Shown here piece by piece: positions 1-64,000 of a stretch of DNA of 64,000 nt (position 1 is the first letter of the stretch; each line of letters begins with the position of its first letter). Both the position numbers and the translations under genes were made by a program. The stretch comes from Nothopassalora personata (lineage: Eukaryota > Ascomycota > Dothideomycetes > Mycosphaerellales > Mycosphaerellaceae), in assembly GCA_033816765.1 (NCBI GenBank), contig CM066298.1, forward strand, positions 1,550,001-1,614,000, given 5' to 3'. The notes under the pieces were generated by a model. It searched no databases. It saw only the letters and a program-made list of their open reading frames with translations, and was not told where the DNA came from.

Positions 1-425
1 GAGTCGGAGTGGGGATGCGAGATCTGGGCAGGTTAGCAAGGCGGCGGCTAGGGTATTGGACTGTTGATCGGAGAGGGAGTTATGGGAAATTCGGCGTTTG
101 AGGACCGTCTGCAGACGATAGAGTTGGGTCTGTTGTTGGCAATTGATGTCTACCGGTAGAGTGCGGACCTCGACAGTGGTTGTTTTGAACTCGATAGGTA
201 TCCAAAATGCACCATCTACCGTCAGGTGTCATCAATGTGCGTGCCGAGCAGCTCTCACTCTCCTTTACCGCTTCATTCCTCTTGCCCCTTGATGCTCTCG
301 GGGTCGGAACTGTCGCTGTCGCTCTCCTTATCAGGGTAGCAGATTCGGTGCTCGACCAAGGCCTCGGGATAGGATATGCTCGCAGAGCTTGTTTGACATC
401 CCAGTTGTGTCCACGAAGCCAGCAT
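1..425 (-). CDS. Partial spliced host gene cut by the left edge, unknown function
   Basis: On the minus strand a clean reading (...GAFWIPIEFKTTTVEVRTLP...) runs from 215 off the left edge without a stop. In that frame a TGA lies just upstream, and a plausible 43-bp intron (216-258, donor GTGAGA, CTGAC branch-like element, acceptor GGTAG) removes it. The splice joins this exon in phase to an upstream exon reading ...WDVKQALRAYPIPRPW... with a Ser/Thr/Arg-rich, probably disordered stretch. The next exon upstream is unclear: one frame reads through a TGA near 440, and a basic Lys-rich stretch at about 625-785 may be a further exon. The intron is short for this kind of genome. I recognise no domain. 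The sequence shows the frames and splice-like sites; that they form one gene is inference. Confidence 0.35.
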
Positions 426-1184
426 CACGAGCCGACGCGGATCTTGGAGCTGTCGTCGAGTCCATCGCTCGCTGCATGAATCAGTCCTGGAGTCGAGTAG
501 CAGCATGAGGGACGTACGGATTGTAGCCTCGTAGATGCGTTCCTCACGTGCAAACATGGCCAACACGGGCTCCGGTACCTTGCTGAGATCAGGGCGGTGA
601 ATGTATTGGGCTCCTTGGGTCGCCTCAGAACGGAGGTATGGCAGAGTGCCTGGCTTGCCCGGGCAAGGCAGGACTGATCTTCTTCCCCACCACAGGCTTT
701 TTCTTGCTCTTGGCCACTTTTGTAGATTTGACCTTTGGCACGTTCGACTTCTGTCGGGTGAGGCTATTCTCAACAGTTTTGTCGCTGGTAGAGGCGCGAG
801 TCTTGATGTCGATGAAAGTGCGGCTCTTCTGCCGTCTGAAATGGCACTTGGGGTACGCAGGTTGATGACTGAGACGCAACCAATTCGAAAGTGCCTTTCC
901 GAATGCTCAACCACTCAGCTCGCTGCCGAACAACACCGCAATGATAGTGCGGCTGCACCCGCTCTTGCATATGAATTTGAGAAGGAGCGACTTCTCAATG
1001 CCTGGCAAAATCTGTGCATGTCCGCGTTCATTGTCGAGTCCCGTGCACGATAGTTGACGTCGTCCTACAAGCGCCGGTGAGCTGTGCTCACAAAATCTTG
1101 CATGTGGTAAGTATCCGGGAGAACGGCTGATATAACGTCGAGACCGCCAATGCTTCAAGCACGCGACCTCCTATCTCACGGCTG

Positions 1185-3170
1185 TCACTCCTTCGGCAGC
1201 GCAGAATTCCGAGCATCTTCAGTAGTATGCGAAGAATTCTTCCTCGACAGAGTCGGACTCCTCGTCACAGCCGAGCGAGTCGCAGTGTGCTGCGAAGACA
1301 CCGAGCTCTCCCTTCTGAGGAGCGGGCTGAGCTCTTCGACAGCCGTCTTCGCCGCTTCCTGCATAACCCTGATGTCTTCTTTAGTCTGCTCGCCTGCTTT
1401 AAGCACATCCCGCCATTTGCTCAAATTGGTTGCAATCTCAGCATCTCCGACGCTGCCGTATTGCTTGATCATTCTGCTGGTATCTTTACCCGAGCTCATG
1501 AACAGACCTTCGCTATGTCGGGCGAGCATGATCCAGATGAGGTTCTGAAGAACGTCTGAGCCACGACTCATGTGGCACATGGACCTGACGGCAGCTTGGA
1601 GAGTACGGAACTTGACATGTTTGACCACTTCATCGGTTGGTGTTTCGATCTTGAGCTTCTTCTGCAGTTTCGAAACACTTACCTGCAGAGCGGTAAAGGT
1701 CTTGGCTTCAGCTGATGCGGTGCGAAACTTTTCCATCTCTCGCTCCCTGCTGCGATCACTGAGAAGTCTCTGCTCGCGAGTAGCTTTGACGATCTGCGGT
1801 ACGACTTCGAGTCGGAAGTGCTCCGTGACAAAGTCTTCGAGATGCTGTTTGAGTGTTGCATCTTCGATCGAATCGATGCCAGCGGCATATAACTGGAGTG
1901 GTATGATGAGCCTCGCTTCGACGAGCTGGACAAGCTTCTGGTGATCTTCTTCGTTCAGCTCCTGTACCTGCTCCTGCACTGCGTCACGAATCTCCTGATG
2001 ATGATCACTCAGTGCAATCAATTTCGACAACTTCCATCTATCGCCCATGTTGAGGTTCTCATTCTTCATCACTTTCATGATGCTTTCCGTAGTTGTCGTG
2101 CGGGGATCGCTGAGCCAGACGGTTTTGGTATGCTCTCGCAGAGCAGCCCTCATGCCATCTAGCTGCTTCTCTAGACGAGATGGTGTGATGATCAGGACCA
2201 TGTCTTGAGTCGGCCAAGATCCAGCAGACTGAAGATACGGGTTGTCGCTCTTGATGTTCATCAAATATGGAGCAGGTTTGTCAGCATGAATGTCTTGATA
2301 GTGCTTGACTACCGCATGTCCGAGTTCTTCACAAGCTGTGCGTGCTTCTTGCGCGTTGGTTGTTTCGGGTTCGATGATACAGTAGCCTTCTTTCTCGAGC
2401 TCTTGAAAGAGCTCTCGCAGTCGTGCTTCCTGGATCTGACGAAGCTTTTCTTCGACCGCAGCCGAGTAGTTGGCCGGAACATGCACGACATGATCACCTT
2501 CGGGACGGATTTCGCCTCCAATCTCAGAAGCCAGCTCGTTGCCTAATTGCTTCAGCACCGTGAGTGGCACTTCATCTGAAAGTGCTGACGGTAGGTCGCA
2601 TATGTCAGCTCCTGCTGCGCCGATTGCATCTCGAAGTTCCGTCTTGATGCTGTCTGCGACCTGGGCACTGCAGATGAATCGGCGACCATTCTCCTCGAAC
2701 GATCTCCAGTCTGCGTCTTGATGTTCCTGGATTAGTCTCTCTAGACTTGGCAGGCTGATATCTTGCTCTTGGGTGAATGCTCCCAAATCGAGGCACGAGA
2801 TCTGTACTCGTCTGGCGAACTCTGTCTGGATCTGACGGGCCGTCGGAGTTGGGATAATGTATAGACCATCCTTGTTCTCGCAAGGCTGATGTTCGAGATC
2901 GTTGAGGATTCGCCTCTCGATGCCAGGTTCGACGCCAAGAACAGTAGTCAAGCCGGCCTTCTCGATACGGGAGTCTTCTTTCTCGATCAAAGCCTGGCAC
3001 CGGGTAATGACATTGTCAAATCTGACGAGGCTGTTTCCAGAACGACTCCGAACCAGAAGTGGCCTGCCTTCGATGACAGAAAGTGGTTGGAAATTGGCCA
3101 CCAGGGCTGCAAGGTCTTCAGAAGCGAATATCGGCGCCATGTAGGGTTTCCACTCTTCCGGTTCAAGCAT
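1185..3170 (-). CDS. 661-residue intracellular protein, function unknown
   Basis: A single uninterrupted minus-strand frame of 661 residues begins MLEPEEWKPYMAPIF; a second ATG ten codons in could also be used. No signal peptide or membrane segment is visible. The N-terminal 320 residues look like a series of small alpha/beta or winged-helix-like units, with helices alternating with short hydrophobic strands such as DGLYIIP and GDHVVHVP. The rest is strongly helical and charged, and the last 45 residues are a Ser/Thr/Arg-rich tail. The general plan is faintly like UFL1-type (UFM1 E3 ligase) proteins, but this is only a weak impression and I do not assign it. It shares a 230-bp upstream region with the divergent uS14m gene. 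A profile search against the UFL1 family would settle that idea. Confidence 0.75.
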   Translation of the reverse strand: MLEPEEWKPYMAPIFASEDLAALVANFQPLSVIEGRPLLVRSRSGNSLVRFDNVITRCQALIEKEDSRIEKAGLTTVLGVEPGIERRILNDLEHQPCENKDGLYIIPTPTARQIQTEFARRVQISCLDLGAFTQEQDISLPSLERLIQEHQDADWRSFEENGRRFICSAQVADSIKTELRDAIGAAGADICDLPSALSDEVPLTVLKQLGNELASEIGGEIRPEGDHVVHVPANYSAAVEEKLRQIQEARLRELFQELEKEGYCIIEPETTNAQEARTACEELGHAVVKHYQDIHADKPAPYLMNIKSDNPYLQSAGSWPTQDMVLIITPSRLEKQLDGMRAALREHTKTVWLSDPRTTTTESIMKVMKNENLNMGDRWKLSKLIALSDHHQEIRDAVQEQVQELNEEDHQKLVQLVEARLIIPLQLYAAGIDSIEDATLKQHLEDFVTEHFRLEVVPQIVKATREQRLLSDRSREREMEKFRTASAEAKTFTALQVSVSKLQKKLKIETPTDEVVKHVKFRTLQAAVRSMCHMSRGSDVLQNLIWIMLARHSEGLFMSSGKDTSRMIKQYGSVGDAEIATNLSKWRDVLKAGEQTKEDIRVMQEAAKTAVEELSPLLRRESSVSSQHTATRSAVTRSPTLSRKNSSHTTEDARNSALPKE

Positions 3171-3400
3171 AAAATGTTATATATTGTCTCATGCTCACTC
3201 CACAAAGTGATACATATAAAGCGCTCGCGCGAGATGTAAGAAAGACCAAACCTTCCTTGCCTGCCAAACTGGGTACCTTAGACTCCAACACCGCGTGCGC
3301 AGATCCTGTCCCTGCGAATATCTCCTCCCGATAGTCAACCTCAACATCACGGCACACAACCATCTCATCATCACCATCTCTCACCCTCCACATCATCACA
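3171..3400. promoter_or_regulatory. Divergent intergenic promoter region
   Basis: These 230 bp separate the start codons of two divergent genes, the 661-residue protein on the minus strand and uS14m on the plus strand. The half next to uS14m is CA/CT-rich, typical of fungal 5' leaders. No factor-binding site is claimed. Confidence 0.5.
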
Positions 3401-3796
3401 ATGTCCCAATTCCGGCCCCGCCGCCTAGACCTCTCCTGCTTCATCAACAGCAAAATCATCCGCGACCACACCAAACGCAAAGTCTTCGAGCAACACGAAC
3501 CCGAACGCCAAGCGCTGCGCTACATCATTCGCAACACTTCTCTCCCACAACGCACACGGGCGCAAGCGCAGTTGCAGCTTACGCGGATGCACTGTTATAC
3601 GAGGCCGACGCAGATTAAGAATAGGTGTACGATGGGAGGGAAGGGAAAGGGTGTGTTTGCGGATTTTAGGATGGCGAGGGTAAGTGCATATTTCTCGGGA
3701 GACGAAGTGAGGAGAGGTGATGACGAGAAGTAGTTTCAGTTTAGGATGAATGCCTTGGCGGGGCGGTTACCCGGGGTGAAGAAGGCGAGTTGGTGA
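3401..3796 (+). CDS. MRP2: Mitochondrial small-subunit ribosomal protein uS14m (one intron)
   Basis: This is the mitochondrial counterpart of bacterial S14, a structural protein of the 37S small subunit head that binds 16S-like rRNA. Exon 1 (3401-3679) starts MSQFRPRRLDLSCFINSK and contains the conserved core RCTMGGKGKGVFADFRMAR. Splicing out a 54-bp intron (3680-3733, GTAAGT...TAG) continues in frame to FQFRMNALAGRLPGVKKASW and a stop at 3794-3796. The terminal PGVKKASW is the hallmark C terminus of the S14 family, so the splice is well supported. Without splicing the frame ends in an unrelated tail. The product is 113 residues, normal for fungal uS14m. No zinc-binding cysteines are present, as expected for the long mitochondrial form. 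Confidence 0.92.
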
Positions 3797-5150
3797 GGAG
3801 GCGATGTAGATGGGCAGGGCGATGGGTAGGGGGTGAAGGATATTGACCAGAAAGAGCAGAGAAAGGACCATGACAGGCGTTAGGCGGAAGTCGACGCGGT
3901 GACAGGAGGCGTAAAATCGGCGATTTACCCTGCACAATTGTCAAGACGCGGGAAGAGACGGCTCCGCAGCTTGACATATACCACACTCAGACGGCGCAGA
4001 CTTGCTTCGATCTGGACGAGACTGCGATAAGAGCTCCACTTTATCGAACGATCATCATGTATCAGCAGTCTTCTGGATCAAACGATTCAGAGTTCGCTCC
4101 CCTCGGAACGCTTCGCCACTCAATGACCGCAAATCACCTCACTCCTTTCCTTCCTCTCGGCTCGAAGTCCACAGTTTGAAGTCGCACGTATTTTCCACTG
4201 CGGCAACATCCCGGTATGTAGGGCCCGTTGTCAAATCGAACTTCGCCCGATGGGCCTGCGCGACGATGATGATCGTGTACGACTGAAGGCTGCCAGCGAT
4301 GGCACTCGCTACATCGTCCCAGGTGACACCCACCTTACTAGCGTTCAGCTCAACGAGAGGGTCGCTATCATACCAGTGTACACTCACCTAGGTGGAGATT
4401 GCCACCCGTGAAGCTGGCGGCTGGGACACAAGTTTACGGCGCCAAGAAGCATTAGACACCAAAAGTACGCACATTGGCTGTACTTGTGCTTTTCATGGAA
4501 GCTATCCTGCTGAAGGCCCTGTAGCAAAGGATGCACGATGACTTGGGATTTTTCATGCCCACAGGTATCTCCATATGTACAGCTTGGTTTGCGATCGGCT
4601 GGAAGAACAGCGCTTGCTGGAGTTTGCGCGATCCGTCAAGCACTGCCTTCACTGCTTGCAGGTGCGCTGAATATTGATAAGGAGATCGCGCATTGGTATT
4701 TCGAGGAAGATAGTCTCAGCAAATTCAGCGGTCTCGAAGACGGCGGCACATGCTGCTAGCTGTGGCTTTGTGGTCTACTCGACTGTTAGCGTGTGGAGTA
4801 ATGCGCGTGCTCGCGACTCTTAGCTGCGACATCTTCTCCATCAGTCCCGCCAGTATGGTGTGGCGGTGATCTATCTGCTGTTCTTGCGTACGATGAAGTG
4901 TAGAAAGCATAAATATGGTCTGCGCGAGACGAAGTTGCGGTCAACGACTCGGGCGAGTCGGGAAGCAGCCGGCGAGCGAGCAGGGATGTTCGACACGCGG
5001 CTTGGCGCATATGTGAATGATTGTCATAACTGACCTAACCCGTCTAAATGGTGTTGTCTGTACATGCTCTCATCCTCTCTTTCATTATTTGTCCATGAAT
5101 ACGTGAACCATATGTCTGCACCCAAAACCCTGATGTGAAGTTCCCATTGA
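3797..5150. other. Intergenic stretch without a supported gene
   Basis: Composition is normal, with no RIP skew. Several 60-95 codon frames are open on both strands. One at 4139-4387 (minus) has somewhat protein-like composition (VGVTWDDVASAIAGSL) but no recognisable domain, no signal peptide and no clear splice partners. I call nothing here. Confidence 0.5.
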
Positions 5151-5163
5151 TAACATCAAAGAC

Positions 5164-5521
5164 TTATACATCGTGCATCTTAGCGGCAGGGATGGTCTGA
5201 TTCAATGATCGTTTGCACGTTTGCGGATTGCCACATAGCTCCCGGTCCTCGCAAAGATCGCAAGTTGAATAAGCTACGCATTTGCCATCCCTTGAGCAAT
5301 ATCCAGTGCACTACAGACCGACAATCAGTATTGGAAGGATGTATTGACTTCGATGGATCTCCCTTACTTTGTCACCGCAAGACTTGCAATTCTCCTAAGT
5401 CCCTAGCGTGCAGGTAGCCTTGCATAATCCACTGACGCAGCTCTAACCTTTGGTAGTATCGCACTGCATTCAAAAGTGATCAGCAAAGTGTGAAACCCAA
5501 AGGGCAGAAAGCCATCTTACC
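5164..5521 (-). CDS. Possible cysteine-rich exons of a secreted-type protein, structure unresolved
   Basis: Reading leftwards on the minus strand there are three intron-like blocks with good splice ends: 5464-5520 (GTAAGA...TGCAG), one ending at 5395 (...ACTTAG) and 5311-5367 (GTAAGG...CTGTAG). Between them lie very Cys-rich readings: NCNCGCCGTM ending at 5521, ENCKSCGDK (5368-5394), and a terminal exon 5164-5310 (CTGYCSRDGKCV... with six or more Cys) that stops at 5164-5166. The TAG in the terminal exon's upstream frame falls exactly in the acceptor, supporting that splice. I could not join all exons in one frame, and the upstream secreted-protein gene stops before reaching them. This may be its decayed 3' half, a tandem paralogue or a gene with an error. 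Function is not assigned. Confidence 0.3.
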
Positions 5522-5704
5522 ATCGTACCGCAACAGCCACAATTGCAGTTCTCAGATTGGTATTTCTTCTTCGGGAAAGTCGAGCAAACGCATTACCGGC
5601 TGCTGTTTCAGGTCTCTCCACTTCCACACTACGAGCCACGACAATGATTAGCAAATCCACGAAACCTTAGCCGCTCAACGAAGAACAGGGCCTACCCATT
5701 GTCT

Positions 5705-6036
5705 TCAAGGAGTCGTAGTGGGCAGGTTGGACTCTGTGACACAACCACAGAAGGTCTGAATGACCTCGTATGCATAGCTCTGAAACTGCTTCGGGCAATT
5801 GTTGCGGTCGAGCCTGTCACTGGGAGGAAGGGACGCGCAGAATCGAACGATTTCGGCAGTGTTGGCGAGGACGGGGGTGAGGGATCTGTAAAGGCCTGTA
5901 AGTTGTTAATGAGATTGTTAGCCACGCACGATACGGTAAGCTCACCTGTCATGCAAACGGCATTTGGCGCAGCAAGAGCACTATGAGCAAGAAACAATTG
6001 CGCTGCCACGAGGACAGAGGCAGCTTTGCCGAACAT
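5705..6036 (-). CDS. Small secreted cysteine-rich protein (effector-like), two exons
   Basis: The minus-strand start at 6036 opens a 23-residue signal peptide (MFGKAASVLVAAQLFLAHS, cleavage after ...ALA). Exon 1 is 5946-6036 and exon 2 is 5705-5895. The 50-bp intron (5896-5945) begins GTGAGC, has a CTAAC branch site and ends TTACAG. The spliced frame continues TGLYRSLTPVLANTAEIVRF and contains CASL, NNCPKQF and FCGC, ending TTTP and a TGA at 5705-5707. The product is 93 residues with five cysteines in the mature part. The pattern of a Cys near the N terminus, then a helix, then FC, resembles a large family of Dothideomycete secreted proteins. A longer unspliced frame exists but loses the Cys pattern. 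It lies about 0.8 kb from the start of the repeat-rich zone, a common setting for effector candidates. Role in infection is inference only. Confidence 0.6.
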
Positions 6037-6835
6037 AGTGATGTTGAGACAGCTATCAAGGTGCTGGGTGGCGTGTTCGCTAATAATGTCGCTCGATGTG
6101 TGTGTCAAGGTGTAGAACTGGACCAACACCCAGCGTGGGCGAAGGTAGATATGTACCACGACAGGTCTTAAACTCAGAGACCAACTTCCCCGCGCACTTA
6201 TTAGCATCCTACCACAAACACAGCCAGCCACATAGACGAAATTGACTTAACTTTCCGTTTGGAAACACGTCGAAAAGGGTGCCTTGCCATTCCTGCCGTG
6301 TCAGCTCGTTCCCGGCGTGTATTTCTACGCAAGCCAGTAGATATCAAGGAGATCTTTCCGCGTATCACGGACAGTACTCTGCAAGCCATGAGAGCTTAAG
6401 CAGCAAGGTGTTGTCGTTAGTGATGATGAAGACAGATGCGGCGCTCGATGAAGGTGTGGCTTGCATGCCAAGCCTGCATCGGCCAGATCTAGATGTTTGG
6501 TCACATGCTTGCCACGTGGACAGACAAGCAGGGTACAGTACAAGAATAAGGGACAAGAGCGTCGCCCAGCTTCTGGAAATTGATCTCATACCACCATCGT
6601 ACCTCTATCGATCCATTGATCCTCTAGAGTCACCACTAGATGCCTAAGAACCATGCCACCTCTGCATGTGCCTGCGATAGGTGTCTTTTCCTCGCTAAGC
6701 CCTTTGTGTGGGACTCACAATACTACAAGGATACGAAAAGGTCTTTACACTAAGATGACAACTTTAACAATGCCGAGTACTTCTATCTCAGGCAATAGCT
6801 CAGAAGGTGAGTCGCCGGGCAATCTCTCCTTTTAA
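6037..6835. other. Intergenic stretch at the edge of the gene-bearing segment
   Basis: Composition is normal up to about 6835, where the base content changes abruptly. No frame here has convincing protein character. It includes the presumed promoter of the secreted Cys-rich gene. Confidence 0.5.
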
Positions 6836-7820
6836 CTATAACTCTATCTTAAACCCTCTCTATTTTACTACTACTTACTTTCTTTTACTTTCTACTACTT
6901 TATTCCTATTATTCTTCTATCCTTAACCTTTCTTTACTATATTTAACCCTGAATTTATACTTTATTTCTCTTAACACTCTATTACTTTTCTTTTTTTTTA
7001 CTTTTATTCTTTTCTCTCTTTTTATTTTCCTTTATATTACTATAATACTTCTTTAATTTCTTTCTTATATTAATACTATTCTCCTATTTTTATATCTTTC
7101 TATCTTTCTTCTCTTTTTTACCCTTTTAATAATTAATACTCCTACTTTTATTCTATACTCTACTTTAATCTTCTTACTATCTTTCTAATACTTACTTTAT
7201 TCTACTATCTTCTTTCTTTTACTACTACTACTATTTACTCTCTTTTAATTTTCTCTATTCTTTCTATATTGCCTCTCTTCTATTTAAACCTTTTATATGT
7301 ATTTTTATTTTATTTCTTATTATTTATATTTTTATTACTAAAATTTCTACTATTAATTTCTAATCTTTATATATATCTTATCTTTTATTACTTCTACTTA
7401 CTACTATTTATATGTCCTTCTTATATTACCTTTATATTATATATCTCTTCTTTCTTTTATTCTTCTTCTATTTATCTTACTTTTTTCCTTATTATTTTAT
7501 TAATCTAAATTAATCTTTCTTTTTCTCTACTATATTTATCTTTATATTACTTTAAACCTTCTTTTATACCTTTTTTCTTCTTCTACTTATATCTTTCTTC
7601 TATTTATTATAAATTCTACCTCTACTTTTCTTCTCTTTTATTTTATATTTTTATTCTCTTTTCTATCTTTTATTATTTTATTCTTCTTCTTTTCTTAATA
7701 CTATCTTTCCTATATATATAAATTTTTACCTTCTTTCTTGCTTTCTATTTATACTATTTTACTATATATTTTAAATCCTTTTAATTTAACTTTAATCTAT
7801 TATAATTATTATTCTAATAT
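6836..7820 (+). repeat. Low-complexity stretch almost devoid of G on the plus strand
   Basis: Nearly 1 kb consists of A, C and T only, with a handful of G in total (for example near 6947, 7268, 7295, 7410 and 7738). It is dominated by CTT, TTTA, CTAC and TCTTT runs without a fixed tandem unit. Open frames here encode only Leu/Phe/Tyr/Ile-rich strings and are not genes. The strand asymmetry is far beyond what RIP alone would give, because RIP acts on both strands. Confidence 0.8.
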
Positions 7821-8830
7821 TAGCGGACTTTTACGTAAGTAATTACTTTAATAAAGTATTTTATATACGTCTATAAAGTACGTTAGGTTCCCTTCTATTA
7901 ATTAATTATTCCATTTACGTACTATGTAAGTCTAAGACTATATAGCATAGGTAGGGTACCCTACCATTTTCTAGTTAGTGGAGGAAAAGCCTTTTAGCGA
8001 TAAAAACCTCTAAAAGTAAGTAGAGTTCCTTCTTCGTAATATTATAGAGGCCGCCTTACCTTATAGGACCCGGCGGTTTTCCTATACTCCTTTTACGCCG
8101 TAAAACCTAAAATACTCTAAGAAAACTAGCCGTAGAGGCTAAGGGCTAGGCCCTATATATTAGAAGAGTAACAAAATTCACTCGTTTTACTTTAGACGTC
8201 CCGCGTTACGTAACTTAGGGCTAAGCCCTTATTACTATTACATTCTTTAGGAGTAGAGCTTTAAAACGAGCTATTAAGCGTCTAAATCGGGTAAATACCC
8301 GTCTCGTAATCCGGCGCTAAGTTATATTAGTCGCTAGCGATAGCGTTAGCGTTAGCGTTAGGCTTACGTAATCGCTACCGTTAGGCGGCGATAACTTATT
8401 CCCTAGACGTCCTATAGAAAAAAGAAAACTAGATTCGGAGTCCTTACGTAGAGGCGTATAAGATAAGCCTAGAGAGGTCTTATTTAGCGTTAGTATTAGG
8501 TAGCGTTAGCGTTAGCGTTAGTATTAGCGTTAGTATTAGCGTTAGCGTTAGCGTTAGTATTAGGCTTACGTAATTGCTACCGTTAGGCGGTAATAACTTT
8601 TCCCCTAGACGTCCTATAAGAAAAAGAAGACTAGATTCGGAATCCTTACGTAAAAGCATATTAAATAAGCCTAGTAACTTTCTAATTGGGCCTAGCTTAA
8701 AATTTATTAGGGCCGCCCCCGGATCCGGGGACTAGGGGGTACTTTTAAAGGCCTAAGCTAGTATAGCTATTTAACCTCTTCTAGTTTACTCCTTTCCTCT
8801 CCGTACTACTTTTATATAGTAATACCTATA
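7821..8830. repeat. RIP-decayed unassigned repeat DNA with a degenerate tandem duplication
   Basis: TpA-rich, CpA/TpG-poor sequence with no recognisable coding domain. It holds two diverged copies of a block of about 100 bp beginning GGCTTACGTAAT (at 8361 and 8563, period about 202 bp). Each copy is preceded by runs of the hexamer TTAGCG mixed with TTAGTA (about 8341-8360 and 8503-8562). Confidence 0.55.
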
Positions 8831-9412
8831 GTACGGATATAGTCGCGCGGTAATTAGGTAAGTAAGAGGATTAAAGAGCTTAAGCCTCTATATCCTCTAC
8901 TCGAGAGGTATAAATTAAATTAATTGCCTAACAATACCTCTATAGTACTTAACTAGGTAGTATAAATCTCTAGTGGCTATACTAGGTACCGCTACCATAC
9001 CTAAATATCTAATAGAACCTAATAAAATTAGGGTAATGTTAGGAACCGCTGTACGTTATCCCAACTGGGCTTGGATCTTTGCAGTGATGTCTCTGACTCG
9101 TTGAGAAGGTAGTGGTCCCAAACAGTATATGGTGTATACTTGAAATGAGTTGAGCACGAAGCTCCTATCTACTTGCAAAAGAGCGTCGTCTATATAGTGC
9201 CATGTCTTGGCGTGGTCTCGCGAGATCTGTCCTGCTCTGCGGATCTGTTCGACAGATCCCACAGATCCCTCAGATCCCTTGGTCACGTGTTCTGATCCTT
9301 GCCTTGCTGCCTGGATGATTGGTTGTCCCCTCTCTGCGAACTAAACCGTAACAGGTAAGTTAGACCTAGGGTGTCCCTCTAAACCTAGGTTAATATAAGC
9401 TATTAGTCGTTA
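8830..9412 (-). repeat. Decayed solo LTR related to the LTR of element BIG, split by S1
   Basis: The blocks CCTCTACTCGAGAGGTATAA (8893 onward) and CCTCTAAACCTAGGTTAA (near 9377) align in order with the BIG LTR (26841-27212 and 51191-51562), but with many more C-to-T and G-to-A changes. The copy is interrupted by solo LTR S1 (9037-9353). The left boundary is uncertain. Orientation follows BIG. Confidence 0.55.
9037..9353 (-). repeat. Solo LTR S1 (TGTTACGG family), TSD GGTAA
   Basis: In element orientation it starts TGTTACGG and ends CCTAACA. GGTAA flanks it on both sides (9032-9036 and 9354-9358). The downstream half is nearly identical to S2 and S3 (GCCAAGACATGGCACTATAT, a TATA-type promoter, then GTGCTCAACTCAT). 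The upstream half is specific to S1 and holds repeated GGATCTG words and the inverted pair GATCTGT/ACAGATC. It keeps CpA and TpG, so it is younger than the RIP-decayed DNA around it. Short frames inside it are not genes. Confidence 0.9.
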
Positions 9413-9425
9413 ATAATAGGATACT

Positions 9426-9672
9426 TGTTAAGATGTAGCATCTTAGGGGGAGCTAACAGTTAGGTTGTGATCTGATAGCCTAAGGCATCCACGATAACTC
9501 AGCTTGTCGGAAGACACCTTCTCTCCCCTTTAGCTTAGATAGACATCTAACACAATCAACACATTGGTTCCTGATATATTGCTGCATGCCCTGTGGCTGT
9601 TAGCCAGTTGAAGATTGATCTCTTACTCCACTCCGCTGCCAACCACGTATCCTGTTAGGTCTTAACTTAACA
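9426..9672 (+). repeat. Solo LTR S5 of the Cop-A (Ty1/copia) family, TSD ATACT
   Basis: A 247-bp copy of the Cop-A LTR, the same length as those at 25461-25707 and 60908-61154. It begins TGTTAAGAT, ends ACTTAACA, and is flanked by ATACT on both sides (9421-9425 and 9673-9677). It retains more TG and CA than the two LTRs of Cop-A, so it is a less mutated copy of the family. Confidence 0.92.
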
Positions 9673-9689
9673 ATACTAAGTAATATTAG

Positions 9690-11480
9690 TAGCGGTCCTA
9701 TAAATAGTAAACGACTAATAATACTAAAATACTAATGCTGCCTATCTATTCTATTCTCTAGTCGTCTATCTTAATATTGGGGCTAAACTCTTTATCCTCT
9801 CCTCTATTACTAGCCTCCCTAGGGAGGGGGATAAAGGAAGAGGACGAGGGCCTCTCCTCCTTACCCTCTTCTACCGCCTGAGAATCTTACGAACGCTCCG
9901 CCTACGTCGCGTTAACGGGATAGGGTCCTAAACCCTTTACCTTCTCTACTACGCTAATATATAGTACTATTCCGCGGTTAGAGAGGTCGCTATCGTAGGT
10001 ACCGTAGGTATTTATAATATCCCCCCTATCTATTACCCTCTATAGGATACTAACGTTACTCTAGAAAAGTTCGAGCTAGCCTAAAATAAACGCGGCTACT
10101 CGAGGCCTAAAGCATTTATTATTAACTATAGTATTATTAATCTATACCTATACTTAGCTTTCGGTTATTACCTTCTTAAAGAGGTTCGGTATAGACGACT
10201 TAATCTTACGTCTTTTACTACCCCTCTCCGCGAGTATATCTAGTTTCCGCTTCTTTAATAGCGCTTCTATATCCTAAAGCCTATCTTCCTCCTCTTCCTC
10301 CCTATCTTTCTCCCCTTCCTCCTCTTCCTCCTCTTCCCCCTCTCCCTTAGCGTCTAGTTACTCTTATAGCCGAGGCCTAGTAACTACTATCTCCTCCTAA
10401 CCCTCTCCCTCTCCCTCTCCCTCCTTCTTCTCCTCTTCTTCCTCCTCCTTATTCTCCTTATCCCCCCTTCTACTATAGCTATACCTATAGGCCGTTACTC
10501 CAACCCTCTAGTAGTAGCGGGCATTTCCGCCCCGTTATCGCTATCGGAGATAGTAGGCTTAGAGGTAGGGCGGCTACTTCGACGGCAGCCTATAGTAGGG
10601 GAGGGCTTAGTAGGATTACGAAGGATTTCGATCGATCCCTTAATATCGAGGAGATAGATAAAGGGATAGGTAGGGGTTAGCCTACCGTTCTTTCGCCGCT
10701 CTCGTCTATCGTAGCGCTTAAGTATAAAGCTATGCTAGGTATCTATAGCCCTCTTAATCTTAACCTCCTATTTAGCGACGTTAGTAATATACTAGAGGAG
10801 GCGCTTTAGGAGGAAGTAGGGGTGCTTATAGGATAGATCTAGGAGGTTATCGGGTATTTTATCGTACTAATCGGTACCCTAATACTTCGTAATAGTAGCG
10901 ATAGCGGAGCGCTAAACGGCAATTATACTCTAACTAGCCTTAATAACCCGCTAAGTATCCTCGTAGAGAGAGTTAAAGAAGAGTTTAGCGTTCGTATAGG
11001 GGATGTTAGTAGTAATCTAGCCGCTCTTTAGCCTAGCTCCTCTACTAGGCTATACCTTATTCGCGATTTAGTTATAGACTAGGGAAGAGAACTATACCGT
11101 TAATAAGGTATAGTCGCTAATTACGTCGAGTAGCGCGCGCCCGTCCTTAAGTACGTCGTCCGTAGTCTTCGTATTAACGACGGGGGCTATAAGGGCCCGC
11201 CCGTAAGCGGTACGTATAACGGACGCGGCTATAGTCCGGAGGGCGTTAATAGTACCCTAATCTAATACTAGGACTAACGTAGCCGATAGGATAGGGTCGA
11301 TAGCGTTTAGGTCGCGCTAGGGCTCGGAGAAGGCGGTAGGGTCTATAGCGACGGATCGTAAGTAGATAGCGTTAAAAGGGCGGATGTAAGTATAAACGTA
11401 GGGCTAATAGAGAGTCTACTTTTAATAATAGAAATAATAGTATTTAGGGAAGGATTATAAAGAGAAAGGATAGGAGATAA
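9690..11480 (-). pseudogene. RIP-decayed minus-strand coding remnant, unrecognised
   Basis: On the minus strand one frame stays protein-like over more than 1 kb when read through its stops, all of which are TAG or TAA as expected from RIP of Trp or Gln codons. Readable parts include an Ala/Ile/Leu-rich segment near 11250 (ALRTIAASVIRTAYGRALIA), a basic segment near 10720, and a long Glu/Arg-rich low-complexity segment near 10260-10480 (seen as CCTCTT repeats on the plus strand). The order suggests a gag-like or accessory protein of an old element, but there is no diagnostic motif and I do not name it. Confidence 0.35.
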
Positions 11481-11914
11481 GGTAAAAATTGTAGCTAGGG
11501 GGTACATTACGCTAGTCTAAGATTAGACGTACTAAAAAAACCCTAATCCTAGGGGCCGCGAAGGCGACGACGGCTTAGAGTTATAATATCGTAACGTAGG
11601 GTCCCGTTACTAGCTTAAATCTACTTATTTATCTACTAAGGGGTTAAATACTATTGTAACCCTAGGGTAACCGAGAGTATAAGGCTTTATTTATCTAGGA
11701 TTATCCGGATTAGGCGGCGACGGCGATAACGAGTATTATAAGTATAGAAATCGTAGGTACTATAGTCTAGTAGCCTATAATAATACTTATTGCGTTTATA
11801 GGGCTATATACTTATTATAAGGGCGGCGAATAAATAGAGTACGCGTCGATACTATTCGGCCGGGATTGTCCGGATTAGGCGGTAGCGACGACGACGAGGG
11901 GTAGTTAAGTGTAT

Positions 11915-12331
11915 CGTAGGTTCTCGGTCTAGGAAGTATTCGGCCTATGTTCAAAAAGGCTATAAGGACTACAACGTACGTCTCTTTCTCGTCCGGAGTA
12001 GAAACGCCTTCGCGATTCGCGCGATAAGCTTAAGCTAGAGCTTAAGAGGATTAAAGAGGAGGAGGTGCGGCTAAAGATACGTAAGATCCGTCTTCGGAAA
12101 CAGCTACGCTTAGCTAAGCGTCGTACTAACGACGCCGTCGCTAAGGAGTTAGAGGAGCTCGAGGAGGAAGAGGCGCGCGAGGAGCTAGCGTCTCTTAAGT
12201 AGGCGTCGGGGGTAGAGGTGTCGCCTTCGCTAGTTTCTTTCTCGGATATCCTAGAGATGCCCGTAAACGACTAGGCGGCGCTTTCTAGGGCGGAGTCCTA
12301 GGGCGAGTCCCTAGGGGTAGAAACTTATTAG
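11915..12331 (+). pseudogene. Decayed antisense accessory gene of Gyp-D
   Basis: This plus-strand reading is antisense to Gyp-D. It matches the antisense gene of Gyp-C almost residue for residue in the coiled-coil part (RDKLKLELKRI, then EEEVRLKIRKIRL) and the tail (SFSDILEMPVND). It ends at TAG 12329-12331. The Cys-rich N terminus is partly recognisable (SRSRKYSAYVQKGYKDYNVR, with Cys to Tyr changes typical of TGT to TAT). A small insertion shifts the frame near 11990. It sits between the 3' end of pol and the missing 3' LTR, the same place as in Gyp-B and Gyp-C. Confidence 0.6.
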
Positions 12332-12371
12332 GGTATTTATTTATAAGTTCTCCGTTTCCTTTCTTAAAACC

Positions 12372-12494
12372 GGTTATATAGCTTAGTAGTTAGAGCGTCG
12401 GGGCATAACCTATGTGTTAATGAATTCTCCTTACCCTTAGGCGAAGGTTCGTTAAAGGTATCCTAAGGTCGTAGGTTCGATTCCTACTTTAACT
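12372..12494 (+). tRNA. tRNA-like gene of Gyp-D with intron-like insert
   Basis: The acceptor strands GGTTATA (12372-12378) and TTTAACT (12488-12494) pair at six of seven positions. The A box (TAGCTTAGTAGTTAGAGC) and B box (GGTTCGATTCC) are present, and the T arm GTAGG/CCTAC is perfect. The anticodon stem TCGGG pairs with CCTAA, or better with an unmutated CCTGA, if about 50 bp are removed from the anticodon loop, like a tRNA intron. The loop starts GCATAAC, which recalls tRNA-Met(CAT) but does not fit it exactly. It is antisense to Gyp-D pol, and its T arm contains the complement of the pol stop codon. It differs in sequence from the tRNA-like genes of Gyp-B and Gyp-C. Confidence 0.55.
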
Positions 12495-14859
12495 GCTTTC
12501 TAGTAGATTAGTCTCTAGCGGAGGTTAATCTACTAGTACGTTTTTAGTACTCCTAGATCCTTTGCTAACAGTTCTATAGGTGTTCTTTTAGTTCCTAGGT
12601 ATTTTCTAATTCGTCGTATCCTTTCTACTTAATAAGGTATCGCTAACCTCTTCTATCTAGGATTTTTTCGACTTCGAATTCGTTCTCTACTTCCGGCTCG
12701 AAATAGAAGCTCTCTTAGTAAGGTGTCTCGGTGTCCGCTAGTTCTAGCTTAGAGATGTAGAAGACTAGGTGGATTTTTGCGTCTAGTAGTAGCCGTAGTC
12801 GGTAGTTAACTAGTCCTACGACTTTGTTGATGAAAAATAGTCCGACCTTAACGTAATCTAGCTTCTTAGTCTATCTTCTTATTCTTAAGTTTTTTATAAG
12901 GAGATAGACCTTATCCCCCTCTTTTAGTAGAGGTGCTATTTTTCTCGTGTCTTGCCGTTATTAAGACAGTTTATATTATATATTATTACTCGCCTTATGC
13001 GCTTCTTTATGCACTTCCTTAAGAGTATTCGTCGTTACGATTGCTCTTTCGGCTTATAGGTAGGATCTAGGTGTTCCGAATAGGTTAGGATCCTTTCTAA
13101 AGTTTATATAGAATAGCGTCGTTAAAGTTGTCTCTAATTTGTAGTTGTTTAGTGCAATCTGTACTATTAGTAACAGTAAAACCTAGTTGTCTTATACGTA
13201 GTTAATGTAGTGCCGTAGGTATTGTTCTAGCGTTTAGTTTATCCTTTCAGTTTGTCCGTCTATCTCCGGATAATATGCTATTAATAGCTTATGTTTAATT
13301 CCGATAGTTCCTATAAGCGTCTTCTAGTAGTTCGATGTAAATAGTTTGTCTCTATCCGTTATAAACGCTTAAGGGAATCCGTAGTATCGGATAAGTCTAT
13401 CTAGTACGAGGTATCCGAGCTACTCTACATTATATGTTTCTAATGTAGGAATAAAGTGTACGTATTTCGTAAGTCTATTAACTATAACTAGTATTATGTC
13501 GTATAATTGTTTCGTAACTTAATCCTTTAACGGTAGGAGTTTCGTAATAAAGTCTATTATAACTTCGTCCTATAGTTTTGTCGGTAGTGTCCTAAACTGT
13601 AGGTGACCGTATTTTATATGTCTCGTAGCCTTATTTCGTTAGTAGTGTACACATTGTTTAATGTAGCGTAACACCTTAAGTCTTATCTATAGGAATAAGA
13701 AGCTACGCTATATTAGGTCTATTGTCTTTAAAGTTCTAGGGTGTCCGTAAGTTAGTCCGTCGTAATGTTATCGTATATATTCTTCTTCTCGATTCTTTAG
13801 TACTTAGTACTTTCCTTATAATATAGGGAATTGTTCGTCCTTGTCGCCTAATATCCGTATAATGTTATTAAATTCTCTTATGTTAGTACTAAGACTTTCG
13901 TCGGGGTTCGTCTTTAATACTTTATGTTACACTAGTTCTTTTCCTTCTATATAGTCGCTCCTCCGGCTTAGCGCGTCGGCGCGGCCGTTCTCTCGTCCTA
14001 GAGTATATTTAATTTCGAACTTATACTATCCTAGTAGCTCCGACTAGCGGGCTTACCTTCGGGTAAGTTCTTTCGTTGTCGTGAAGTACGTAAGATCCTT
14101 ATAGTTAGAAAGAATCGTTAACTTTGGTAGGCCCTCGACGTATACTCTCTAATATTGCATAGTAGTAACAATAGCTAGAAGCTCTTTATTATAGATGTCG
14201 TAGTTCTATTCCGCTATAGTCATTTTCCGGGAGTAATAGGCTACTAGGTGTCTCTACCTATCGTGTGTCTATGTTAGACATGCGCCTATTGCTATATCGG
14301 ACGTATCGGTCTCGATGTAGACTTTCTTACTACTATCAAATAGTCGAAGCGTAGGGGCTAAAGCGTATTGTTCCTTAAGTTTCTTAAACGCTTTAATCTA
14401 TTCCTTTCCCTATTTCTAGGTAACGTCTTTTCTCGTAAGCTATAAGGGTAGCCTATAGCTAACCCTTATATGTAATGCGGCTATACCTAGCTTAGCATAC
14501 CGCACGTAACGCGTATACGTACACTAGGAGACGCGTATAGCGTCGATAGAAGAAAGTAAGCTTTAGTTTATCTACGATTAGAAGATCGTAGGCGTGCTAT
14601 ACATTACGATATTCCCTTATAGCCTTACGGCCCTAATAGTTCTAAAGCTTACCTTCGTTACAATCTATATACGCTATAGAGCCCGATCGCGACGTATACG
14701 ACGGCGAGTCGCCTACGCCGCCCCTAAGCCCTAGAGCATAGTAGTAGGCGCGTCGTGTAGCCTTAGTTACGAGAAGAGAGGCCTTACGGGCTAAGATTAA
14801 AGAGTAAGAGATATAGCGGGAGATCGAGCGGCTAGAGATCTTACGCGCTATAAGCGCAC

Positions 14860-16670
14860 CGCCTCTAGAGCGTATAGGAGGGAGGAGAGAAGATTACCTC
14901 CCTACTACAACCCCTGCCTCTATCTCTATAACTACTAACGATAATATTATAGTACGAGGCGCGGCCGTAGCGTATACGACGCGACCGCGTCTAAAAGAGC
15001 CGACGCCTTTTAGAGGGGATTTGATAAGGAAGGTAAGGGTATTCCTTCGGGAGCTCTTACTTATCTTCGTCCTCTTAGGCACTATATACGCGATAGACGA
15101 ATTAAAGGTCCTATATAGGGTTATGTACCTTAGCGGAGAGGTAAGGGAGCAATAGTATACTAACTATAGCGCCGTTAACCTTATAGGGTATATATACTAG
15201 GACTTTAAGGAGTTCTACCGAGACGTATACGGCGATCCTATAAATCGCGTACTTAACGTTATATTAGAGTACGAGGTTACGAGATAGAAGGATAACTAGA
15301 TAGCGCGATAGTTCGCGACTAAGCTAGATGTTATAGAGGACTAGTTAGGTAACTACTCGGAAGCGTAACGTATACGGTACCTACTAGCGAAGCTTACGCC
15401 TCGCTTACGGTCCGCTATCGTTAGCTACTATAATATCCCTACGACTAGAGAAGACCTAGTAGTCCTAGCCTCGCGTATCGAAAGCACCGAGCGCCGAGGT
15501 AGTAGCGGAGGGCACGACCGCGGGTAGTATATACGTCGTAAGCGTAAAGCTAAGAGCGTACATAAGCGGGCCGATTGCCTAAAGTAATAGAAGTAGAGTT
15601 AAGTACCGGGCGCCTCGGGTGCGAGTTAGTAGCGAGACGCCGGTAGCTCGTCTTTAACTAGCTAGAAGTCGAAAGCGGAGTGCTACGGCTACGGTAGGAA
15701 GGGTTACTATAAGACGGAGTGCCGAAATAGACACCTATAGAAAGACCGTAATGCGTAAGCGGTTCGTAGGTTAGAAACTATCGAGGCTTTAACTAAGAAG
15801 GGCGAATAGGGAAAAGGTAGAGGACTAGGTAAGGGTCGCTCCTAAGTCCGAGTTTCTATATAGACCCCTTAAGGTAAGTTGATACGAGTCTAGCGCGTTA
15901 CTTACGAGGCACCGTCGAGACGCGTAAGGGCTTTCGCGAGGCTACGTTTCTTCTAGATAACGGTATAGATTTAAGCTTAGTGTCGTACGAGTATATACTC
16001 CGATACTAGATATAGCCTATTAGTAGTATAAAGCTTCTAAATCTAGAGTCGTACGCGTAGGACTAGGGGTATTACTATGGCGCCTATACGGTTCGCGTAC
16101 GACTAGCTAACGATGTAGGAGTAGAGCGCGTAAGCGACGCTATCTACTATATAGCGCCTATAGGTAGGCTATTAGTTATTTTAGGTAGACCCTAGCGGCA
16201 TTGTAATCGGATAGTAAAGGCCGATAAGGATAACTAGTAGTACTACGGTATAGAGACGCCTACGATTTAGTAGCGTAACGTACGCGAGTTTCTTAAGGAT
16301 CTCGAGAGCTTAAAGTAGGTTTATACGATAAGTATTCGGGTTATTGCTATAGTAGTACCCGAAGGAGAGGGCCCCTCGTAGCCTAAAGAATTTATAGACT
16401 TCCGAGATATATACGTACCTAATAAGTAGGCGAAGCGTAAGATGCCCGACGGGGTTAAGCATGCGATTAATCTCGTTAAAGGAAAGAAACCCCCTTTTAA
16501 GCCGCTATACTACTAGTCCTTAACTAAGCTAGAGGCCTTAAAGGAGTACCTTACGTAAGTAATAGAGAAGGAGTAGATTAGGCGATCCGTAAGCGAGGCG
16601 GGTACGCCTATCCTATTCGTGCTAAAGAAGAATAGTACTCTTAGGCTCTATATAGATTATAGAGGCCTAA
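14860..16670 (+). pseudogene. BASE gag, protease and start of RT (decayed)
   Basis: The frame reads a typical gypsy capsid (LKEPTPFRGDL, then a DFKEFYRDVYGDP segment) and a zinc knuckle at 15681-15722 in which two metal ligands are changed (CYGYGRKGYYKTEC, Cys to Tyr and His to Tyr, all TpG or CpA changes). The protease region follows, with LVILGRPWRHCN-like sequence near 16170. The RT N terminus comes next (KKPPFKPLYY, then [11 protein letters not shown], then IDYRGL) up to 16668. Gyp-A interrupts it at 16671. Confidence 0.7.
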
Positions 16671-16831
16671 TGTAAGGGCACCTGCTTAGGTAGTACGAAG
16701 TTGTTAGACAAGCTATCTAAGAGGTGCGCGAGGCGCGAGAAGTTAATATACAAGCCGAGGCACGCGGGTCGGCCCGGGCCCGGTCACGTAACTCGCCACG
16801 TTCACTCGCTGTGCGGCCATGGGCCGTCACA
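16671..16831 (-). repeat. Gyp-A 3' LTR (161 bp)
   Basis: Short LTR that in plus orientation begins TGTAAGGGC and ends GGGCCGTCACA. The pol stop codon lies inside it, so the last codons of pol are LTR sequence. A TATATTAA element (element orientation) is visible in the middle, and a CGGCC/GGCCG inverted repeat sits near the end. Confidence 0.93.
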
Positions 16832-19800
16832 CCACCCCCCCCTTCAAAACGGTCACTCCTGTGCACCGTGTCAAGGGAAGTTTGATGTCCATTTCGCTTG
16901 TCGCTTCGGTCACAGTCATCGGTTACCTTTGTTGGTGCCATGCCTGGCGGGTCATCATCTTCATACGAGCCGTTGTCTTCTGCCAGAAGAGCCACAGGCA
17001 CCTGCGCGATCAATTCGCGTGGCCCTCCTGCGGTTACTGGGTTGGACGTAATCATCGCAGCACTGAGGGTGCCCGCGTCATCAGATGGTGCTTCCTCATT
17101 CGCAATCCATCCTAGCGGTGGTGTGAAGCCGGCTGGTCTAGGGGCCGTAGGGTGGTTGTGATGGAAGTCGGCGACAGAGGCGGCTGCTGTTGCAATCATA
17201 GTCTCTGCGGGCTCCCAAGTTAGCTCGTTATCACCTACCCACTTCACGCAGTACTTGTAGATTGGGACCTTTCCTCCTGCTGGCGCACGCCCTGGCGGCA
17301 GCGACCTGTGCGAGTCCACGACTTTCTCCACGTGCCATTCCTGGTGAGACCCATCTTCGTCCTCCACCTCGATTGGCGGAGGCGGAGGGACGACTTGTCC
17401 TGTGACTGGGTCGTAGCCTGGTCGCAAGTAATTGGCGTGGAACCCGTCATACAGGTTGCTCAGTGAGTCTGGCAATGCGACTCGATATGTGTCGTGTGGC
17501 AGCACTTCCTTGATCGGGTAAGGACCCGCATACTTGTAGTCCAGTTTCTTAGACGGGCGTGTGGTGTGCCAGTTCTTGGTGCTAATGTGCACCATGTCGC
17601 CTAACTTGTATGCTGGTGCTATGGTCCTGCGTCGGTTGGCATACTCCGCTTGTGTATCTTGCGCCATTTGCATGGCGTCTCTGAGTGCCTGCCTGAGTTC
17701 ATTCATCCGGGCTCCGAATGCAGTCGCCGATTGTGCATCGAGGCGTTGCTTGTGTGGCATGAGTTCCAGCGGCAGCATGACTTCTGCGTCTGAATACCTC
17801 GGGTTCTTGCCTAGCGTTGCCATGAATGGGGAGAATCCGGTAGATTCTGACACGTGGTCGTTCGCAGTGAACTCTGCTAGAGGCAGCCAATCCGGCCAGT
17901 CGTCCTGGGCATAGTTGGTATACGTGCGCAGGTACTTCTCCATGGCCTTGTTCGTGATCTCGCTTTGCCCATCTGTTTGGGGGTGGTAGCCCGTTGACAG
18001 CTTGCGCTTGATGCCTAGTAGCTGGCATAGGCGCTTCCAGAATGCGGAAAGCCATTGGGGTCCTCTGTCTGTAACGATCGACTTAGGCAGCCCATGGCGG
18101 CTGAACACGTACTTGAGGTAGATGAACGCAATGTACTCTGCGCTCATGTTGAGCACTGGGATCAGATGCCGCTCCTTACTCAGGCGGTCTGTCACTGTGA
18201 GAACGTTTTTGTACTTCTGCCCATCTGCGGTGCAGCGTGCTTCGGGCAGCTCGACTACGAAGTCCATTGCGATGTCGTCCCATGTGTCGAGTGGCACTGG
18301 CAACGGTGCTAGCAATCCGTGTTCGGCATCCTGCACTGGGTTCACGTTTGTGCACGTCGTGCATCCTTTGCAGAACTCGCGTATGAAGCGTGTCATGCCT
18401 GGCCAGATATAGTGGCGTTTCAATAGGGTGTTGGTCTTAGTCTTTCCTGGGTGACCTGCGGCTGGGGCGTCGTGAAATGCTTTCACTATGCGGGCATACA
18501 CCGTGTTGCCTTCATCATCTTCAGCTGGTTCTGGGACATACAGGCTGTAGCCACCTTCTCTGTTCTTGACGTAGATCATTCCATCTACTGCCATCGCGTG
18601 CTTAGGGTCGATCTTGTGCCTGTGGAGCATCTTCACCTTGTCGCCAGCTGCCAGCTGTTGCAGGGCCTCTTGTGGTTCTTGCTGTTCGTATAGGGATCGG
18701 ATGTCGCGTTGTAGGTCCTCATCCACAACGCCGGTGGCTTCCGATGCCGCGAGTTGTAGGATTCTGCTGGCTAACAAGTTCGGCATAAACAATTCGGGTC
18801 CTAGCAACACGCGATGCTGCTGCGTGTGCCGGGGATCATCCTCGTCCTTGCGTATCGCATCTTGTGAGCGGCGGGTAAGGCTATCGGGCTTGCCTCCCTG
18901 CACTCCTGGTCTGTAGATGATCTTGAAGTGGAATTGCGATAGGAATTCTGCCCAGCGTGCTTGGCGCCGGTTGAGTTCCTTCGTGGTCATGAAGTACTCA
19001 AGGTTCTTGTGGTCTGAGTAGACGAGCACTGGCTTGCCACTTGGGTCGGCCAGGAAGTTCTCGCAATCGCTGCCCACGCAGTCCTTGTCATCGATGTCAC
19101 CTGCTGCCAGCTCAGGACGCCATTCTTCGAACGCTTTGACAATAGCGAGCAACTCTTTGTCATAGATGTCGTAGTTGCATTCCTGGGGTGACATCTTCTT
19201 AGACAGATATGCCACTGGTCTCAAGATGCCATTATGACGTTGGGAGAGGACCGCTGCGGTGACGAAGTCCGAAGCGTCAGTCTCAAGCACTGTCTCCAGC
19301 CCATGCTGGAAGACTGCGAGGATTTCTCCTTCTGCATCGGTGAATGCTTTCTTGAGGCCGTCGAACGCTGCTTGGCACTCTGCCGTCCATTGCCATGGCA
19401 CGTCTTTCTTGGTGAGGCGGGTAAGCGGCAGTGTTATCTTGCTGTAGTTCTTGATGAATCGTCGATAGAAGCCAGCGAATCCGTTGAATGCAAGCACATC
19501 CGTGACATTACGAGGTGTTTCCCATTCTTGCACTGCTCTCACCTTCTCCGGGCACATGGAGATGCCGTCCTTGCCAATAATAAGGCCAAGGTACTTGGTC
19601 GATTGGGTGTGGAATTCACACTTCTTGATATCAAGTTGCAGGCCTGCGTCTCTGCAGCGCCCTAGCACCTTCTTCACATGTCCAATGTGCTCTTCAAGCG
19701 TGTCGCTAAAGATGAGGATATCATCTAGATAGGCTGATGCAAAGTCATCTAGGAACTCCCGTAGCGTGTCGTTCACATAAGCTTGGAACGTTCCTGGGGC

Positions 19801-21506
19801 GTTGCATAGGCCGAATGGCATGACTAGACATTCGAACTGCCCATAGCGGGTAGTGAACGCTGTCATCCACTCATGCCCCTTTGCGATGCGGATGCGGTTG
19901 AATGCTGCAATCACATCTAGCTTCGTAAACCACTTCTTTCCTGCGATGCGGTTCAAGGTGTCCTGCATCAGGGGAATAGGGTATCTTGACTTGATGGTAA
20001 GTGCATTGAGGGCTCTGTAATCAACACATACTCTCAACCCACCTCCTGGCTTCTTGACGATAAGGCACGGAGATGCAGCATCGGCGCGGCCTTCATTCTT
20101 GCGGATCTTGCCTTGGGCGATCTGTTCGTCAGTCCAGTGCTTGATGATCTCGTCTTCTTGCTTAGACATGCGGTATGGTCGCTTGAAGGGTGGCACGGCA
20201 TCGGGTTTCAGCTTGATCTCATGGTCAATCCCAGGCCGGTGTGGCGGAAGCTCTTCTGAAGCCTTCTTCGAGAAGCAATCAGCGAACTCGTGGTATGTTG
20301 GCATAAGGTGGTCCTTTGGATCGATCTCTTGGTCGTTGACTTTCATGAACTTGTCCACGTCTGCTTGTGCGTGCATCTTGCAGGAACGGAGTGTTGGGGC
20401 TACACGTTCTGATGCTGGTATGAATGCAGCGGCACGCGCGTTCAGCCTTGAGATCGTCTTTTCGTCTGACAGCATCTTACAGTTGCCTCCAGCAACTGTC
20501 TTCATGTTGTGCGCCGTCATGGCGCAAGCGGCAAGCGAGTCGCCCGCTCGCTGCTGCTCCACCTTGGGGTCATAGACATACATTAGGTGAACTTGCGCGC
20601 CCTTTTGCTTGGCGAGGCGCACGAAGTAGTCTGCATTGACTTCTTTGATGTCGATGTTCTTCTTAGGCTCTTCTGCTTGTTGAGCTGCGGCTTCGGCAGC
20701 TGCTGCTACTGCTGCTGCCACAGCGGCCTTTGCTTCCTTTGCTTCGAGTCTCTTAGCAGCCCGGCGAACTTTTCCAGGGCCGCGCGTTGTCATGCGCTTG
20801 ATGGTGTCTTCGCCGTCAGCCGGCAGTGGCAGACGGGCGTGCTGCCAAGTGACATCTCCTTCGTCATCTTCTTCCACGGTTGCCGAGCGGTACTTGCTAG
20901 GAAGCTCCTCGTGGGTCTGGAACGTAAGGACTGGGTTCTGGTCTTGATCATTGACTGACTGCACCCACGTCGCTTCCTTTCCGGACAGGCAGTTGTCCTT
21001 GCAGTGTTGAGAATCGAGCGTCATAGTGCCGGACTCATAATGCAGGCCTGGTTGATGCTTGTCGTGCCATGGTCTCCCCAAGACGATGTCGTATTCGAGG
21101 TTGGTGAGCCAGGCATTGATCACTTCGGAGTGCCCGTTGATCTCCAGGGTGAGCTCCGTACGGTATTCGATCATTTGCTTTGCAGTGGACATGTCGGCGA
21201 GGCCCAGTGCCAATGGGCTGTCCAGCTTCGAGAGTGGCAGGTCATTCTTTCGCGCATATACGATGTCAACGTAGTTTGAATTGGCTCCGTCATCAAGGAA
21301 TGAGAATGCATATTTTCCATTCGCTGTGCAAGGCACCACTAGGTGTGATCCTATTACAGGGTTGTGCTCTATGTGCACCATTCGTAAGGAATGGGATGAT
21401 ATTCTGAGATCACCTTCCCCAATCCCTTCTGACTTCGGCCTTGACGTTGACGTGTTCGTATCCAGTCCACTGGTTGTTGCGCTCAACGAGTGGACTAGGC
21501 TTTTTC
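16717..21506 (-). CDS. Gyp-A pol: protease, RT, RNase H, integrase, chromodomain
   Basis: A polyprotein of about 1,590 residues in the -1 frame relative to gag, without an ATG near its start, so it is expected as a Gag-Pol fusion. In order: a retropepsin-like protease with FLDDGANSNYV and IVLGRPW, and an RT with LRVCVDYRALN and the catalytic YLDD. RNase H has ETDASDF. The integrase carries the HHCC zinc domain (HPGKTKTN..., CTTC) and the DDE core (MDFVVELPE, then TDRGPQW). A chromodomain follows (VKWVGDNELTWEPAE). After that come about 120 residues of low-complexity tail ending inside the 3' LTR. The protease has Asp-Asp-Gly where Asp-Ser/Thr-Gly is usual. The chromodomain suggests targeting to methylated-histone chromatin, as known for chromoviruses. 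Confidence 0.93.
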
Positions 21507-21507
21507 C
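21462..21507 (-). promoter_or_regulatory. Candidate -1 frameshift site of Gyp-A with strong hairpin
   Basis: At the end of gag the minus strand reads tcG GAA AAA gcc TAG. Pol is in the -1 frame and opens about 55 nt before the gag stop. Two to four nt after the A5 run (21501) begins a 10-bp stem, CTAGTCCACT (21498-21489) with AGTGGACTGG (21471-21462), including one G-U pair. A second small stem, GTTG/CAAC, sits in its loop. The gag stop lies inside the stem. GGAAAAA is not a canonical X XXY YYZ heptamer, so the exact slippage is uncertain. Confidence 0.5.
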
Positions 21508-23681
21508 GACTGGGTAGTCGGGCGCGGTGGCATCTGGTAGTTCCAGAGCTCACACTCCTTGTCGGTCAGCTGGTGACCTGGCTTGCGGCACTTCTTGCAC
21601 AGTCTCTCCTTCATGCAACGCTCAGTCTCAGCGTCGTCAAGAAGAGTGAGGTGCTTGAACTCAGCTGGGCGAGAGTCCCATGGCAGGCGGTCCACCTTGC
21701 GGCGATTCTTTGAGCCGCCTCCGCCAGATCCGGCTGGAGTGGTGCCGTTGGGCTTGTCGTCCTTCTTGTCGTCCTTCTTGTCGTCCTTCTTGGCCGTAGA
21801 CTTCTTCTTCGGGTGAAGAGTCTCGGCGACCTTGAAATCCTCCTCAGCCTTGAACAGGGCATCGACTGCTTCGCTGAGGGTCTTAGGGTTTGCTTGCTGA
21901 TAGCGGATCAGATAGCGGTAGTTGAGCTTGCGCATGAGGTTGTCCATAGCGTCTTCTCCGGTCATGCGCATCAAGTTGGCATAACGGCGCCACTCGCGGT
22001 AGAGTTCGGCGAAGGAGTCCTTGGAGTTGTCCTCTGGCTGCTTCAACACAGCCATGTTGTCGCGAGCGCGGCCGACGGGGTTGCGATCGCCGTACCACTC
22101 GATGAGAGACTTCATCATCTTGTTGACTGATGAATACGGGCGCTCGCTTCCGCTCATGATGCCTGCGATGGATGGAACCTTCGGGTTGAGCAGCGCCCAA
22201 GCGCCTCCGTCGGTGTAATCCAGTATGAACTTGAGCACGGCATCCTTGTCACGGAACGTGGTGGCGGCGAGCTTGGTCTCCAGTGCGCTGAGCCACTTCT
22301 CAAGCGATGGTCCCTTCAGGTCGCCTTCCTTGCTGAGGTCGCCTTGAAACTTATGCTTGGGGCCTTCGACACTTCGGTCCGTCTTCCAAGGACGATCGAG
22401 TGACTCGTCGATGTCCAGGATGTTGTTGAAGTTGATCTTGGTGACCTTCTTGGTCTTCTTGGACTTGCGGCGGCGAGCGCGGCGGTCATCGTCTGAGGAC
22501 TCGTCGCTGCTACTGTTGCTGCTGCTGTCACTGCTATCCGGATCGTATCTCGGCTTCCTGCTCTTGCGCTGCTTGCCAGCCCTGTCCTTCTTGCTAACCT
22601 CTTCACCTGACTCATCGGATGAGTCTCCGCCGCTGGACTGCTTGCCAGTCCTGCCTTGGTCCTTCGGCGGTGATGGCTCTCTTCCAGCACGTCGACGAGA
22701 GATGGAACGTGAGAGCGAGGAGCGACGATCCTTGCCTCGTGCTTCGGTGCGCCCACGCTGCTCGGCTGCTTCGAGCTCCTTAGCATGCGCGTTGCGAAGG
22801 GCTTGGATGTCGCGCTCGTGATCGGCAACGGCTTCTTCGTAGTTGTCCACTTCACGCTCCAGCTCTCCAATGCGAGCCTCTCGCTCCTTGACCCAGACCA
22901 TTGCTTGCTTGGCATGCTCGTACGCTTTCTGGGAGTCAGTTGGAATGGGCAGGGCCTTAAGTGCATCGAGTTCGATCTTGACGGTGTCCAGGTCCTTGAT
23001 AACTGTCTCGCGCTCAGCGCTGGCGGTGTCACGATCGGCGGTGACTTTAGCCAGGTGGTCGCGCAGGTCCTTTTGCTGGGCATCGGAGGCCTTCAGTAAC
23101 TTGTCCAAGTCCGACACCTGCTTCTTCGCATCCCCGAGATCCTTTTGAACCTTGTCGAGTTCCTTCTGAACTTTGTCTCCATATTCTTGGCTCTGGTGAC
23201 AGCTCGTGTACAACATCTCTGCAAGCTTCGAGACGTTGCGGTATTCCTGTTCGCCGCGGCGGAGGATGAAGTGGATGGCGGGAGGTGCGGAAACGTCGCT
23301 GCCGTACAGCTTCTCGAACTTCTCGATATCGAGTTGAGTGAGGGACTTGAGTGTCGCTCGATAGGTCTTCGCGACTTGTTGTGCTTCCTCGGCTCCCTCT
23401 TCTGCTTCGTCCGTCGCTGCATCGTCCATGTAGTCCACGGCTACCATAGCCTCCTTGCCTTCTTCCTCGATGATCTCGTCGTCGTGTAGGAAATCGCTGA
23501 TGTTGAGGTATGGCTGTGGATCAGTGACGGGCTTGCCTAGTTCAATCATCTTCTGATACTGGCGGTCTTGTTCTTGCTCTTGCGTCGCATCGCGACCTTG
23601 AGTCTGTGTGTTGAGCACCGACTCGCGTTGCACCACTGGTCGCATTGCCAGCAGCGACTGGCGTCCATTCTGACGCACCAT
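21495..23681 (-). CDS. Gyp-A Gag (728 residues)
   Basis: The structural protein begins MVRQNGRQSLLAMRPVVQRE. Residues about 150-290 form a long heptad coiled coil (KVQKELDKVQKDLGDAKK). A Ser/Arg/Asp-rich region follows at about 310-420. The capsid-like gag domain is at about 450-640 (LEKWLSALETKL..., FAELYREWRRYANLM). A zinc knuckle near the C terminus, CKKCRKPGHQLTDKEC, has C-X2-C-X4-H but six residues before the last Cys instead of four. The N-terminal coiled coil makes this Gag longer than usual. The stop TAG is at 21495-21497. It is the first gene after the 5' LTR. Confidence 0.92.
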   Translation of the reverse strand: MVRQNGRQSLLAMRPVVQRESVLNTQTQGRDATQEQEQDRQYQKMIELGKPVTDPQPYLNISDFLHDDEIIEEEGKEAMVAVDYMDDAATDEAEEGAEEAQQVAKTYRATLKSLTQLDIEKFEKLYGSDVSAPPAIHFILRRGEQEYRNVSKLAEMLYTSCHQSQEYGDKVQKELDKVQKDLGDAKKQVSDLDKLLKASDAQQKDLRDHLAKVTADRDTASAERETVIKDLDTVKIELDALKALPIPTDSQKAYEHAKQAMVWVKEREARIGELEREVDNYEEAVADHERDIQALRNAHAKELEAAEQRGRTEARGKDRRSSLSRSISRRRAGREPSPPKDQGRTGKQSSGGDSSDESGEEVSKKDRAGKQRKSRKPRYDPDSSDSSSNSSSDESSDDDRRARRRKSKKTKKVTKINFNNILDIDESLDRPWKTDRSVEGPKHKFQGDLSKEGDLKGPSLEKWLSALETKLAATTFRDKDAVLKFILDYTDGGAWALLNPKVPSIAGIMSGSERPYSSVNKMMKSLIEWYGDRNPVGRARDNMAVLKQPEDNSKDSFAELYREWRRYANLMRMTGEDAMDNLMRKLNYRYLIRYQQANPKTLSEAVDALFKAEEDFKVAETLHPKKKSTAKKDDKKDDKKDDKPNGTTPAGSGGGGSKNRRKVDRLPWDSRPAEFKHLTLLDDAETERCMKERLCKKCRKPGHQLTDKECELWNYQMPPRPTTQSEKA

Positions 23682-23900
23682 CTCGTTACCTTGGGCGCGA
23701 TGGGGTGTCGCGCTTGTTGACTTGGGGTGTTGACTTTAACTTGGGCACGTCTTCTCTGCGTGCGTTTGTTGACTTAACTTGAGTGCGTTTGTCGTCGCAC
23801 TTTTCTTGGAGTCGCACTCGGCCTGTGGACTCAACGCGCTTGTCGCGTTACTTGATCTGCCCTTCGCAGATCCTTCGCAGCTTGTCTGCGGAAAAGAATG

Positions 23901-23950
23901 GTCTAACAAAGTGTAAGGGCACCTGCTTAGGTAGTACGAAGTTGTTAGAC
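23901..23950 (-). promoter_or_regulatory. Gyp-A primer-binding site with complementary site in the LTR (self-priming)
   Basis: Two nt inside the 5' LTR the plus strand reads GTCTAACAA (23901-23909). Inside the LTR it reads TTGTTAGAC (23942-23950), the exact 9-nt complement. The LTR site lies about 40 nt downstream of a TATATTAA box in element orientation, where transcript initiation is expected. Tf1/sushi elements prime reverse transcription with their own mRNA 5' end in this geometry. No tRNA match is apparent. Confidence 0.6.
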
Positions 23951-24072
23951 AAGCTATCTAAGAGGTGCGCGAGGCGCGAGAAGTTAATATACAAGCCGAG
24001 GCACGCGGGTCGGCCCGGGCCCGGTCACGTAACTCGCCACGTTCACTCGCTGTGCGGCCATGGGCCGTCACA
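23912..24072 (-). repeat. Gyp-A 5' LTR (161 bp)
   Basis: Identical by eye to 16671-16831. Flanked on the right by the target duplication CCTAA (24073-24077). Confidence 0.93.
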
Positions 24073-25460
24073 CCTAAATAAGATTATAGTAAAGAACCGG
24101 TACCTACTGCCCCTAATTAGTAAGACCTTAGATAGGCTATAGGGCGCTAGGCTCTTTACTATAATCGACCTATAGGATGCCTACTACCGTATTTCTATTA
24201 AGCGAGGAGACGAGTAGAAGACTACGTTTCGTACGCGATACGGTTACTACGAGTACTTAGTTATGCCTTTTAGGTTAACTAATGCACTAGCTACCTTTTA
24301 GGGGTACATTAATAAGGCCCTTACTAGGTTAGTAGATAACATCTACGTAGTCTACCTAGATAATATCCTTATCTATAGCGTAACGCGTAAGGAGCACGTA
24401 CGAGCCGTACGCGCGGTGCTAGAGAGGCTACGAAAGTTCGCCCTATTTACGAACCTAAAGAAGTATAGCTTCTTCTAGGAGAATGCCGAGTTCCTAGGAT
24501 TTATCGTAAGTGTCGTAGGCGTATCGATAGATAGGAGTAGGGTAGCCGTAATCGAGGAATAGCCTACGCCTACGAGTTTTTATAAGGTTTAATCCTTCCT
24601 AGGATTCTATAACTTCTATAGGCGCTTTATCGAAGGGTACTCGAGGATTACGAAGCTATTAATAGACCTACTAAAGGGATGTAAGAATAGCAAGAAGTAA
24701 GGGCCTCTTATATAGTCCGCTTACGAGGAGTAAGCGTTCTAACGGCTAAAAGCTAGGTTCCTCGGAGTACCTATCCTAAGGCACTTCGATCCTTCGTTAC
24801 GTACGAGGGTTAAAACGGATACCTTAGGTTTTGCGATTATAGGCATTATCTCTTAGTTATTTAGGACTAAGTAGTATCTAATTACCTTCTATTCTCGTAA
24901 GATAATACCTACCGAGTGCAATTATAAGACCTATAACTAAGAGCTACTAGTAGTAGTAGAGGCATTTAAGCATTAGCGACCGTACCTCGAAGGCGTATCG
25001 TATACGGTTTAGGTACTAGTCGACTATACGAACCTATAGGGTTTTATAATAGTAAAGTAGCTAAACGGGAGGTAAGCTCGATAGGCGACGTTTCTATAAT
25101 CTTTCGACTTCGTAGTAGAGTATAGGTCGGGGAAGAGTAACCCGGCCGATGCGCTATCGCGACGTAGTAACTACGTACGCGTAGCGTAGTATACGTCGAA
25201 CTTACTTCCTACGCTATAACGTAAGCTATCTTTCTAGAAGGAATCCCTATTAAGAGAGGACGAGCCTATAGTAAGGCTCGTAACCGCTACCTACGAGAAG
25301 ATATAGGATAAGGCGACGATAATAGCAGTAGGAGTCTACGAGCCGTAGGGGACCCGATCGCTACTAGTAAGAGTATACGCTATAATAATGTAGGGCGGCC
25401 TAGGTAAACTGCTTACACTACTAATAAAAATCGTGTAGGGGAGAGACGATAGGTACGTCG
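24073..25460 (+). pseudogene. BASE RT and RNase H segment (decayed)
   Basis: Continues BASE pol directly after Gyp-A (KIIVKNRYLLPLI). RT motifs are readable: FRTRYGYYEYLVMPF and YLDNILIYS, where the catalytic YLDD has become YLDN. RNase H follows (TDTLGFAIIGII), then ADALSRRSN. Most stops replace Trp or Gln codons. The piece ends at the Cop-A insertion (duplicated CGTCG at 25456-25460). Confidence 0.8.
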
Positions 25461-25707
25461 TGTTAAGATATAGCATCTTAGGGGGAGCTAATAGTTAGGT
25501 TATGATCTAATAGCCTAAGGCATCCACAATGACTTAGCTTATCGGAAGACACCTTCTCTCCCCTTTAGCTTAGATAGACATCTAACACAATTAACACATT
25601 AGTTCCTAATATATTGCTGCATGCCCTATAGCTATTAGCTAGTTGAAGATTGATCTCTTACCCTACTCCGCTACTAACTACGTATCCTGTAAGGTCTTAA
25701 CTTAACA
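25461..25707 (+). repeat. Cop-A 5' LTR (247 bp)
   Basis: Begins TGTTAAGATATAGC and ends ACTTAACA. Aligned with 60908-61154 and with solo S5 (9426-9672) over its full length; the differences are mainly C/T and G/A. Confidence 0.92.
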
Positions 25708-26840
25708 GGTTATAAGCCCGGGTTTATATAGGAGTAAGAGCAACCTATATTAGTACAGGTTACTTATATCCCTTGCTATTATAGTAGAAAACATCTGGGA
25801 AGTAGAAGTCTACCCCATCTGTCCTATTAAGGAGCTTGGTTTAATACTAAGTAATAGGTAATCTAGAAAAGGACTCTATACGGCTTACTATAAGCTAATA
25901 CCTTAAAGACACTCTATAGGCAGAACTGCATCGAGATACTATTAAGAAGGACTTTAAGTAAGTCATTTGGAACTCTACTAGGAGAGATAGACCTGTATCC
26001 TAGCTCCGAGACTACACCGCTCTTTCTTTACCCTACTAAGTAGGCCTTAGTATCTACACCTACGAACCTTACTATTCTATACTAAAAGCCTTAGTAGGAC
26101 CTAAGCTACGACTTTGAAGTATATACACCTTGTTTTATTACATTTAATTCATTATAGATTTACACTAAGAGAAAGGAGAAGAGAAGGGAACTAAAATCCC
26201 AATTCTTAGGAGAGATAACTAGAAGAGATAGTTCAACCTTCAGAGATATAAGATAGAGAGCTAGTTAGCATTCTTTGCAATTAATAACCTGTTAGAAGTG
26301 TCATTTAACAACATTAAGGGCAAGAACCTAAAACTCTAGGAAGAGACTAAGATTAAAGAGATTCTTAATACACTAATATAGACAAAACAAAATGCAGCTT
26401 ACTACTTTAGTATCCTAAGTAGGATTATAGAAGAAGATGAATTTAAGCTTAAGGGCTCTTACGAATCTAGAAAAGCTACTAAGATATAGGTGTATCTCTA
26501 GAACAAGTATAGCTAGGTGTTGCTAACCTATGCACATAAGCTTATAAAACAGTTTATGAACTTTGAGATAAGTAAAGAGTTCACTATTAGATCTGCATAG
26601 GCACACCTAGTGTCTCTTAGAAGGAGGATTGCTAATGTTAACCTAGAGGGCTAGTACTATAGGAAAGCTAATATAAGAATAACCTAGCTTTTAAGCTTAC
26701 TGCTACCTAACTACTATGTAGCTAGGGATACTATTATAGCTTAGCTAAAGATAGATTATAAAAGGACCTTAAAGATCCTTAAGGCTTAAGAGGCTAGATT
26801 GAATCCCTCTAAGGCTAAGTATAGTATAGCAGCTACCTAG
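25708..26840 (+). pseudogene. Cop-A leader and gag remnant
   Basis: The leader starts with the tRNA-Met-like primer site. The following plus-strand frame is broken by TAG and TAA but reads a Lys/Leu/Ile-rich copia-type Gag. It is cut at 26840 by insertion of BIG. Confidence 0.55.
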
Positions 26841-27212
26841 TAATGTCTACTAACCACCCTATGTAGGCCTGTCTAAGTTGTGGTAGTGTGGAGCGGCGCT
26901 TATGTAAGCAGAGGTATTTGCCGGTCCCGGGACCGTAAAATCAGGTCTCGTAACGAGTAGCGCAGTAGCCGGATAAAACAAGAGGATTGGCGGACCTAAA
27001 CCCCTATACCCTCTACTCGAGAGGTATGAATTGAATTGTTGCCTTAATGCTACGCTTACAATGCTCAACTACGTAGTATATATCTTAACAGCTATACCAG
27101 TCCCGCTGGCTCACCTAAATGTCTAATTAAACCTAAATGAAATAGGGGCAAGTTAGACCTAAGAAACCCTCCCTCTAAACCTAAGGTTAACACAACTAAT
27201 CAGTCGTTAATA
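26841..27212 (-). repeat. BIG 3' LTR
   Basis: Direct repeat of 51191-51562. Contains a near-perfect palindrome centred on GGTCCCGGGACC (26916-26941). The short frame inside is not a gene. Confidence 0.88.
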
Positions 27213-30200
27213 TATCCTCCCCCATTACGAACCTGTCCTTAGGTTCTAAAGCAGTAAGCCCGGGCATTATAGGTAGCTCAACTAGTCGCTATAAGCTAAG
27301 GTGGTCTTGTAGCAGCACAGTAGCTCACCCTACCATTTAGCTTAATATACAAGATGTTAGGTAGTCCTAGGGCCTACTAGCGACAGTTTGTAAAGATCGA
27401 AAGGATCCTTCTAACAGAGACCGTAATAATAACGTTAATAACCGCGACTCGCATCCGTCGCACTGTACTAACGCATGCTACGAAACTAGCGAGGGAATGG
27501 ATAGCTATGTTAGCATTAATCGAGCGGGCTAGATGGTCAAATAACGTAAACGCCACTTATAAGACAAGTAAGCGTCAGTACTAGTAACCTAATAAATCTA
27601 AAGACGAATCCACCGCGTAGCTAGAAGGTAAGTTAAGGGAAGATAAGTAACTATAAGAAACAAGTAAGATCTAAGGACTAGAAGCACCTATACCCGAAGC
27701 ATTAGAACTAGAATCAGAACTAGAATTAGAACTAGAATCAGAACTAGAATTAGGACTAGAATCCTATAGGCTATAGCTGTAGCCGGAAATTAACTAGAAA
27801 CTAGGAGCCCATAGACCTACACTAACCACTTAGTTCCACTTAGTCTCACACAACTCCTTTATCTAGACCCACTCGTTATCGTAGCTAATACTAGTCTTAC
27901 TAGACGCGTCCCTAAGTAGCTAGTTAGTGAAGTTCCTATAGTAGTTGCGGAAGAAGCTCTCATTACGCCCTTCGCTTATGAAGCACATCTGCTCGAGAGT
28001 AGTAACTAAGCTAAGCTGCTTATCTATCAATTTCATAGCTCGGACGCGCCAATTATGTATCTTCTTATAGAAGAGCTCCGAGTCTAGGCGGACCGTAGTA
28101 TTAAGCCACCTTCTAGCATTAAGGATAACTTTGTTATCGTTCTAAGACTTCAAACCCGCTAGGGCATCGGATAGAGGGCTAATGCCACTAAGGTGTACGG
28201 CCGTAGGAAAAGGATAGCCGGGTACTAGGCGTCGATACTTAAATCCTACAGCGCTCTCACTTAGCGTCTTAAAGTCACGATAGAGGTCTATTACCTAGTG
28301 CATGCTCTAGCTTCTCTAGAGTTTAAGATAGTTATCGTCGCGGATCTCGATAAAGTAAGGGTTAATCTAACGTAGTGTCCTCTTATGTACGGCCTACCTT
28401 ATTGGAACGCCTATAGTAGTTACCCGCATTTGCCTAGCGCTTAGGTCCTCTCTAAACTAGCTAATGCTGTTCTTACTTAGGTAATTCTAGACCCTAACCG
28501 AGAAGAAACGCTTAAATCGGCCGTCTTCTATACAGTCGTTAATCTAGCACTACTAGATAAACTCTCTAGCATTCCCTTTCTTATAAAAACCGTGTAAAAA
28601 CTCCGGCCTACTAGTGCCCTCTAAGTTAAGAGAGTATAGCATGTTAAGCCGGTTACTAGTCTAGTAGTTTTCAATTTCGAGGTTCAAGTCGACCCTAGCA
28701 TGCTGCACTATAGTGTTCGCGTCACCCCCCTAATAAGCCCTATTAAAGCTAAAAATCGTAGGCCTAGGGAAGGAGATGAACCGAGTGTAGTATTAAGGGT
28801 ATAGCGCTACTTGTAAGAGCTATAGCCCGGGGTCTTGTCGCATGATCTATTAGCTTAGAGAATACTATATGTTCTAGTAGACGCCGCCGTTACTAACCTT
28901 GTTCAATTCTCGTAGGTACTATCGGTACACGTCGAATTCTCGACTTATTATTTCTCTAACTAATTTAACTCGCGGTACTAGTTTAGCGTTATTATACTAG
29001 TATAGCATGTTGCCATTAATGTAGGTACCGGTACTATTAAGATCGGCTTAGTTAGCTTCATTAATGCCGAATTTGTTGAGGATCTAGTTATAGTTAGCAT
29101 ACGTAACGATGCTACTCGTAGTACCGACTTTGCCTCGAACACGGAGGCAGCTAAGCGGGCTAACAGTCTTCTAACTACGCTTATTAGGGCGAAACCACGA
29201 CCCATTCTTCACCTTAATAGCTGAAAAACTCTTGCCTTTAAAGAGTTAGTCTTAGACCTTAAGCGCGCGCTTATATAGGGTATTAGCGGTAATACCGGGA
29301 TTCGTAACGAAGTAGAGGGCCTTATAGTAGAAATCTCGAACATGCTAATCGTACATTACAGCGCTAACCTTACTATCCCTCTTAAGAACGTCCGAGACAG
29401 CATATTCGAGCATCTCAAGGCCCGCTATCCGGTACTTAGGTAGCTAGTTAATGCTATCTACATTAATCGAGTTTCTAAACTTAATGCTACAGTACCGCTC
29501 ATTATAGGTACAGTTAGCGCGCTTAATCCGGAGGGCCTCGTCTTCTTATAGGATCTAATCCTTAAAGACTAATATATCCCTAATCATAGCCGAAGGTAAC
29601 ATAGTAAGTATCGGATTGCTATTCTTAGTTAAGGCCGGAGTAGATCGTAGGGTGCCAACCGGTGTACCTAGCGGACTGCCCTCGCGTATAGGTGCGCTAT
29701 CTAGCGTTCGGTTAGGCGAGGATCGAGTAGGCGTAGTTATACCCTCACCTATACTCTCGCCTATGCGGAGCTACTTAAGTCGACTTAACTTGCGACCGCC
29801 TCTCGATAGGACTATAGGCTAGGTAGAGGCTAGTAGAGTTAGCGTAGTACTCTTTATACGTCCTTTACCTTTACTACCCGGTAGCTAACGTGGCTAAGGC
29901 TATTGTTAGCTAGATAGTCTAGGTTAAGCTATGCTGTCCTCCGGGGACGCGGACTTCTTAGTAATAGTACCCTCTATAAAGTATAGAAGGCCATCCTTAT
30001 AGACGGCTAGGCGGTGTCTTCTAATGATCTCCCTACTCTTAGCCGACTACGGATTAATACTACGTGCTTTAGCCTCCCTATCGCACCGGGTAAGATTACT
30101 AGGCTCTAGAATTTGCTTACGATCTATGCCCTTACGGCCGATCCTTATACGCTAGATTAGTACCCTCTAAATTCTACTAACAGCCCTACTGTAATCTAGG

Positions 30201-30801
30201 TACTTGTTAATAAAGGCCGTAAACTGGCGGCGCCCGCTGTTAGTACTATAAAGCTCGGAGATAACGCGTCGATTAAGAATCTTGTTGTCTATCTACTATA
30301 GCCAGTAGCGGGTAAGCATAGCTCGAAGAGTCTTCTCTCGGTTAAGAATCTCTAAACCGGTCTTACGAATCTTACCGACGATAGGAAACAAGACATCGAG
30401 CTTCTTATTACTAAGGAATTCATCCTAGTAGCTCTTGCCTATGCCGCTCTTAACTTCCTCGAAAAATAGGTCAACCTAGACGGAGCAGTCTTCGAACACC
30501 TTCTCGAAGCCCTTATAGAAGTCCTTTAACACCTCGACCCGCTTCTAAGGACTAAGCTCTCGGAATATAACATTAGCGGCGGACTTCGGCGTGTTCGTGT
30601 TAGCAAGGACATGCTTAACGTTGTCCGGTAGGCGAAGGGACTCGAACAAGGTCTAAGGTAGGCGGGTAAGCCTAGTAATAGTACTAGTAAGCGCTATGCT
30701 CGAGCTAGCCGGGCGTAACGATGGACTAGCTAAAGCTATAATAACTAGGATTCGCTATTAGTAAGATCGTAAGAGCTAGCTATCTCGTAGTGCTACTCTA
30801 G
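27213..30801 (-). pseudogene. BIG: extra long coding region downstream of integrase, unrecognised
   Basis: On the minus strand, from about 30780 to about 27700, the sequence stays protein-like for about 1,000 codons, in what looks like one frame. Every stop seen is TAG or TAA, as RIP of Gln or Trp codons would produce. Readable landmarks are LFESLRLPDNVKHVL (near 30640), ALYFVTNPGITANTLYKRAL (near 29300), VKNGSWFRPNKRS (29200), VGFKYRRLVPGYPFPTAVH (28220) and TTLEQMCFISEGRNESFFRN (28000). A Ser/Asp/Asn repeat follows near 27710-27770 (ACTAGAATCAGA units on the plus strand). No membrane segment, zinc motif or polymerase signature is visible. Its place after integrase is where env lies in some gypsy elements, but it does not look like an envelope. 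About 0.5 kb next to the left LTR shows no coding character. Confidence 0.55.
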
Positions 30802-31117
30802 TGTTACGGTCCGGTACGATCGTGCACGTGGAAGAACTTCATTCGTTGGGAATAGGGACACGCGCTGCCAATGAGCGGGCGCTCTTGTGTGACTCATAGC
30901 AGAGCGCTCTTAGTGCTCTACCGAGAGAGCAGGACAGACCGCGCCAAGACATGGCACTATATAGACGACGCTCTTTTGCAAGTAGATAGGAGCTTCGTGC
31001 TCAACTCATTTTAAGTATACACCATATACTGTTTGGAACCACTACCTTCATAACTGATTGAGACATCCCTGCAAAGATCCAAGCCCGAGTTGTGATAACG
31101 TACAGCGGTTCCTAACA
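30802..31117 (+). repeat. Solo LTR S2 (TGTTACGG family), TSD TCTAG
   Basis: Starts TGTTACGGTCC and ends CCTAACA, flanked by TCTAG (30797-30801 and 31118-31122). From GCCAAGACATGGC onward it is nearly identical to S1 and S3. Its upstream half is different and contains the inverted words AGAGCGCTCT, GCTCT and AGAGAGC. Confidence 0.92.
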
Positions 31118-32361
31118 TCTAGAGTAATAGTAAGCTTTAAAAGCTTAGTGTTAGGGTAGGGGCTTTAAAGAAGGTCGAGGTCGTAAAGAGAGAGAGAGAG
31201 GCTAAAGAACCGTCTAATGTATGTAGTAGTAGATAGATGTGTTAGTAGCTCTAGTAACAGTATTAGTGTTTAAAGAAAAAGAGAGGAAGTAGTAGGTAGA
31301 GAGCTACGCTTAAGTATGCCTCTTAGCGCATATCCCTATAACCGTTATAAGGTAGTAGCGCCGAGACCGGTCTTATAAGTAGCAAGAGTAGTGCTATTAA
31401 GGTTACACTAAAGGTCCGATGACCCTACATGTGACCGAAAACTAGTGCTAGTAACCACCTAGGTAAGCATTCGGCAGGGGCATGCTACGCTATTACGTGA
31501 TCCGATTTACCGGTCCCGGGACCGGTAAATGTGACTCTACTAACTAAGGTCCAACTAAGGCAAGAACACCCTATAAAGTGAAGTCTAGATAACCGAATCG
31601 GCTTAACAAACTAAAGGGCATGTGCAATAGATGCCTAAGGAAAGTAAACTCTATACGCTATTACTAACTGATTAGTTCTTAGCCTCGATCCTACTAAACT
31701 ATGAAATTTCGGCTATAGAAAGGTCATAAGGCCTAACCTATAGCTTCTTAGATTCCGGTTTAGGATACGATCTCTTTTTGTTAACTCCTACAGGTAGTAC
31801 GTCTTCGTCGGCGATGGGCTCGATCTCGTTCGAATTACTGCTATCTTCGCTATTAGCGACGCTATTAGCGACTTCTCCCTCCCCTATTACGAGATCGATC
31901 CCATTATCTAGGCCTAGTACTCCTATGTCATCCGGGCGAAGCTCTAGAACTAGCTTAAGGTTTTCTCGTGCCTAAACACCCTTCATTAGCGTACTATTAA
32001 GTTCCTTAAGAATATAGGTACTAAACTCCCTAGAGACACTAGACACCCGATATAGACCTTACTATCGGTAACCGATCTTGCGTAAGAAGTTATTCTTATA
32101 TAGCTTATCGAATCTCATAACAAGGTCGCCCTTCTAGAAACTAATAGAGTTAACATTCCGGTAAGAATTAAAGTAGTCCTTACTAAGTTCTCTTAGTCGC
32201 TTCCTTCGAGTATGTAGCTCTTCTAAACTAAGGTCTCGAGCCTAGAGTTAACGCGCACGTATAGTAAGCAGGTCCTTAGTCGTTCTTACCGATCCCTATT
32301 AGTAATTCGCCTACGTCGGGTGCTTAACCTTAATTAGTAGAATCGTGCGATGACTATATAG
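31118..32361 (-). pseudogene. BIG integrase C-terminal region and following spacer
   Basis: The minus-strand reading at about 32300-31680 has the typical integrase tail of this gypsy clade: RKRLRELSKDYFNSYRN, then FQKGDLVMRFDKLYKNN-like sequence, with TAG/TAA breaks. The remainder (31118-31680) is a spacer containing the perfect 26-bp palindrome at 31505-31530. Confidence 0.6.
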
Positions 32362-32579
32362 TATCACGTTGTGACGGCTGTCTGCGTAATTATTGGTGTA
32401 TAGGCTCATATGAAAGGAGGTGACAAAAGCGAGTTGTGTATTGCATGTGTCTATGTAAAATTGAGATGTTTGAGAATTGAAGAGTTTGCCGGTGACTAAT
32501 CAAAGTCACGTGAGTCTTGGCAACCGTTGACTCAGTCTTGTTTTGGGCTGCTGCCCAGGTGCACGCTTGGATCGTGACA
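32362..32579 (-). repeat. Cop-B 3' LTR (218 bp)
   Basis: Direct repeat of 37104-37321, with a G/A difference in the GTATAGGCTC segment. Ends GATCGTGACA. Confidence 0.93.
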
Positions 32580-32655
32580 CACCCCCTCAGCTCTTGCGCT
32601 GTAGGTGAATGAGCTGATTCGCATGTGATCGCGTGCACCCTTGTTGAGGACCATA

Positions 32656-35600
32656 TCACCCCCCAGGGGTGGTGTGGGAGGTGCTGGTGGAGGAAAATGA
32701 GGAGCGTGGGTCTACGCCTTCCTCAGCCATGTTAAGGAGCTTTACAAAGTGCTTGTGCTTTTGCGGTGGAAGCAGCTTAGTAAGCCCGTCTGCTGGCATG
32801 TCGTTGGTGTTGAGATACCTGATTTCGATATCTCCTCGCTGGTCTCGCTGTCGGAGCCAGTGGTGGTGGATGTCAACGTGGCGTAGCTTAGTGTCAAGCT
32901 TTTGCCCTTGTTGGTTGACGAGGCGGATGGTCTGCGTGTTATCGCAGTAAAGGTGGGTGCGTTGATTGAACTGAAGGTGTAATTCAGCAAAAACACGCTC
33001 CCATTGTATGAGCTCTGAGGCGGCTTGTGATAGCCCTAGTAGCTCAGCCTCTGTTGAGGACTTGGTGACAGTGACCTGTTTGGATGCTTTGTAATCCACT
33101 GGTCCCCCAAACAACATGAAGATCCATCCGGTGGAGCTGGTCCTATCGGTGTTCATACCGTAGGAGGCGTCTGAGGCTCCAAAGAACTCATGGTTGTTGC
33201 CCAGGTGTTCTGGGTGACTGTGTAGGCCGGTGATGTGTTTACTGGCGCCATACACAAGGCAAAGGGTTTTGGTCTCCAGCAGATATCGCAAGCACTGATC
33301 AGCAAGCTTGAGATGTGTCTCAGTCGGCTTGGTCAGATATTGCGACAGCATGGACAAGGAAAAGGCGATGTCAGGCCGCGTGTGCGTGGCGGCGAAGTTG
33401 AGGGATCCTATGCGTTGTTGATACGCAAGGATCGCGATGGCGGTTGGTGTGTGGCCATTGGGGACTGTCCAGTCAAGGTGTTGATCCACTGGCACGGAGG
33501 TTTTGCGTGCGCTAGTGGATATGGTGAATTTGGCGGCTAGCTTCTCAATGTAGTCTTCTTGAGAGAGCCACAGCAGGCGCTTTTGCCGGTCTCGTGTCAC
33601 TTTGATACCAAGGAACCAGGTGAGGTTGCCAAGCTCATGCATCTCATACTTGGCAAGCAGCTGCTGCTTGATGTTGGCAGCATGGGTCTTGTGCTTGCGG
33701 TGATAGAGCATGACCAGGTCGTCCACATAGAAGAAGAACATGACCTTGTTATCATGGTAGATGCATGAGGAGTCCGAGAGGGGTTCCAGTCCGAGGGAGG
33801 CCAGCGTGTCGGTGAGGGAGTTGTACCACAGCAAAGGGGACTCCTTCAATCCATACAGGGCTTTGACCAATTTCAGTGCGTGTCCATCGGATGGCCTGTT
33901 GATGCCTGGTGGCGGCTGGAGATACATGGTGTATGGCAAGTCCGAGTTCAAGAAGGCGTTGACCACATCGAATTGCTCGGCTTCTAGGTCGAAGCTCGCG
34001 GCCATAGCACAGCAGAGGCGAAACATGCTTGCTGGCAGTGTGGCGGCGTATGTGTCCAAATGCGTGCCTTGCAGGTCTCCTCTTGCGCACAGCCGTGCCT
34101 TGAAGCTCTTGAGCATTCCATTCTCATCCAGTTTGTACTTGTACACCCACTTCAGCGGCAGTGATGGCTGAAGTCCCTCCTCTTGTTGAGCGTCATGATC
34201 CTTCTCTTTTTCTGTCACCCATTTGAACGTGCCTGTGGAGATTGCTTTGGTGAATTCTTTGGCCATGGCCTCAGTCCACTGTTGGGAGAAGCGGTGTTTC
34301 ATGGCGGCTCGGTAGTTGGCAGGTTCTGGGGGAAGGTCATCGCGGTGCATAGAGGTGACGGCGGTGTTGACGCGTCGTGGTGGGCTCGAATCGCGTGTTC
34401 GAGGGATTTCGTGGTGATATGGGTAACGAGGTCTTGGGCGTATGCCCCTCATCTGGCTCTTGCCATAGGCCGTGGTGTTGCTGTTGTTGTTGTTGATGGA
34501 CGAGTCCTCAGTGAAGAGCTCAGGCTCCAAAGGGAAGAGTGGTGTGGGCGCGTTGTTTGGCGCGTCTGGTGGTGTGAAGGTAAATGGGTACGGCTGGTGA
34601 GAGTGAGAGTGAGCGTCGTTGCCCGTGATCTCCTCACGATCCTCGTCGGTGAGTGCGTCCATCATTTCCTGTTCAAGTGTGTTGTAGTAGTCAGTGTCTG
34701 CTTCTGTTTCTGACTGTGTGTCTTTGTCTTGGAAGTGAACCAGGTACCTATCACCATTGTAAGCAGCAGTGAACTCTGCCAAGTCCATTGCCATGTGACC
34801 GTAGGGCGTCATCAGTCTGATGGGCTTTACCCTATTGGTCACCTTGTGCGCTTTGCTAAGCCCACATGCTCTGCAGTGTGCAGTGAGGGGGGCTTGAGGA
34901 CCATTGTTGATGATCACCCCCTCAACTCTGAACGGAAGTTGGTTGATGCGTTCAGCACCAATATGGCCAAAGATTTGATGCCATTGGCGGCCTGAGAGCT
35001 TTCGTTGTTTGACAGGGGACCTGCTGGATGTAGCTGCACCTTTGGTGCCCCCTGTGCTGTTCATTACAGCCATGACTGAGCGGTTGCTGTCAGGCTGCAT
35101 TGCTGTTTGGTTGTTGATATCACCCCTGCCAATGGTGCTGATGAAGTGTGCATTGCGCACCTTCTCAGTCACCTTAGGCAGTACCAGGCCATCGGTTGTG
35201 GGCCACTGGTAGACAATGGGTGATTGTGGTGGTGTTACCACCTTGAAGAAGGGAATTGTACCTGTAGGTCTGTGCAGGTCCAATAACTTGGTGTCGTTGT
35301 GCCACATGGTATTGGTGCGGCCGTGCCACCAGAGCCCGGCTGCTTCCATACGGGTATGGGAGATGACATTCACATGAAAACCTGGGCAGTAGGCTACATC
35401 CAACAAAGTGAATGGATAGCCCCCAATTGTCATGTGAACACGCCCCAATGCCGTGATTGGAAAGCTTGTTGTTCCAGCCTGGATCTGTGAGGTGGTGAGG
35501 CGCTCTGCAACGAAGTTAACCCCTTGCTGGTCATGGTGGTTGATCACATGAGTGTCTGAACAGTTGTCATACACCCAGCAATCACTGAAGTTGGCGCTCA

Positions 35601-36822
35601 ATTTGCTGATTGAGCTCGAAAGGACAGTGAGGCCAGCAAACGCATCTGTTGCGCTTTTGCTTTCGGTTTCGGCTATGGCCGTGTCACGCTCTTCGTCTTT
35701 GCGTCCATTGCGATTTAGCACTCGAAGCAGTCGCTCACCATCATCACCTACGCAGTAGCTGATGAAGTGTTTCCAGTATTTCTTCCACTGCTCGGTGCGT
35801 TGGTGAACTGGTGGGCGCTTGCTAGGGTTAATCACATCACATGAGTAGAGGTTTTTGTGACACTTGTCTTGAGGCTCGCCGGTGATGTTCCAGCAGCCGC
35901 TGGGCTTGTCCTTTCTTTCGGCGTGGTTGTTGCCACGGGTCTTGTTGTTTTCACTACGGCTGCTGCCGCGTGTGTTGTTTTCACTGCGGCTGCTGCCACG
36001 AGTGTTGTTTCCTTCTTTTTGACCAGCACCCTCTGCTGGTGCCGTCGCGTCATCCTCTGCTGAGGGCTCTCCGGACAGGGTCGCGAAGACTGACCGTCCG
36101 TTGGTTGTCGCTGGAGCGGTGTCGCGTATCCACTCCAGGTATCGTTCAGTGAGCTTTTGCAAGCTCATGTTGTCACGCTTCCACTCGTTGTACAGAGAGG
36201 CGCCGTAGGCAGGGGCCTGTCTTTGAATGGCGAGGAGGAAGTGTCTGTTGAGATCCTCGTACTCTGCGTGTTTGCACTTGACCATCTTAGTCTGAAGTAC
36301 CAGCCAGTCTGAGCACCAGTCGTCGATCCTGCGAGCGCTGGCCTTTTGTAGCCTGGACAGCTCAAGTGTGAGCTGCCGCTTACGTAAGAGGTCGTCAGGG
36401 CCGTACTGGTCTTTGAGGGCCTGGTACTTGGATCTGAGAGTGGTCTTCCCATGCATCAGTTCTTGGCCTAGCTCTGTTGTTGTTCGAATGAGGTAGGTGA
36501 TGAGCTTGGACCTGGCAGTAGCAAAGATGTCATACATCCGTTGCCTGCGGTCTGCGTCTGTTTGCTGTAACTTGATGAGCTCTCTGTTTGCTGTTGTGGC
36601 CTCTGCTGAAGTGTACTGTGATTGGATTTCCTCAAAAGTTAAGTGGACCGGCTCTGTTGGCTCGGTTACGTATTGGTGAGGATCCAGATACTTCCAGACA
36701 TTGAGAGACTCTGCGTAGAGCTCAAGCTGACGATCGAATTTGTCCCATTGGTCATGACTCTTGAGTACCACTGTGCCGTATGGCGTTCCAGCGATTGTGC
36801 CGGGTGTCTCGGTAGTGGCCAT
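32656..36822 (-). CDS. Cop-B Gag-Pol polyprotein (1388 residues), integrase core deleted
   Basis: The single copia-type polyprotein starts MATTETPGTIAGTPYG. Gag occupies about residues 1-380 and includes Asn/Arg/Gly repeats (ENNTRGSSRS). A protease-like segment reads WVYDNCSDTHVINHH, with Asp-Asn-Cys where Asp-Ser/Thr-Gly is expected. The pre-integrase zinc domain follows (WHQIFGHIG, then CRACGLSKAH). The integrase core begins (MAMDLAEFTAAYNGDRYLVH, first catalytic Asp) but jumps straight to an acidic linker (KDTQSETEADTDYY). The second Asp and the Glu of the DDE triad are therefore missing, with no loss of frame. RT is complete (LKWVYKYKLDENG, FDVVNAFLNS, YVDD), as is RNase H (GASDASYG, KSSTEAELLG, LYCDNTQTI). 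It would need integrase from another copy. Confidence 0.9.
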   Translation of the reverse strand: MATTETPGTIAGTPYGTVVLKSHDQWDKFDRQLELYAESLNVWKYLDPHQYVTEPTEPVHLTFEEIQSQYTSAEATTANRELIKLQQTDADRRQRMYDIFATARSKLITYLIRTTTELGQELMHGKTTLRSKYQALKDQYGPDDLLRKRQLTLELSRLQKASARRIDDWCSDWLVLQTKMVKCKHAEYEDLNRHFLLAIQRQAPAYGASLYNEWKRDNMSLQKLTERYLEWIRDTAPATTNGRSVFATLSGEPSAEDDATAPAEGAGQKEGNNTRGSSRSENNTRGSSRSENNKTRGNNHAERKDKPSGCWNITGEPQDKCHKNLYSCDVINPSKRPPVHQRTEQWKKYWKHFISYCVGDDGERLLRVLNRNGRKDEERDTAIAETESKSATDAFAGLTVLSSSISKLSANFSDCWVYDNCSDTHVINHHDQQGVNFVAERLTTSQIQAGTTSFPITALGRVHMTIGGYPFTLLDVAYCPGFHVNVISHTRMEAAGLWWHGRTNTMWHNDTKLLDLHRPTGTIPFFKVVTPPQSPIVYQWPTTDGLVLPKVTEKVRNAHFISTIGRGDINNQTAMQPDSNRSVMAVMNSTGGTKGAATSSRSPVKQRKLSGRQWHQIFGHIGAERINQLPFRVEGVIINNGPQAPLTAHCRACGLSKAHKVTNRVKPIRLMTPYGHMAMDLAEFTAAYNGDRYLVHFQDKDTQSETEADTDYYNTLEQEMMDALTDEDREEITGNDAHSHSHQPYPFTFTPPDAPNNAPTPLFPLEPELFTEDSSINNNNSNTTAYGKSQMRGIRPRPRYPYHHEIPRTRDSSPPRRVNTAVTSMHRDDLPPEPANYRAAMKHRFSQQWTEAMAKEFTKAISTGTFKWVTEKEKDHDAQQEEGLQPSLPLKWVYKYKLDENGMLKSFKARLCARGDLQGTHLDTYAATLPASMFRLCCAMAASFDLEAEQFDVVNAFLNSDLPYTMYLQPPPGINRPSDGHALKLVKALYGLKESPLLWYNSLTDTLASLGLEPLSDSSCIYHDNKVMFFFYVDDLVMLYHRKHKTHAANIKQQLLAKYEMHELGNLTWFLGIKVTRDRQKRLLWLSQEDYIEKLAAKFTISTSARKTSVPVDQHLDWTVPNGHTPTAIAILAYQQRIGSLNFAATHTRPDIAFSLSMLSQYLTKPTETHLKLADQCLRYLLETKTLCLVYGASKHITGLHSHPEHLGNNHEFFGASDASYGMNTDRTSSTGWIFMLFGGPVDYKASKQVTVTKSSTEAELLGLSQAASELIQWERVFAELHLQFNQRTHLYCDNTQTIRLVNQQGQKLDTKLRHVDIHHHWLRQRDQRGDIEIRYLNTNDMPADGLTKLLPPQKHKHFVKLLNMAEEGVDPRSSFSSTSTSHTTPGG

Positions 36823-36902
36823 GACTGCTGATGGTGACCTTTGCTAATTGTGATTGGGCCCAGTGAAAGTTCCTGTAGGTTCACTGGTCCGTGGGGTGCA
36901 CC

Positions 36903-36985
36903 GTACCGCTGCACTGTTGTGCAGTAGTCCTTCTTTTGGTGCTGTTTTTTTTTGTACCGTACCGCTGCACTGCTGTGCAGTAGTC
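36903..36985 (-). repeat. Duplicated hairpin in the Cop-B leader
   Basis: Two copies of a 27-bp unit (36903-36929 and 36959-36985) differ at one base. Each carries the inverted repeat CTGCAC/GTGCAG, and a T-rich spacer separates them. They lie in the untranslated leader between the 5' LTR and the polyprotein start, where packaging or dimerisation signals are found in retroelements; that role is inference. Confidence 0.6.
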
Positions 36986-37081
36986 TGGTGTGTTTTTGGT
37001 GACGATGCAAACTCTGCTCCGGGGGTACCTGGGTCCCTTGTTCCTCACTCGTTGCTTCCTGTGTGTGTAGCGAATGTTAGT

Positions 37082-37103
37082 GAGTGCTTGTCGGGCTCAT
37101 AAC
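37082..37103 (-). promoter_or_regulatory. Cop-B primer-binding site matching the anticodon arm of tRNA-Met
   Basis: Immediately inside the 5' LTR the minus strand reads GTTATGAGCCCGAC. It is complementary to the anticodon stem-loop of a Met tRNA (GTCGGGCTCATAAC, anticodon CAT). Copia of Drosophila and yeast Ty5 are known to prime with a half-tRNA cut in the anticodon loop, and this site fits that mode. Confidence 0.7.
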
Positions 37104-37321
37104 TATCACGTTGTGACGGCTGTCTGCGTAATTATTGGTGTATAGACTCATATGAAAGGAGGTGACAAAAGCGAGTTGTGTATTGCATGTGTCTATGTAA
37201 AATTGAGATGTTTGAGAATTGAAGAGTTTGCCGGTGACTAATCAAAGTCACGTGAGTCTTGGCAACCGTTGACTCAGTCTTGTTTTGGGCTGCTGCCCAG
37301 GTGCACGCTTGGATCGTGACA
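37104..37321 (-). repeat. Cop-B 5' LTR (218 bp)
   Basis: Starts TATCACGTTGTGACGG and ends GATCGTGACA in plus orientation. Followed by the target duplicate TATAG. Confidence 0.93.
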
Positions 37322-37326
37322 TATAG

Positions 37327-38509
37327 GACCTAAGCTAGCGTCATTCTAGTAGTACGACAGGTCGTGGTCCTATTAGCCCATAATACAGCGGGTACCCATT
37401 ACTCCTATCCGCGGTATGTGTTCCTTATAAGCTTTGCTACCGCTACAAGAATCGGACGGTGTCTAGCCTCGACCGGAGCATTAGACTACGGATAGTACGG
37501 TAATATTCGGATCCTTCGAACACTAAGCCCTACGAGTAACCGCTTAACCTTAGCCGTATAAACCGTAGCGTTATTAAGCACAATTTTAGTATAGTAGCCG
37601 TGCCTATAGAAGATATCTTCGTATAGAAACTTAGTAACCGTCTTAGAGCTAGGAGGTGCCCTCGTTACTCTAGCCTCGATCGAGTTGCTAAGTGCTTCGC
37701 GCGTAACTAGGAGGTATCCATTTTTATGCACCTAGACGGGGTCCGAGTACCACTTCTTACTAATAACCTAAGGGCTCGATAAGTAAAGCTCACTAGCGCG
37801 CTAGTTGCCTTCGCGAAACCTATAAGGAGCATAACTTCGAACCTACGTAGAGACATCGGCGAAGCACCCGTCCTAGTAATACCGATCGGAAATAAGGTTA
37901 TACACGACCTTAGCGCTGCGATAACCGTGTCTTTTATAGCATTCTATAACGATCTCCTTCTAAGCCTCGTTATCGTTAATCACAAGTTATAACGGTACTC
38001 CTCGGCGCTTCTAGAAGAATAGCAATTAGTCCCGGATAAAGAAATTGACGCTCTTCTTTACTAGTCGCCGGTACTTAGCACAGGTAACACTATCGGGCCG
38101 GGTCCTAGTTTCTATAACCTAAGCAAGTTGCTAAGAGCTTTTAGAATATTAGTCCCCGAGATGTCGTGTTTTCTAGATTTTAACTAGATAGGTGTTAACC
38201 GGCTCCGGGTACCCGAATAGCTTATTATTAATCATCTAGTCGACTTCGTCTTCGTTAGCTTCCCTAGGTTCCTAAGGTGTAGAGGGCCTACGAGACAGGG
38301 CATCTAGGCTAGTATACCTAGCTCCCGTAACGTGCTTCACTTCGAATGTAAACAGCCTAATCTATACGACCCACCGGGCCATTACCGAGTTAGGCAGGTC
38401 CGAAGCTAGCCGGTTAAGTTGCTATACAAGTGTCTTAGCGTTAACCTTAAGGACAAAATTAACGCTAGTAATATATCTTTAGATCTTCTTAAGCCCCTTA
38501 AGGACCCTA
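37327..38509 (-). pseudogene. BIG integrase core and RNase H end (decayed)
   Basis: The minus-strand reading contains EDIFYRHGYYTKIVLNNATV (about 37640-37580) and RIRILPYYP, the DDE-core region of a fungal gypsy clade. The second catalytic Asp is replaced by Asn (IVLNN). Upstream on the same strand is the segment linking RNase H and integrase. S4 splits it from RT. Confidence 0.65.
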
Positions 38510-39035
38510 TGTTAGGTTTGGTATAACCTAATGATATCACAAGTCAAGAAGACAAGCTCAATCGGGTTTATTCTCGGGCCGATGGGAAGTTTGAGGGAGA
38601 GTGATGAAGCAGTAGTGTCTTGACCTTACAAAGGCTCAAGAAACAATGAGGCAGAGGTTGGGTTGTGGTGTATTCCAAACAGTGATATTGAACAGTGAGT
38701 TGAACGCCTCGAAGCCATAAGGGATTCTCAGCGCTCCTAAATACAAAGGAGATTCATAGTCTTGATCTGTTTGATCCGTTGATCTGTTCGACAGATCAAA
38801 CAGAGCAGCAGATCGTCTCGCGTCGTACTCTGCTCTGATCTGTTGATCTGTTCGACAGATCAAGCAGATCAGCAGAGCACTTTGCAGCGGCTGCGCCCGC
38901 TTAACTGTGAGGTATCTGATTGGCTTGCGGTTGCAGGCCCAATCCGATCCGTAACACACTTTGCAGCGGCTGCGCCCGCTTAACTGTGAGGTATCTGATT
39001 GGCTTGCGGTTGCAGGCCCAATCCGATCCGTAACA
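38510..39035 (-). repeat. Solo LTR S4 (TGTTACGG family) with internal 78-bp duplication, TSD CCCTA
   Basis: In element orientation it starts TGTTACGGATCGG and ends CCTAACA. CCCTA flanks it (38505-38509 and 39036-39040). It shares the block CTCCTTTGTATTTAGGA and the GCGTTCAACTCA motif with Gyp-B and Gyp-C LTRs. Its first 78 bp are present twice in tandem (38880-38957 and 38958-39035). The variable region holds two copies of the stem pair TGATCTGT/ACAGATCA. Frames inside are not genes. Confidence 0.9.
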
Positions 39036-39040
39036 CCCTA

Positions 39041-42000
39041 AGGCATTCCCGCTTACTAGCATTATATCTAGATTCTAACGCGTTCTAGATTCCGCTCTTA
39101 TACCGCACCGGGTAACGCCGTCGAGTACTGTCCATTAATTCTTAAGAAACGATACATCCCTATCTAGTACCGCTAGTATTAACTAAGACAAAGATAGACC
39201 TAGCACTAGGTAAGTAGTAGAGGGTAACTAAGGCTAGAGCCTATATAAGGTATCTAGTAACCTCTTCGTTTAAGAACTGCTCATTTTCTATCTAGGTGAA
39301 CTCGGCGTCCTTCTTTAGTAGCTTATACATTAGTCGAGCGATAATAACGAACTAGGGAATCTATATCCGGAAGTACACATATAGCCCTACATAGGTACGG
39401 ACCTCCTTAATACAGGTGGGCGTAGGCTAGTCTAGGATCTTAGCTACAACCTTTAGGTTAGGATAGCGACTATCCGGGCCGGTAACGTACCTAACAATCT
39501 TGAGCTTTTTATATAACCATTGGGATTTGCCTCTAGCAACCACCGCACTAGCTCTCTCTAGGTTAGCAAGAACTAGATCTAGGGAGACGATGTGCTTAAC
39601 GACCTATCTCCTTAGCCTAGGCTCTACTTCGGCATTCCTATAGTCCTTAGTTAGTCCCTTAATACCGATGTTATTGAGAAACGGCTTTACTCGATGCGAG
39701 ATATAATTAAGCAGAATTTTTGTTCTCGTACGTACGAACTGAGCAACCGAATTAGTAGCCCCTTAAGGTAGAGTCGTGTTGCGTACTAGGCTAAGAGGGG
39801 TCATAAAGGCTATTAAGTCCCGGCAGGACTCATCTAAAGTGATCTAATCATAACCTGAAAACAGGTCCCTCAGTGAAGCGACTCGGTAACCGGCAAAATC
39901 CTCTAAGAAGCTATCCGTGTCCGGTGGAATGTTAGCATCGCGCATAGTAACCTTATTTAGGAGCATAGCTAAGTTAATTAACCGATATAGTACATCGCTT
40001 CTAGAGGCATTAACCTTCTTTACGACTGGGAACTAGCTATTAGAGTATGCCCCTTATGAGTATTCTAGGATATTGTTCTTAATCCGGGCTCTAACCATGC
40101 GCTTAACGATTGCCCTAAGACTTGGGTACAACCGGATAGGGCGTACCTACTATAGCCTATAAGGGACCGTGTTAATCTTCTAAGGTAGTATGACGTCGTG
40201 CCTAATTTGCCTTATGTAACTAAAATCCTAAGTAAGGACTGCCTCCCGGTTATAGAGCATCTCATCGAATAAGGCCCTTTCCATTAGTAATAGCTTAATG
40301 CTAACCTTAATTAAGGTAAGTCGTTCTAGAGTGATTCGGCTACCTCGCTTAATACTTAAGAATTTCTTAGTTAAGTACTTCCCATCGAACGGTCCTTATC
40401 CTTTAGGCATCTTAGATTCTAGGTACAGTGCCCTGCGCTTCTATTCTATATCTCCCTCAACTCGTGATTCTAGGCGTTCGTAAACGCTCGCGTCTACTAG
40501 CTTCTTCTTATCCGCCTTACGCTTGTATATCGTAAAGACCTACGGCATCCTAATATTAGCTATATGTTAGCCTACTTATTACTTCTATACCTAAGCATTC
40601 AATGTAGACTGCCTTAGGATCTCGGAAGGCTAATCCCCTTGAACTAAATAAACGTTAGTAATAGAATCTCCCTCAAATGCGCCTATTCCAATTTCTATAA
40701 CTCGTTCCTTTACTCTAGCAGTCCTAAGCAATCCTAATAAGTGAGCTAAATGGTTACTAGGCGTTAGAGCCTTACCGGGTTCCTATAGATCCGTCGTGTC
40801 GTGCTGTAGATACGTCGTGTCGTGGTCGTATCCGTTTTCCTCACTATAGCTATTTACCGGTCCCGGGACCGGCAAATCAAAGTCCGAGGTTTTTCCGAGA
40901 TAGTGCGAGAACCTTACTAATTTTGTTAAATCCAGCTTTAGTAAATCGGTAGGTTAAGCGCCGTAACTTAACCCACCCTTCCATTTCCCGACGCTTTTAA
41001 CAGTTCTTAAAGGGTCCTATACCTGTTCGAGCTAACTAGGGTAGTAAACATGACACTTTTACCTTTGCGGCTAGCAATAGTCCCCTCCCATAAACCATTA
41101 TCGCAGTTACGGGCAGTGAGTCGCACCTTGCGGGCCCACGGACGTCCTAGGATTGTTAGTGAGTTTAGATCCGAGGAGATAAACATGTCCATTTAGTAGT
41201 GAACCCTAAATACCTAAACATCTAAATTGCCTACAACACCTTTAAACTAGGCCCGCCCTCTAGCACCTCGAAAGGTAAGCTAAGTACTCGACATTACCGG
41301 TAACCTAAATCTATAAGCGTTCCTCTAGCTGATGATATTTACCTCGGAACCCTCGTTAATTAGGCATCTAATCTAGTTCTTGTTTATCCCGAACTCCGCT
41401 ACTACCTAAGGACTAGGGACTATAGCAAAGTTATTAAGGACACTAGAGAGCCCGATTTTCTTAACGTCCTTATAGAGCTTAGTAGTAGGGACCGCTCCTT
41501 TAGAGTAAAGCATAGTTAATACACTCCGATATACTAGGCCTAACTATCTTCGCGGAAGACCTCCTTATTATACTTAGGTTTATCTTTACAGGTAACCACT
41601 TATCTAGTACGAACCTTAGGGTCCTTTCCTATAAGGCGTCGCACTATAGTAAGCTTCTCCTAAAGAGCGGGGGTGTTAGCAACGCGACCGAAGAGGGCAG
41701 CCTCGAACTAGCGACTATATCGAAACTAATCTTAGGCGTTCACATTAGGAAACGTTATCTAGAGGATCTAATCAATCTAGTAGATAATACCCTCTTTCTT
41801 TATAACCGGGCCATTACTAGCTAAACTATATTGTCGGACGTAGTTATTAATCCTTATAGTCTTAGCATTCTATATACGCTTCTTTTATGCGAAGGGGGCG
41901 TTCACGGGACCAATAGGCATATCCTTAGGCAGTCCTTTATTAGCATCGTTCCCTAATCTATTCACTTAGGCATTATTTCCCCTTCCTAGGGTTACCCCGG

Positions 42001-42070
42001 ATTTAGCTAATAATTGAGTTTCGCTCATTTAAGCACTAACTTCATTAATCATTTCAACCTCCTACTAGTC
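39041..42070 (-). pseudogene. BIG protease and reverse transcriptase (decayed)
   Basis: On the minus strand the protease shows LINEGSEVNIIS (41330-41365; the catalytic Asp expected before Glu-Gly-Ser is Asn) and SLTILGRPWARK (near 41160). RT follows with RLINLAMLLNKVTMRDAN, then DLFSGYDQITLDESCRDL (near 39850) and FLNNIGIKG (near 39690), where FLDD is expected. Loss of the Asp pair fits TpG-to-TpA mutation. A palindrome lies at 40852-40877. The clade is the fungal gypsy group with FSGYDQ and FLDDIGIKG motifs. Confidence 0.7.
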
Positions 42071-42479
42071 TGTTACGGTTCTGATCTGGGGCTGAAGGAA
42101 GCTAACCAATCAGACCTCCACAATTGGTGGGCGCTTCCGCCCGAGAAGTGCTCTCTCACCCGCAGGAATAAAACCAAGGAACCGAGAGAGCAACTGAAGT
42201 GATCTCCTTGATCTCGTTGATCTCGGTGATCTCGAGAGAGCATGGAGAGCATGGAGAGCACGGAGAGCAAACGCTCTATCTCCTTTGTATTTAGGAACGC
42301 TAGAAACCCTTATGGTTCTGATGCGTTCAACTCATGTTACTATCTCACTGATTGGAATACAACTCTTATTCCTATCATTTATCTTCGCTCAGCTTGCTTC
42401 AGCCTCTCCAAAGAATAATACCGCCACGTGACTTGACTTATCTCTCTTTTGAGACTAGCCCTGGAACGAGACAATAACA
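42071..42479 (+). repeat. Gyp-B 5' LTR (409 bp)
   Basis: Starts TGTTACGGTTCTGATC and ends GAGACAATAACA. The variable part (about 42140-42280) holds GATCTC words, GAGAGCATG repeats and the inverse GCTCTCTC. The constant part has a TATTTA element (42288-42293) and the GCGTTCAA site (42323-42330) where the transcript probably starts. Confidence 0.95.
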
Positions 42480-42481
42480 CT

Positions 42482-42489
42482 TTGAACGC
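42482..42489 (+). promoter_or_regulatory. Gyp-B primer-binding site, complementary to the LTR (self-priming)
   Basis: Two nt after the 5' LTR the sequence TTGAACGC is the exact complement of GCGTTCAA at 42323-42330 in the LTR, about 33 nt downstream of a TATA-like element. This is the Tf1-type arrangement in which the mRNA 5' end folds back as primer. Gyp-C keeps the same pairing in RIP-altered form (TTTAAACGCCC after its LTR). Confidence 0.6.
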
Positions 42490-42496
42490 CCTCAGG

Positions 42497-44515
42497 ATGA
42501 GCGCTACTCAAGCAGCTGGTAGGGGAACACCCGCCCCCAGCGAAGCAGGAAGCATCCGCCGTGCGCCACCACAACAGACTACCACCACGAAGGACGATGA
42601 GTCTGATGACGATGACGAGTCTACTCCAAGGAAGAACGACGTTAAGGCCGCCAAGCCAGACCTCTTCCATGGAGACAGAGCCAAGTTCGACGACTGGATC
42701 AATCAGATGGATATGTATCTCATGTTCAACCCAGTCGATGCTAATAAGAGGACTATCTTCGCCATCACGTACCTTCGCGGAAGTGCGCAGAACTGGATCA
42801 AACCTTACCTTAAGGAATACCTTGAAGGTATGGGACGATTAGACCCCACTGGAATGTTCAGGAGCTACACCCTTTTCAAAGAAAAGATGAAATCAATCTT
42901 TGGAACCTCGAACGAAGTCCAACAGGCCATACGAATTATTCAACACCTAAAGCAGAAGACGTCTACTTCAGAGTATGCCGCCAAATTCGAAGAATACGGA
43001 CAAATCACCGGATGGGACCAGACGGCGTTGATGACTATGTTCCGACGTGGACTTAAGGACTCCGTCAAGGACGAGTTGATAAGACACGGGGGACGGATCA
43101 CCAACCTCGAAGAGCTAATGAAGGCGTCGATCAACATCGATGACCAGCTCTGGGAACGACACCAGGAGAAGAAATACGACTCCAAAGTAGGAGGAATAGC
43201 AGGATACGCTCCGGATCGCAGACCCTTAGGAGGATACGTTGCGAAGGGAGAATTCTCACGACAAAGCCAACCCTACTATGGACCACAGCCAATGGAACTG
43301 GACGTTACCCAACGAGGACGGAAGATCGATAAGAGTAGGGGCCACGGAAAGCCCTTCAAAGGAAAAGGAAAACTCACATGTTATGCCTGTGGCAAGGAAG
43401 GCCACATGGCGCGAGATTGCCGCGGTAAAAATATGGTGCGCCGCGAGCAATTCAATATGATGCAACCCCGAACTAGTAAATCTGAGAGCAGCGTTGGATC
43501 TCGAGGAGATACCGACTATACTCGGAGAGTGGAGGAGAGAGCTAGCAACAGAAACACGACGCCTCTCCTGGACCCCTCAGAAGGACGAGGAGGATACCAT
43601 GGGCAGCAAATGGTGGTCATTCCATTTGATGCGAAGAACCAACCACGACAGTTCAACATGATGACACGAAGAGTCGACTACGAGACCGAATCCGAGTCTC
43701 GAAATGGTCATGGAAGCCTTCATTGGCGATTCTGTTACCAAGACTCGTGTCAAATCCACTACGCCGCGAAGTCAGGCGCAGGGTATTGGCCTCAGCAACC
43801 ACGAGGAACCCTGGGAGCGACGCATAGGCAAGACGCCACGCTCCGAGAAGTGGACATCGATGAATCCTACTTCAACGAAGATGGAAGCGATAAAGAAAAT
43901 CAGGACCCAGGATGGAACGGATCATGGTCACCAGAACCACGAGAAGAAAGTCAAGAAACCACCGGGTTAGATACCATCGAGGAAGAACAGGATCCGGAAG
44001 AATCAAGCGAAGACGATTCCTCCGAAGGGAAAGAGAGCGACACTGACGACGACAATGAACAACTTACCTTCACGGTAGATGCACCCAAGAGACTATACGA
44101 CATGATCATCTACCTACAAAGAAGGCACGAGGAATTCCTACCTAAGATAGGTGGACGAAGGAGGCTACATTCCATTGAGTTTGACAAGACACTCGACACC
44201 CTACGAGGCATGGCCTGGGGATACCCACTCATGGAAACAACCGAGAATCTAGCAACCACCGTTACAGAACGACCACCGATAGGAAGCCGAATAACAGGAA
44301 CCGGATATCTTACACCGTCAGGAACATTTATATCGAATGAATTACGCAACATAGTGCAGCACGCACGCGCACTCTACTCAGAAACGCAGAAGATCCAGGA
44401 ACGCAACAGACTACAAGTGTGGACACAGGGCAACGAGCTACAGGTTCTAGCCGAAGCCTCTAGGCACGAAGCACAGCGAACCACATACCATTCGGGAAAA
44501 GGATCAGCTCCCTAG
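42497..44515 (+). CDS. Gyp-B Gag (672 residues)
   Basis: The start is ATG 42497 (MSATQAAGRGTPAPSEAG), 18 nt after the LTR; a longer frame begins inside the LTR but without an ATG. After an acidic linker (ESDDDDE) comes the capsid-like domain (PDLFHGDRAKFDDWINQM, then FRRGLKDSVKDELI), about residues 55-230. The zinc knuckle CYACGKEGHMARDC (C-X2-C-X4-H-X4-C) is near 43380-43420. The C-terminal half is acidic and disordered, ending HSGKGSAP. The stop TAG is at 44513-44515. Confidence 0.93.
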   Translation: MSATQAAGRGTPAPSEAGSIRRAPPQQTTTTKDDESDDDDESTPRKNDVKAAKPDLFHGDRAKFDDWINQMDMYLMFNPVDANKRTIFAITYLRGSAQNWIKPYLKEYLEGMGRLDPTGMFRSYTLFKEKMKSIFGTSNEVQQAIRIIQHLKQKTSTSEYAAKFEEYGQITGWDQTALMTMFRRGLKDSVKDELIRHGGRITNLEELMKASINIDDQLWERHQEKKYDSKVGGIAGYAPDRRPLGGYVAKGEFSRQSQPYYGPQPMELDVTQRGRKIDKSRGHGKPFKGKGKLTCYACGKEGHMARDCRGKNMVRREQFNMMQPRTSKSESSVGSRGDTDYTRRVEERASNRNTTPLLDPSEGRGGYHGQQMVVIPFDAKNQPRQFNMMTRRVDYETESESRNGHGSLHWRFCYQDSCQIHYAAKSGAGYWPQQPRGTLGATHRQDATLREVDIDESYFNEDGSDKENQDPGWNGSWSPEPREESQETTGLDTIEEEQDPEESSEDDSSEGKESDTDDDNEQLTFTVDAPKRLYDMIIYLQRRHEEFLPKIGGRRRLHSIEFDKTLDTLRGMAWGYPLMETTENLATTVTERPPIGSRITGTGYLTPSGTFISNELRNIVQHARALYSETQKIQERNRLQVWTQGNELQVLAEASRHEAQRTTYHSGKGSAP

Positions 44516-44537
44516 GAATGAGCGACCGGAGGGAGTT
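44494..44537 (+). promoter_or_regulatory. Programmed -1 ribosomal frameshift signal of Gyp-B
   Basis: In the gag frame the sequence is tcG GGA AAA gga: the heptamer GGGAAAA (44494-44500) fits X XXY YYZ exactly. A 5-nt spacer is followed by an 8-bp stem, AGCTCCCT (44506-44513) with AGGGAGTT (44530-44537, one G-U pair). The gag stop begins within the stem. After slippage the frame continues RISSLGMSDRR into protease without a stop. Pol is open in the -1 frame only from 44464, so the overlap is about 50 nt and the site falls within it. Confidence 0.8.
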
Positions 44538-45270
44538 ATGCAATATTCAGGCTCACGCATCGACATCAAACACAGTTTTCCAGACACAAGCAATCGTCAA
44601 CGGACACAAGACTAGTGTCATGATCGACTCAGGAGCAGCGGGGAATTTTATCTCCGAGTCTTTCACAAGAAGAAACGGGTTAGCTACCCTAAAGAAGAAA
44701 TGGGGTTACGAGTTGATCGCGGTAAACGGATCATCGTTACCTAGCGTGGAATGGGAGACGATACCATTGCCACTGGCTATCCAACAGCACCACGAGAATA
44801 TTACCTTGGATGTCACTGATATGGCCAGTCATGACATAGTATTAGGTATGCCTTGGTTGAGAAAGCACAATCCAGTAATCGACTGGAGAAGAGGAGTACT
44901 CACATTTAGGGAATGCGATTGCGTTGTCGACATTCAGCCTGCGCAGTGGCAGCGTTCACTGGCAGATGAGGCAAGGAAACAGCTAAACGAGATACAGCTT
45001 GCGCCGAATAGAAGGACAGAAGAACCACCTTCGACCGGGACAGACACTGGCGTGGGGCCGCCGGGTCACGAAGTCACTGGAAGTGATGGAAGTAACGCAC
45101 CATCGAAGAATACTAACATCTCAGAGTTGAGTATTCCCAAGGAGTATCGCAAGTGGTCGCGACTCTTTGAAGAGGAGAGAGGCAAAACCGCCTTACCTAA
45201 GCACCGCCCATGGGATCACAAGATCAACATTCAGCCAGGGAAAGAGCCTCCATGGGGACCCCTATATTAA
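44518..45270 (+). CDS. Gyp-B pol part 1: aspartic protease, ending at an in-frame TAA
   Basis: The -1 frame after gag reads a retropepsin with VMIDSGAAGNFIS (catalytic Asp-Ser-Gly) and IVLGMPWLRKHNPVIDW. It continues to the linker ...GKEPPWGPLY and a TAA at 45268-45270, directly followed in the same frame by MSEKELQTLREW of RT. In related elements this linker is continuous, so the TAA most simply replaces a sense codon such as CAA by one C-to-T change in a CpA context. The ATG at 44518 is probably not the natural start, given the frameshift signal. Confidence 0.85.
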   Translation: MSDRRELCNIQAHASTSNTVFQTQAIVNGHKTSVMIDSGAAGNFISESFTRRNGLATLKKKWGYELIAVNGSSLPSVEWETIPLPLAIQQHHENITLDVTDMASHDIVLGMPWLRKHNPVIDWRRGVLTFRECDCVVDIQPAQWQRSLADEARKQLNEIQLAPNRRTEEPPSTGTDTGVGPPGHEVTGSDGSNAPSKNTNISELSIPKEYRKWSRLFEEERGKTALPKHRPWDHKINIQPGKEPPWGPLY

Positions 45271-47934
45271 ATGTCTGAGAAAGAGCTGCAGACCCTACGA
45301 GAATGGCTGAAGGAGAAGCTAGCTAAAGGATGGATAAGAAGATCCACCTCAAGTGCAGGAACTCCATGCATGTTCGTTCCAAAAGCAAACGGGAAGTTAC
45401 GACTCGTACAAGACTACAGGAAGTTAAACGAGATCACGATCAAGAACCGATACCCGCTACCTAACATCGAAGAAGCACAAGACAGATTAACCGGATTAGA
45501 CTGGTACACGAAGATTGACCTACGAGATGCCTTCTATGCTATACGAATGGCAGAAGGAGAAGAATGGAAAACCGCTTTCAGAACAAGATACGGACTTTAC
45601 GAATTCTTAGTTATGCCAATGGGATTAACCAACGCACCCGCATCCTGCCAGGACCTTGTCAACGAAACACTTAGAGACCTACTCGACGTATGCGTTATCG
45701 CCTACATGGACGACATACTAGTCTACACAAAAGGGTCCCTACAGGAACACATAAAACAAGTCCAGGACGTCTTCGAACGACTCACGCAATCAGGGTTCAA
45801 GACGGCGCCCGAGAAATGCGAATTCCACAAGAAAGGAGTCAAATTCTTAGGCTTCATTATTAGCACCACAGGGATAACGATCGACCCTGCGAAGACACAG
45901 TCAATTAGAGAGTGGCCAGAACCGAAAACAGTCAAGGACGTACAATCATTCCTTGGACTAGCGAACTACAACCGGAAATTCATTAAGGACTACGCGAAAA
46001 TAGCAGCACCAATGACGATGCTTACAAGAAAGGACGTCACTTGGAAATGGGGAAAAGAACAGATTGAAGCATTCAAGAAACTCAAGGAACAATGCGCTTC
46101 AGCCCCTACGCTTCGATTATTCGATGGTAGCAAGGAAGTCCACATCGAGACCGATGCGTCTGATATGGCAATAGGCGCGTGTCTAACGCAGACACACGAT
46201 GGGCAGAGACACCCAATAGCCTATTACTCCCGGAAAATGACCACAGCGGAACAGAACTACGACATCCATGACAAAGAGCTTCTAGCCATTGTTGCTGCCA
46301 TGCAACATTGGAGAGTATATGTCGAGGGCCCACCGAAGTTAACGATTCTTTCTGACCACAAGAATCTTACGTACTTTACGACGACGAAAGAACTTACTCG
46401 AAGGCAAGCCCGCTGGTCGGAGCTGCTGGGACAGTATAAGTTCGAAATTAAATATACTCCAGGACGAGAGAATGGCCGCGCCGACGCGCTGAGCCGAAGA
46501 AGCGACTACATGGAAGGAAAAGAACCAGTGCAACATAAGATATTAAAGACAAACCCCGACGGAAGTCTTAGTGCCAACACAAGAGAATTCAACAACATCG
46601 TACGGATATTAGGCGACAGGAACGAACAATTCCCTATATCGCAAGGAAAATACCAAGTACCTAAGGATCGAGAAGAAGAATGCATACGACAACATCACGA
46701 CGGACCAACTTATGGACACCCTGGAACTTCAAAAACTATGGACCTAATACAGCGCAGTTTCTCCTTTCCACAGATGAGACTTAAGGTGTCACGCTACATT
46801 AAACAATGCGTACACTGCCAACGAAACAAGGCTGCGAGACATGCAAAATACGGTCACCTACAGTTCAGGACACCACCGACGAAACCATGGGACGAAGTCA
46901 CAATGGACTTTATTACGAAACTCCCACCGTCAAGAGATCAAGTTACGAAACAACCATACGACATGATACTAGTCATGGTTAATAGACTTACGAAATACGC
47001 ACACTTCATTCCTGCATCAGAAACGTACAATGCAGAGCAGCTCGGATACCTCGTACTGGATAGACTTATCCGATACCACGGATTCCCTCAAGCGTTTATA
47101 ACGGACAGAGACAAGCTATTCACATCAAACTACTGGAAGACGCTTATGGGAACGATCGGAATCAAACACAAGCTGTCAACAGCATATCATCCGGAGACAG
47201 ACGGACAAACCGAAAGGATGAATCAAACGCTAGAACAATACCTACGACACTACATCAACTATGCACAAGACAACTGGGTTTCATTACTGCCAATAGCGCA
47301 GATTGCACTAAACAACCACAAATCGGAGACAACTTCAACGACGCCATTTTATGCGAACTTTGGTAAAGATCCTAACCTATTCGGAATACCTGGATCCCAT
47401 CCACAGGCCGAGAGAGCAATCGTGACGACGGATACTCTTAAGGAAGTGCACAAAGAAACACGCAAGGCGATCGAAGATGCACAACGAAAACTGTCTCAAC
47501 AACGGCAGGACACGAGAAAAATGGCACCTCTGCTAAAAAAGGGGGATAAGGTCTATCTCCTCACAAAAAACTTGAGAACAAGAAGACAGACCAAGAAACT
47601 GGATCACGTCAAGGTCGGACCATTTTTAATCGACAAAGTCGTAGGACCAGTTAACTATCGACTACGACTACCACCTGACGCAAAAATCCACCCAGTCTTC
47701 CATATCTCTAAGCTGGAACCCGCAGACGCCAGAACACCTTGCCAAGAGAGCTTCCATTTCGAGCCGGAAGCAGAAAACGAATTTGAAGTCGAAAAAATCC
47801 TAGATAAAAAGGGTCAGCGATACCTTATCAAATGGAAGGGATACGACGAATCAGAAAATACCTGGGAACCAAAAGAAAACCTACGAAACTGTCAGCAGAA
47901 GATTCGGGAGTATCAAAACGGACGACTGGAGTAG
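45271..47934 (+). CDS. Gyp-B pol part 2: RT, RNase H, integrase, chromodomain
   Basis: 887 residues in frame with the protease. RT has LRLVQDYRKLNEITIKNRYP and the catalytic YMDD (IAYMDDILVY). RNase H has ETDASDMAIGAC and the ADALSRRS end. The integrase has the HHCC domain (HPGTSKTMDL, CVHCQRNK) and the DDE core (MDFITKLPPS, TDRDKLFTSNYWK, HPETDGQTERM). The GPFLIDKVVGPVNYRLRLP tail precedes a C-terminal chromodomain (KWKGYDESENTWEPKENL). The stop TAG at 47932-47934 lies inside the antisense tRNA-like gene. All catalytic residues checked are present. Confidence 0.94.
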   Translation: MSEKELQTLREWLKEKLAKGWIRRSTSSAGTPCMFVPKANGKLRLVQDYRKLNEITIKNRYPLPNIEEAQDRLTGLDWYTKIDLRDAFYAIRMAEGEEWKTAFRTRYGLYEFLVMPMGLTNAPASCQDLVNETLRDLLDVCVIAYMDDILVYTKGSLQEHIKQVQDVFERLTQSGFKTAPEKCEFHKKGVKFLGFIISTTGITIDPAKTQSIREWPEPKTVKDVQSFLGLANYNRKFIKDYAKIAAPMTMLTRKDVTWKWGKEQIEAFKKLKEQCASAPTLRLFDGSKEVHIETDASDMAIGACLTQTHDGQRHPIAYYSRKMTTAEQNYDIHDKELLAIVAAMQHWRVYVEGPPKLTILSDHKNLTYFTTTKELTRRQARWSELLGQYKFEIKYTPGRENGRADALSRRSDYMEGKEPVQHKILKTNPDGSLSANTREFNNIVRILGDRNEQFPISQGKYQVPKDREEECIRQHHDGPTYGHPGTSKTMDLIQRSFSFPQMRLKVSRYIKQCVHCQRNKAARHAKYGHLQFRTPPTKPWDEVTMDFITKLPPSRDQVTKQPYDMILVMVNRLTKYAHFIPASETYNAEQLGYLVLDRLIRYHGFPQAFITDRDKLFTSNYWKTLMGTIGIKHKLSTAYHPETDGQTERMNQTLEQYLRHYINYAQDNWVSLLPIAQIALNNHKSETTSTTPFYANFGKDPNLFGIPGSHPQAERAIVTTDTLKEVHKETRKAIEDAQRKLSQQRQDTRKMAPLLKKGDKVYLLTKNLRTRRQTKKLDHVKVGPFLIDKVVGPVNYRLRLPPDAKIHPVFHISKLEPADARTPCQESFHFEPEAENEFEVEKILDKKGQRYLIKWKGYDESENTWEPKENLRNCQQKIREYQNGRLE

Positions 47935-47996
47935 GAATCGAACCCACGACCTCAAGAGTGTAGACAGCTTGCGCTCTACCACTGAGCTACCCAGCC
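47923..47996 (-). tRNA. tRNA-like gene of Gyp-B, antisense, overlapping the pol stop
   Basis: On the minus strand the acceptor strands GGCTGGG (from 47996) and TCCAGTC (to 47924) pair at all seven positions, two of them G-U. The D stem GCTC/GAGC is perfect, and so is the T arm GTGGG/CCTAC with one G-U. The A box TAGCTCAGTGGTAGAGC and B box GGTTCGATTCC are intact. The anticodon arm is odd: only four pairs (CAAG/CTTG) and an 11-nt loop CTGTCTACACT, so either a tiny intron or a non-decoding tRNA-like RNA. A TTTT terminator follows (47918-47915). The pol stop TAG lies within the T arm/acceptor part. Confidence 0.7.
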
Positions 47997-48036
47997 GATT
48001 GATAAGAACAGGGACACAACTTACAAATAAATACCC

Positions 48037-48600
48037 TTACGAAGGAGACGGCTGAGCCACCGACGGCACCGTCTCGCCAGAAGGAGAAAGCCAGAAGTCG
48101 TCCGGAAGACCTTCGACAGCACTCCAGGTCCAAGGAGACAAGGACAGATTGGGAGCACTAGGATCCGCGTCTGCTACAGCGTACTCCTGCGCCCCTGGAT
48201 CCTCGTCTAGCAACAACCGATCTTCCAACGAACGACCCTCCGCAACCTTCTGATCAACCGCATCCAATTGCTTACGAAGGCGCATTTCCTTTGCATGCGC
48301 TTCCATTAAGGCATCCTGCCTTTCACCAAGAATCCTCTTCGCGGCATCCAGTTCCTGCAACAATTTCTTCCGCTGAAGCGATAAGCGCTTCCACTCGCCC
48401 TCGGTTACCCTCGCATTGCAACTCTTCAGATTCCGCTGCCAGCACTCGGAACAGCGACCAGATGAGATGTGCACCTTGCACACACGGCCCTCCTTTTGAC
48501 AAGAATCACACGGACGCATCGCGGTATCGCCGTTACGAAAGATCTGCTGGGCTTTCTTCTTGCGGCGAGCGGTAGATTTGGATTGGGAGGAAAAAGACAT
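48037..48600 (-). CDS. Antisense accessory protein of Gyp-B: Zn2Cys6-like domain plus coiled coil (187 residues)
   Basis: An uninterrupted minus-strand frame starts 76 nt inside the 3' LTR, opposite to gag-pol. A basic N terminus (STARRKKKAQQIF) leads to CDSCQKEGRVC, then CSEC and LKSC. The spacing is C-X2-C-X6-C-X8-C-X2-C-X7-C, exactly that of fungal Zn(II)2Cys6 binuclear clusters. A predicted coiled coil follows (residues about 70-125, RKKLLQELDAAKRIL), then an acidic tail with LPDDFWLSP. Gal4-type regulators have the same cluster-then-coiled-coil order. Diverged versions occur at the same place in Gyp-C and Gyp-D, so it is a family trait. A role in transcription or targeting of the element is inference. 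Confidence 0.75.
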   Translation of the reverse strand: MSFSSQSKSTARRKKKAQQIFRNGDTAMRPCDSCQKEGRVCKVHISSGRCSECWQRNLKSCNARVTEGEWKRLSLQRKKLLQELDAAKRILGERQDALMEAHAKEMRLRKQLDAVDQKVAEGRSLEDRLLLDEDPGAQEYAVADADPSAPNLSLSPWTWSAVEGLPDDFWLSPSGETVPSVAQPSPS

Positions 48601-48675
48601 CGTTGCGAGACACGAAAAAGAAGTACAACATGACTTATGAAGCTCTGGGACAGAGCTAGGCTAAAAGGGGGATGG

Positions 48676-49084
48676 TGTTACGGTTCTGATCTGGGGCTGA
48701 AGGAAGCTAACCAATCAGACCTCCACAATTGGTGGGCGCTTCCGCCCGAGAAGTGCTCTCTCACCCGCAGGAATAAAACCAAGGAACCGAGAGAGCAACT
48801 GAAGTGATCTCCTTGATCTCGTTGATCTCGGTGATCTCGAGAGAGCATGGAGAGCATGGAGAGCACGGAGAGCAAACGCTCTATCTCCTTTGTATTTAGG
48901 AACGCTAGAAACCCTTATGGTTCTGATGCGTTCAACTCATGTTACTATCTCACTGATTGGAATACAACTCTTATTCCTATCATTTATCTTCGCTCAGCTT
49001 GCTTCAGCCTCTCCAAAGAATAATACCGCCACGTGACTTGACTTATCTCTCTTTTGAGACTAGCCCTGGAACGAGACAATAACA
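48676..49084 (+). repeat. Gyp-B 3' LTR (409 bp)
   Basis: Identical by eye to 42071-42479; followed by TAGTC (49085-49089). Its antisense strand is the likely promoter side for the accessory gene, whose start is 76 nt away. Confidence 0.95.
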
Positions 49085-49089
49085 TAGTC

Positions 49090-51190
49090 CATCTTAGCTT
49101 ACCGGATCTCCTATTCTAATTATAGGCGAACTTTCTTAGTAGCCTTAGCTCGGGCTCGTAGATCCTAGGCTAAGGACCGGGTCCTCGGGTGCGGATTCTT
49201 TAGAATGCCTACGGGTGCCTTCCCTTTCACTTTATTAGACTACACAGGATAGGTAGATACCTCGTTAAGCTCGCCTAAGTCGACCGCCTGCTCCACTTTA
49301 CTTTCTCCGAATAAGACCCAATATGTACTAGTAGCCTTCTCTGTTTAGCTAGACCGTACGTCCTAAGGGCTATACTCTATTAAATGCCTAAAGTTAGGAG
49401 GGGGCTTAGAATAATTAGGAGGCGTAACCTTTATTACCCTAGTGTAGTCCCTACCTATCTATTACTTACGTAGTGTAGAAATCTCATACTAGTTGTTAAA
49501 CTCGATCGGCCTATAATGTTCTTCGAGTAGAGGGAGCATATAGAGCAGTTTTGGTTTACTATAGTCCCTCCGAAAGTTGAACTTAGTAGGACGCGGATCG
49601 CCTTCTTTCCCTAGATACCACTAGTTATTCGGGGCGAGGTGTACGTAGCCCCGAGATATTAAGGACCTTATCGCCCTACAGTTACTAGCCTAGTGCTTCG
49701 AACTGCTACAGTTGTAGCAATAACTATCTATCGCTTTAGACTATTCGCGATTCTGCGATAGGGGACGCTACATTACGTAAACCTACAGTTTAGTGTCTAG
49801 GTCGTGCCTCTCCGGTTACATAGAGCGTTAATTCTCGCTCGGGTAGAAGGCACCCGCGTCCGCGACGCGACCGCGCTAGTATGCACGTATGCTTATTTTA
49901 GCTACCTTCTAGATAAGGTCATTATTAACAACAGTCCTAGAAGTGGCCTTCTTAAGCGTGTTAATCTTAGGCTTAAGGCGCGGCATTTACTTTACGACTA
50001 AGCGGTATAGCTAAGGCAAAGTAAGAGGGAAATCTGTATGTATAGCTTTCTATCCCTCCTCACTATCTACGATGCTAGTAGCTTCATCGAGGATCCTCTA
50101 AAAGTCCCTAAACTTCTTAGGTTGCTTTAGGTAAAGCCCGTAAGCCTTATAGACCGCTTTCGCGACTCCCTCTAGCAATCCCTAAAGGAGGAGGCGACTC
50201 CGGGAGCTGTTATCTAAATCCTTAGGTTCAATTAGGTCACTTAAGGATATAAATAGGCGGATGAATTCCTTCACATCTTGTTCTTTAGGCCTCCTACCTT
50301 ACTACGCCCTAACAATCTCCTTAAGATATTCCCGACTCCCTAACATCGAGTAGGCGTCAAACCTTAAGAACTCTAATAAGAACGCCCTCCTAAAACGTGC
50401 CTTATTAGTGAGCCACCTAGGCAGCCTTATAACTACGCGCCGGATAGTAGTTTCGCAATTGCGCTCAAACCTGCCCTAGAAATCATCCTTCTTAATGGAT
50501 GCCCGAGGCGGATACTAGTCTATTAGGTCGCTAAACCGCTCCTAGAACTTAGTAGCATTAGTGCTATTAAACAACGGATTCTTAGCACCTCCTAGAGGCG
50601 GAAAGCGAGGGCTAGCGTTTTCTATTGCTACTACTAATCGTCTAAAGAGGGCAGTTATAGTATCTATTCTAATTGTGCTGTTCGTTCCTACACCTACACC
50701 TAATTTAGCGGCGCTGGTTCCGCTTCTCCCTTCCTTACTAGATTTAGGTGTTTCCCCTTCCTCCGATTCCTCCATCCCCTTATAAGGGACAGAATCCCTA
50801 TAGACCCCTTCCATTTTCGTGGGGTTTATAGGCTGTTCGTAGCCTCTGCCTATGTCGGCAAAGGTGCTAAGTTTTTCTAGTAATACAGCCGTATCCATTG
50901 TTGCGTAGTGCTTACTTTAGAATGTGCTAATACTAGTTATTACTTAACAGGACCTTATGACCGTGATTGTTACTAAATAGCTTAGACCTTGAGTGTTTTC
51001 GACCTTAGTCGACCTTAACCGTGAACCTTGACCTTAAACCTTAACCTTAAACCTTAACCTTGAACCTTGACCTTAAGTGATGACCTTAACCGTAAACCTT
51101 GGACCTTGAACCGTGATTTTGACCTTACAAACTAGATGCTAATACGCTACCGGGTGTACACTTAATACCCCCCCTTATTAACTACTAAAA
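49090..51190 (-). pseudogene. BIG gag and leader (decayed)
   Basis: On the minus strand a Gag begins near 50898 (MDTAVLLEKLSTFADIGRGY) and runs leftwards with TAG/TAA breaks. The capsid part includes MLGSREYLKEIVRA and FIRLFISLSDLIEP. A zinc knuckle at 49678-49719 reads CYNCSSSKH, then NC, matching C-X2-C-X4-H-X4-C. The leader next to the 5' LTR contains a minisatellite of ACCTTA/ACCTTG units (50986-51129). The Gyp-B insertion separates this part from the protease. Confidence 0.7.
50986..51129. repeat. ACCTT minisatellite in the BIG leader
   Basis: About 140 bp of irregular 6-8 bp units (AACCTTA, GACCTTA, AACCTTG), close to the 5' LTR of BIG. The unit variation looks like C/T and G/A decay of a once more regular array. 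Confidence 0.7.
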
Positions 51191-51562
51191 TAATGTCTAC
51201 TAACCACGCTATGTAGGCCTGTCTAAGTTGTAGTAGTGTGGAGCGGCGCTTATGTAAGTAGAGGTATTTGCCGGTCCCGGGACCGTGAAATCAGGTCTCG
51301 TGACGAGTAGCGCAGTAGCCGGATAAAACAAGAGGATTGGCGGACCTAAACCCCTATGCCCTCTACTCGAGAGGTATAAATTGAATTGTTGCCTTAATGC
51401 TACGCTTACAATGCTCAACTGCGCAGTATATATCTTAATAGCTATACTAGTCCCGCTAGCTCACCTAAATGTCTAATCAAACCTAAATAAAATAGGGGCA
51501 AGTTGGACCTAAGGAACCCTCCCTCCAAACCTAAGGTTAACACAACTAATCAGTCGTTAATA
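51191..51562 (-). repeat. BIG 5' LTR
   Basis: Direct repeat of 26841-27212, with the same GGTCCCGGGACC palindrome (51266-51291). Confidence 0.88.
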
Positions 51563-54197
51563 CTAGGTTAGGCCCTTAGGTTAGGTAAGATCACTTTCCT
51601 GCCTTCTCTATAAGAAGGACTATCTTATTAAGGACTGCCCTAGTCTCTCTAAGGTAAAGAAGGTCCTTAGATCTCATTCCTAAGCACTATCCTCCTAGAA
51701 TGCAACATATGTTAAGAAGAGAAGATCTCTACTACTATCTTTAAGAAGAACACTAAGAGAGAAGTCCTCTATAGAGGAACTTAAGAAAATAGTAAAGAAA
51801 CTTAGCTCTAATATACTGTCACTCTAGAAGAACTAGGCCTAGTCTCCTTCCTCTAAAATAAGGAAGACTAGGAAAGGTTTCTCTACCTAAGAGCCACCTA
51901 ACTTATGTAACTTATCCTAGAAGACAATGTCTAATAATAATAAGTATAATAAAGTAGCTTACTTAACTGCAGAAGTCTAAGGCAAGTTCCCCTTATTAGA
52001 GTAGTTACTTAATTCTTGTACTTTATCCTATATAACTAACTAGAACTGCCTCTTTAGATCCATAACTCCCTTAATAAAGAAGAAATAGATCAAAGTGGGA
52101 GGTGAGCATTTGTTAGCTACTTATATTAGGACTACGGAGATAAGTAGGAGATCTAGTAGGAAAGTTGTTTTAGAAGATGTTCTACTTGTACCTAAGCTAG
52201 GGGTGAACCTAGTTTCTTAGAACTAGTTTAGCAAGCAGTTAAGTGTCTAACCTCCTTTATTTTCTCTTATATCCCCCTCTAGCTAAACTGTTGTCTAGAC
52301 AAGGCTCCTTAGGGGGGTTCTATTTATTAATAAGATTTCTCCTCTACTATAAGAAAGGGTACATCACTTATTATGTGCACTACTAATAGAGAATGCCTTT
52401 ATAACTGCTGAATTAGAGACTAACCTAAAACAGTAGGAGCTTTAGTATAGAAGATTTACACACTTTAGGAAGAACTTACTCTAGAATCTTTATAAGGTAA
52501 TAGACTTAAAAGAACCTATTCCTGTTCCTAGGGATAGCTTCTACTCGTGTAGAGTGTGTTTAATAGCAAAGATAAAGAAGTACAAAGGCAAAGTTACTAA
52601 GAGAAGACCTAAATGACTTGCCCTTGTATCTATTAACATATGTAGTCCACTACTAACATTAAGGCTAGGGTTCAAATACTAGCTTAAGATTATTAATAAC
52701 TTCTCTAGAAAAAAGTGAACCTATCCTCTTAAGAAAAGAGAAGATGCTCTAGTTGCTCTCTAGAACTAGAAGATCAATGTAGAGAGGAAATCATTAGCAC
52801 AGTTAAAAGCAGTTAGGCTTGATAATGTAAGGGAACTTATTATATTAGTTAAGCAGTAGGAGAAGGATTTGGGAATTGGGCTAGAGCATACTAAGGCATA
52901 TAACTCGCTCTAAAATAGACTAGTTAAAAGGTTAATACAAACCTTAGAAGACTCTATAAGGGTAATGCTTAAAGAGGCTAAGATGCTAATTGAATTCTAG
53001 CCTAAAGCACTAGAAGCCTAAACCTATATAAGGAACAAACTACTAAATGGTCTAGACTATAATAGGTTTAAGGTTTCACTAGATAAAGCCTTTAATAGTA
53101 TTAAGCCAACTATTAACCATTTGAAGGTTTAGGGATGCAAAGCTATTGTCTACATAGATATAAGATCCTAGCCTCAATAGGCAAGAAGTAATAAACTAAT
53201 GAATAGAGGTAAAGAAGTAGTGTTTATTAGATACGTTAAAAACATAGCTAAGGCCTAGCTCTTTTAGGAACTAGACATAAAAGCTGTTAAACAACACACA
53301 TATATAGACTTCTTTAAGGACTAACCTAGAGGTAATATAGATCTCAATGTTACAAAATTGAATCTATTAAGCAATGCACTAGCTAGGAGACCCTTAGGGA
53401 GGCTAAGGAAGGACATATCCTTAGAGTAACCTATTCACTATTTAATCATTTAGTAGAGCAGCCTAGTAACAGCCTAGCTAAGAAAGCTGTTTATACAACT
53501 TCCCTAGCCTCTAAAGAATGTAGGGGAATTTTAGAAAATCGATGAGCCAATTAAGATAAGTTTACTAGATCTCTAGGAAAAGAATGTCACTAGGACATAA
53601 GTAACTACTCTTAGATTATCCCTTAGTAAGAGGAGGGCTAACTATAATGTTAAGGGCTATAAATGGAAACAGAAAGCCCTAAGATCTATAGTCCCTATAC
53701 CTAAACCAGCTACTGAAGTAGGAGAAGCAATAGACCTCTTAGAGAACCTTGCTGCTTACTACTAAGCTTTCTTTACAGCAATGCAATTAGTGGATGATTT
53801 AGTACTATAGGATAGTGAATTCCTAGAAGAAGTTAAGGAGATAGCCTTTATAGTAACTATAGAAGTTATTGCATACAAGCAAGAGATCCCAATTCTAAAG
53901 TCCTACAAGGATGCTATAAATAATAAGAAATAGGGACACCTTTAGAAGGAAGCAATCTAGAAGGAGCTAGATACTCTATAGAGCAATAACACCTAGGAGA
54001 ATACTGTTCTACTAAAAGGAGTAAACTTAGTTACGTTAAGATAGGTCTTTAATGTTAAAAGAAGCATTAGTGGAGCCATTAAAAAGTTTAAGGCTAGGCT
54101 AGTTATAAGGGGCTTTTCATAGAAGTTTAGTATTAACTTTATAGAGACATTTACGCCTATAGTTAGATAGGACACCCTTAGGATATTTATAGCTATT
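51563..54197 (+). pseudogene. Cop-A protease, integrase and start of RT (decayed)
   Basis: The plus-strand frame continues Cop-A after BIG. A copia protease region is readable near 52000-52220 (VLEDVLLVPKLGVNLVS). The pre-integrase Cys region (FYSCRVC) and integrase segments follow at 52500-53100 (LAHYNSLQ-like sequence). The RT start is near 53950-54190 (TFTPIVR-like, then TLRIFIAI). It is cut at 54197 by Gyp-C. Stops are TAG or TAA. Confidence 0.65.
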
Positions 54198-54558
54198 TGT
54201 TACGGAATGATTCCTAGGGACCCTAGAATCATAACGACAAGACAAACACGTGACTCATCCTACCTAAGCGCTTAGACTTAGAGCGATTAGACTGCTCATA
54301 CTTAGACTAATTAGACTGCTCATGCTTAGACTAATTAGACTAATTACCGAGATCTACGAATCTCCTTTGTATTTAGGAACGCTAGAAACCCTTATGGTTC
54401 TAATACGTTTAACTTATGTTACTATCTCACTAATTGGAATACAACTCTTATTCCTATCATTCATCTTCGCTTAGCTTACTTTAGCCTCTCTAAAGAATAC
54501 CGCTACGTGACTTGACTTATCTCTCCTTTAAGACTAGCCCTAGAACAAGACAATAACA
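54198..54558 (+). repeat. Gyp-C 5' LTR (361 bp)
   Basis: Starts TGTTACGGAATGATTCC and ends GACAATAACA. The variable part holds repeated TTAGACT and AATTAGACT words; the constant part from CTCCTTTGTATTTAGGAACG matches Gyp-B. Confidence 0.92.
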
Positions 54559-57500
54559 CTTTAAACGCCCTTAGGATAAGCGCTACTTAAGCAGCTAGTA
54601 GGGGAACACCCGCCCCCAGCGAAGTAGGAAGCATCCGCCGTGCGCCACTATAACAGACCACTACGAAGGACGATAAGTCTAATGACGATAACGAGCCTAC
54701 TCTAAGGAAGAACGACGTTAAGGCTGCTAAGCTAGACCTCTTCTATAGAGACAGGGCCAAGTTCGACGACTAGATCAATTAGATGGATATATACCTCATG
54801 TTTAACCTAGTCGATGCCGATAAAAGAACTATCTTCGCTATCACGTACCTTCGCGGAAGTGCGCAGAACTGGATTAAACCTTACCTTAAGGAATACCTCG
54901 AAGGTATAGTGTTACGGTTCGGACAAGACAACGTGGAGGAGTCTTACTGGACGGACTATAGCGTATCCTGGCAGTCGGATAGGCAGCAGTCGAGCAGTCG
55001 TGATCGAGCTACTCGGGTCGACCAGTGACTCACCCGGATCGACCGACTGGTCGACCGACCAGGTCGTGCTCGACCAACCAGTCGCCAAGACATGGCACTA
55101 TATAGACGACGCTCTTTTGCAAGTAGATAGGAGCCTCGTGCTCAACTCATTTTAAGTATACACCATATACTGTTTGGAACCACTACCTTCATAACTGATT
55201 GAGACATCCCTGCAAAGATCCAAGCCCGAGTTGTGATAACGTACAGCGGTTCCTAACATATAGGACGATTAGACCCCACCGGAATGTTTAGGAGCTATAC
55301 CCTCTTTAAAGAAAAGATAAAATCAATCTTTAGAACCTCGAACGAAGTCTAATAGGCCATACAAATCATTCAATACCTAAAGTAGAAGACGTCTACTTTA
55401 GAGTATGCCGCCAAATTCGAAGAATACGGACAAATCACCGGATAGGACTAGACGGCGTTAATGACTATATTCCGACGTGGACTTAAAGACTCCGTTAAGG
55501 ACGAGTTAATAAGACACGGGGGACGGATTACTAACTTCGAAGAGCTGATAAAGGCGTCGATTAATATCGATAACTAGCTCTAGGAACGACACTAGGAGAA
55601 GAAATACGACTCTAAAGTAGGAGGAATAGTAGGATATGCTCCGGACCGCAGACCCTTAGGAGGATACGTTACGAAGGGAGAATTCTCACGATAAAGCTAG
55701 CCCTACTATAGACCATAGCTAATAGAACTAGACTTTACCTAACGAGGACGGAAGATCGACAAGAGTAGGGGCTACGGAAAGCCCTTTAAAGGAAAAGGAA
55801 AACTCACATGTTATGCCTATAGTAAGGAAGGCTACATAGCGCGGGATTGCCGCGGTAAAAATATAGTGCGCCGCGAGCAGTTTAATATAATGCAACCCCG
55901 AACTAGTAAATCCGAGAGTAGCGTTAGATCTCGAGGAGATACCGACTATACTCGGAGAGTAGGGGAGAGAGCTAGCAACAGAAGCACGATGCCTCTCCTA
56001 GACCCCTTAGAAGGACGAGGAGGATACTATAGGTAGCAAATAGTAGTTATTCCATTTAATGCAAAGAACTAACTACGATAGTTTAACATAATAGTACGAA
56101 GAGTTGACTACGAGATCGAATCCGAGTCTCGAAATAGTTATAGAAGCCTTCATTAGCGATTCTGTTACTAAGACTCGTGTTAAGTTTACTACGCCGCAAA
56201 GTTAGGCGTAGGGTATTAGCCTTAGCAACTACGAGGAACCCTAGGAGCGACGCATAGGCAAAACGCTACGCTCCGAGAAGTGGATATCGACGAATCCTAC
56301 TTCGACGAAGATAGAAGCGATAAAGAAAATTAGGACCTAGGATAGAACGGATTATAGTTACTAGAACTAAAGACAGTTAAGGACGTACAATCATTCCTTA
56401 GACTAGCGAACTACAACCGGAAATTCATTAAGGACTACGTAAAGACAGTAGCACTAATGACGATGCTTACGAGAAAAGACGTTACCTAGAAATAGGGAAA
56501 GGAATAGATTAAAGCGTTTAAGAAACTTAAGGAACAATACGCTTTAGCCCCTACGATTCGACTATTCGATAGTAGTAAGAAAGTCTACATCGAGACCGAT
56601 ACGTCCGATATAGCAATAGGCGCATGTCTAACATAGACACACGATAGGTAGAGACACCTAGTAGCCTATTACTCCCGGAAAATGACTATAGCGGAATAGA
56701 ACTACGACATCTATAGTAAAGAGCTTCTAGCTATTGTTACTACTATGCAATATTAGAGAGTATACGTCGAGGGCCTACCGAAGTTAACGATTCTTTCTAA
56801 CTATAAGAATCTTACGTACTTCACGACGACGAAAGAACTTACCCGAAGGCAAGCCCGCTAGTCGGAGCTACTAGGATAGTATAAGTTCGAAATTAAATAT
56901 ACTCTAGGACGAGAGAACGGCCGCGCCGACGCGCTAAGCCGAAGAAGCGACTACATAGAAGGAAAAGAACCAGTGTAACACAAAATATTAAAGACAAACC
57001 TCGACGGAAGTCTTAGTGCTAACATAAGAGAATTTAACAACATCGTACGGATATTAGGCGATAGGGACGAACAATTCCCTATATCGCAAGGAAAATACTA
57101 AGTACCTAAGGATCGAGAAGAAGAATGCATACGATAACATTACGACGGACTAACTTATAGACACCCTAGAACTTTAAAAACAATAGACCTAATATAACGC
57201 AGTTTCTCATTTCCATAGATAAGACTTAAGGTATTACGCTACATTAAACAATGCGTACACTGCTAACGAAACAAGGCTACGAGACATGCAAAATACGGTT
57301 ACCTACAGTTTAGGACACTACCGATAAAACCATAGGACGAAGTTACAAGAGACTTTATTACGAAACTCCCACCGTTAAAGGATCAAGTTACGAAACAACT
57401 ATACGACATAATACTAGTTATAGTTAATAGACTCACGAAATACGCACACTTCATTCCTACATCGGAAACGTACAATGTAGAGCAGCTCGGATACCTCGTA

Positions 57501-58425
57501 CTAGATAGACTTATCCGATACTACGGATTCCCTTAAGCGTTTATAACGGACAGAGATAAGCTATTCATATTAAACTACTAGAAGACGCTTATAGGAACGA
57601 TCGGAATTAAACACAAGCTATTAACAGCATATTATCCGGAAATAGACGGACAAACCGAAAGGATGAATTAAACGCTAGAACAATACCTACGACACTACAT
57701 CAATTATACATAAGACAACTAGGTCTCATTACTGCTAATAGCGTAGATTGCACTAAACAACCACAAATTAGAGACAACTTCAACGACACCATTTTATGCG
57801 AACTTTAGTAAAGATCCTAACCTATTTAGAACACCTAGATCCCACCTACAAGCCGAAAGAGCGATCGTAACGACGGACACTCTTAAGGAAGTGCATAAAG
57901 AAACACGCAAGGCGATCGAAGATGCACAACAAAAACTGTCTTAATAACGGTAGGACACAAGAAAAATAGCACCTCTACTAAAAGAGGGGGATAAGGTCTA
58001 TCTCCTTACAAAAAACTTAAGAATAAGAAGACAGACTAAGAAACTAGATTACGTTAAGGTCGGACTATTTTTCATCGACAAAGTTATAGGACTAGTTAAC
58101 TACCGCCTACGACTACCACTGGACGCTAAAATCCACCTAGTCTTCCATATCTCTAAGTTAGAACTAGCAGACGCCGAGACACCTTACTAGGAGAGCTTCC
58201 ACTTCGAGCCGGAAGTAGAAAACGAATTTAAAGTCGAAAAAATCCTAGATAAGAAAGGTTAGCGATACCTTGTTAAATAGAAAGAATACGACGAATTAGA
58301 AAATACCTAGGAACTAAAACAAAACCTACGAAACTGTTAGCAAAAAATCCAGGAATACTATAAGACTAAAAAACGGCCAGCCTACTAAGTCACCGATTGG
58401 CGACTAGTCGGCCGGGAGCGGCTAG
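54559..58425 (+). pseudogene. Gyp-C gag and pol remnants
   Basis: Gag reads from 54559 (zinc knuckle near 55805-55850 with Cys and His losses). A deletion junction lies at 56361-56368, followed by the RT end, RNase H, integrase and chromodomain up to about 58340. Many TAG/TAA stops occur. The central deletion removes the gag-pol junction, protease and RT active site. Confidence 0.85.
54910..55258 (+). repeat. Solo LTR S3 (TGTTACGG family), TSD TATAG
   Basis: Flanked by TATAG (54905-54909 and 55259-55263), inserted in Gyp-C gag. The downstream half matches S1 and S2. The upstream half is unique and packed with GTCGACC, GGTCGAC, CGACTGG and CGACCAG words in both orientations. No RIP is visible although the surrounding Gyp-C is heavily mutated. 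Confidence 0.94.
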
Positions 58426-58492
58426 AGTAGGAATCGAACCTACGACCTTAAGAGTGTAGACAGCTTACGCTCTACGACTAAGCTACCTAGCC
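58420..58492 (-). tRNA. tRNA-like gene of Gyp-C (decayed but foldable)
   Basis: Same position and orientation as in Gyp-B. The acceptor strands GGCTAGG and TCTAGCC pair at all seven positions even after RIP. The B box GGTTCGATTCC and T arm GTAGG/CCTAC are intact; the A box is altered (TAGCTTAGTCGTAGAGC). The same odd 11-nt anticodon loop is present. A T6 run lies downstream (58372-58367). Confidence 0.6.
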
Positions 58493-58531
58493 GATTAATG
58501 AGAATAGGGACACAACTTACAAATAAGTACC

Positions 58532-59071
58532 CTAATAAGTCTCTACCCCTAAGGACTCGCCCCAAGGCTCCGCTCTAGAAAGCGCCGCCTAGTTATTTAC
58601 GGGCATCTCTAGGATATCCGAGAAGGAGACTAGCGAAGGCGACACCTCTACCCCCGACGCCCGCTTAAGAGACGCTAGCTCCTCGCGCGCCTCTTTCTCC
58701 TCGAGCTTCTCTAACTCCTTAGCGACGGCATCGTCGGTACGACGCTTAGCTAATCGAAGCTGTTTCTAAAGACGGATCTTGCGTATCTTTAGCCGCACCT
58801 CCTCCTCTTCAATCCTCTTAAGCTCTAGCTTAAGCTTATCGCGCGAATTGTAAAGACGTTCCTACTCCGGACGGGAAAGACGCACATCGCAATCTTTATA
58901 GCCTTTTCGAATGTAGGCCGAACACTTCCTAGACCGAGAACCTACGATACACCTTACTACTGCGCCCGAGGATCGAGACTTCTAACAATTCGTATATAGA
59001 GCTATTTCGATACCGGAAATTTCAGTATCTAGAGTAAGTCGATAACGGCGTTTATAGGAGGAAGAAGACAT
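58532..59071 (-). pseudogene. Antisense accessory gene of Gyp-C (decayed)
   Basis: 180 codons from ATG 59071 to TAG 58534-58532 with a few RIP-type stops. The Cys cluster is recognisable (TNCQKSRSSG, RKCSAYIRKGYKDCDVR), with Cys-to-Tyr changes at two ligands and a longer second spacer (11 rather than 6). The coiled coil (RDKLKLELKRIEEEEVRLK) and the tail (SFSDILEMPVNN) are clear. Homologous in layout to the Gyp-B protein but strongly diverged in sequence. Confidence 0.65.
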
Positions 59072-59144
59072 AGTTGACTATTACTACAAGAAATGATAAC
59101 GGCTTAAGAAGCTTCGGGACGAAGCTAGGCTAAGAAGGGGATAG

Positions 59145-59505
59145 TGTTACGGAATGATTCCTAGGGACCCTAGAATTATGACGATAAGACAAATACGTAA
59201 CTTATCCTACCTAAGCGCTTAGACTTGGAGCGATTAGACTGCTCATGCTTAGACTAATTAGACTGCTTATGCTTAGACTAATTAGACTAATTACCGAGAT
59301 CTACGAATCTCCTTTGTATTTAGGAACGCTAGAAACCCTTATGGTTCTAATGCGTTCAACTCATGTTATTATCTTACTAATAGGAATACAACTCTTATTC
59401 CTATTATTCATCTTCGCTTAGCTTGCTTTAGCCTCTCTAAAGAATACCGCCACGTGACTTGACTTATCTCTCCTTTAAGACTAGCCCTAGAACGAGACAA
59501 TAACA
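59145..59505 (+). repeat. Gyp-C 3' LTR (361 bp)
   Basis: Same length as the 5' copy, with C/T and G/A differences. Followed by CTATT (59506-59510). Confidence 0.92.
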
Positions 59506-60907
59506 CTATTGTGTGCAAGAAGGATCTCTATCTTTACTAAGTAGATATAAACAATACGTTTATAGAAAGCACCCTCTATAAAGACATCTTTATTTTACTA
59601 CTACTAGGAGTTGAGCTTCTACTAAACATAGTGTTTAAGATCCTTAAAAGCTTATATAGACTTAAGTAAGCAGCTAGAGATTGGAATCAACTCTATGTGT
59701 TAAAGCTTAGAGAGATTAGATTTATATAGTTAGAGGTAGATCTATGCCTACTCATTTATAAGGAAAAAGAGATTATAATTCTTACATATATAGATAACAT
59801 TCTAATTGCTGCACTAAAGTTGATAGATGTTCTCTAGTTCAAAAGAGAACTTAGTAAAGTCTTTAAGATTAAAGATCTTAGTGAACCTAAAAAGATCCTT
59901 AGCATAAGAGTTATAAGGGACAGGAGGAGAGGAATCCTAAAACTTAACTAGGGACACTTTATTAGGGACAACCTTGCTAAGATAGGGATAAACTATAAGA
60001 AGGCAGCACCTACACACTTACCTATAGACAGCTATAAGGCTCTTAAACCTTTAAGCTATATAGATAAGAGGTGTGACAAGGTAGAGTACTAGAGTATCAA
60101 TAGTATATAGATGTAGCTAGCAACAATTACAAGGCTAGACATTACTTTTGCCCTAGGAAGGATAAGCTTATTTATAAGTAACCTATCCGCCTACTACATA
60201 AAGGCTTTAAAGAAGATTATAAGATATCTAAGGTTATATCCTAATCTTAGCCTTGTCTTCTCTAGGCATAGAGAAGGATGCCTAGTTAGATACTGTGACT
60301 CTAATTATGCAATAGACAAAGTAGACAGAGTCTCTATCCTTAGGTATGTCTTCTTCCTCTATAGGGCACTAGTCTCCTAGATAAGTAAGAAGCAAAAGTC
60401 TATAGCAACATCTACAATAGAAGCTGAATACATAGCTATAAATGCATATGTAAAGCAATCCCAATTCCTAGCTTTACTACTAAGGGAGATAGACTGTCTA
60501 GAGTTAGTAGGAGACTGTGTAAGGGCACCTGCTTACGGCCATGGGCCGTCACAGACTGTTCCTATTAACTAAGGATTACTAGAAACTAGGAGACTGTATT
60601 AAGCTTAAGACTAGTCTAATTAAGAGGTAACAACTAAGCTGCCCTTACCCTAGTAAGGGATGCATATGTTTATAATAAGTCAAAGCACATTAACATTGCC
60701 TACAATGCTGTTAGGAAACTTTAGTAGAGAAGGCTTATTGCTGTTAAGTACACCCTAATATCTAAGATAGTTGTAGATAGGTTTATAAAGCTAAAGACTA
60801 GTCCACACTTCTAGAGGTTTGTAAGCTAGCTCAACCTATTATAGAGGTCTAAATACTACTGACAGGAGAAGAGTAGACTGTGACCTCCTATATGAGATAA
60901 GTAGGAG
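59506..60907 (+). pseudogene. Cop-A RT and RNase H (decayed)
   Basis: Continues Cop-A RT after Gyp-C: YQVDINNAFIESTL-like sequence, then LKSLYRLKQAARDWNQL (read through stops), then TYIDNILIAAL where YVDD is expected (Asp to Asn). RNase H follows with SIATSTIEAEYIA (near 60400-60440). It ends at the 3' LTR. Confidence 0.8.
60518..60553. repeat. 36-bp mini solo LTR of the Gyp-A family, TSD GACTG
   Basis: The first 18 bp equal the start of the Gyp-A LTR (TGTAAGGGCACCTGCTTA) and the last 18 bp equal its end (CGGCCATGGGCCGTCACA). The 125 bp between are absent. GACTG flanks it on both sides (60513-60517 and 60554-60558), so it marks a genuine integration. It interrupts Cop-A RNase H. Confidence 0.9.
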
Positions 60908-61154
60908 TGTTAAGATATAGCATCTTAGGGGGAGCTAATAGTTAGGTTGTAATCTAATAGCCTAAGGCATCTACGATAACTTAGCTTATCGGAAGACACC
61001 TTCTCTCCCCTTTAGCTTAGATAGACATCTAACACAATTAACACATTGGTTCCTAATATATTGCTACATGCCCTATGGCTATTAGCTAGTTAAAGATTGA
61101 TCTCTTACCCTACTCCGCTGCTAACTACGTATCCTATAAGGTCTTAACTTAACA
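60908..61154 (+). repeat. Cop-A 3' LTR (247 bp)
   Basis: Starts TGTTAAGATATAGC and ends ACTTAACA; followed by CGTCG (61155-61159). Confidence 0.92.
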
Positions 61155-61159
61155 CGTCG

Positions 61160-62560
61160 TATACTTATCGTAGACGCCTAGCGAAGGGGACGCTAAGGAC
61201 TAGTATGTAAAAGACGGGTTAGTCTATCGCGGGAACGCGATTGTAGTACCCGAAGACTATATAGTGAGAGCATAGCTACTCTATATATATTATAACGACC
61301 TACTAGTAGGGCACTTTAGTAAGGCAAAGACTAAAGAGCTACTACGACGTTATTACTAGTAGGAATCACTTAGTAAGGAAGTAAGGGAGTATGTTAGAAA
61401 CTGTAGGGCTTATTAGACCTCGAAGGCGAGGCGCTATCAACCCTACGGCGAGCTATAGCTACTACCTAGGCTAGACGGTCTATAGTAGGAGATTACTATA
61501 GATTTCATTACGGACCTACCGCTAAGTAAGCGAGGAGAATGCGTGTATAATACGATCCTAGTAATCGTCGACCGCTACTCTAAAATAAACTTATACATTC
61601 CTACAACTAAGATATATATAGCGGCGGAGCTTACGAGGATCTTACGAGACGAAGTCGTGCGGTATTATAGTATGCTAGCGGGCATAGTTAGTAACCGCGG
61701 GTTAGTATTTACGAGTAAGTTCTAGAGTAACTTCTACTTCGAGGCGTAGGTAAAGCGTAAGCTGTCTATAGCTTTCTACCCTTAGACTAACGGCTAGACT
61801 AAGAGGGTAAACTAAACCTTAGAACAGTACCTTCGTTATTACTATAGCGAGAACTAGATAGAGTAGGCTAAGTAGCTAGCTATTACTAAATTTGCATGCA
61901 ATAATAGCGTCTACCCTACGCTACGTATAAGCCTATTCGAGATAGCGCATAGTTAGAGACCTAAGATTACCCTAATACCTATAGGATCTCGAGGCGAGAT
62001 CCGGGAAGGGGAGGTACTAGTAGCGGTAGACTTAATTAACCGTATACGAGAGATGCGCGCTACGCTTACGAAGCGTTAGGGAATCGTAGTAGCCGATTAG
62101 ACTCGCTACTATAACAAGACTTATAAGGCTAAGAGCTATCGCGTAGGCGACATAGTCTTGTTATCTACGAAGAACCTAAGGTTAGTATTACCGAAGAAGA
62201 AGATAGGTCCGAAGTTTATTAGACCGTACCGCATTATCGACGCTATCGGTTCGTAGGCGTACCGCCTAGCACTACTAGCCGACTTAAGAATTTATAATAT
62301 ATTCTATGTATCCCTCCTCGAGCCGTACGCGGGTAGCGAGAAGGATAGAGGTACTATAGCCCTCGCTAATAAGGACGGGGAATATAAAGTAGAGGCGGTG
62401 CTAGGAAAGCGTAAGTATAAGGGTAAAGTGCAGTACCTAGTGCGATGGAAGGGCTAGATAGAAGAGTATAACAGCTAGGAGCTAGCATAAGGACTCGCGA
62501 ATACTACGCGCATAGTAGCCGAATATAAGGCGTTAGCGAAGACGGTGTAAGCCGGCGGAA
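61160..62560 (+). pseudogene. BASE integrase and chromodomain (decayed)
   Basis: After Cop-A the BASE frame resumes with the integrase zinc domain (61.28-61.44 kb) and the DDE core (DFITDLPLSKRGE at 61.50 kb, ILVIVDRYSKINLYIPTTKI at 61.56 kb, a VSNRG segment at 61.69 kb where Asp has become Asn). An integrase tail follows (GDIVLLSTKNLRL at 62.15 kb). A C-terminal chromodomain lies at about 62388-62500 (GKVQYLVRWKG). Stops are TAG or TAA. Confidence 0.8.
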
Positions 62561-64000
62561 GGATCCGCGAAGGCTACGCGTATAGTAGTCGAATATAAGG
62601 TGCCTACGAAGGCCGTATAAGGCGCTAAAACAAGGGTATAGGTTATACATTTAGGCCTTAACCCTTCGGTAGCTAGATATAAGGACCTCTACCCCCGATA
62701 GTAAACTTAGCTATAACTAGTACATAAGATACTAACCTATAGTGTCTTCTATCGGACTAAAAGGCTCGCTCACTTAGTTAAGCGAACACCCCCGACAGTA
62801 ACAACATTAGAGAGGGAGGTAAGGAGAGAGAAGAGTAGAGAGAAGAGTATTTATCTTAAAACCAAACTTTTATAGGGCGCGCTACGGCGCTACGTAGACA
62901 GGAGATAGGCGCGCAGTAGGCGGCTAACATGCGCGGAGCGCGCGATTACTCGTTATTATTATCCTTATTATCCTCCTTATTATACTCGCCCCGTAGGGCT
63001 AGTAGTAAGAAGGCCCTATCGGCCGTAGTAGTGTCGATGTTTCTAGCCTATAGGAACTATAACTATGGTTAGTATAGGATACGCATACGACACGTTATTA
63101 CTTACCGTACGGCCGAGCTCGAAGAGCCTATTAAGGGCCCTGTTCTACTCTTACTATAGAACTACGGACGTGGTAGCGGCGGCGGAGGAGGGGGTAGTAG
63201 TAGTAGAGGCGCCGGCGAAGCGTACGCGGGTGTCGCCTATACGCTTGTTCTTATAGGTAGAGAACTGCCTCTTAGCCTAGGAGGAGGTTAGCCGATTTAC
63301 ATAGGGAGCGACAGTACGCCGTACACGGCGAGCGTAGGGAGCGCTAGCGAGGCGTAGTACTTACCTCTAGGATCTACTCGGCTAGCTAGGCGTAGACCTC
63401 GTGCTACTAGTCTAGAGCATCCTACTCCTATTTAGTAATAGGGTTACTAAGCCCCTAGATAAGCTTATCGCGCTAGGCGCGAGCGGCGCGTAGGCGAGCT
63501 ACTAGCTACGTGATAGCGACGCTAGTATTACTAACGTAGGGGTACCTAATGTCTCTATAGCGCCTACACTTCTTAAGCAACTCGCCGGTAGTAATACTAT
63601 TACACGTATTATACTCGTCTACTATACTATTAGTAAGCGTATCGTAAGCAAAGAGCGTAGCGAATACTTACTAGCTACAAAGTACGGGAGGTAACGTATG
63701 TATATCTTAATGTCTATACCTAGGCGCCTAGCTAGTAAGGACTTAGGGGTCTACGGCCCTAGTACGCTAAACTTACGCTTCGCTAGCGTGTCTAGTACGC
63801 CGAGCGCGCTAGACATCTATGCTAGTAGTGCTAGTAATAGTGTTAGTAGTGCTAATAGGCCCCCTATAAGGGCCTCCTAGCGGAGCTAGTCTTAGATAGC
63901 TTCCTCTAAAGCTATAGTAGTGCTAGCGGGTTGCTAGATAGTCGCTAGCGAGGAGCTAGTAGATCGCTAGTAGTGCAGGTGTAGTGCGCTACGAGTACGT
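62561..64000. other. RIP-decayed repeat DNA without recognisable genes
   Basis: Includes a purine-rich tract (about 62810-62850) that could be the BASE polypurine tract, followed by CpG-rich, CpA/TpG-poor sequence to the window end. Plus-strand frames show Ala/Gly/Val and Ser-rich stretches but no motif I can name. No LTR end was found. Confidence 0.45.

Follow-up and report, generated by a model that had tools for sequence, protein, structure and literature searches.

The window, i.e., the whole stretch of 64,000 nucleotides analyzed here from Nothopassalora personata, contains an LTR retrotransposon (Gyp-B) that carries an open reading frame (ORF) on its opposite strand, between pol and the 3' LTR (Table 1). 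Gag, RT, RNase H, integrase and a chromodomain (1.7e-15) identify the host element as a chromovirus (Ty3/gypsy), its integrase rve core scoring under its own cut-off, and its LTRs are identical across the 300 nt compared. The window copy of pol bears an in-frame TAA (45268–45270) that is absent in three other copies (L055, L059, L060). The antisense frame of 187 codons is intact, as a sequence-only reading of the same stretch had stated, and its translation bears out the six-cysteine spacing C-X2-C-X6-C-X8-C-X2-C-X7-C (residues 31, 34, 41, 50, 53 and 61) reported there. The coiled coil that had also been proposed agrees with the AlphaFold2 model, where this part of the protein is a single helix.

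Table 1. Positions in the window of the Gyp-B features and of related features in Gyp-C and Gyp-D.
Feature	Position	Strand	Remarks
Degenerate Gyp-C-type ORF copy in Gyp-D	11901–12349	+	
Further tRNA-like gene	12372–12495	+	
Gyp-B 5' LTR	42071–42479	+	U3 same as in 3' LTR
Gyp-B gag	42497–44515	+	
Gyp-B pol	44464–47934	+	protease, RT, RNase H, integrase, chromodomain
tRNA-like gene, between pol and ORF in Gyp-B	47923–47996	-	
Antisense ORF P0001	48037–48600	-	translation 187 aa + stop
Conserved tail LSP.TW...FW, residues 152–170 of the ORF	48091–48147	-	alignment
Long helix / coiled coil, residues 67–133 of the ORF	48202–48402	-	AlphaFold2 model
Zn2Cys6-like cysteine cluster, residues 31–61 of the ORF	48418–48510	-	spacing, alignment, fold hints
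Leader, Gyp-B ORF start to 3' LTR	48601–48675	-	89% identical to Gyp-C (alignment); conserved hairpin at about 48641–48657, polypurine tract at about 48663–48672
U3 of Gyp-B 3' LTR	48676–48888	.	GAGAGCA/TGATCTC repeats at about 48754–48873
Gyp-B 3' LTR	48676–49084	+	
Solo-LTR-like insertion within Gyp-C	54910–55263		
Further tRNA-like gene (Gyp-C)	58419–58492	-	
Degenerate ORF copy in Gyp-C	58538–59071	-	four in-frame TAG

Homologues at the same position in other elements were found, as that reading had expected: at least eight families (B, C, E, F, G, H, I and J) possess stop-free copies of the antisense ORF in the 54.5 Mb assembly, the copy numbers per family being lower bounds since the best 150 candidates were scored per search. 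In family B, 13 of the 23 full-length matches at 98% identity or more are stop-free, nine have one TAG and one has one TAA, while all 16 family C matches at 99% identity or more are stop-free. The corresponding figures are 14/14 (E), 4/5 (F), 27/32 (G), 15/15 (H), 3/3 (I) and 14/14 (J, where the sequence fetched covers the ORF up to its final codons but not the stop codon). The remaining genome matches mostly bear several TAG and TAA, which we take to be the outcome of RIP. The ORF copies of Gyp-C and Gyp-D in the window, which had been taken for strongly diverged homologues, are indeed present, but they are degenerate. Over 367 nt the two share 92% identity, so that they represent decayed members of one subfamily instead of homologues that diverged independently; elsewhere in the genome, Gyp-C-type copies free of stops exist. 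The nine one-TAG Gyp-B copies comprise L064, L065 and L066, with TAG at the same codon on two haplotypes, and six further places. Since such copies have multiplied, the protein may be supplied in trans. Additionally, six degenerate Gyp-B matches with equal scores, three per strand and about 10.8 kb apart, lie at G000:C1:5714053-5776273 and probably constitute an inverted tandem array of a larger unit.

The location of the gene is nearly constant. All 45 ORFs examined start 35–160 nt from the start of the LTR that lies upstream on the ORF strand, and all but three of them at 65–83 nt; they come from 44 of 66 fetched loci, some of them overlapping, the other 22 loci having no ORF that passed the filter (at least 140 aa with the cysteine pattern and a RLRxQL-like motif). 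Across the loci compared, this demonstrates a conserved gene in a constant position. Families E, G, I and J share an R-U5 of another type than that of B, C, F and H. Two elements of families E and G (L041 and L045; 2455 and 2400 bp) have identical LTRs, a 330-aa gag and no pol, and have kept the antisense ORF; these short elements are a non-autonomous kind that retains the putative regulator gene. The end of the 330-aa gag was also seen in family I, and J was read less far. The solo-LTR-like insertion within Gyp-C has an E/G-type R-U5 and a U3 motif (GGTCGAC, four times, reached by 2/200 shuffles) unlike the motifs of the other families.

Two further structures were observed near the LTRs. Just before the polypurine tract, RNAalifold places a 7-bp stem (-5.15) in the leader of the window element and at the equivalent place in the other seven families; this hairpin is the best fold in six of the eight families (shifted in F, absent in H), and the letters of its stem change on both sides from family to family. 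In addition, an 8-nt stretch past the Gyp-B 5' LTR (42482–42489) is complementary to a stretch inside that LTR (42323–42330). The pair reads TTGAACGC/GCGTTCAA in B and TTGAGCAC/GTGCTCAA in E and G (L041, L045), both sides differing together, and in Gyp-C the longest match found by script is another 9-mer, the same 8-mer pair being still present. This self-complementarity possibly serves self-priming according to the Tf1 model.

A search with P0001 alone retrieved three homologues, whereas a five-family profile retrieved 165 (Elsinoe, Sporormia and Xanthoria are among the 120 listed) and a C/J profile 73 (Cryoendolithus, Oleoguttula, Cladosporium, Ramularia and Rachicladosporium among them), the two lists overlapping. 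An alignment of 72 sequences (five from this genome and 67 of the 120 listed homologues) shows no variation at any of the six cysteines; in a second alignment (two from this genome and 40 of the 73) five are invariant and one is kept in at least 90%. The Zn2Cys6 pattern, C-X2-C-X6-C-X5-12-C-X2-C-X6-8-C, is present in six of the eight families (B, E, F, G, H and I); the first loop is longer in C (X11) and J (X13). The cut-off of Pfam PF00172 (Zn_clus) was not reached: three of the 72 members gave a match with E ≤0.1 (best E 0.011), P0002 scored 16.2 bits against a cut-off of 21 and P0001 gave no match. AlphaFold2 models of two antisense proteins have a mean pLDDT of 85.7 (Gyp-B) and 80.3, and Foldseek comparison of both with 350,542 PDB chains returned two and one matches at E ≤10, namely Pho7 twice and LAC9, all Zn2Cys6 domains and none significant (E 0.62–6.4). 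Profile searches of PDB sequences were of little use: the full profile reached LAC9 at E 7.9 (row 12 of 13), behind coiled-coil rows down to E 0.028, and the cysteine-domain profile gave antifungal protein and MDM4 rows and zero Zn2Cys6 chains; a scan of IMG/VR gave 39 pattern stretches, of which 0 were confirmed. The label Zn2Cys6-like is therefore used because of spacing and fold hints, not because of family models. In the last 70 residues, D+E exceeds K+R by at least 9 in six of eight families and by 8 in family H. An acidic tail containing W/F is found in seven of eight, the exception being E (D+E 5 vs K+R 4); the LSP.TW...FW tail may be an activation motif.

Selection on the ORF was compared at two depths. 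Between families, dN is 0.49–1.01 and dS 1.3–3.7 or saturated, and third codon positions differ most in all 28 family pairs, which demonstrates protein-level constraint as far as these alignments reach. Within Gyp-B no purifying signal was found and amino-acid changes exceed silent ones: 16 fetched ORF records, with some loci counted twice and one frameshifted, contain six amino-acid changes against a single silent one, plus one stop, and three further copies add one more silent change and one TAG. The excess of dS over dN to which the sequence-only reading had tied its proposal thus holds between families, where dS is near or at saturation, but not within Gyp-B.

The ORF and the U3 differ much more than the elements that carry them. 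Among B, C and F, the 1400 nt before the pol end are 96% identical and R-U5 97–99%, whereas the antisense proteins are 29–37% and the U3 49–66% identical (base-shuffled U3 gave a mean of 47% and a maximum of 53% in 40 trials). Family H is more distant from these three (R-U5 72–73%; pol 90–94% across merely 124 nt). The same pattern was obtained between E and G, with 98.9% of gag nucleotides and 87% of R-U5 identical compared to 34% for the antisense protein and 65% for U3; the U3 of the four gag-type families are 65–77% identical to each other and are thus related rather than unrelated. In the B/C alignment, read in steps of 60 columns, the number of identical columns is 53–59 in pol, 7 in one mostly-gap step and 52–53 in the tRNA-like gene and spacer; it falls to 19–29 in the ORF, rises to 51 and 44 in the leader, falls again to 18–28 in U3 and reaches 50–59 in the rest of the LTR. 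The ORF and the U3 therefore diverge as two separate blocks around a conserved 75-nt leader, whose identity is 89% between B and C and 36–79% in the other 27 family pairs. The alignments demonstrate that ORF and U3 both differ on near-identical backbones; the two B/C blocks we read as a joint replacement of ORF and U3, and for family F one contiguous exchange would be enough to explain the difference.

The U3 regions contain short repeats between the LTR tip and the TATA-like box. These are GAGAGCA and TGATCTC in B, and in the same interval TGATCAGACTG in C, GGATCTGTCGAACAGATCC in E, ACTGATCAGT in F, TGCTCTCTCGAGAGAGCA in G, TTGATCTGTCGAACAGATCAA in H, TGCTCTGTAACAGAGCA in I and TGATCTCT together with GAGAGCA in J. 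The top 7-mer occurs 4–7 times in B, C, E, F, G and H (0/200 shuffles) and is not significant in I and J (14 and 176/200 shuffles); three repeats served as controls, one of which had a 7-mer reached by just 9/200 shuffles. TGMTC, a motif picked after inspection and counted on both strands, occurs 7–13 times in the U3 of seven of eight families (reached by 0–1/1000 shuffles) and twice in that of E (534/1000), and it is not enriched in the controls (0–3 in R-U5, 0–2 in four other repeat stretches of the window). The longest U3 inverted repeat was reached by 1–6/200 shuffles in E, F, G, H and I; the corresponding counts were 16 (C), 40 (J) and 143 (B), and 17, 52 and 142 for the controls. Family-specific U3 repeats are thereby demonstrated, on these counts, in most families. 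A Mantel test for coevolution between the DNA-binding domain (DBD) and U3 across the eight families was negative, DBD identity showing no correlation with U3 6-mer similarity (r -0.18, p 0.80, all 40,320 permutations); across the k-mer tests, r ranged from -0.15 to -0.18 and p from 0.75 to 0.80.

The ORF has a tRNA-like gene beside it in B, C, the Gyp-D locus and several of the degenerate relatives; neither the Gyp-B gene nor the in-frame TAA in pol had been noticed in the sequence-only reading. In the window, the two further genes of this kind also lie on the ORF strand, just past its stop. It might act as an amber suppressor, by which TAG codons made by RIP would be read through, since ARAGORN (bacterial code) gives the anticodon CTA in Gyp-B and Gyp-C, all 15 intact Gyp-C-type loci carry the same tRNA sequence, degenerate copies are rich in TAG and a complete tRNA stands beside two of the three fetched TAG-bearing ORF copies. 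This is very improbable: the anticodon loop aligns as 9–11 nt and not the 7 expected of an amber suppressor, the standard code with introns gives Asp with a 4-nt intron in Gyp-B and Arg in L019, a 2-nt loss breaks the T arm at six distinct multiplied Gyp-B places, and the fetched loci of E, F, G, H and I gave no such gene at the corresponding position. A role as an anti-RIP device was rejected on loop length, broken T arm and absence from most other families, and a role as the element's primer in view of the possible 8-nt pairing between the LTR and the site past the 5' LTR. The gene looks like a dispensable passenger. tRNA-like sequences, some of them CTA, occur in the LTRs of Helenus elements, according to the available part of the account (PMC10886601).

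We propose, with a probability of about 0.52, that the antisense protein is a sequence-specific DNA-binding regulator acting on its own U3. The earlier suggestion of a regulator on the element's own LTR is partly supported and stands as the best-supported reading, despite the negative test of DBD–U3 covariation; it is so because of the Zn2Cys6-like fold hints, the repeated U3 sites and the ORF and U3 that differ together on near-identical backbones. The retention of the antisense gene by E and G, which are without pol, is counted in its favor. Counted against it are the negative DBD–U3 correlation, the Zn_clus score below cut-off, the non-significant Foldseek matches, the cysteine-domain profile that retrieved no Zn2Cys6 chain, the missing purifying signal within Gyp-B, the multiplied one-TAG ORF copies, the failure of TGMTC in E, that of the top 7-mer in I and J, and the control repeat with a rarely matched 7-mer. 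The protein would comprise a Zn2Cys6-like head, a coiled-coil dimer and a mostly acidic tail with aromatic residues. Its targets would be repeats or palindromes within the U3 of its own LTR, where it would most likely serve as an activator or anti-silencer. The U3 of the 5' LTR would drive gag-pol and that of the 3' LTR, read backwards, the regulator (a divergent promoter); since U3 is the same in both LTRs, one operator could serve both directions. We infer zinc and DNA binding, dimer formation, U3 binding, the sign of the effect and an antisense promoter in U3.

Antisense protein and U3 may thus form a private module on exchangeable backbones, and their differing together between families suggests that they are each family's private on-switch. 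In a more specific version, which we advance tentatively and with the odds somewhat against it, each family would own a private circuit in which an activator of Zn2Cys6 type, encoded by the element, is matched to the operator in U3; the two would be replaced together on a common gag-pol backbone, even where a conserved leader lies between them, with U3 as a divergent promoter. Families would thereby escape cross-talk, and pol-less elements would still have to carry their own switch, which would explain why they retain the antisense gene.

On the other hand, the protein could work on chromatin, in nuclear import or in insertion targeting, or suppress silencing, with no tie to U3, the repeats being host-factor sites that diverge on their own. 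The negative DBD–U3 test fits this alternative, as does GAGAGCA, common to B, G and J despite DBDs just 31–52% identical, but it leaves unexplained why ORF and U3 of B and C both differ around a shared leader, and we consider it unlikely. A brake, by which either the protein or the antisense RNA itself keeps down sense transcription or the number of copies (as an autorepressor, by transcriptional interference or through double-stranded RNA), would suit a gene that lies antisense across the element's 3' end, and also the DNA-binding-like head, and antisense RNA has been discussed as a possible regulator in the part of the literature account at hand (PMC7264820). However, RNA alone would need neither the between-family protein constraint nor invariant cysteines, and the acidic W/F tail of seven of eight families (not E) suits an activator better, albeit only suggestively, so that a brake appears rather unlikely as well. 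A captured host gene carried by the LTRs and without function for the element, which would be in line with the absence of any sign of recent purifying selection within Gyp-B, is scarcely credible, given that at least eight families and many fungal sources have retained the gene, its position and cysteines staying constant.

The own-U3 regulator has several partial counterparts. Gal4-type Zn2Cys6 factors (Pho7, LAC9, Put3, Hap1) have the cysteine spacing of six of the eight families followed by a helix, and their domains (Pho7, LAC9) are the sole Foldseek matches; unlike them, the antisense proteins fall below the Pfam cut-off, the first loop is extended in C and J, and the candidate half-sites are TGMTC-like, the usual Zn2Cys6 half-site being CGG. 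Among viruses, HBZ of HTLV-1 is an antisense leucine-zipper gene expressed from the 3' LTR and Tas of foamy viruses is a DNA-binding LTR transactivator, both with folds that would differ from the one suggested for the antisense protein. In fungi, the gene brtn is reportedly the subject of Zhao et al. 2011 (Virology 417:248). As far as the available parts of the accounts go, brtn is an extra gene that Boty-like Ty3/gypsy elements carry in antisense (PMC8365987, PMC7264820, PMC4227169, PMC5987419), located between pol and the 3' LTR (PMC7264820), and the Gyp-B ORF shows this very disposition in a fungal Ty3/gypsy element. The claim that no equivalent had been described is therefore only partly right, the antisense brtn of Botrytis Boty-like elements being in print (PMC8365987, PMC7264820, PMC4227169); these accounts, in the parts available, mention neither a zinc cluster nor a link to U3, and brtn is likened here by position and not by sequence. 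No Botrytis name occurs among the homologues listed (120 of 165, plus the C/J profile matches). Plant antisense ORFs (Grande gene23, RIRE2, Retand) likewise lie between pol and the 3' LTR; in the same partial account, the Grande protein is nuclear, the plant products have no reported similarity to other proteins and the function of antisense accessory genes of LTR retrotransposons is called unknown (PMC7264820). In open-licence papers, mostly covered by titles and the start of abstracts, no Zn2Cys6-type antisense regulator of an LTR element was found.

Closest in behavior is VANC of Arabidopsis VANDAL elements, likewise a sequence-specific regulator encoded by a transposable element, whose targets are described, in the portions available, as noncoding tandem repeats that vary between related elements (PMC5735166, PMC10398659). 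Varying noncoding repeats are present here in the U3 of six of eight families by the top 7-mer and of seven of eight by TGMTC. VANC belongs to a plant DNA transposon and its binding was shown by experiment, in contrast to the present system, which belongs to an LTR retrotransposon and is described from sequence. Several pairs of antisense protein and U3 on near-identical backbones in one genome constitute a natural domain-swap experiment with a testable answer, and if the proposed reading is true, LTR retrotransposons would join the elements with family-specific, fast-changing regulator–target systems such as VANC.
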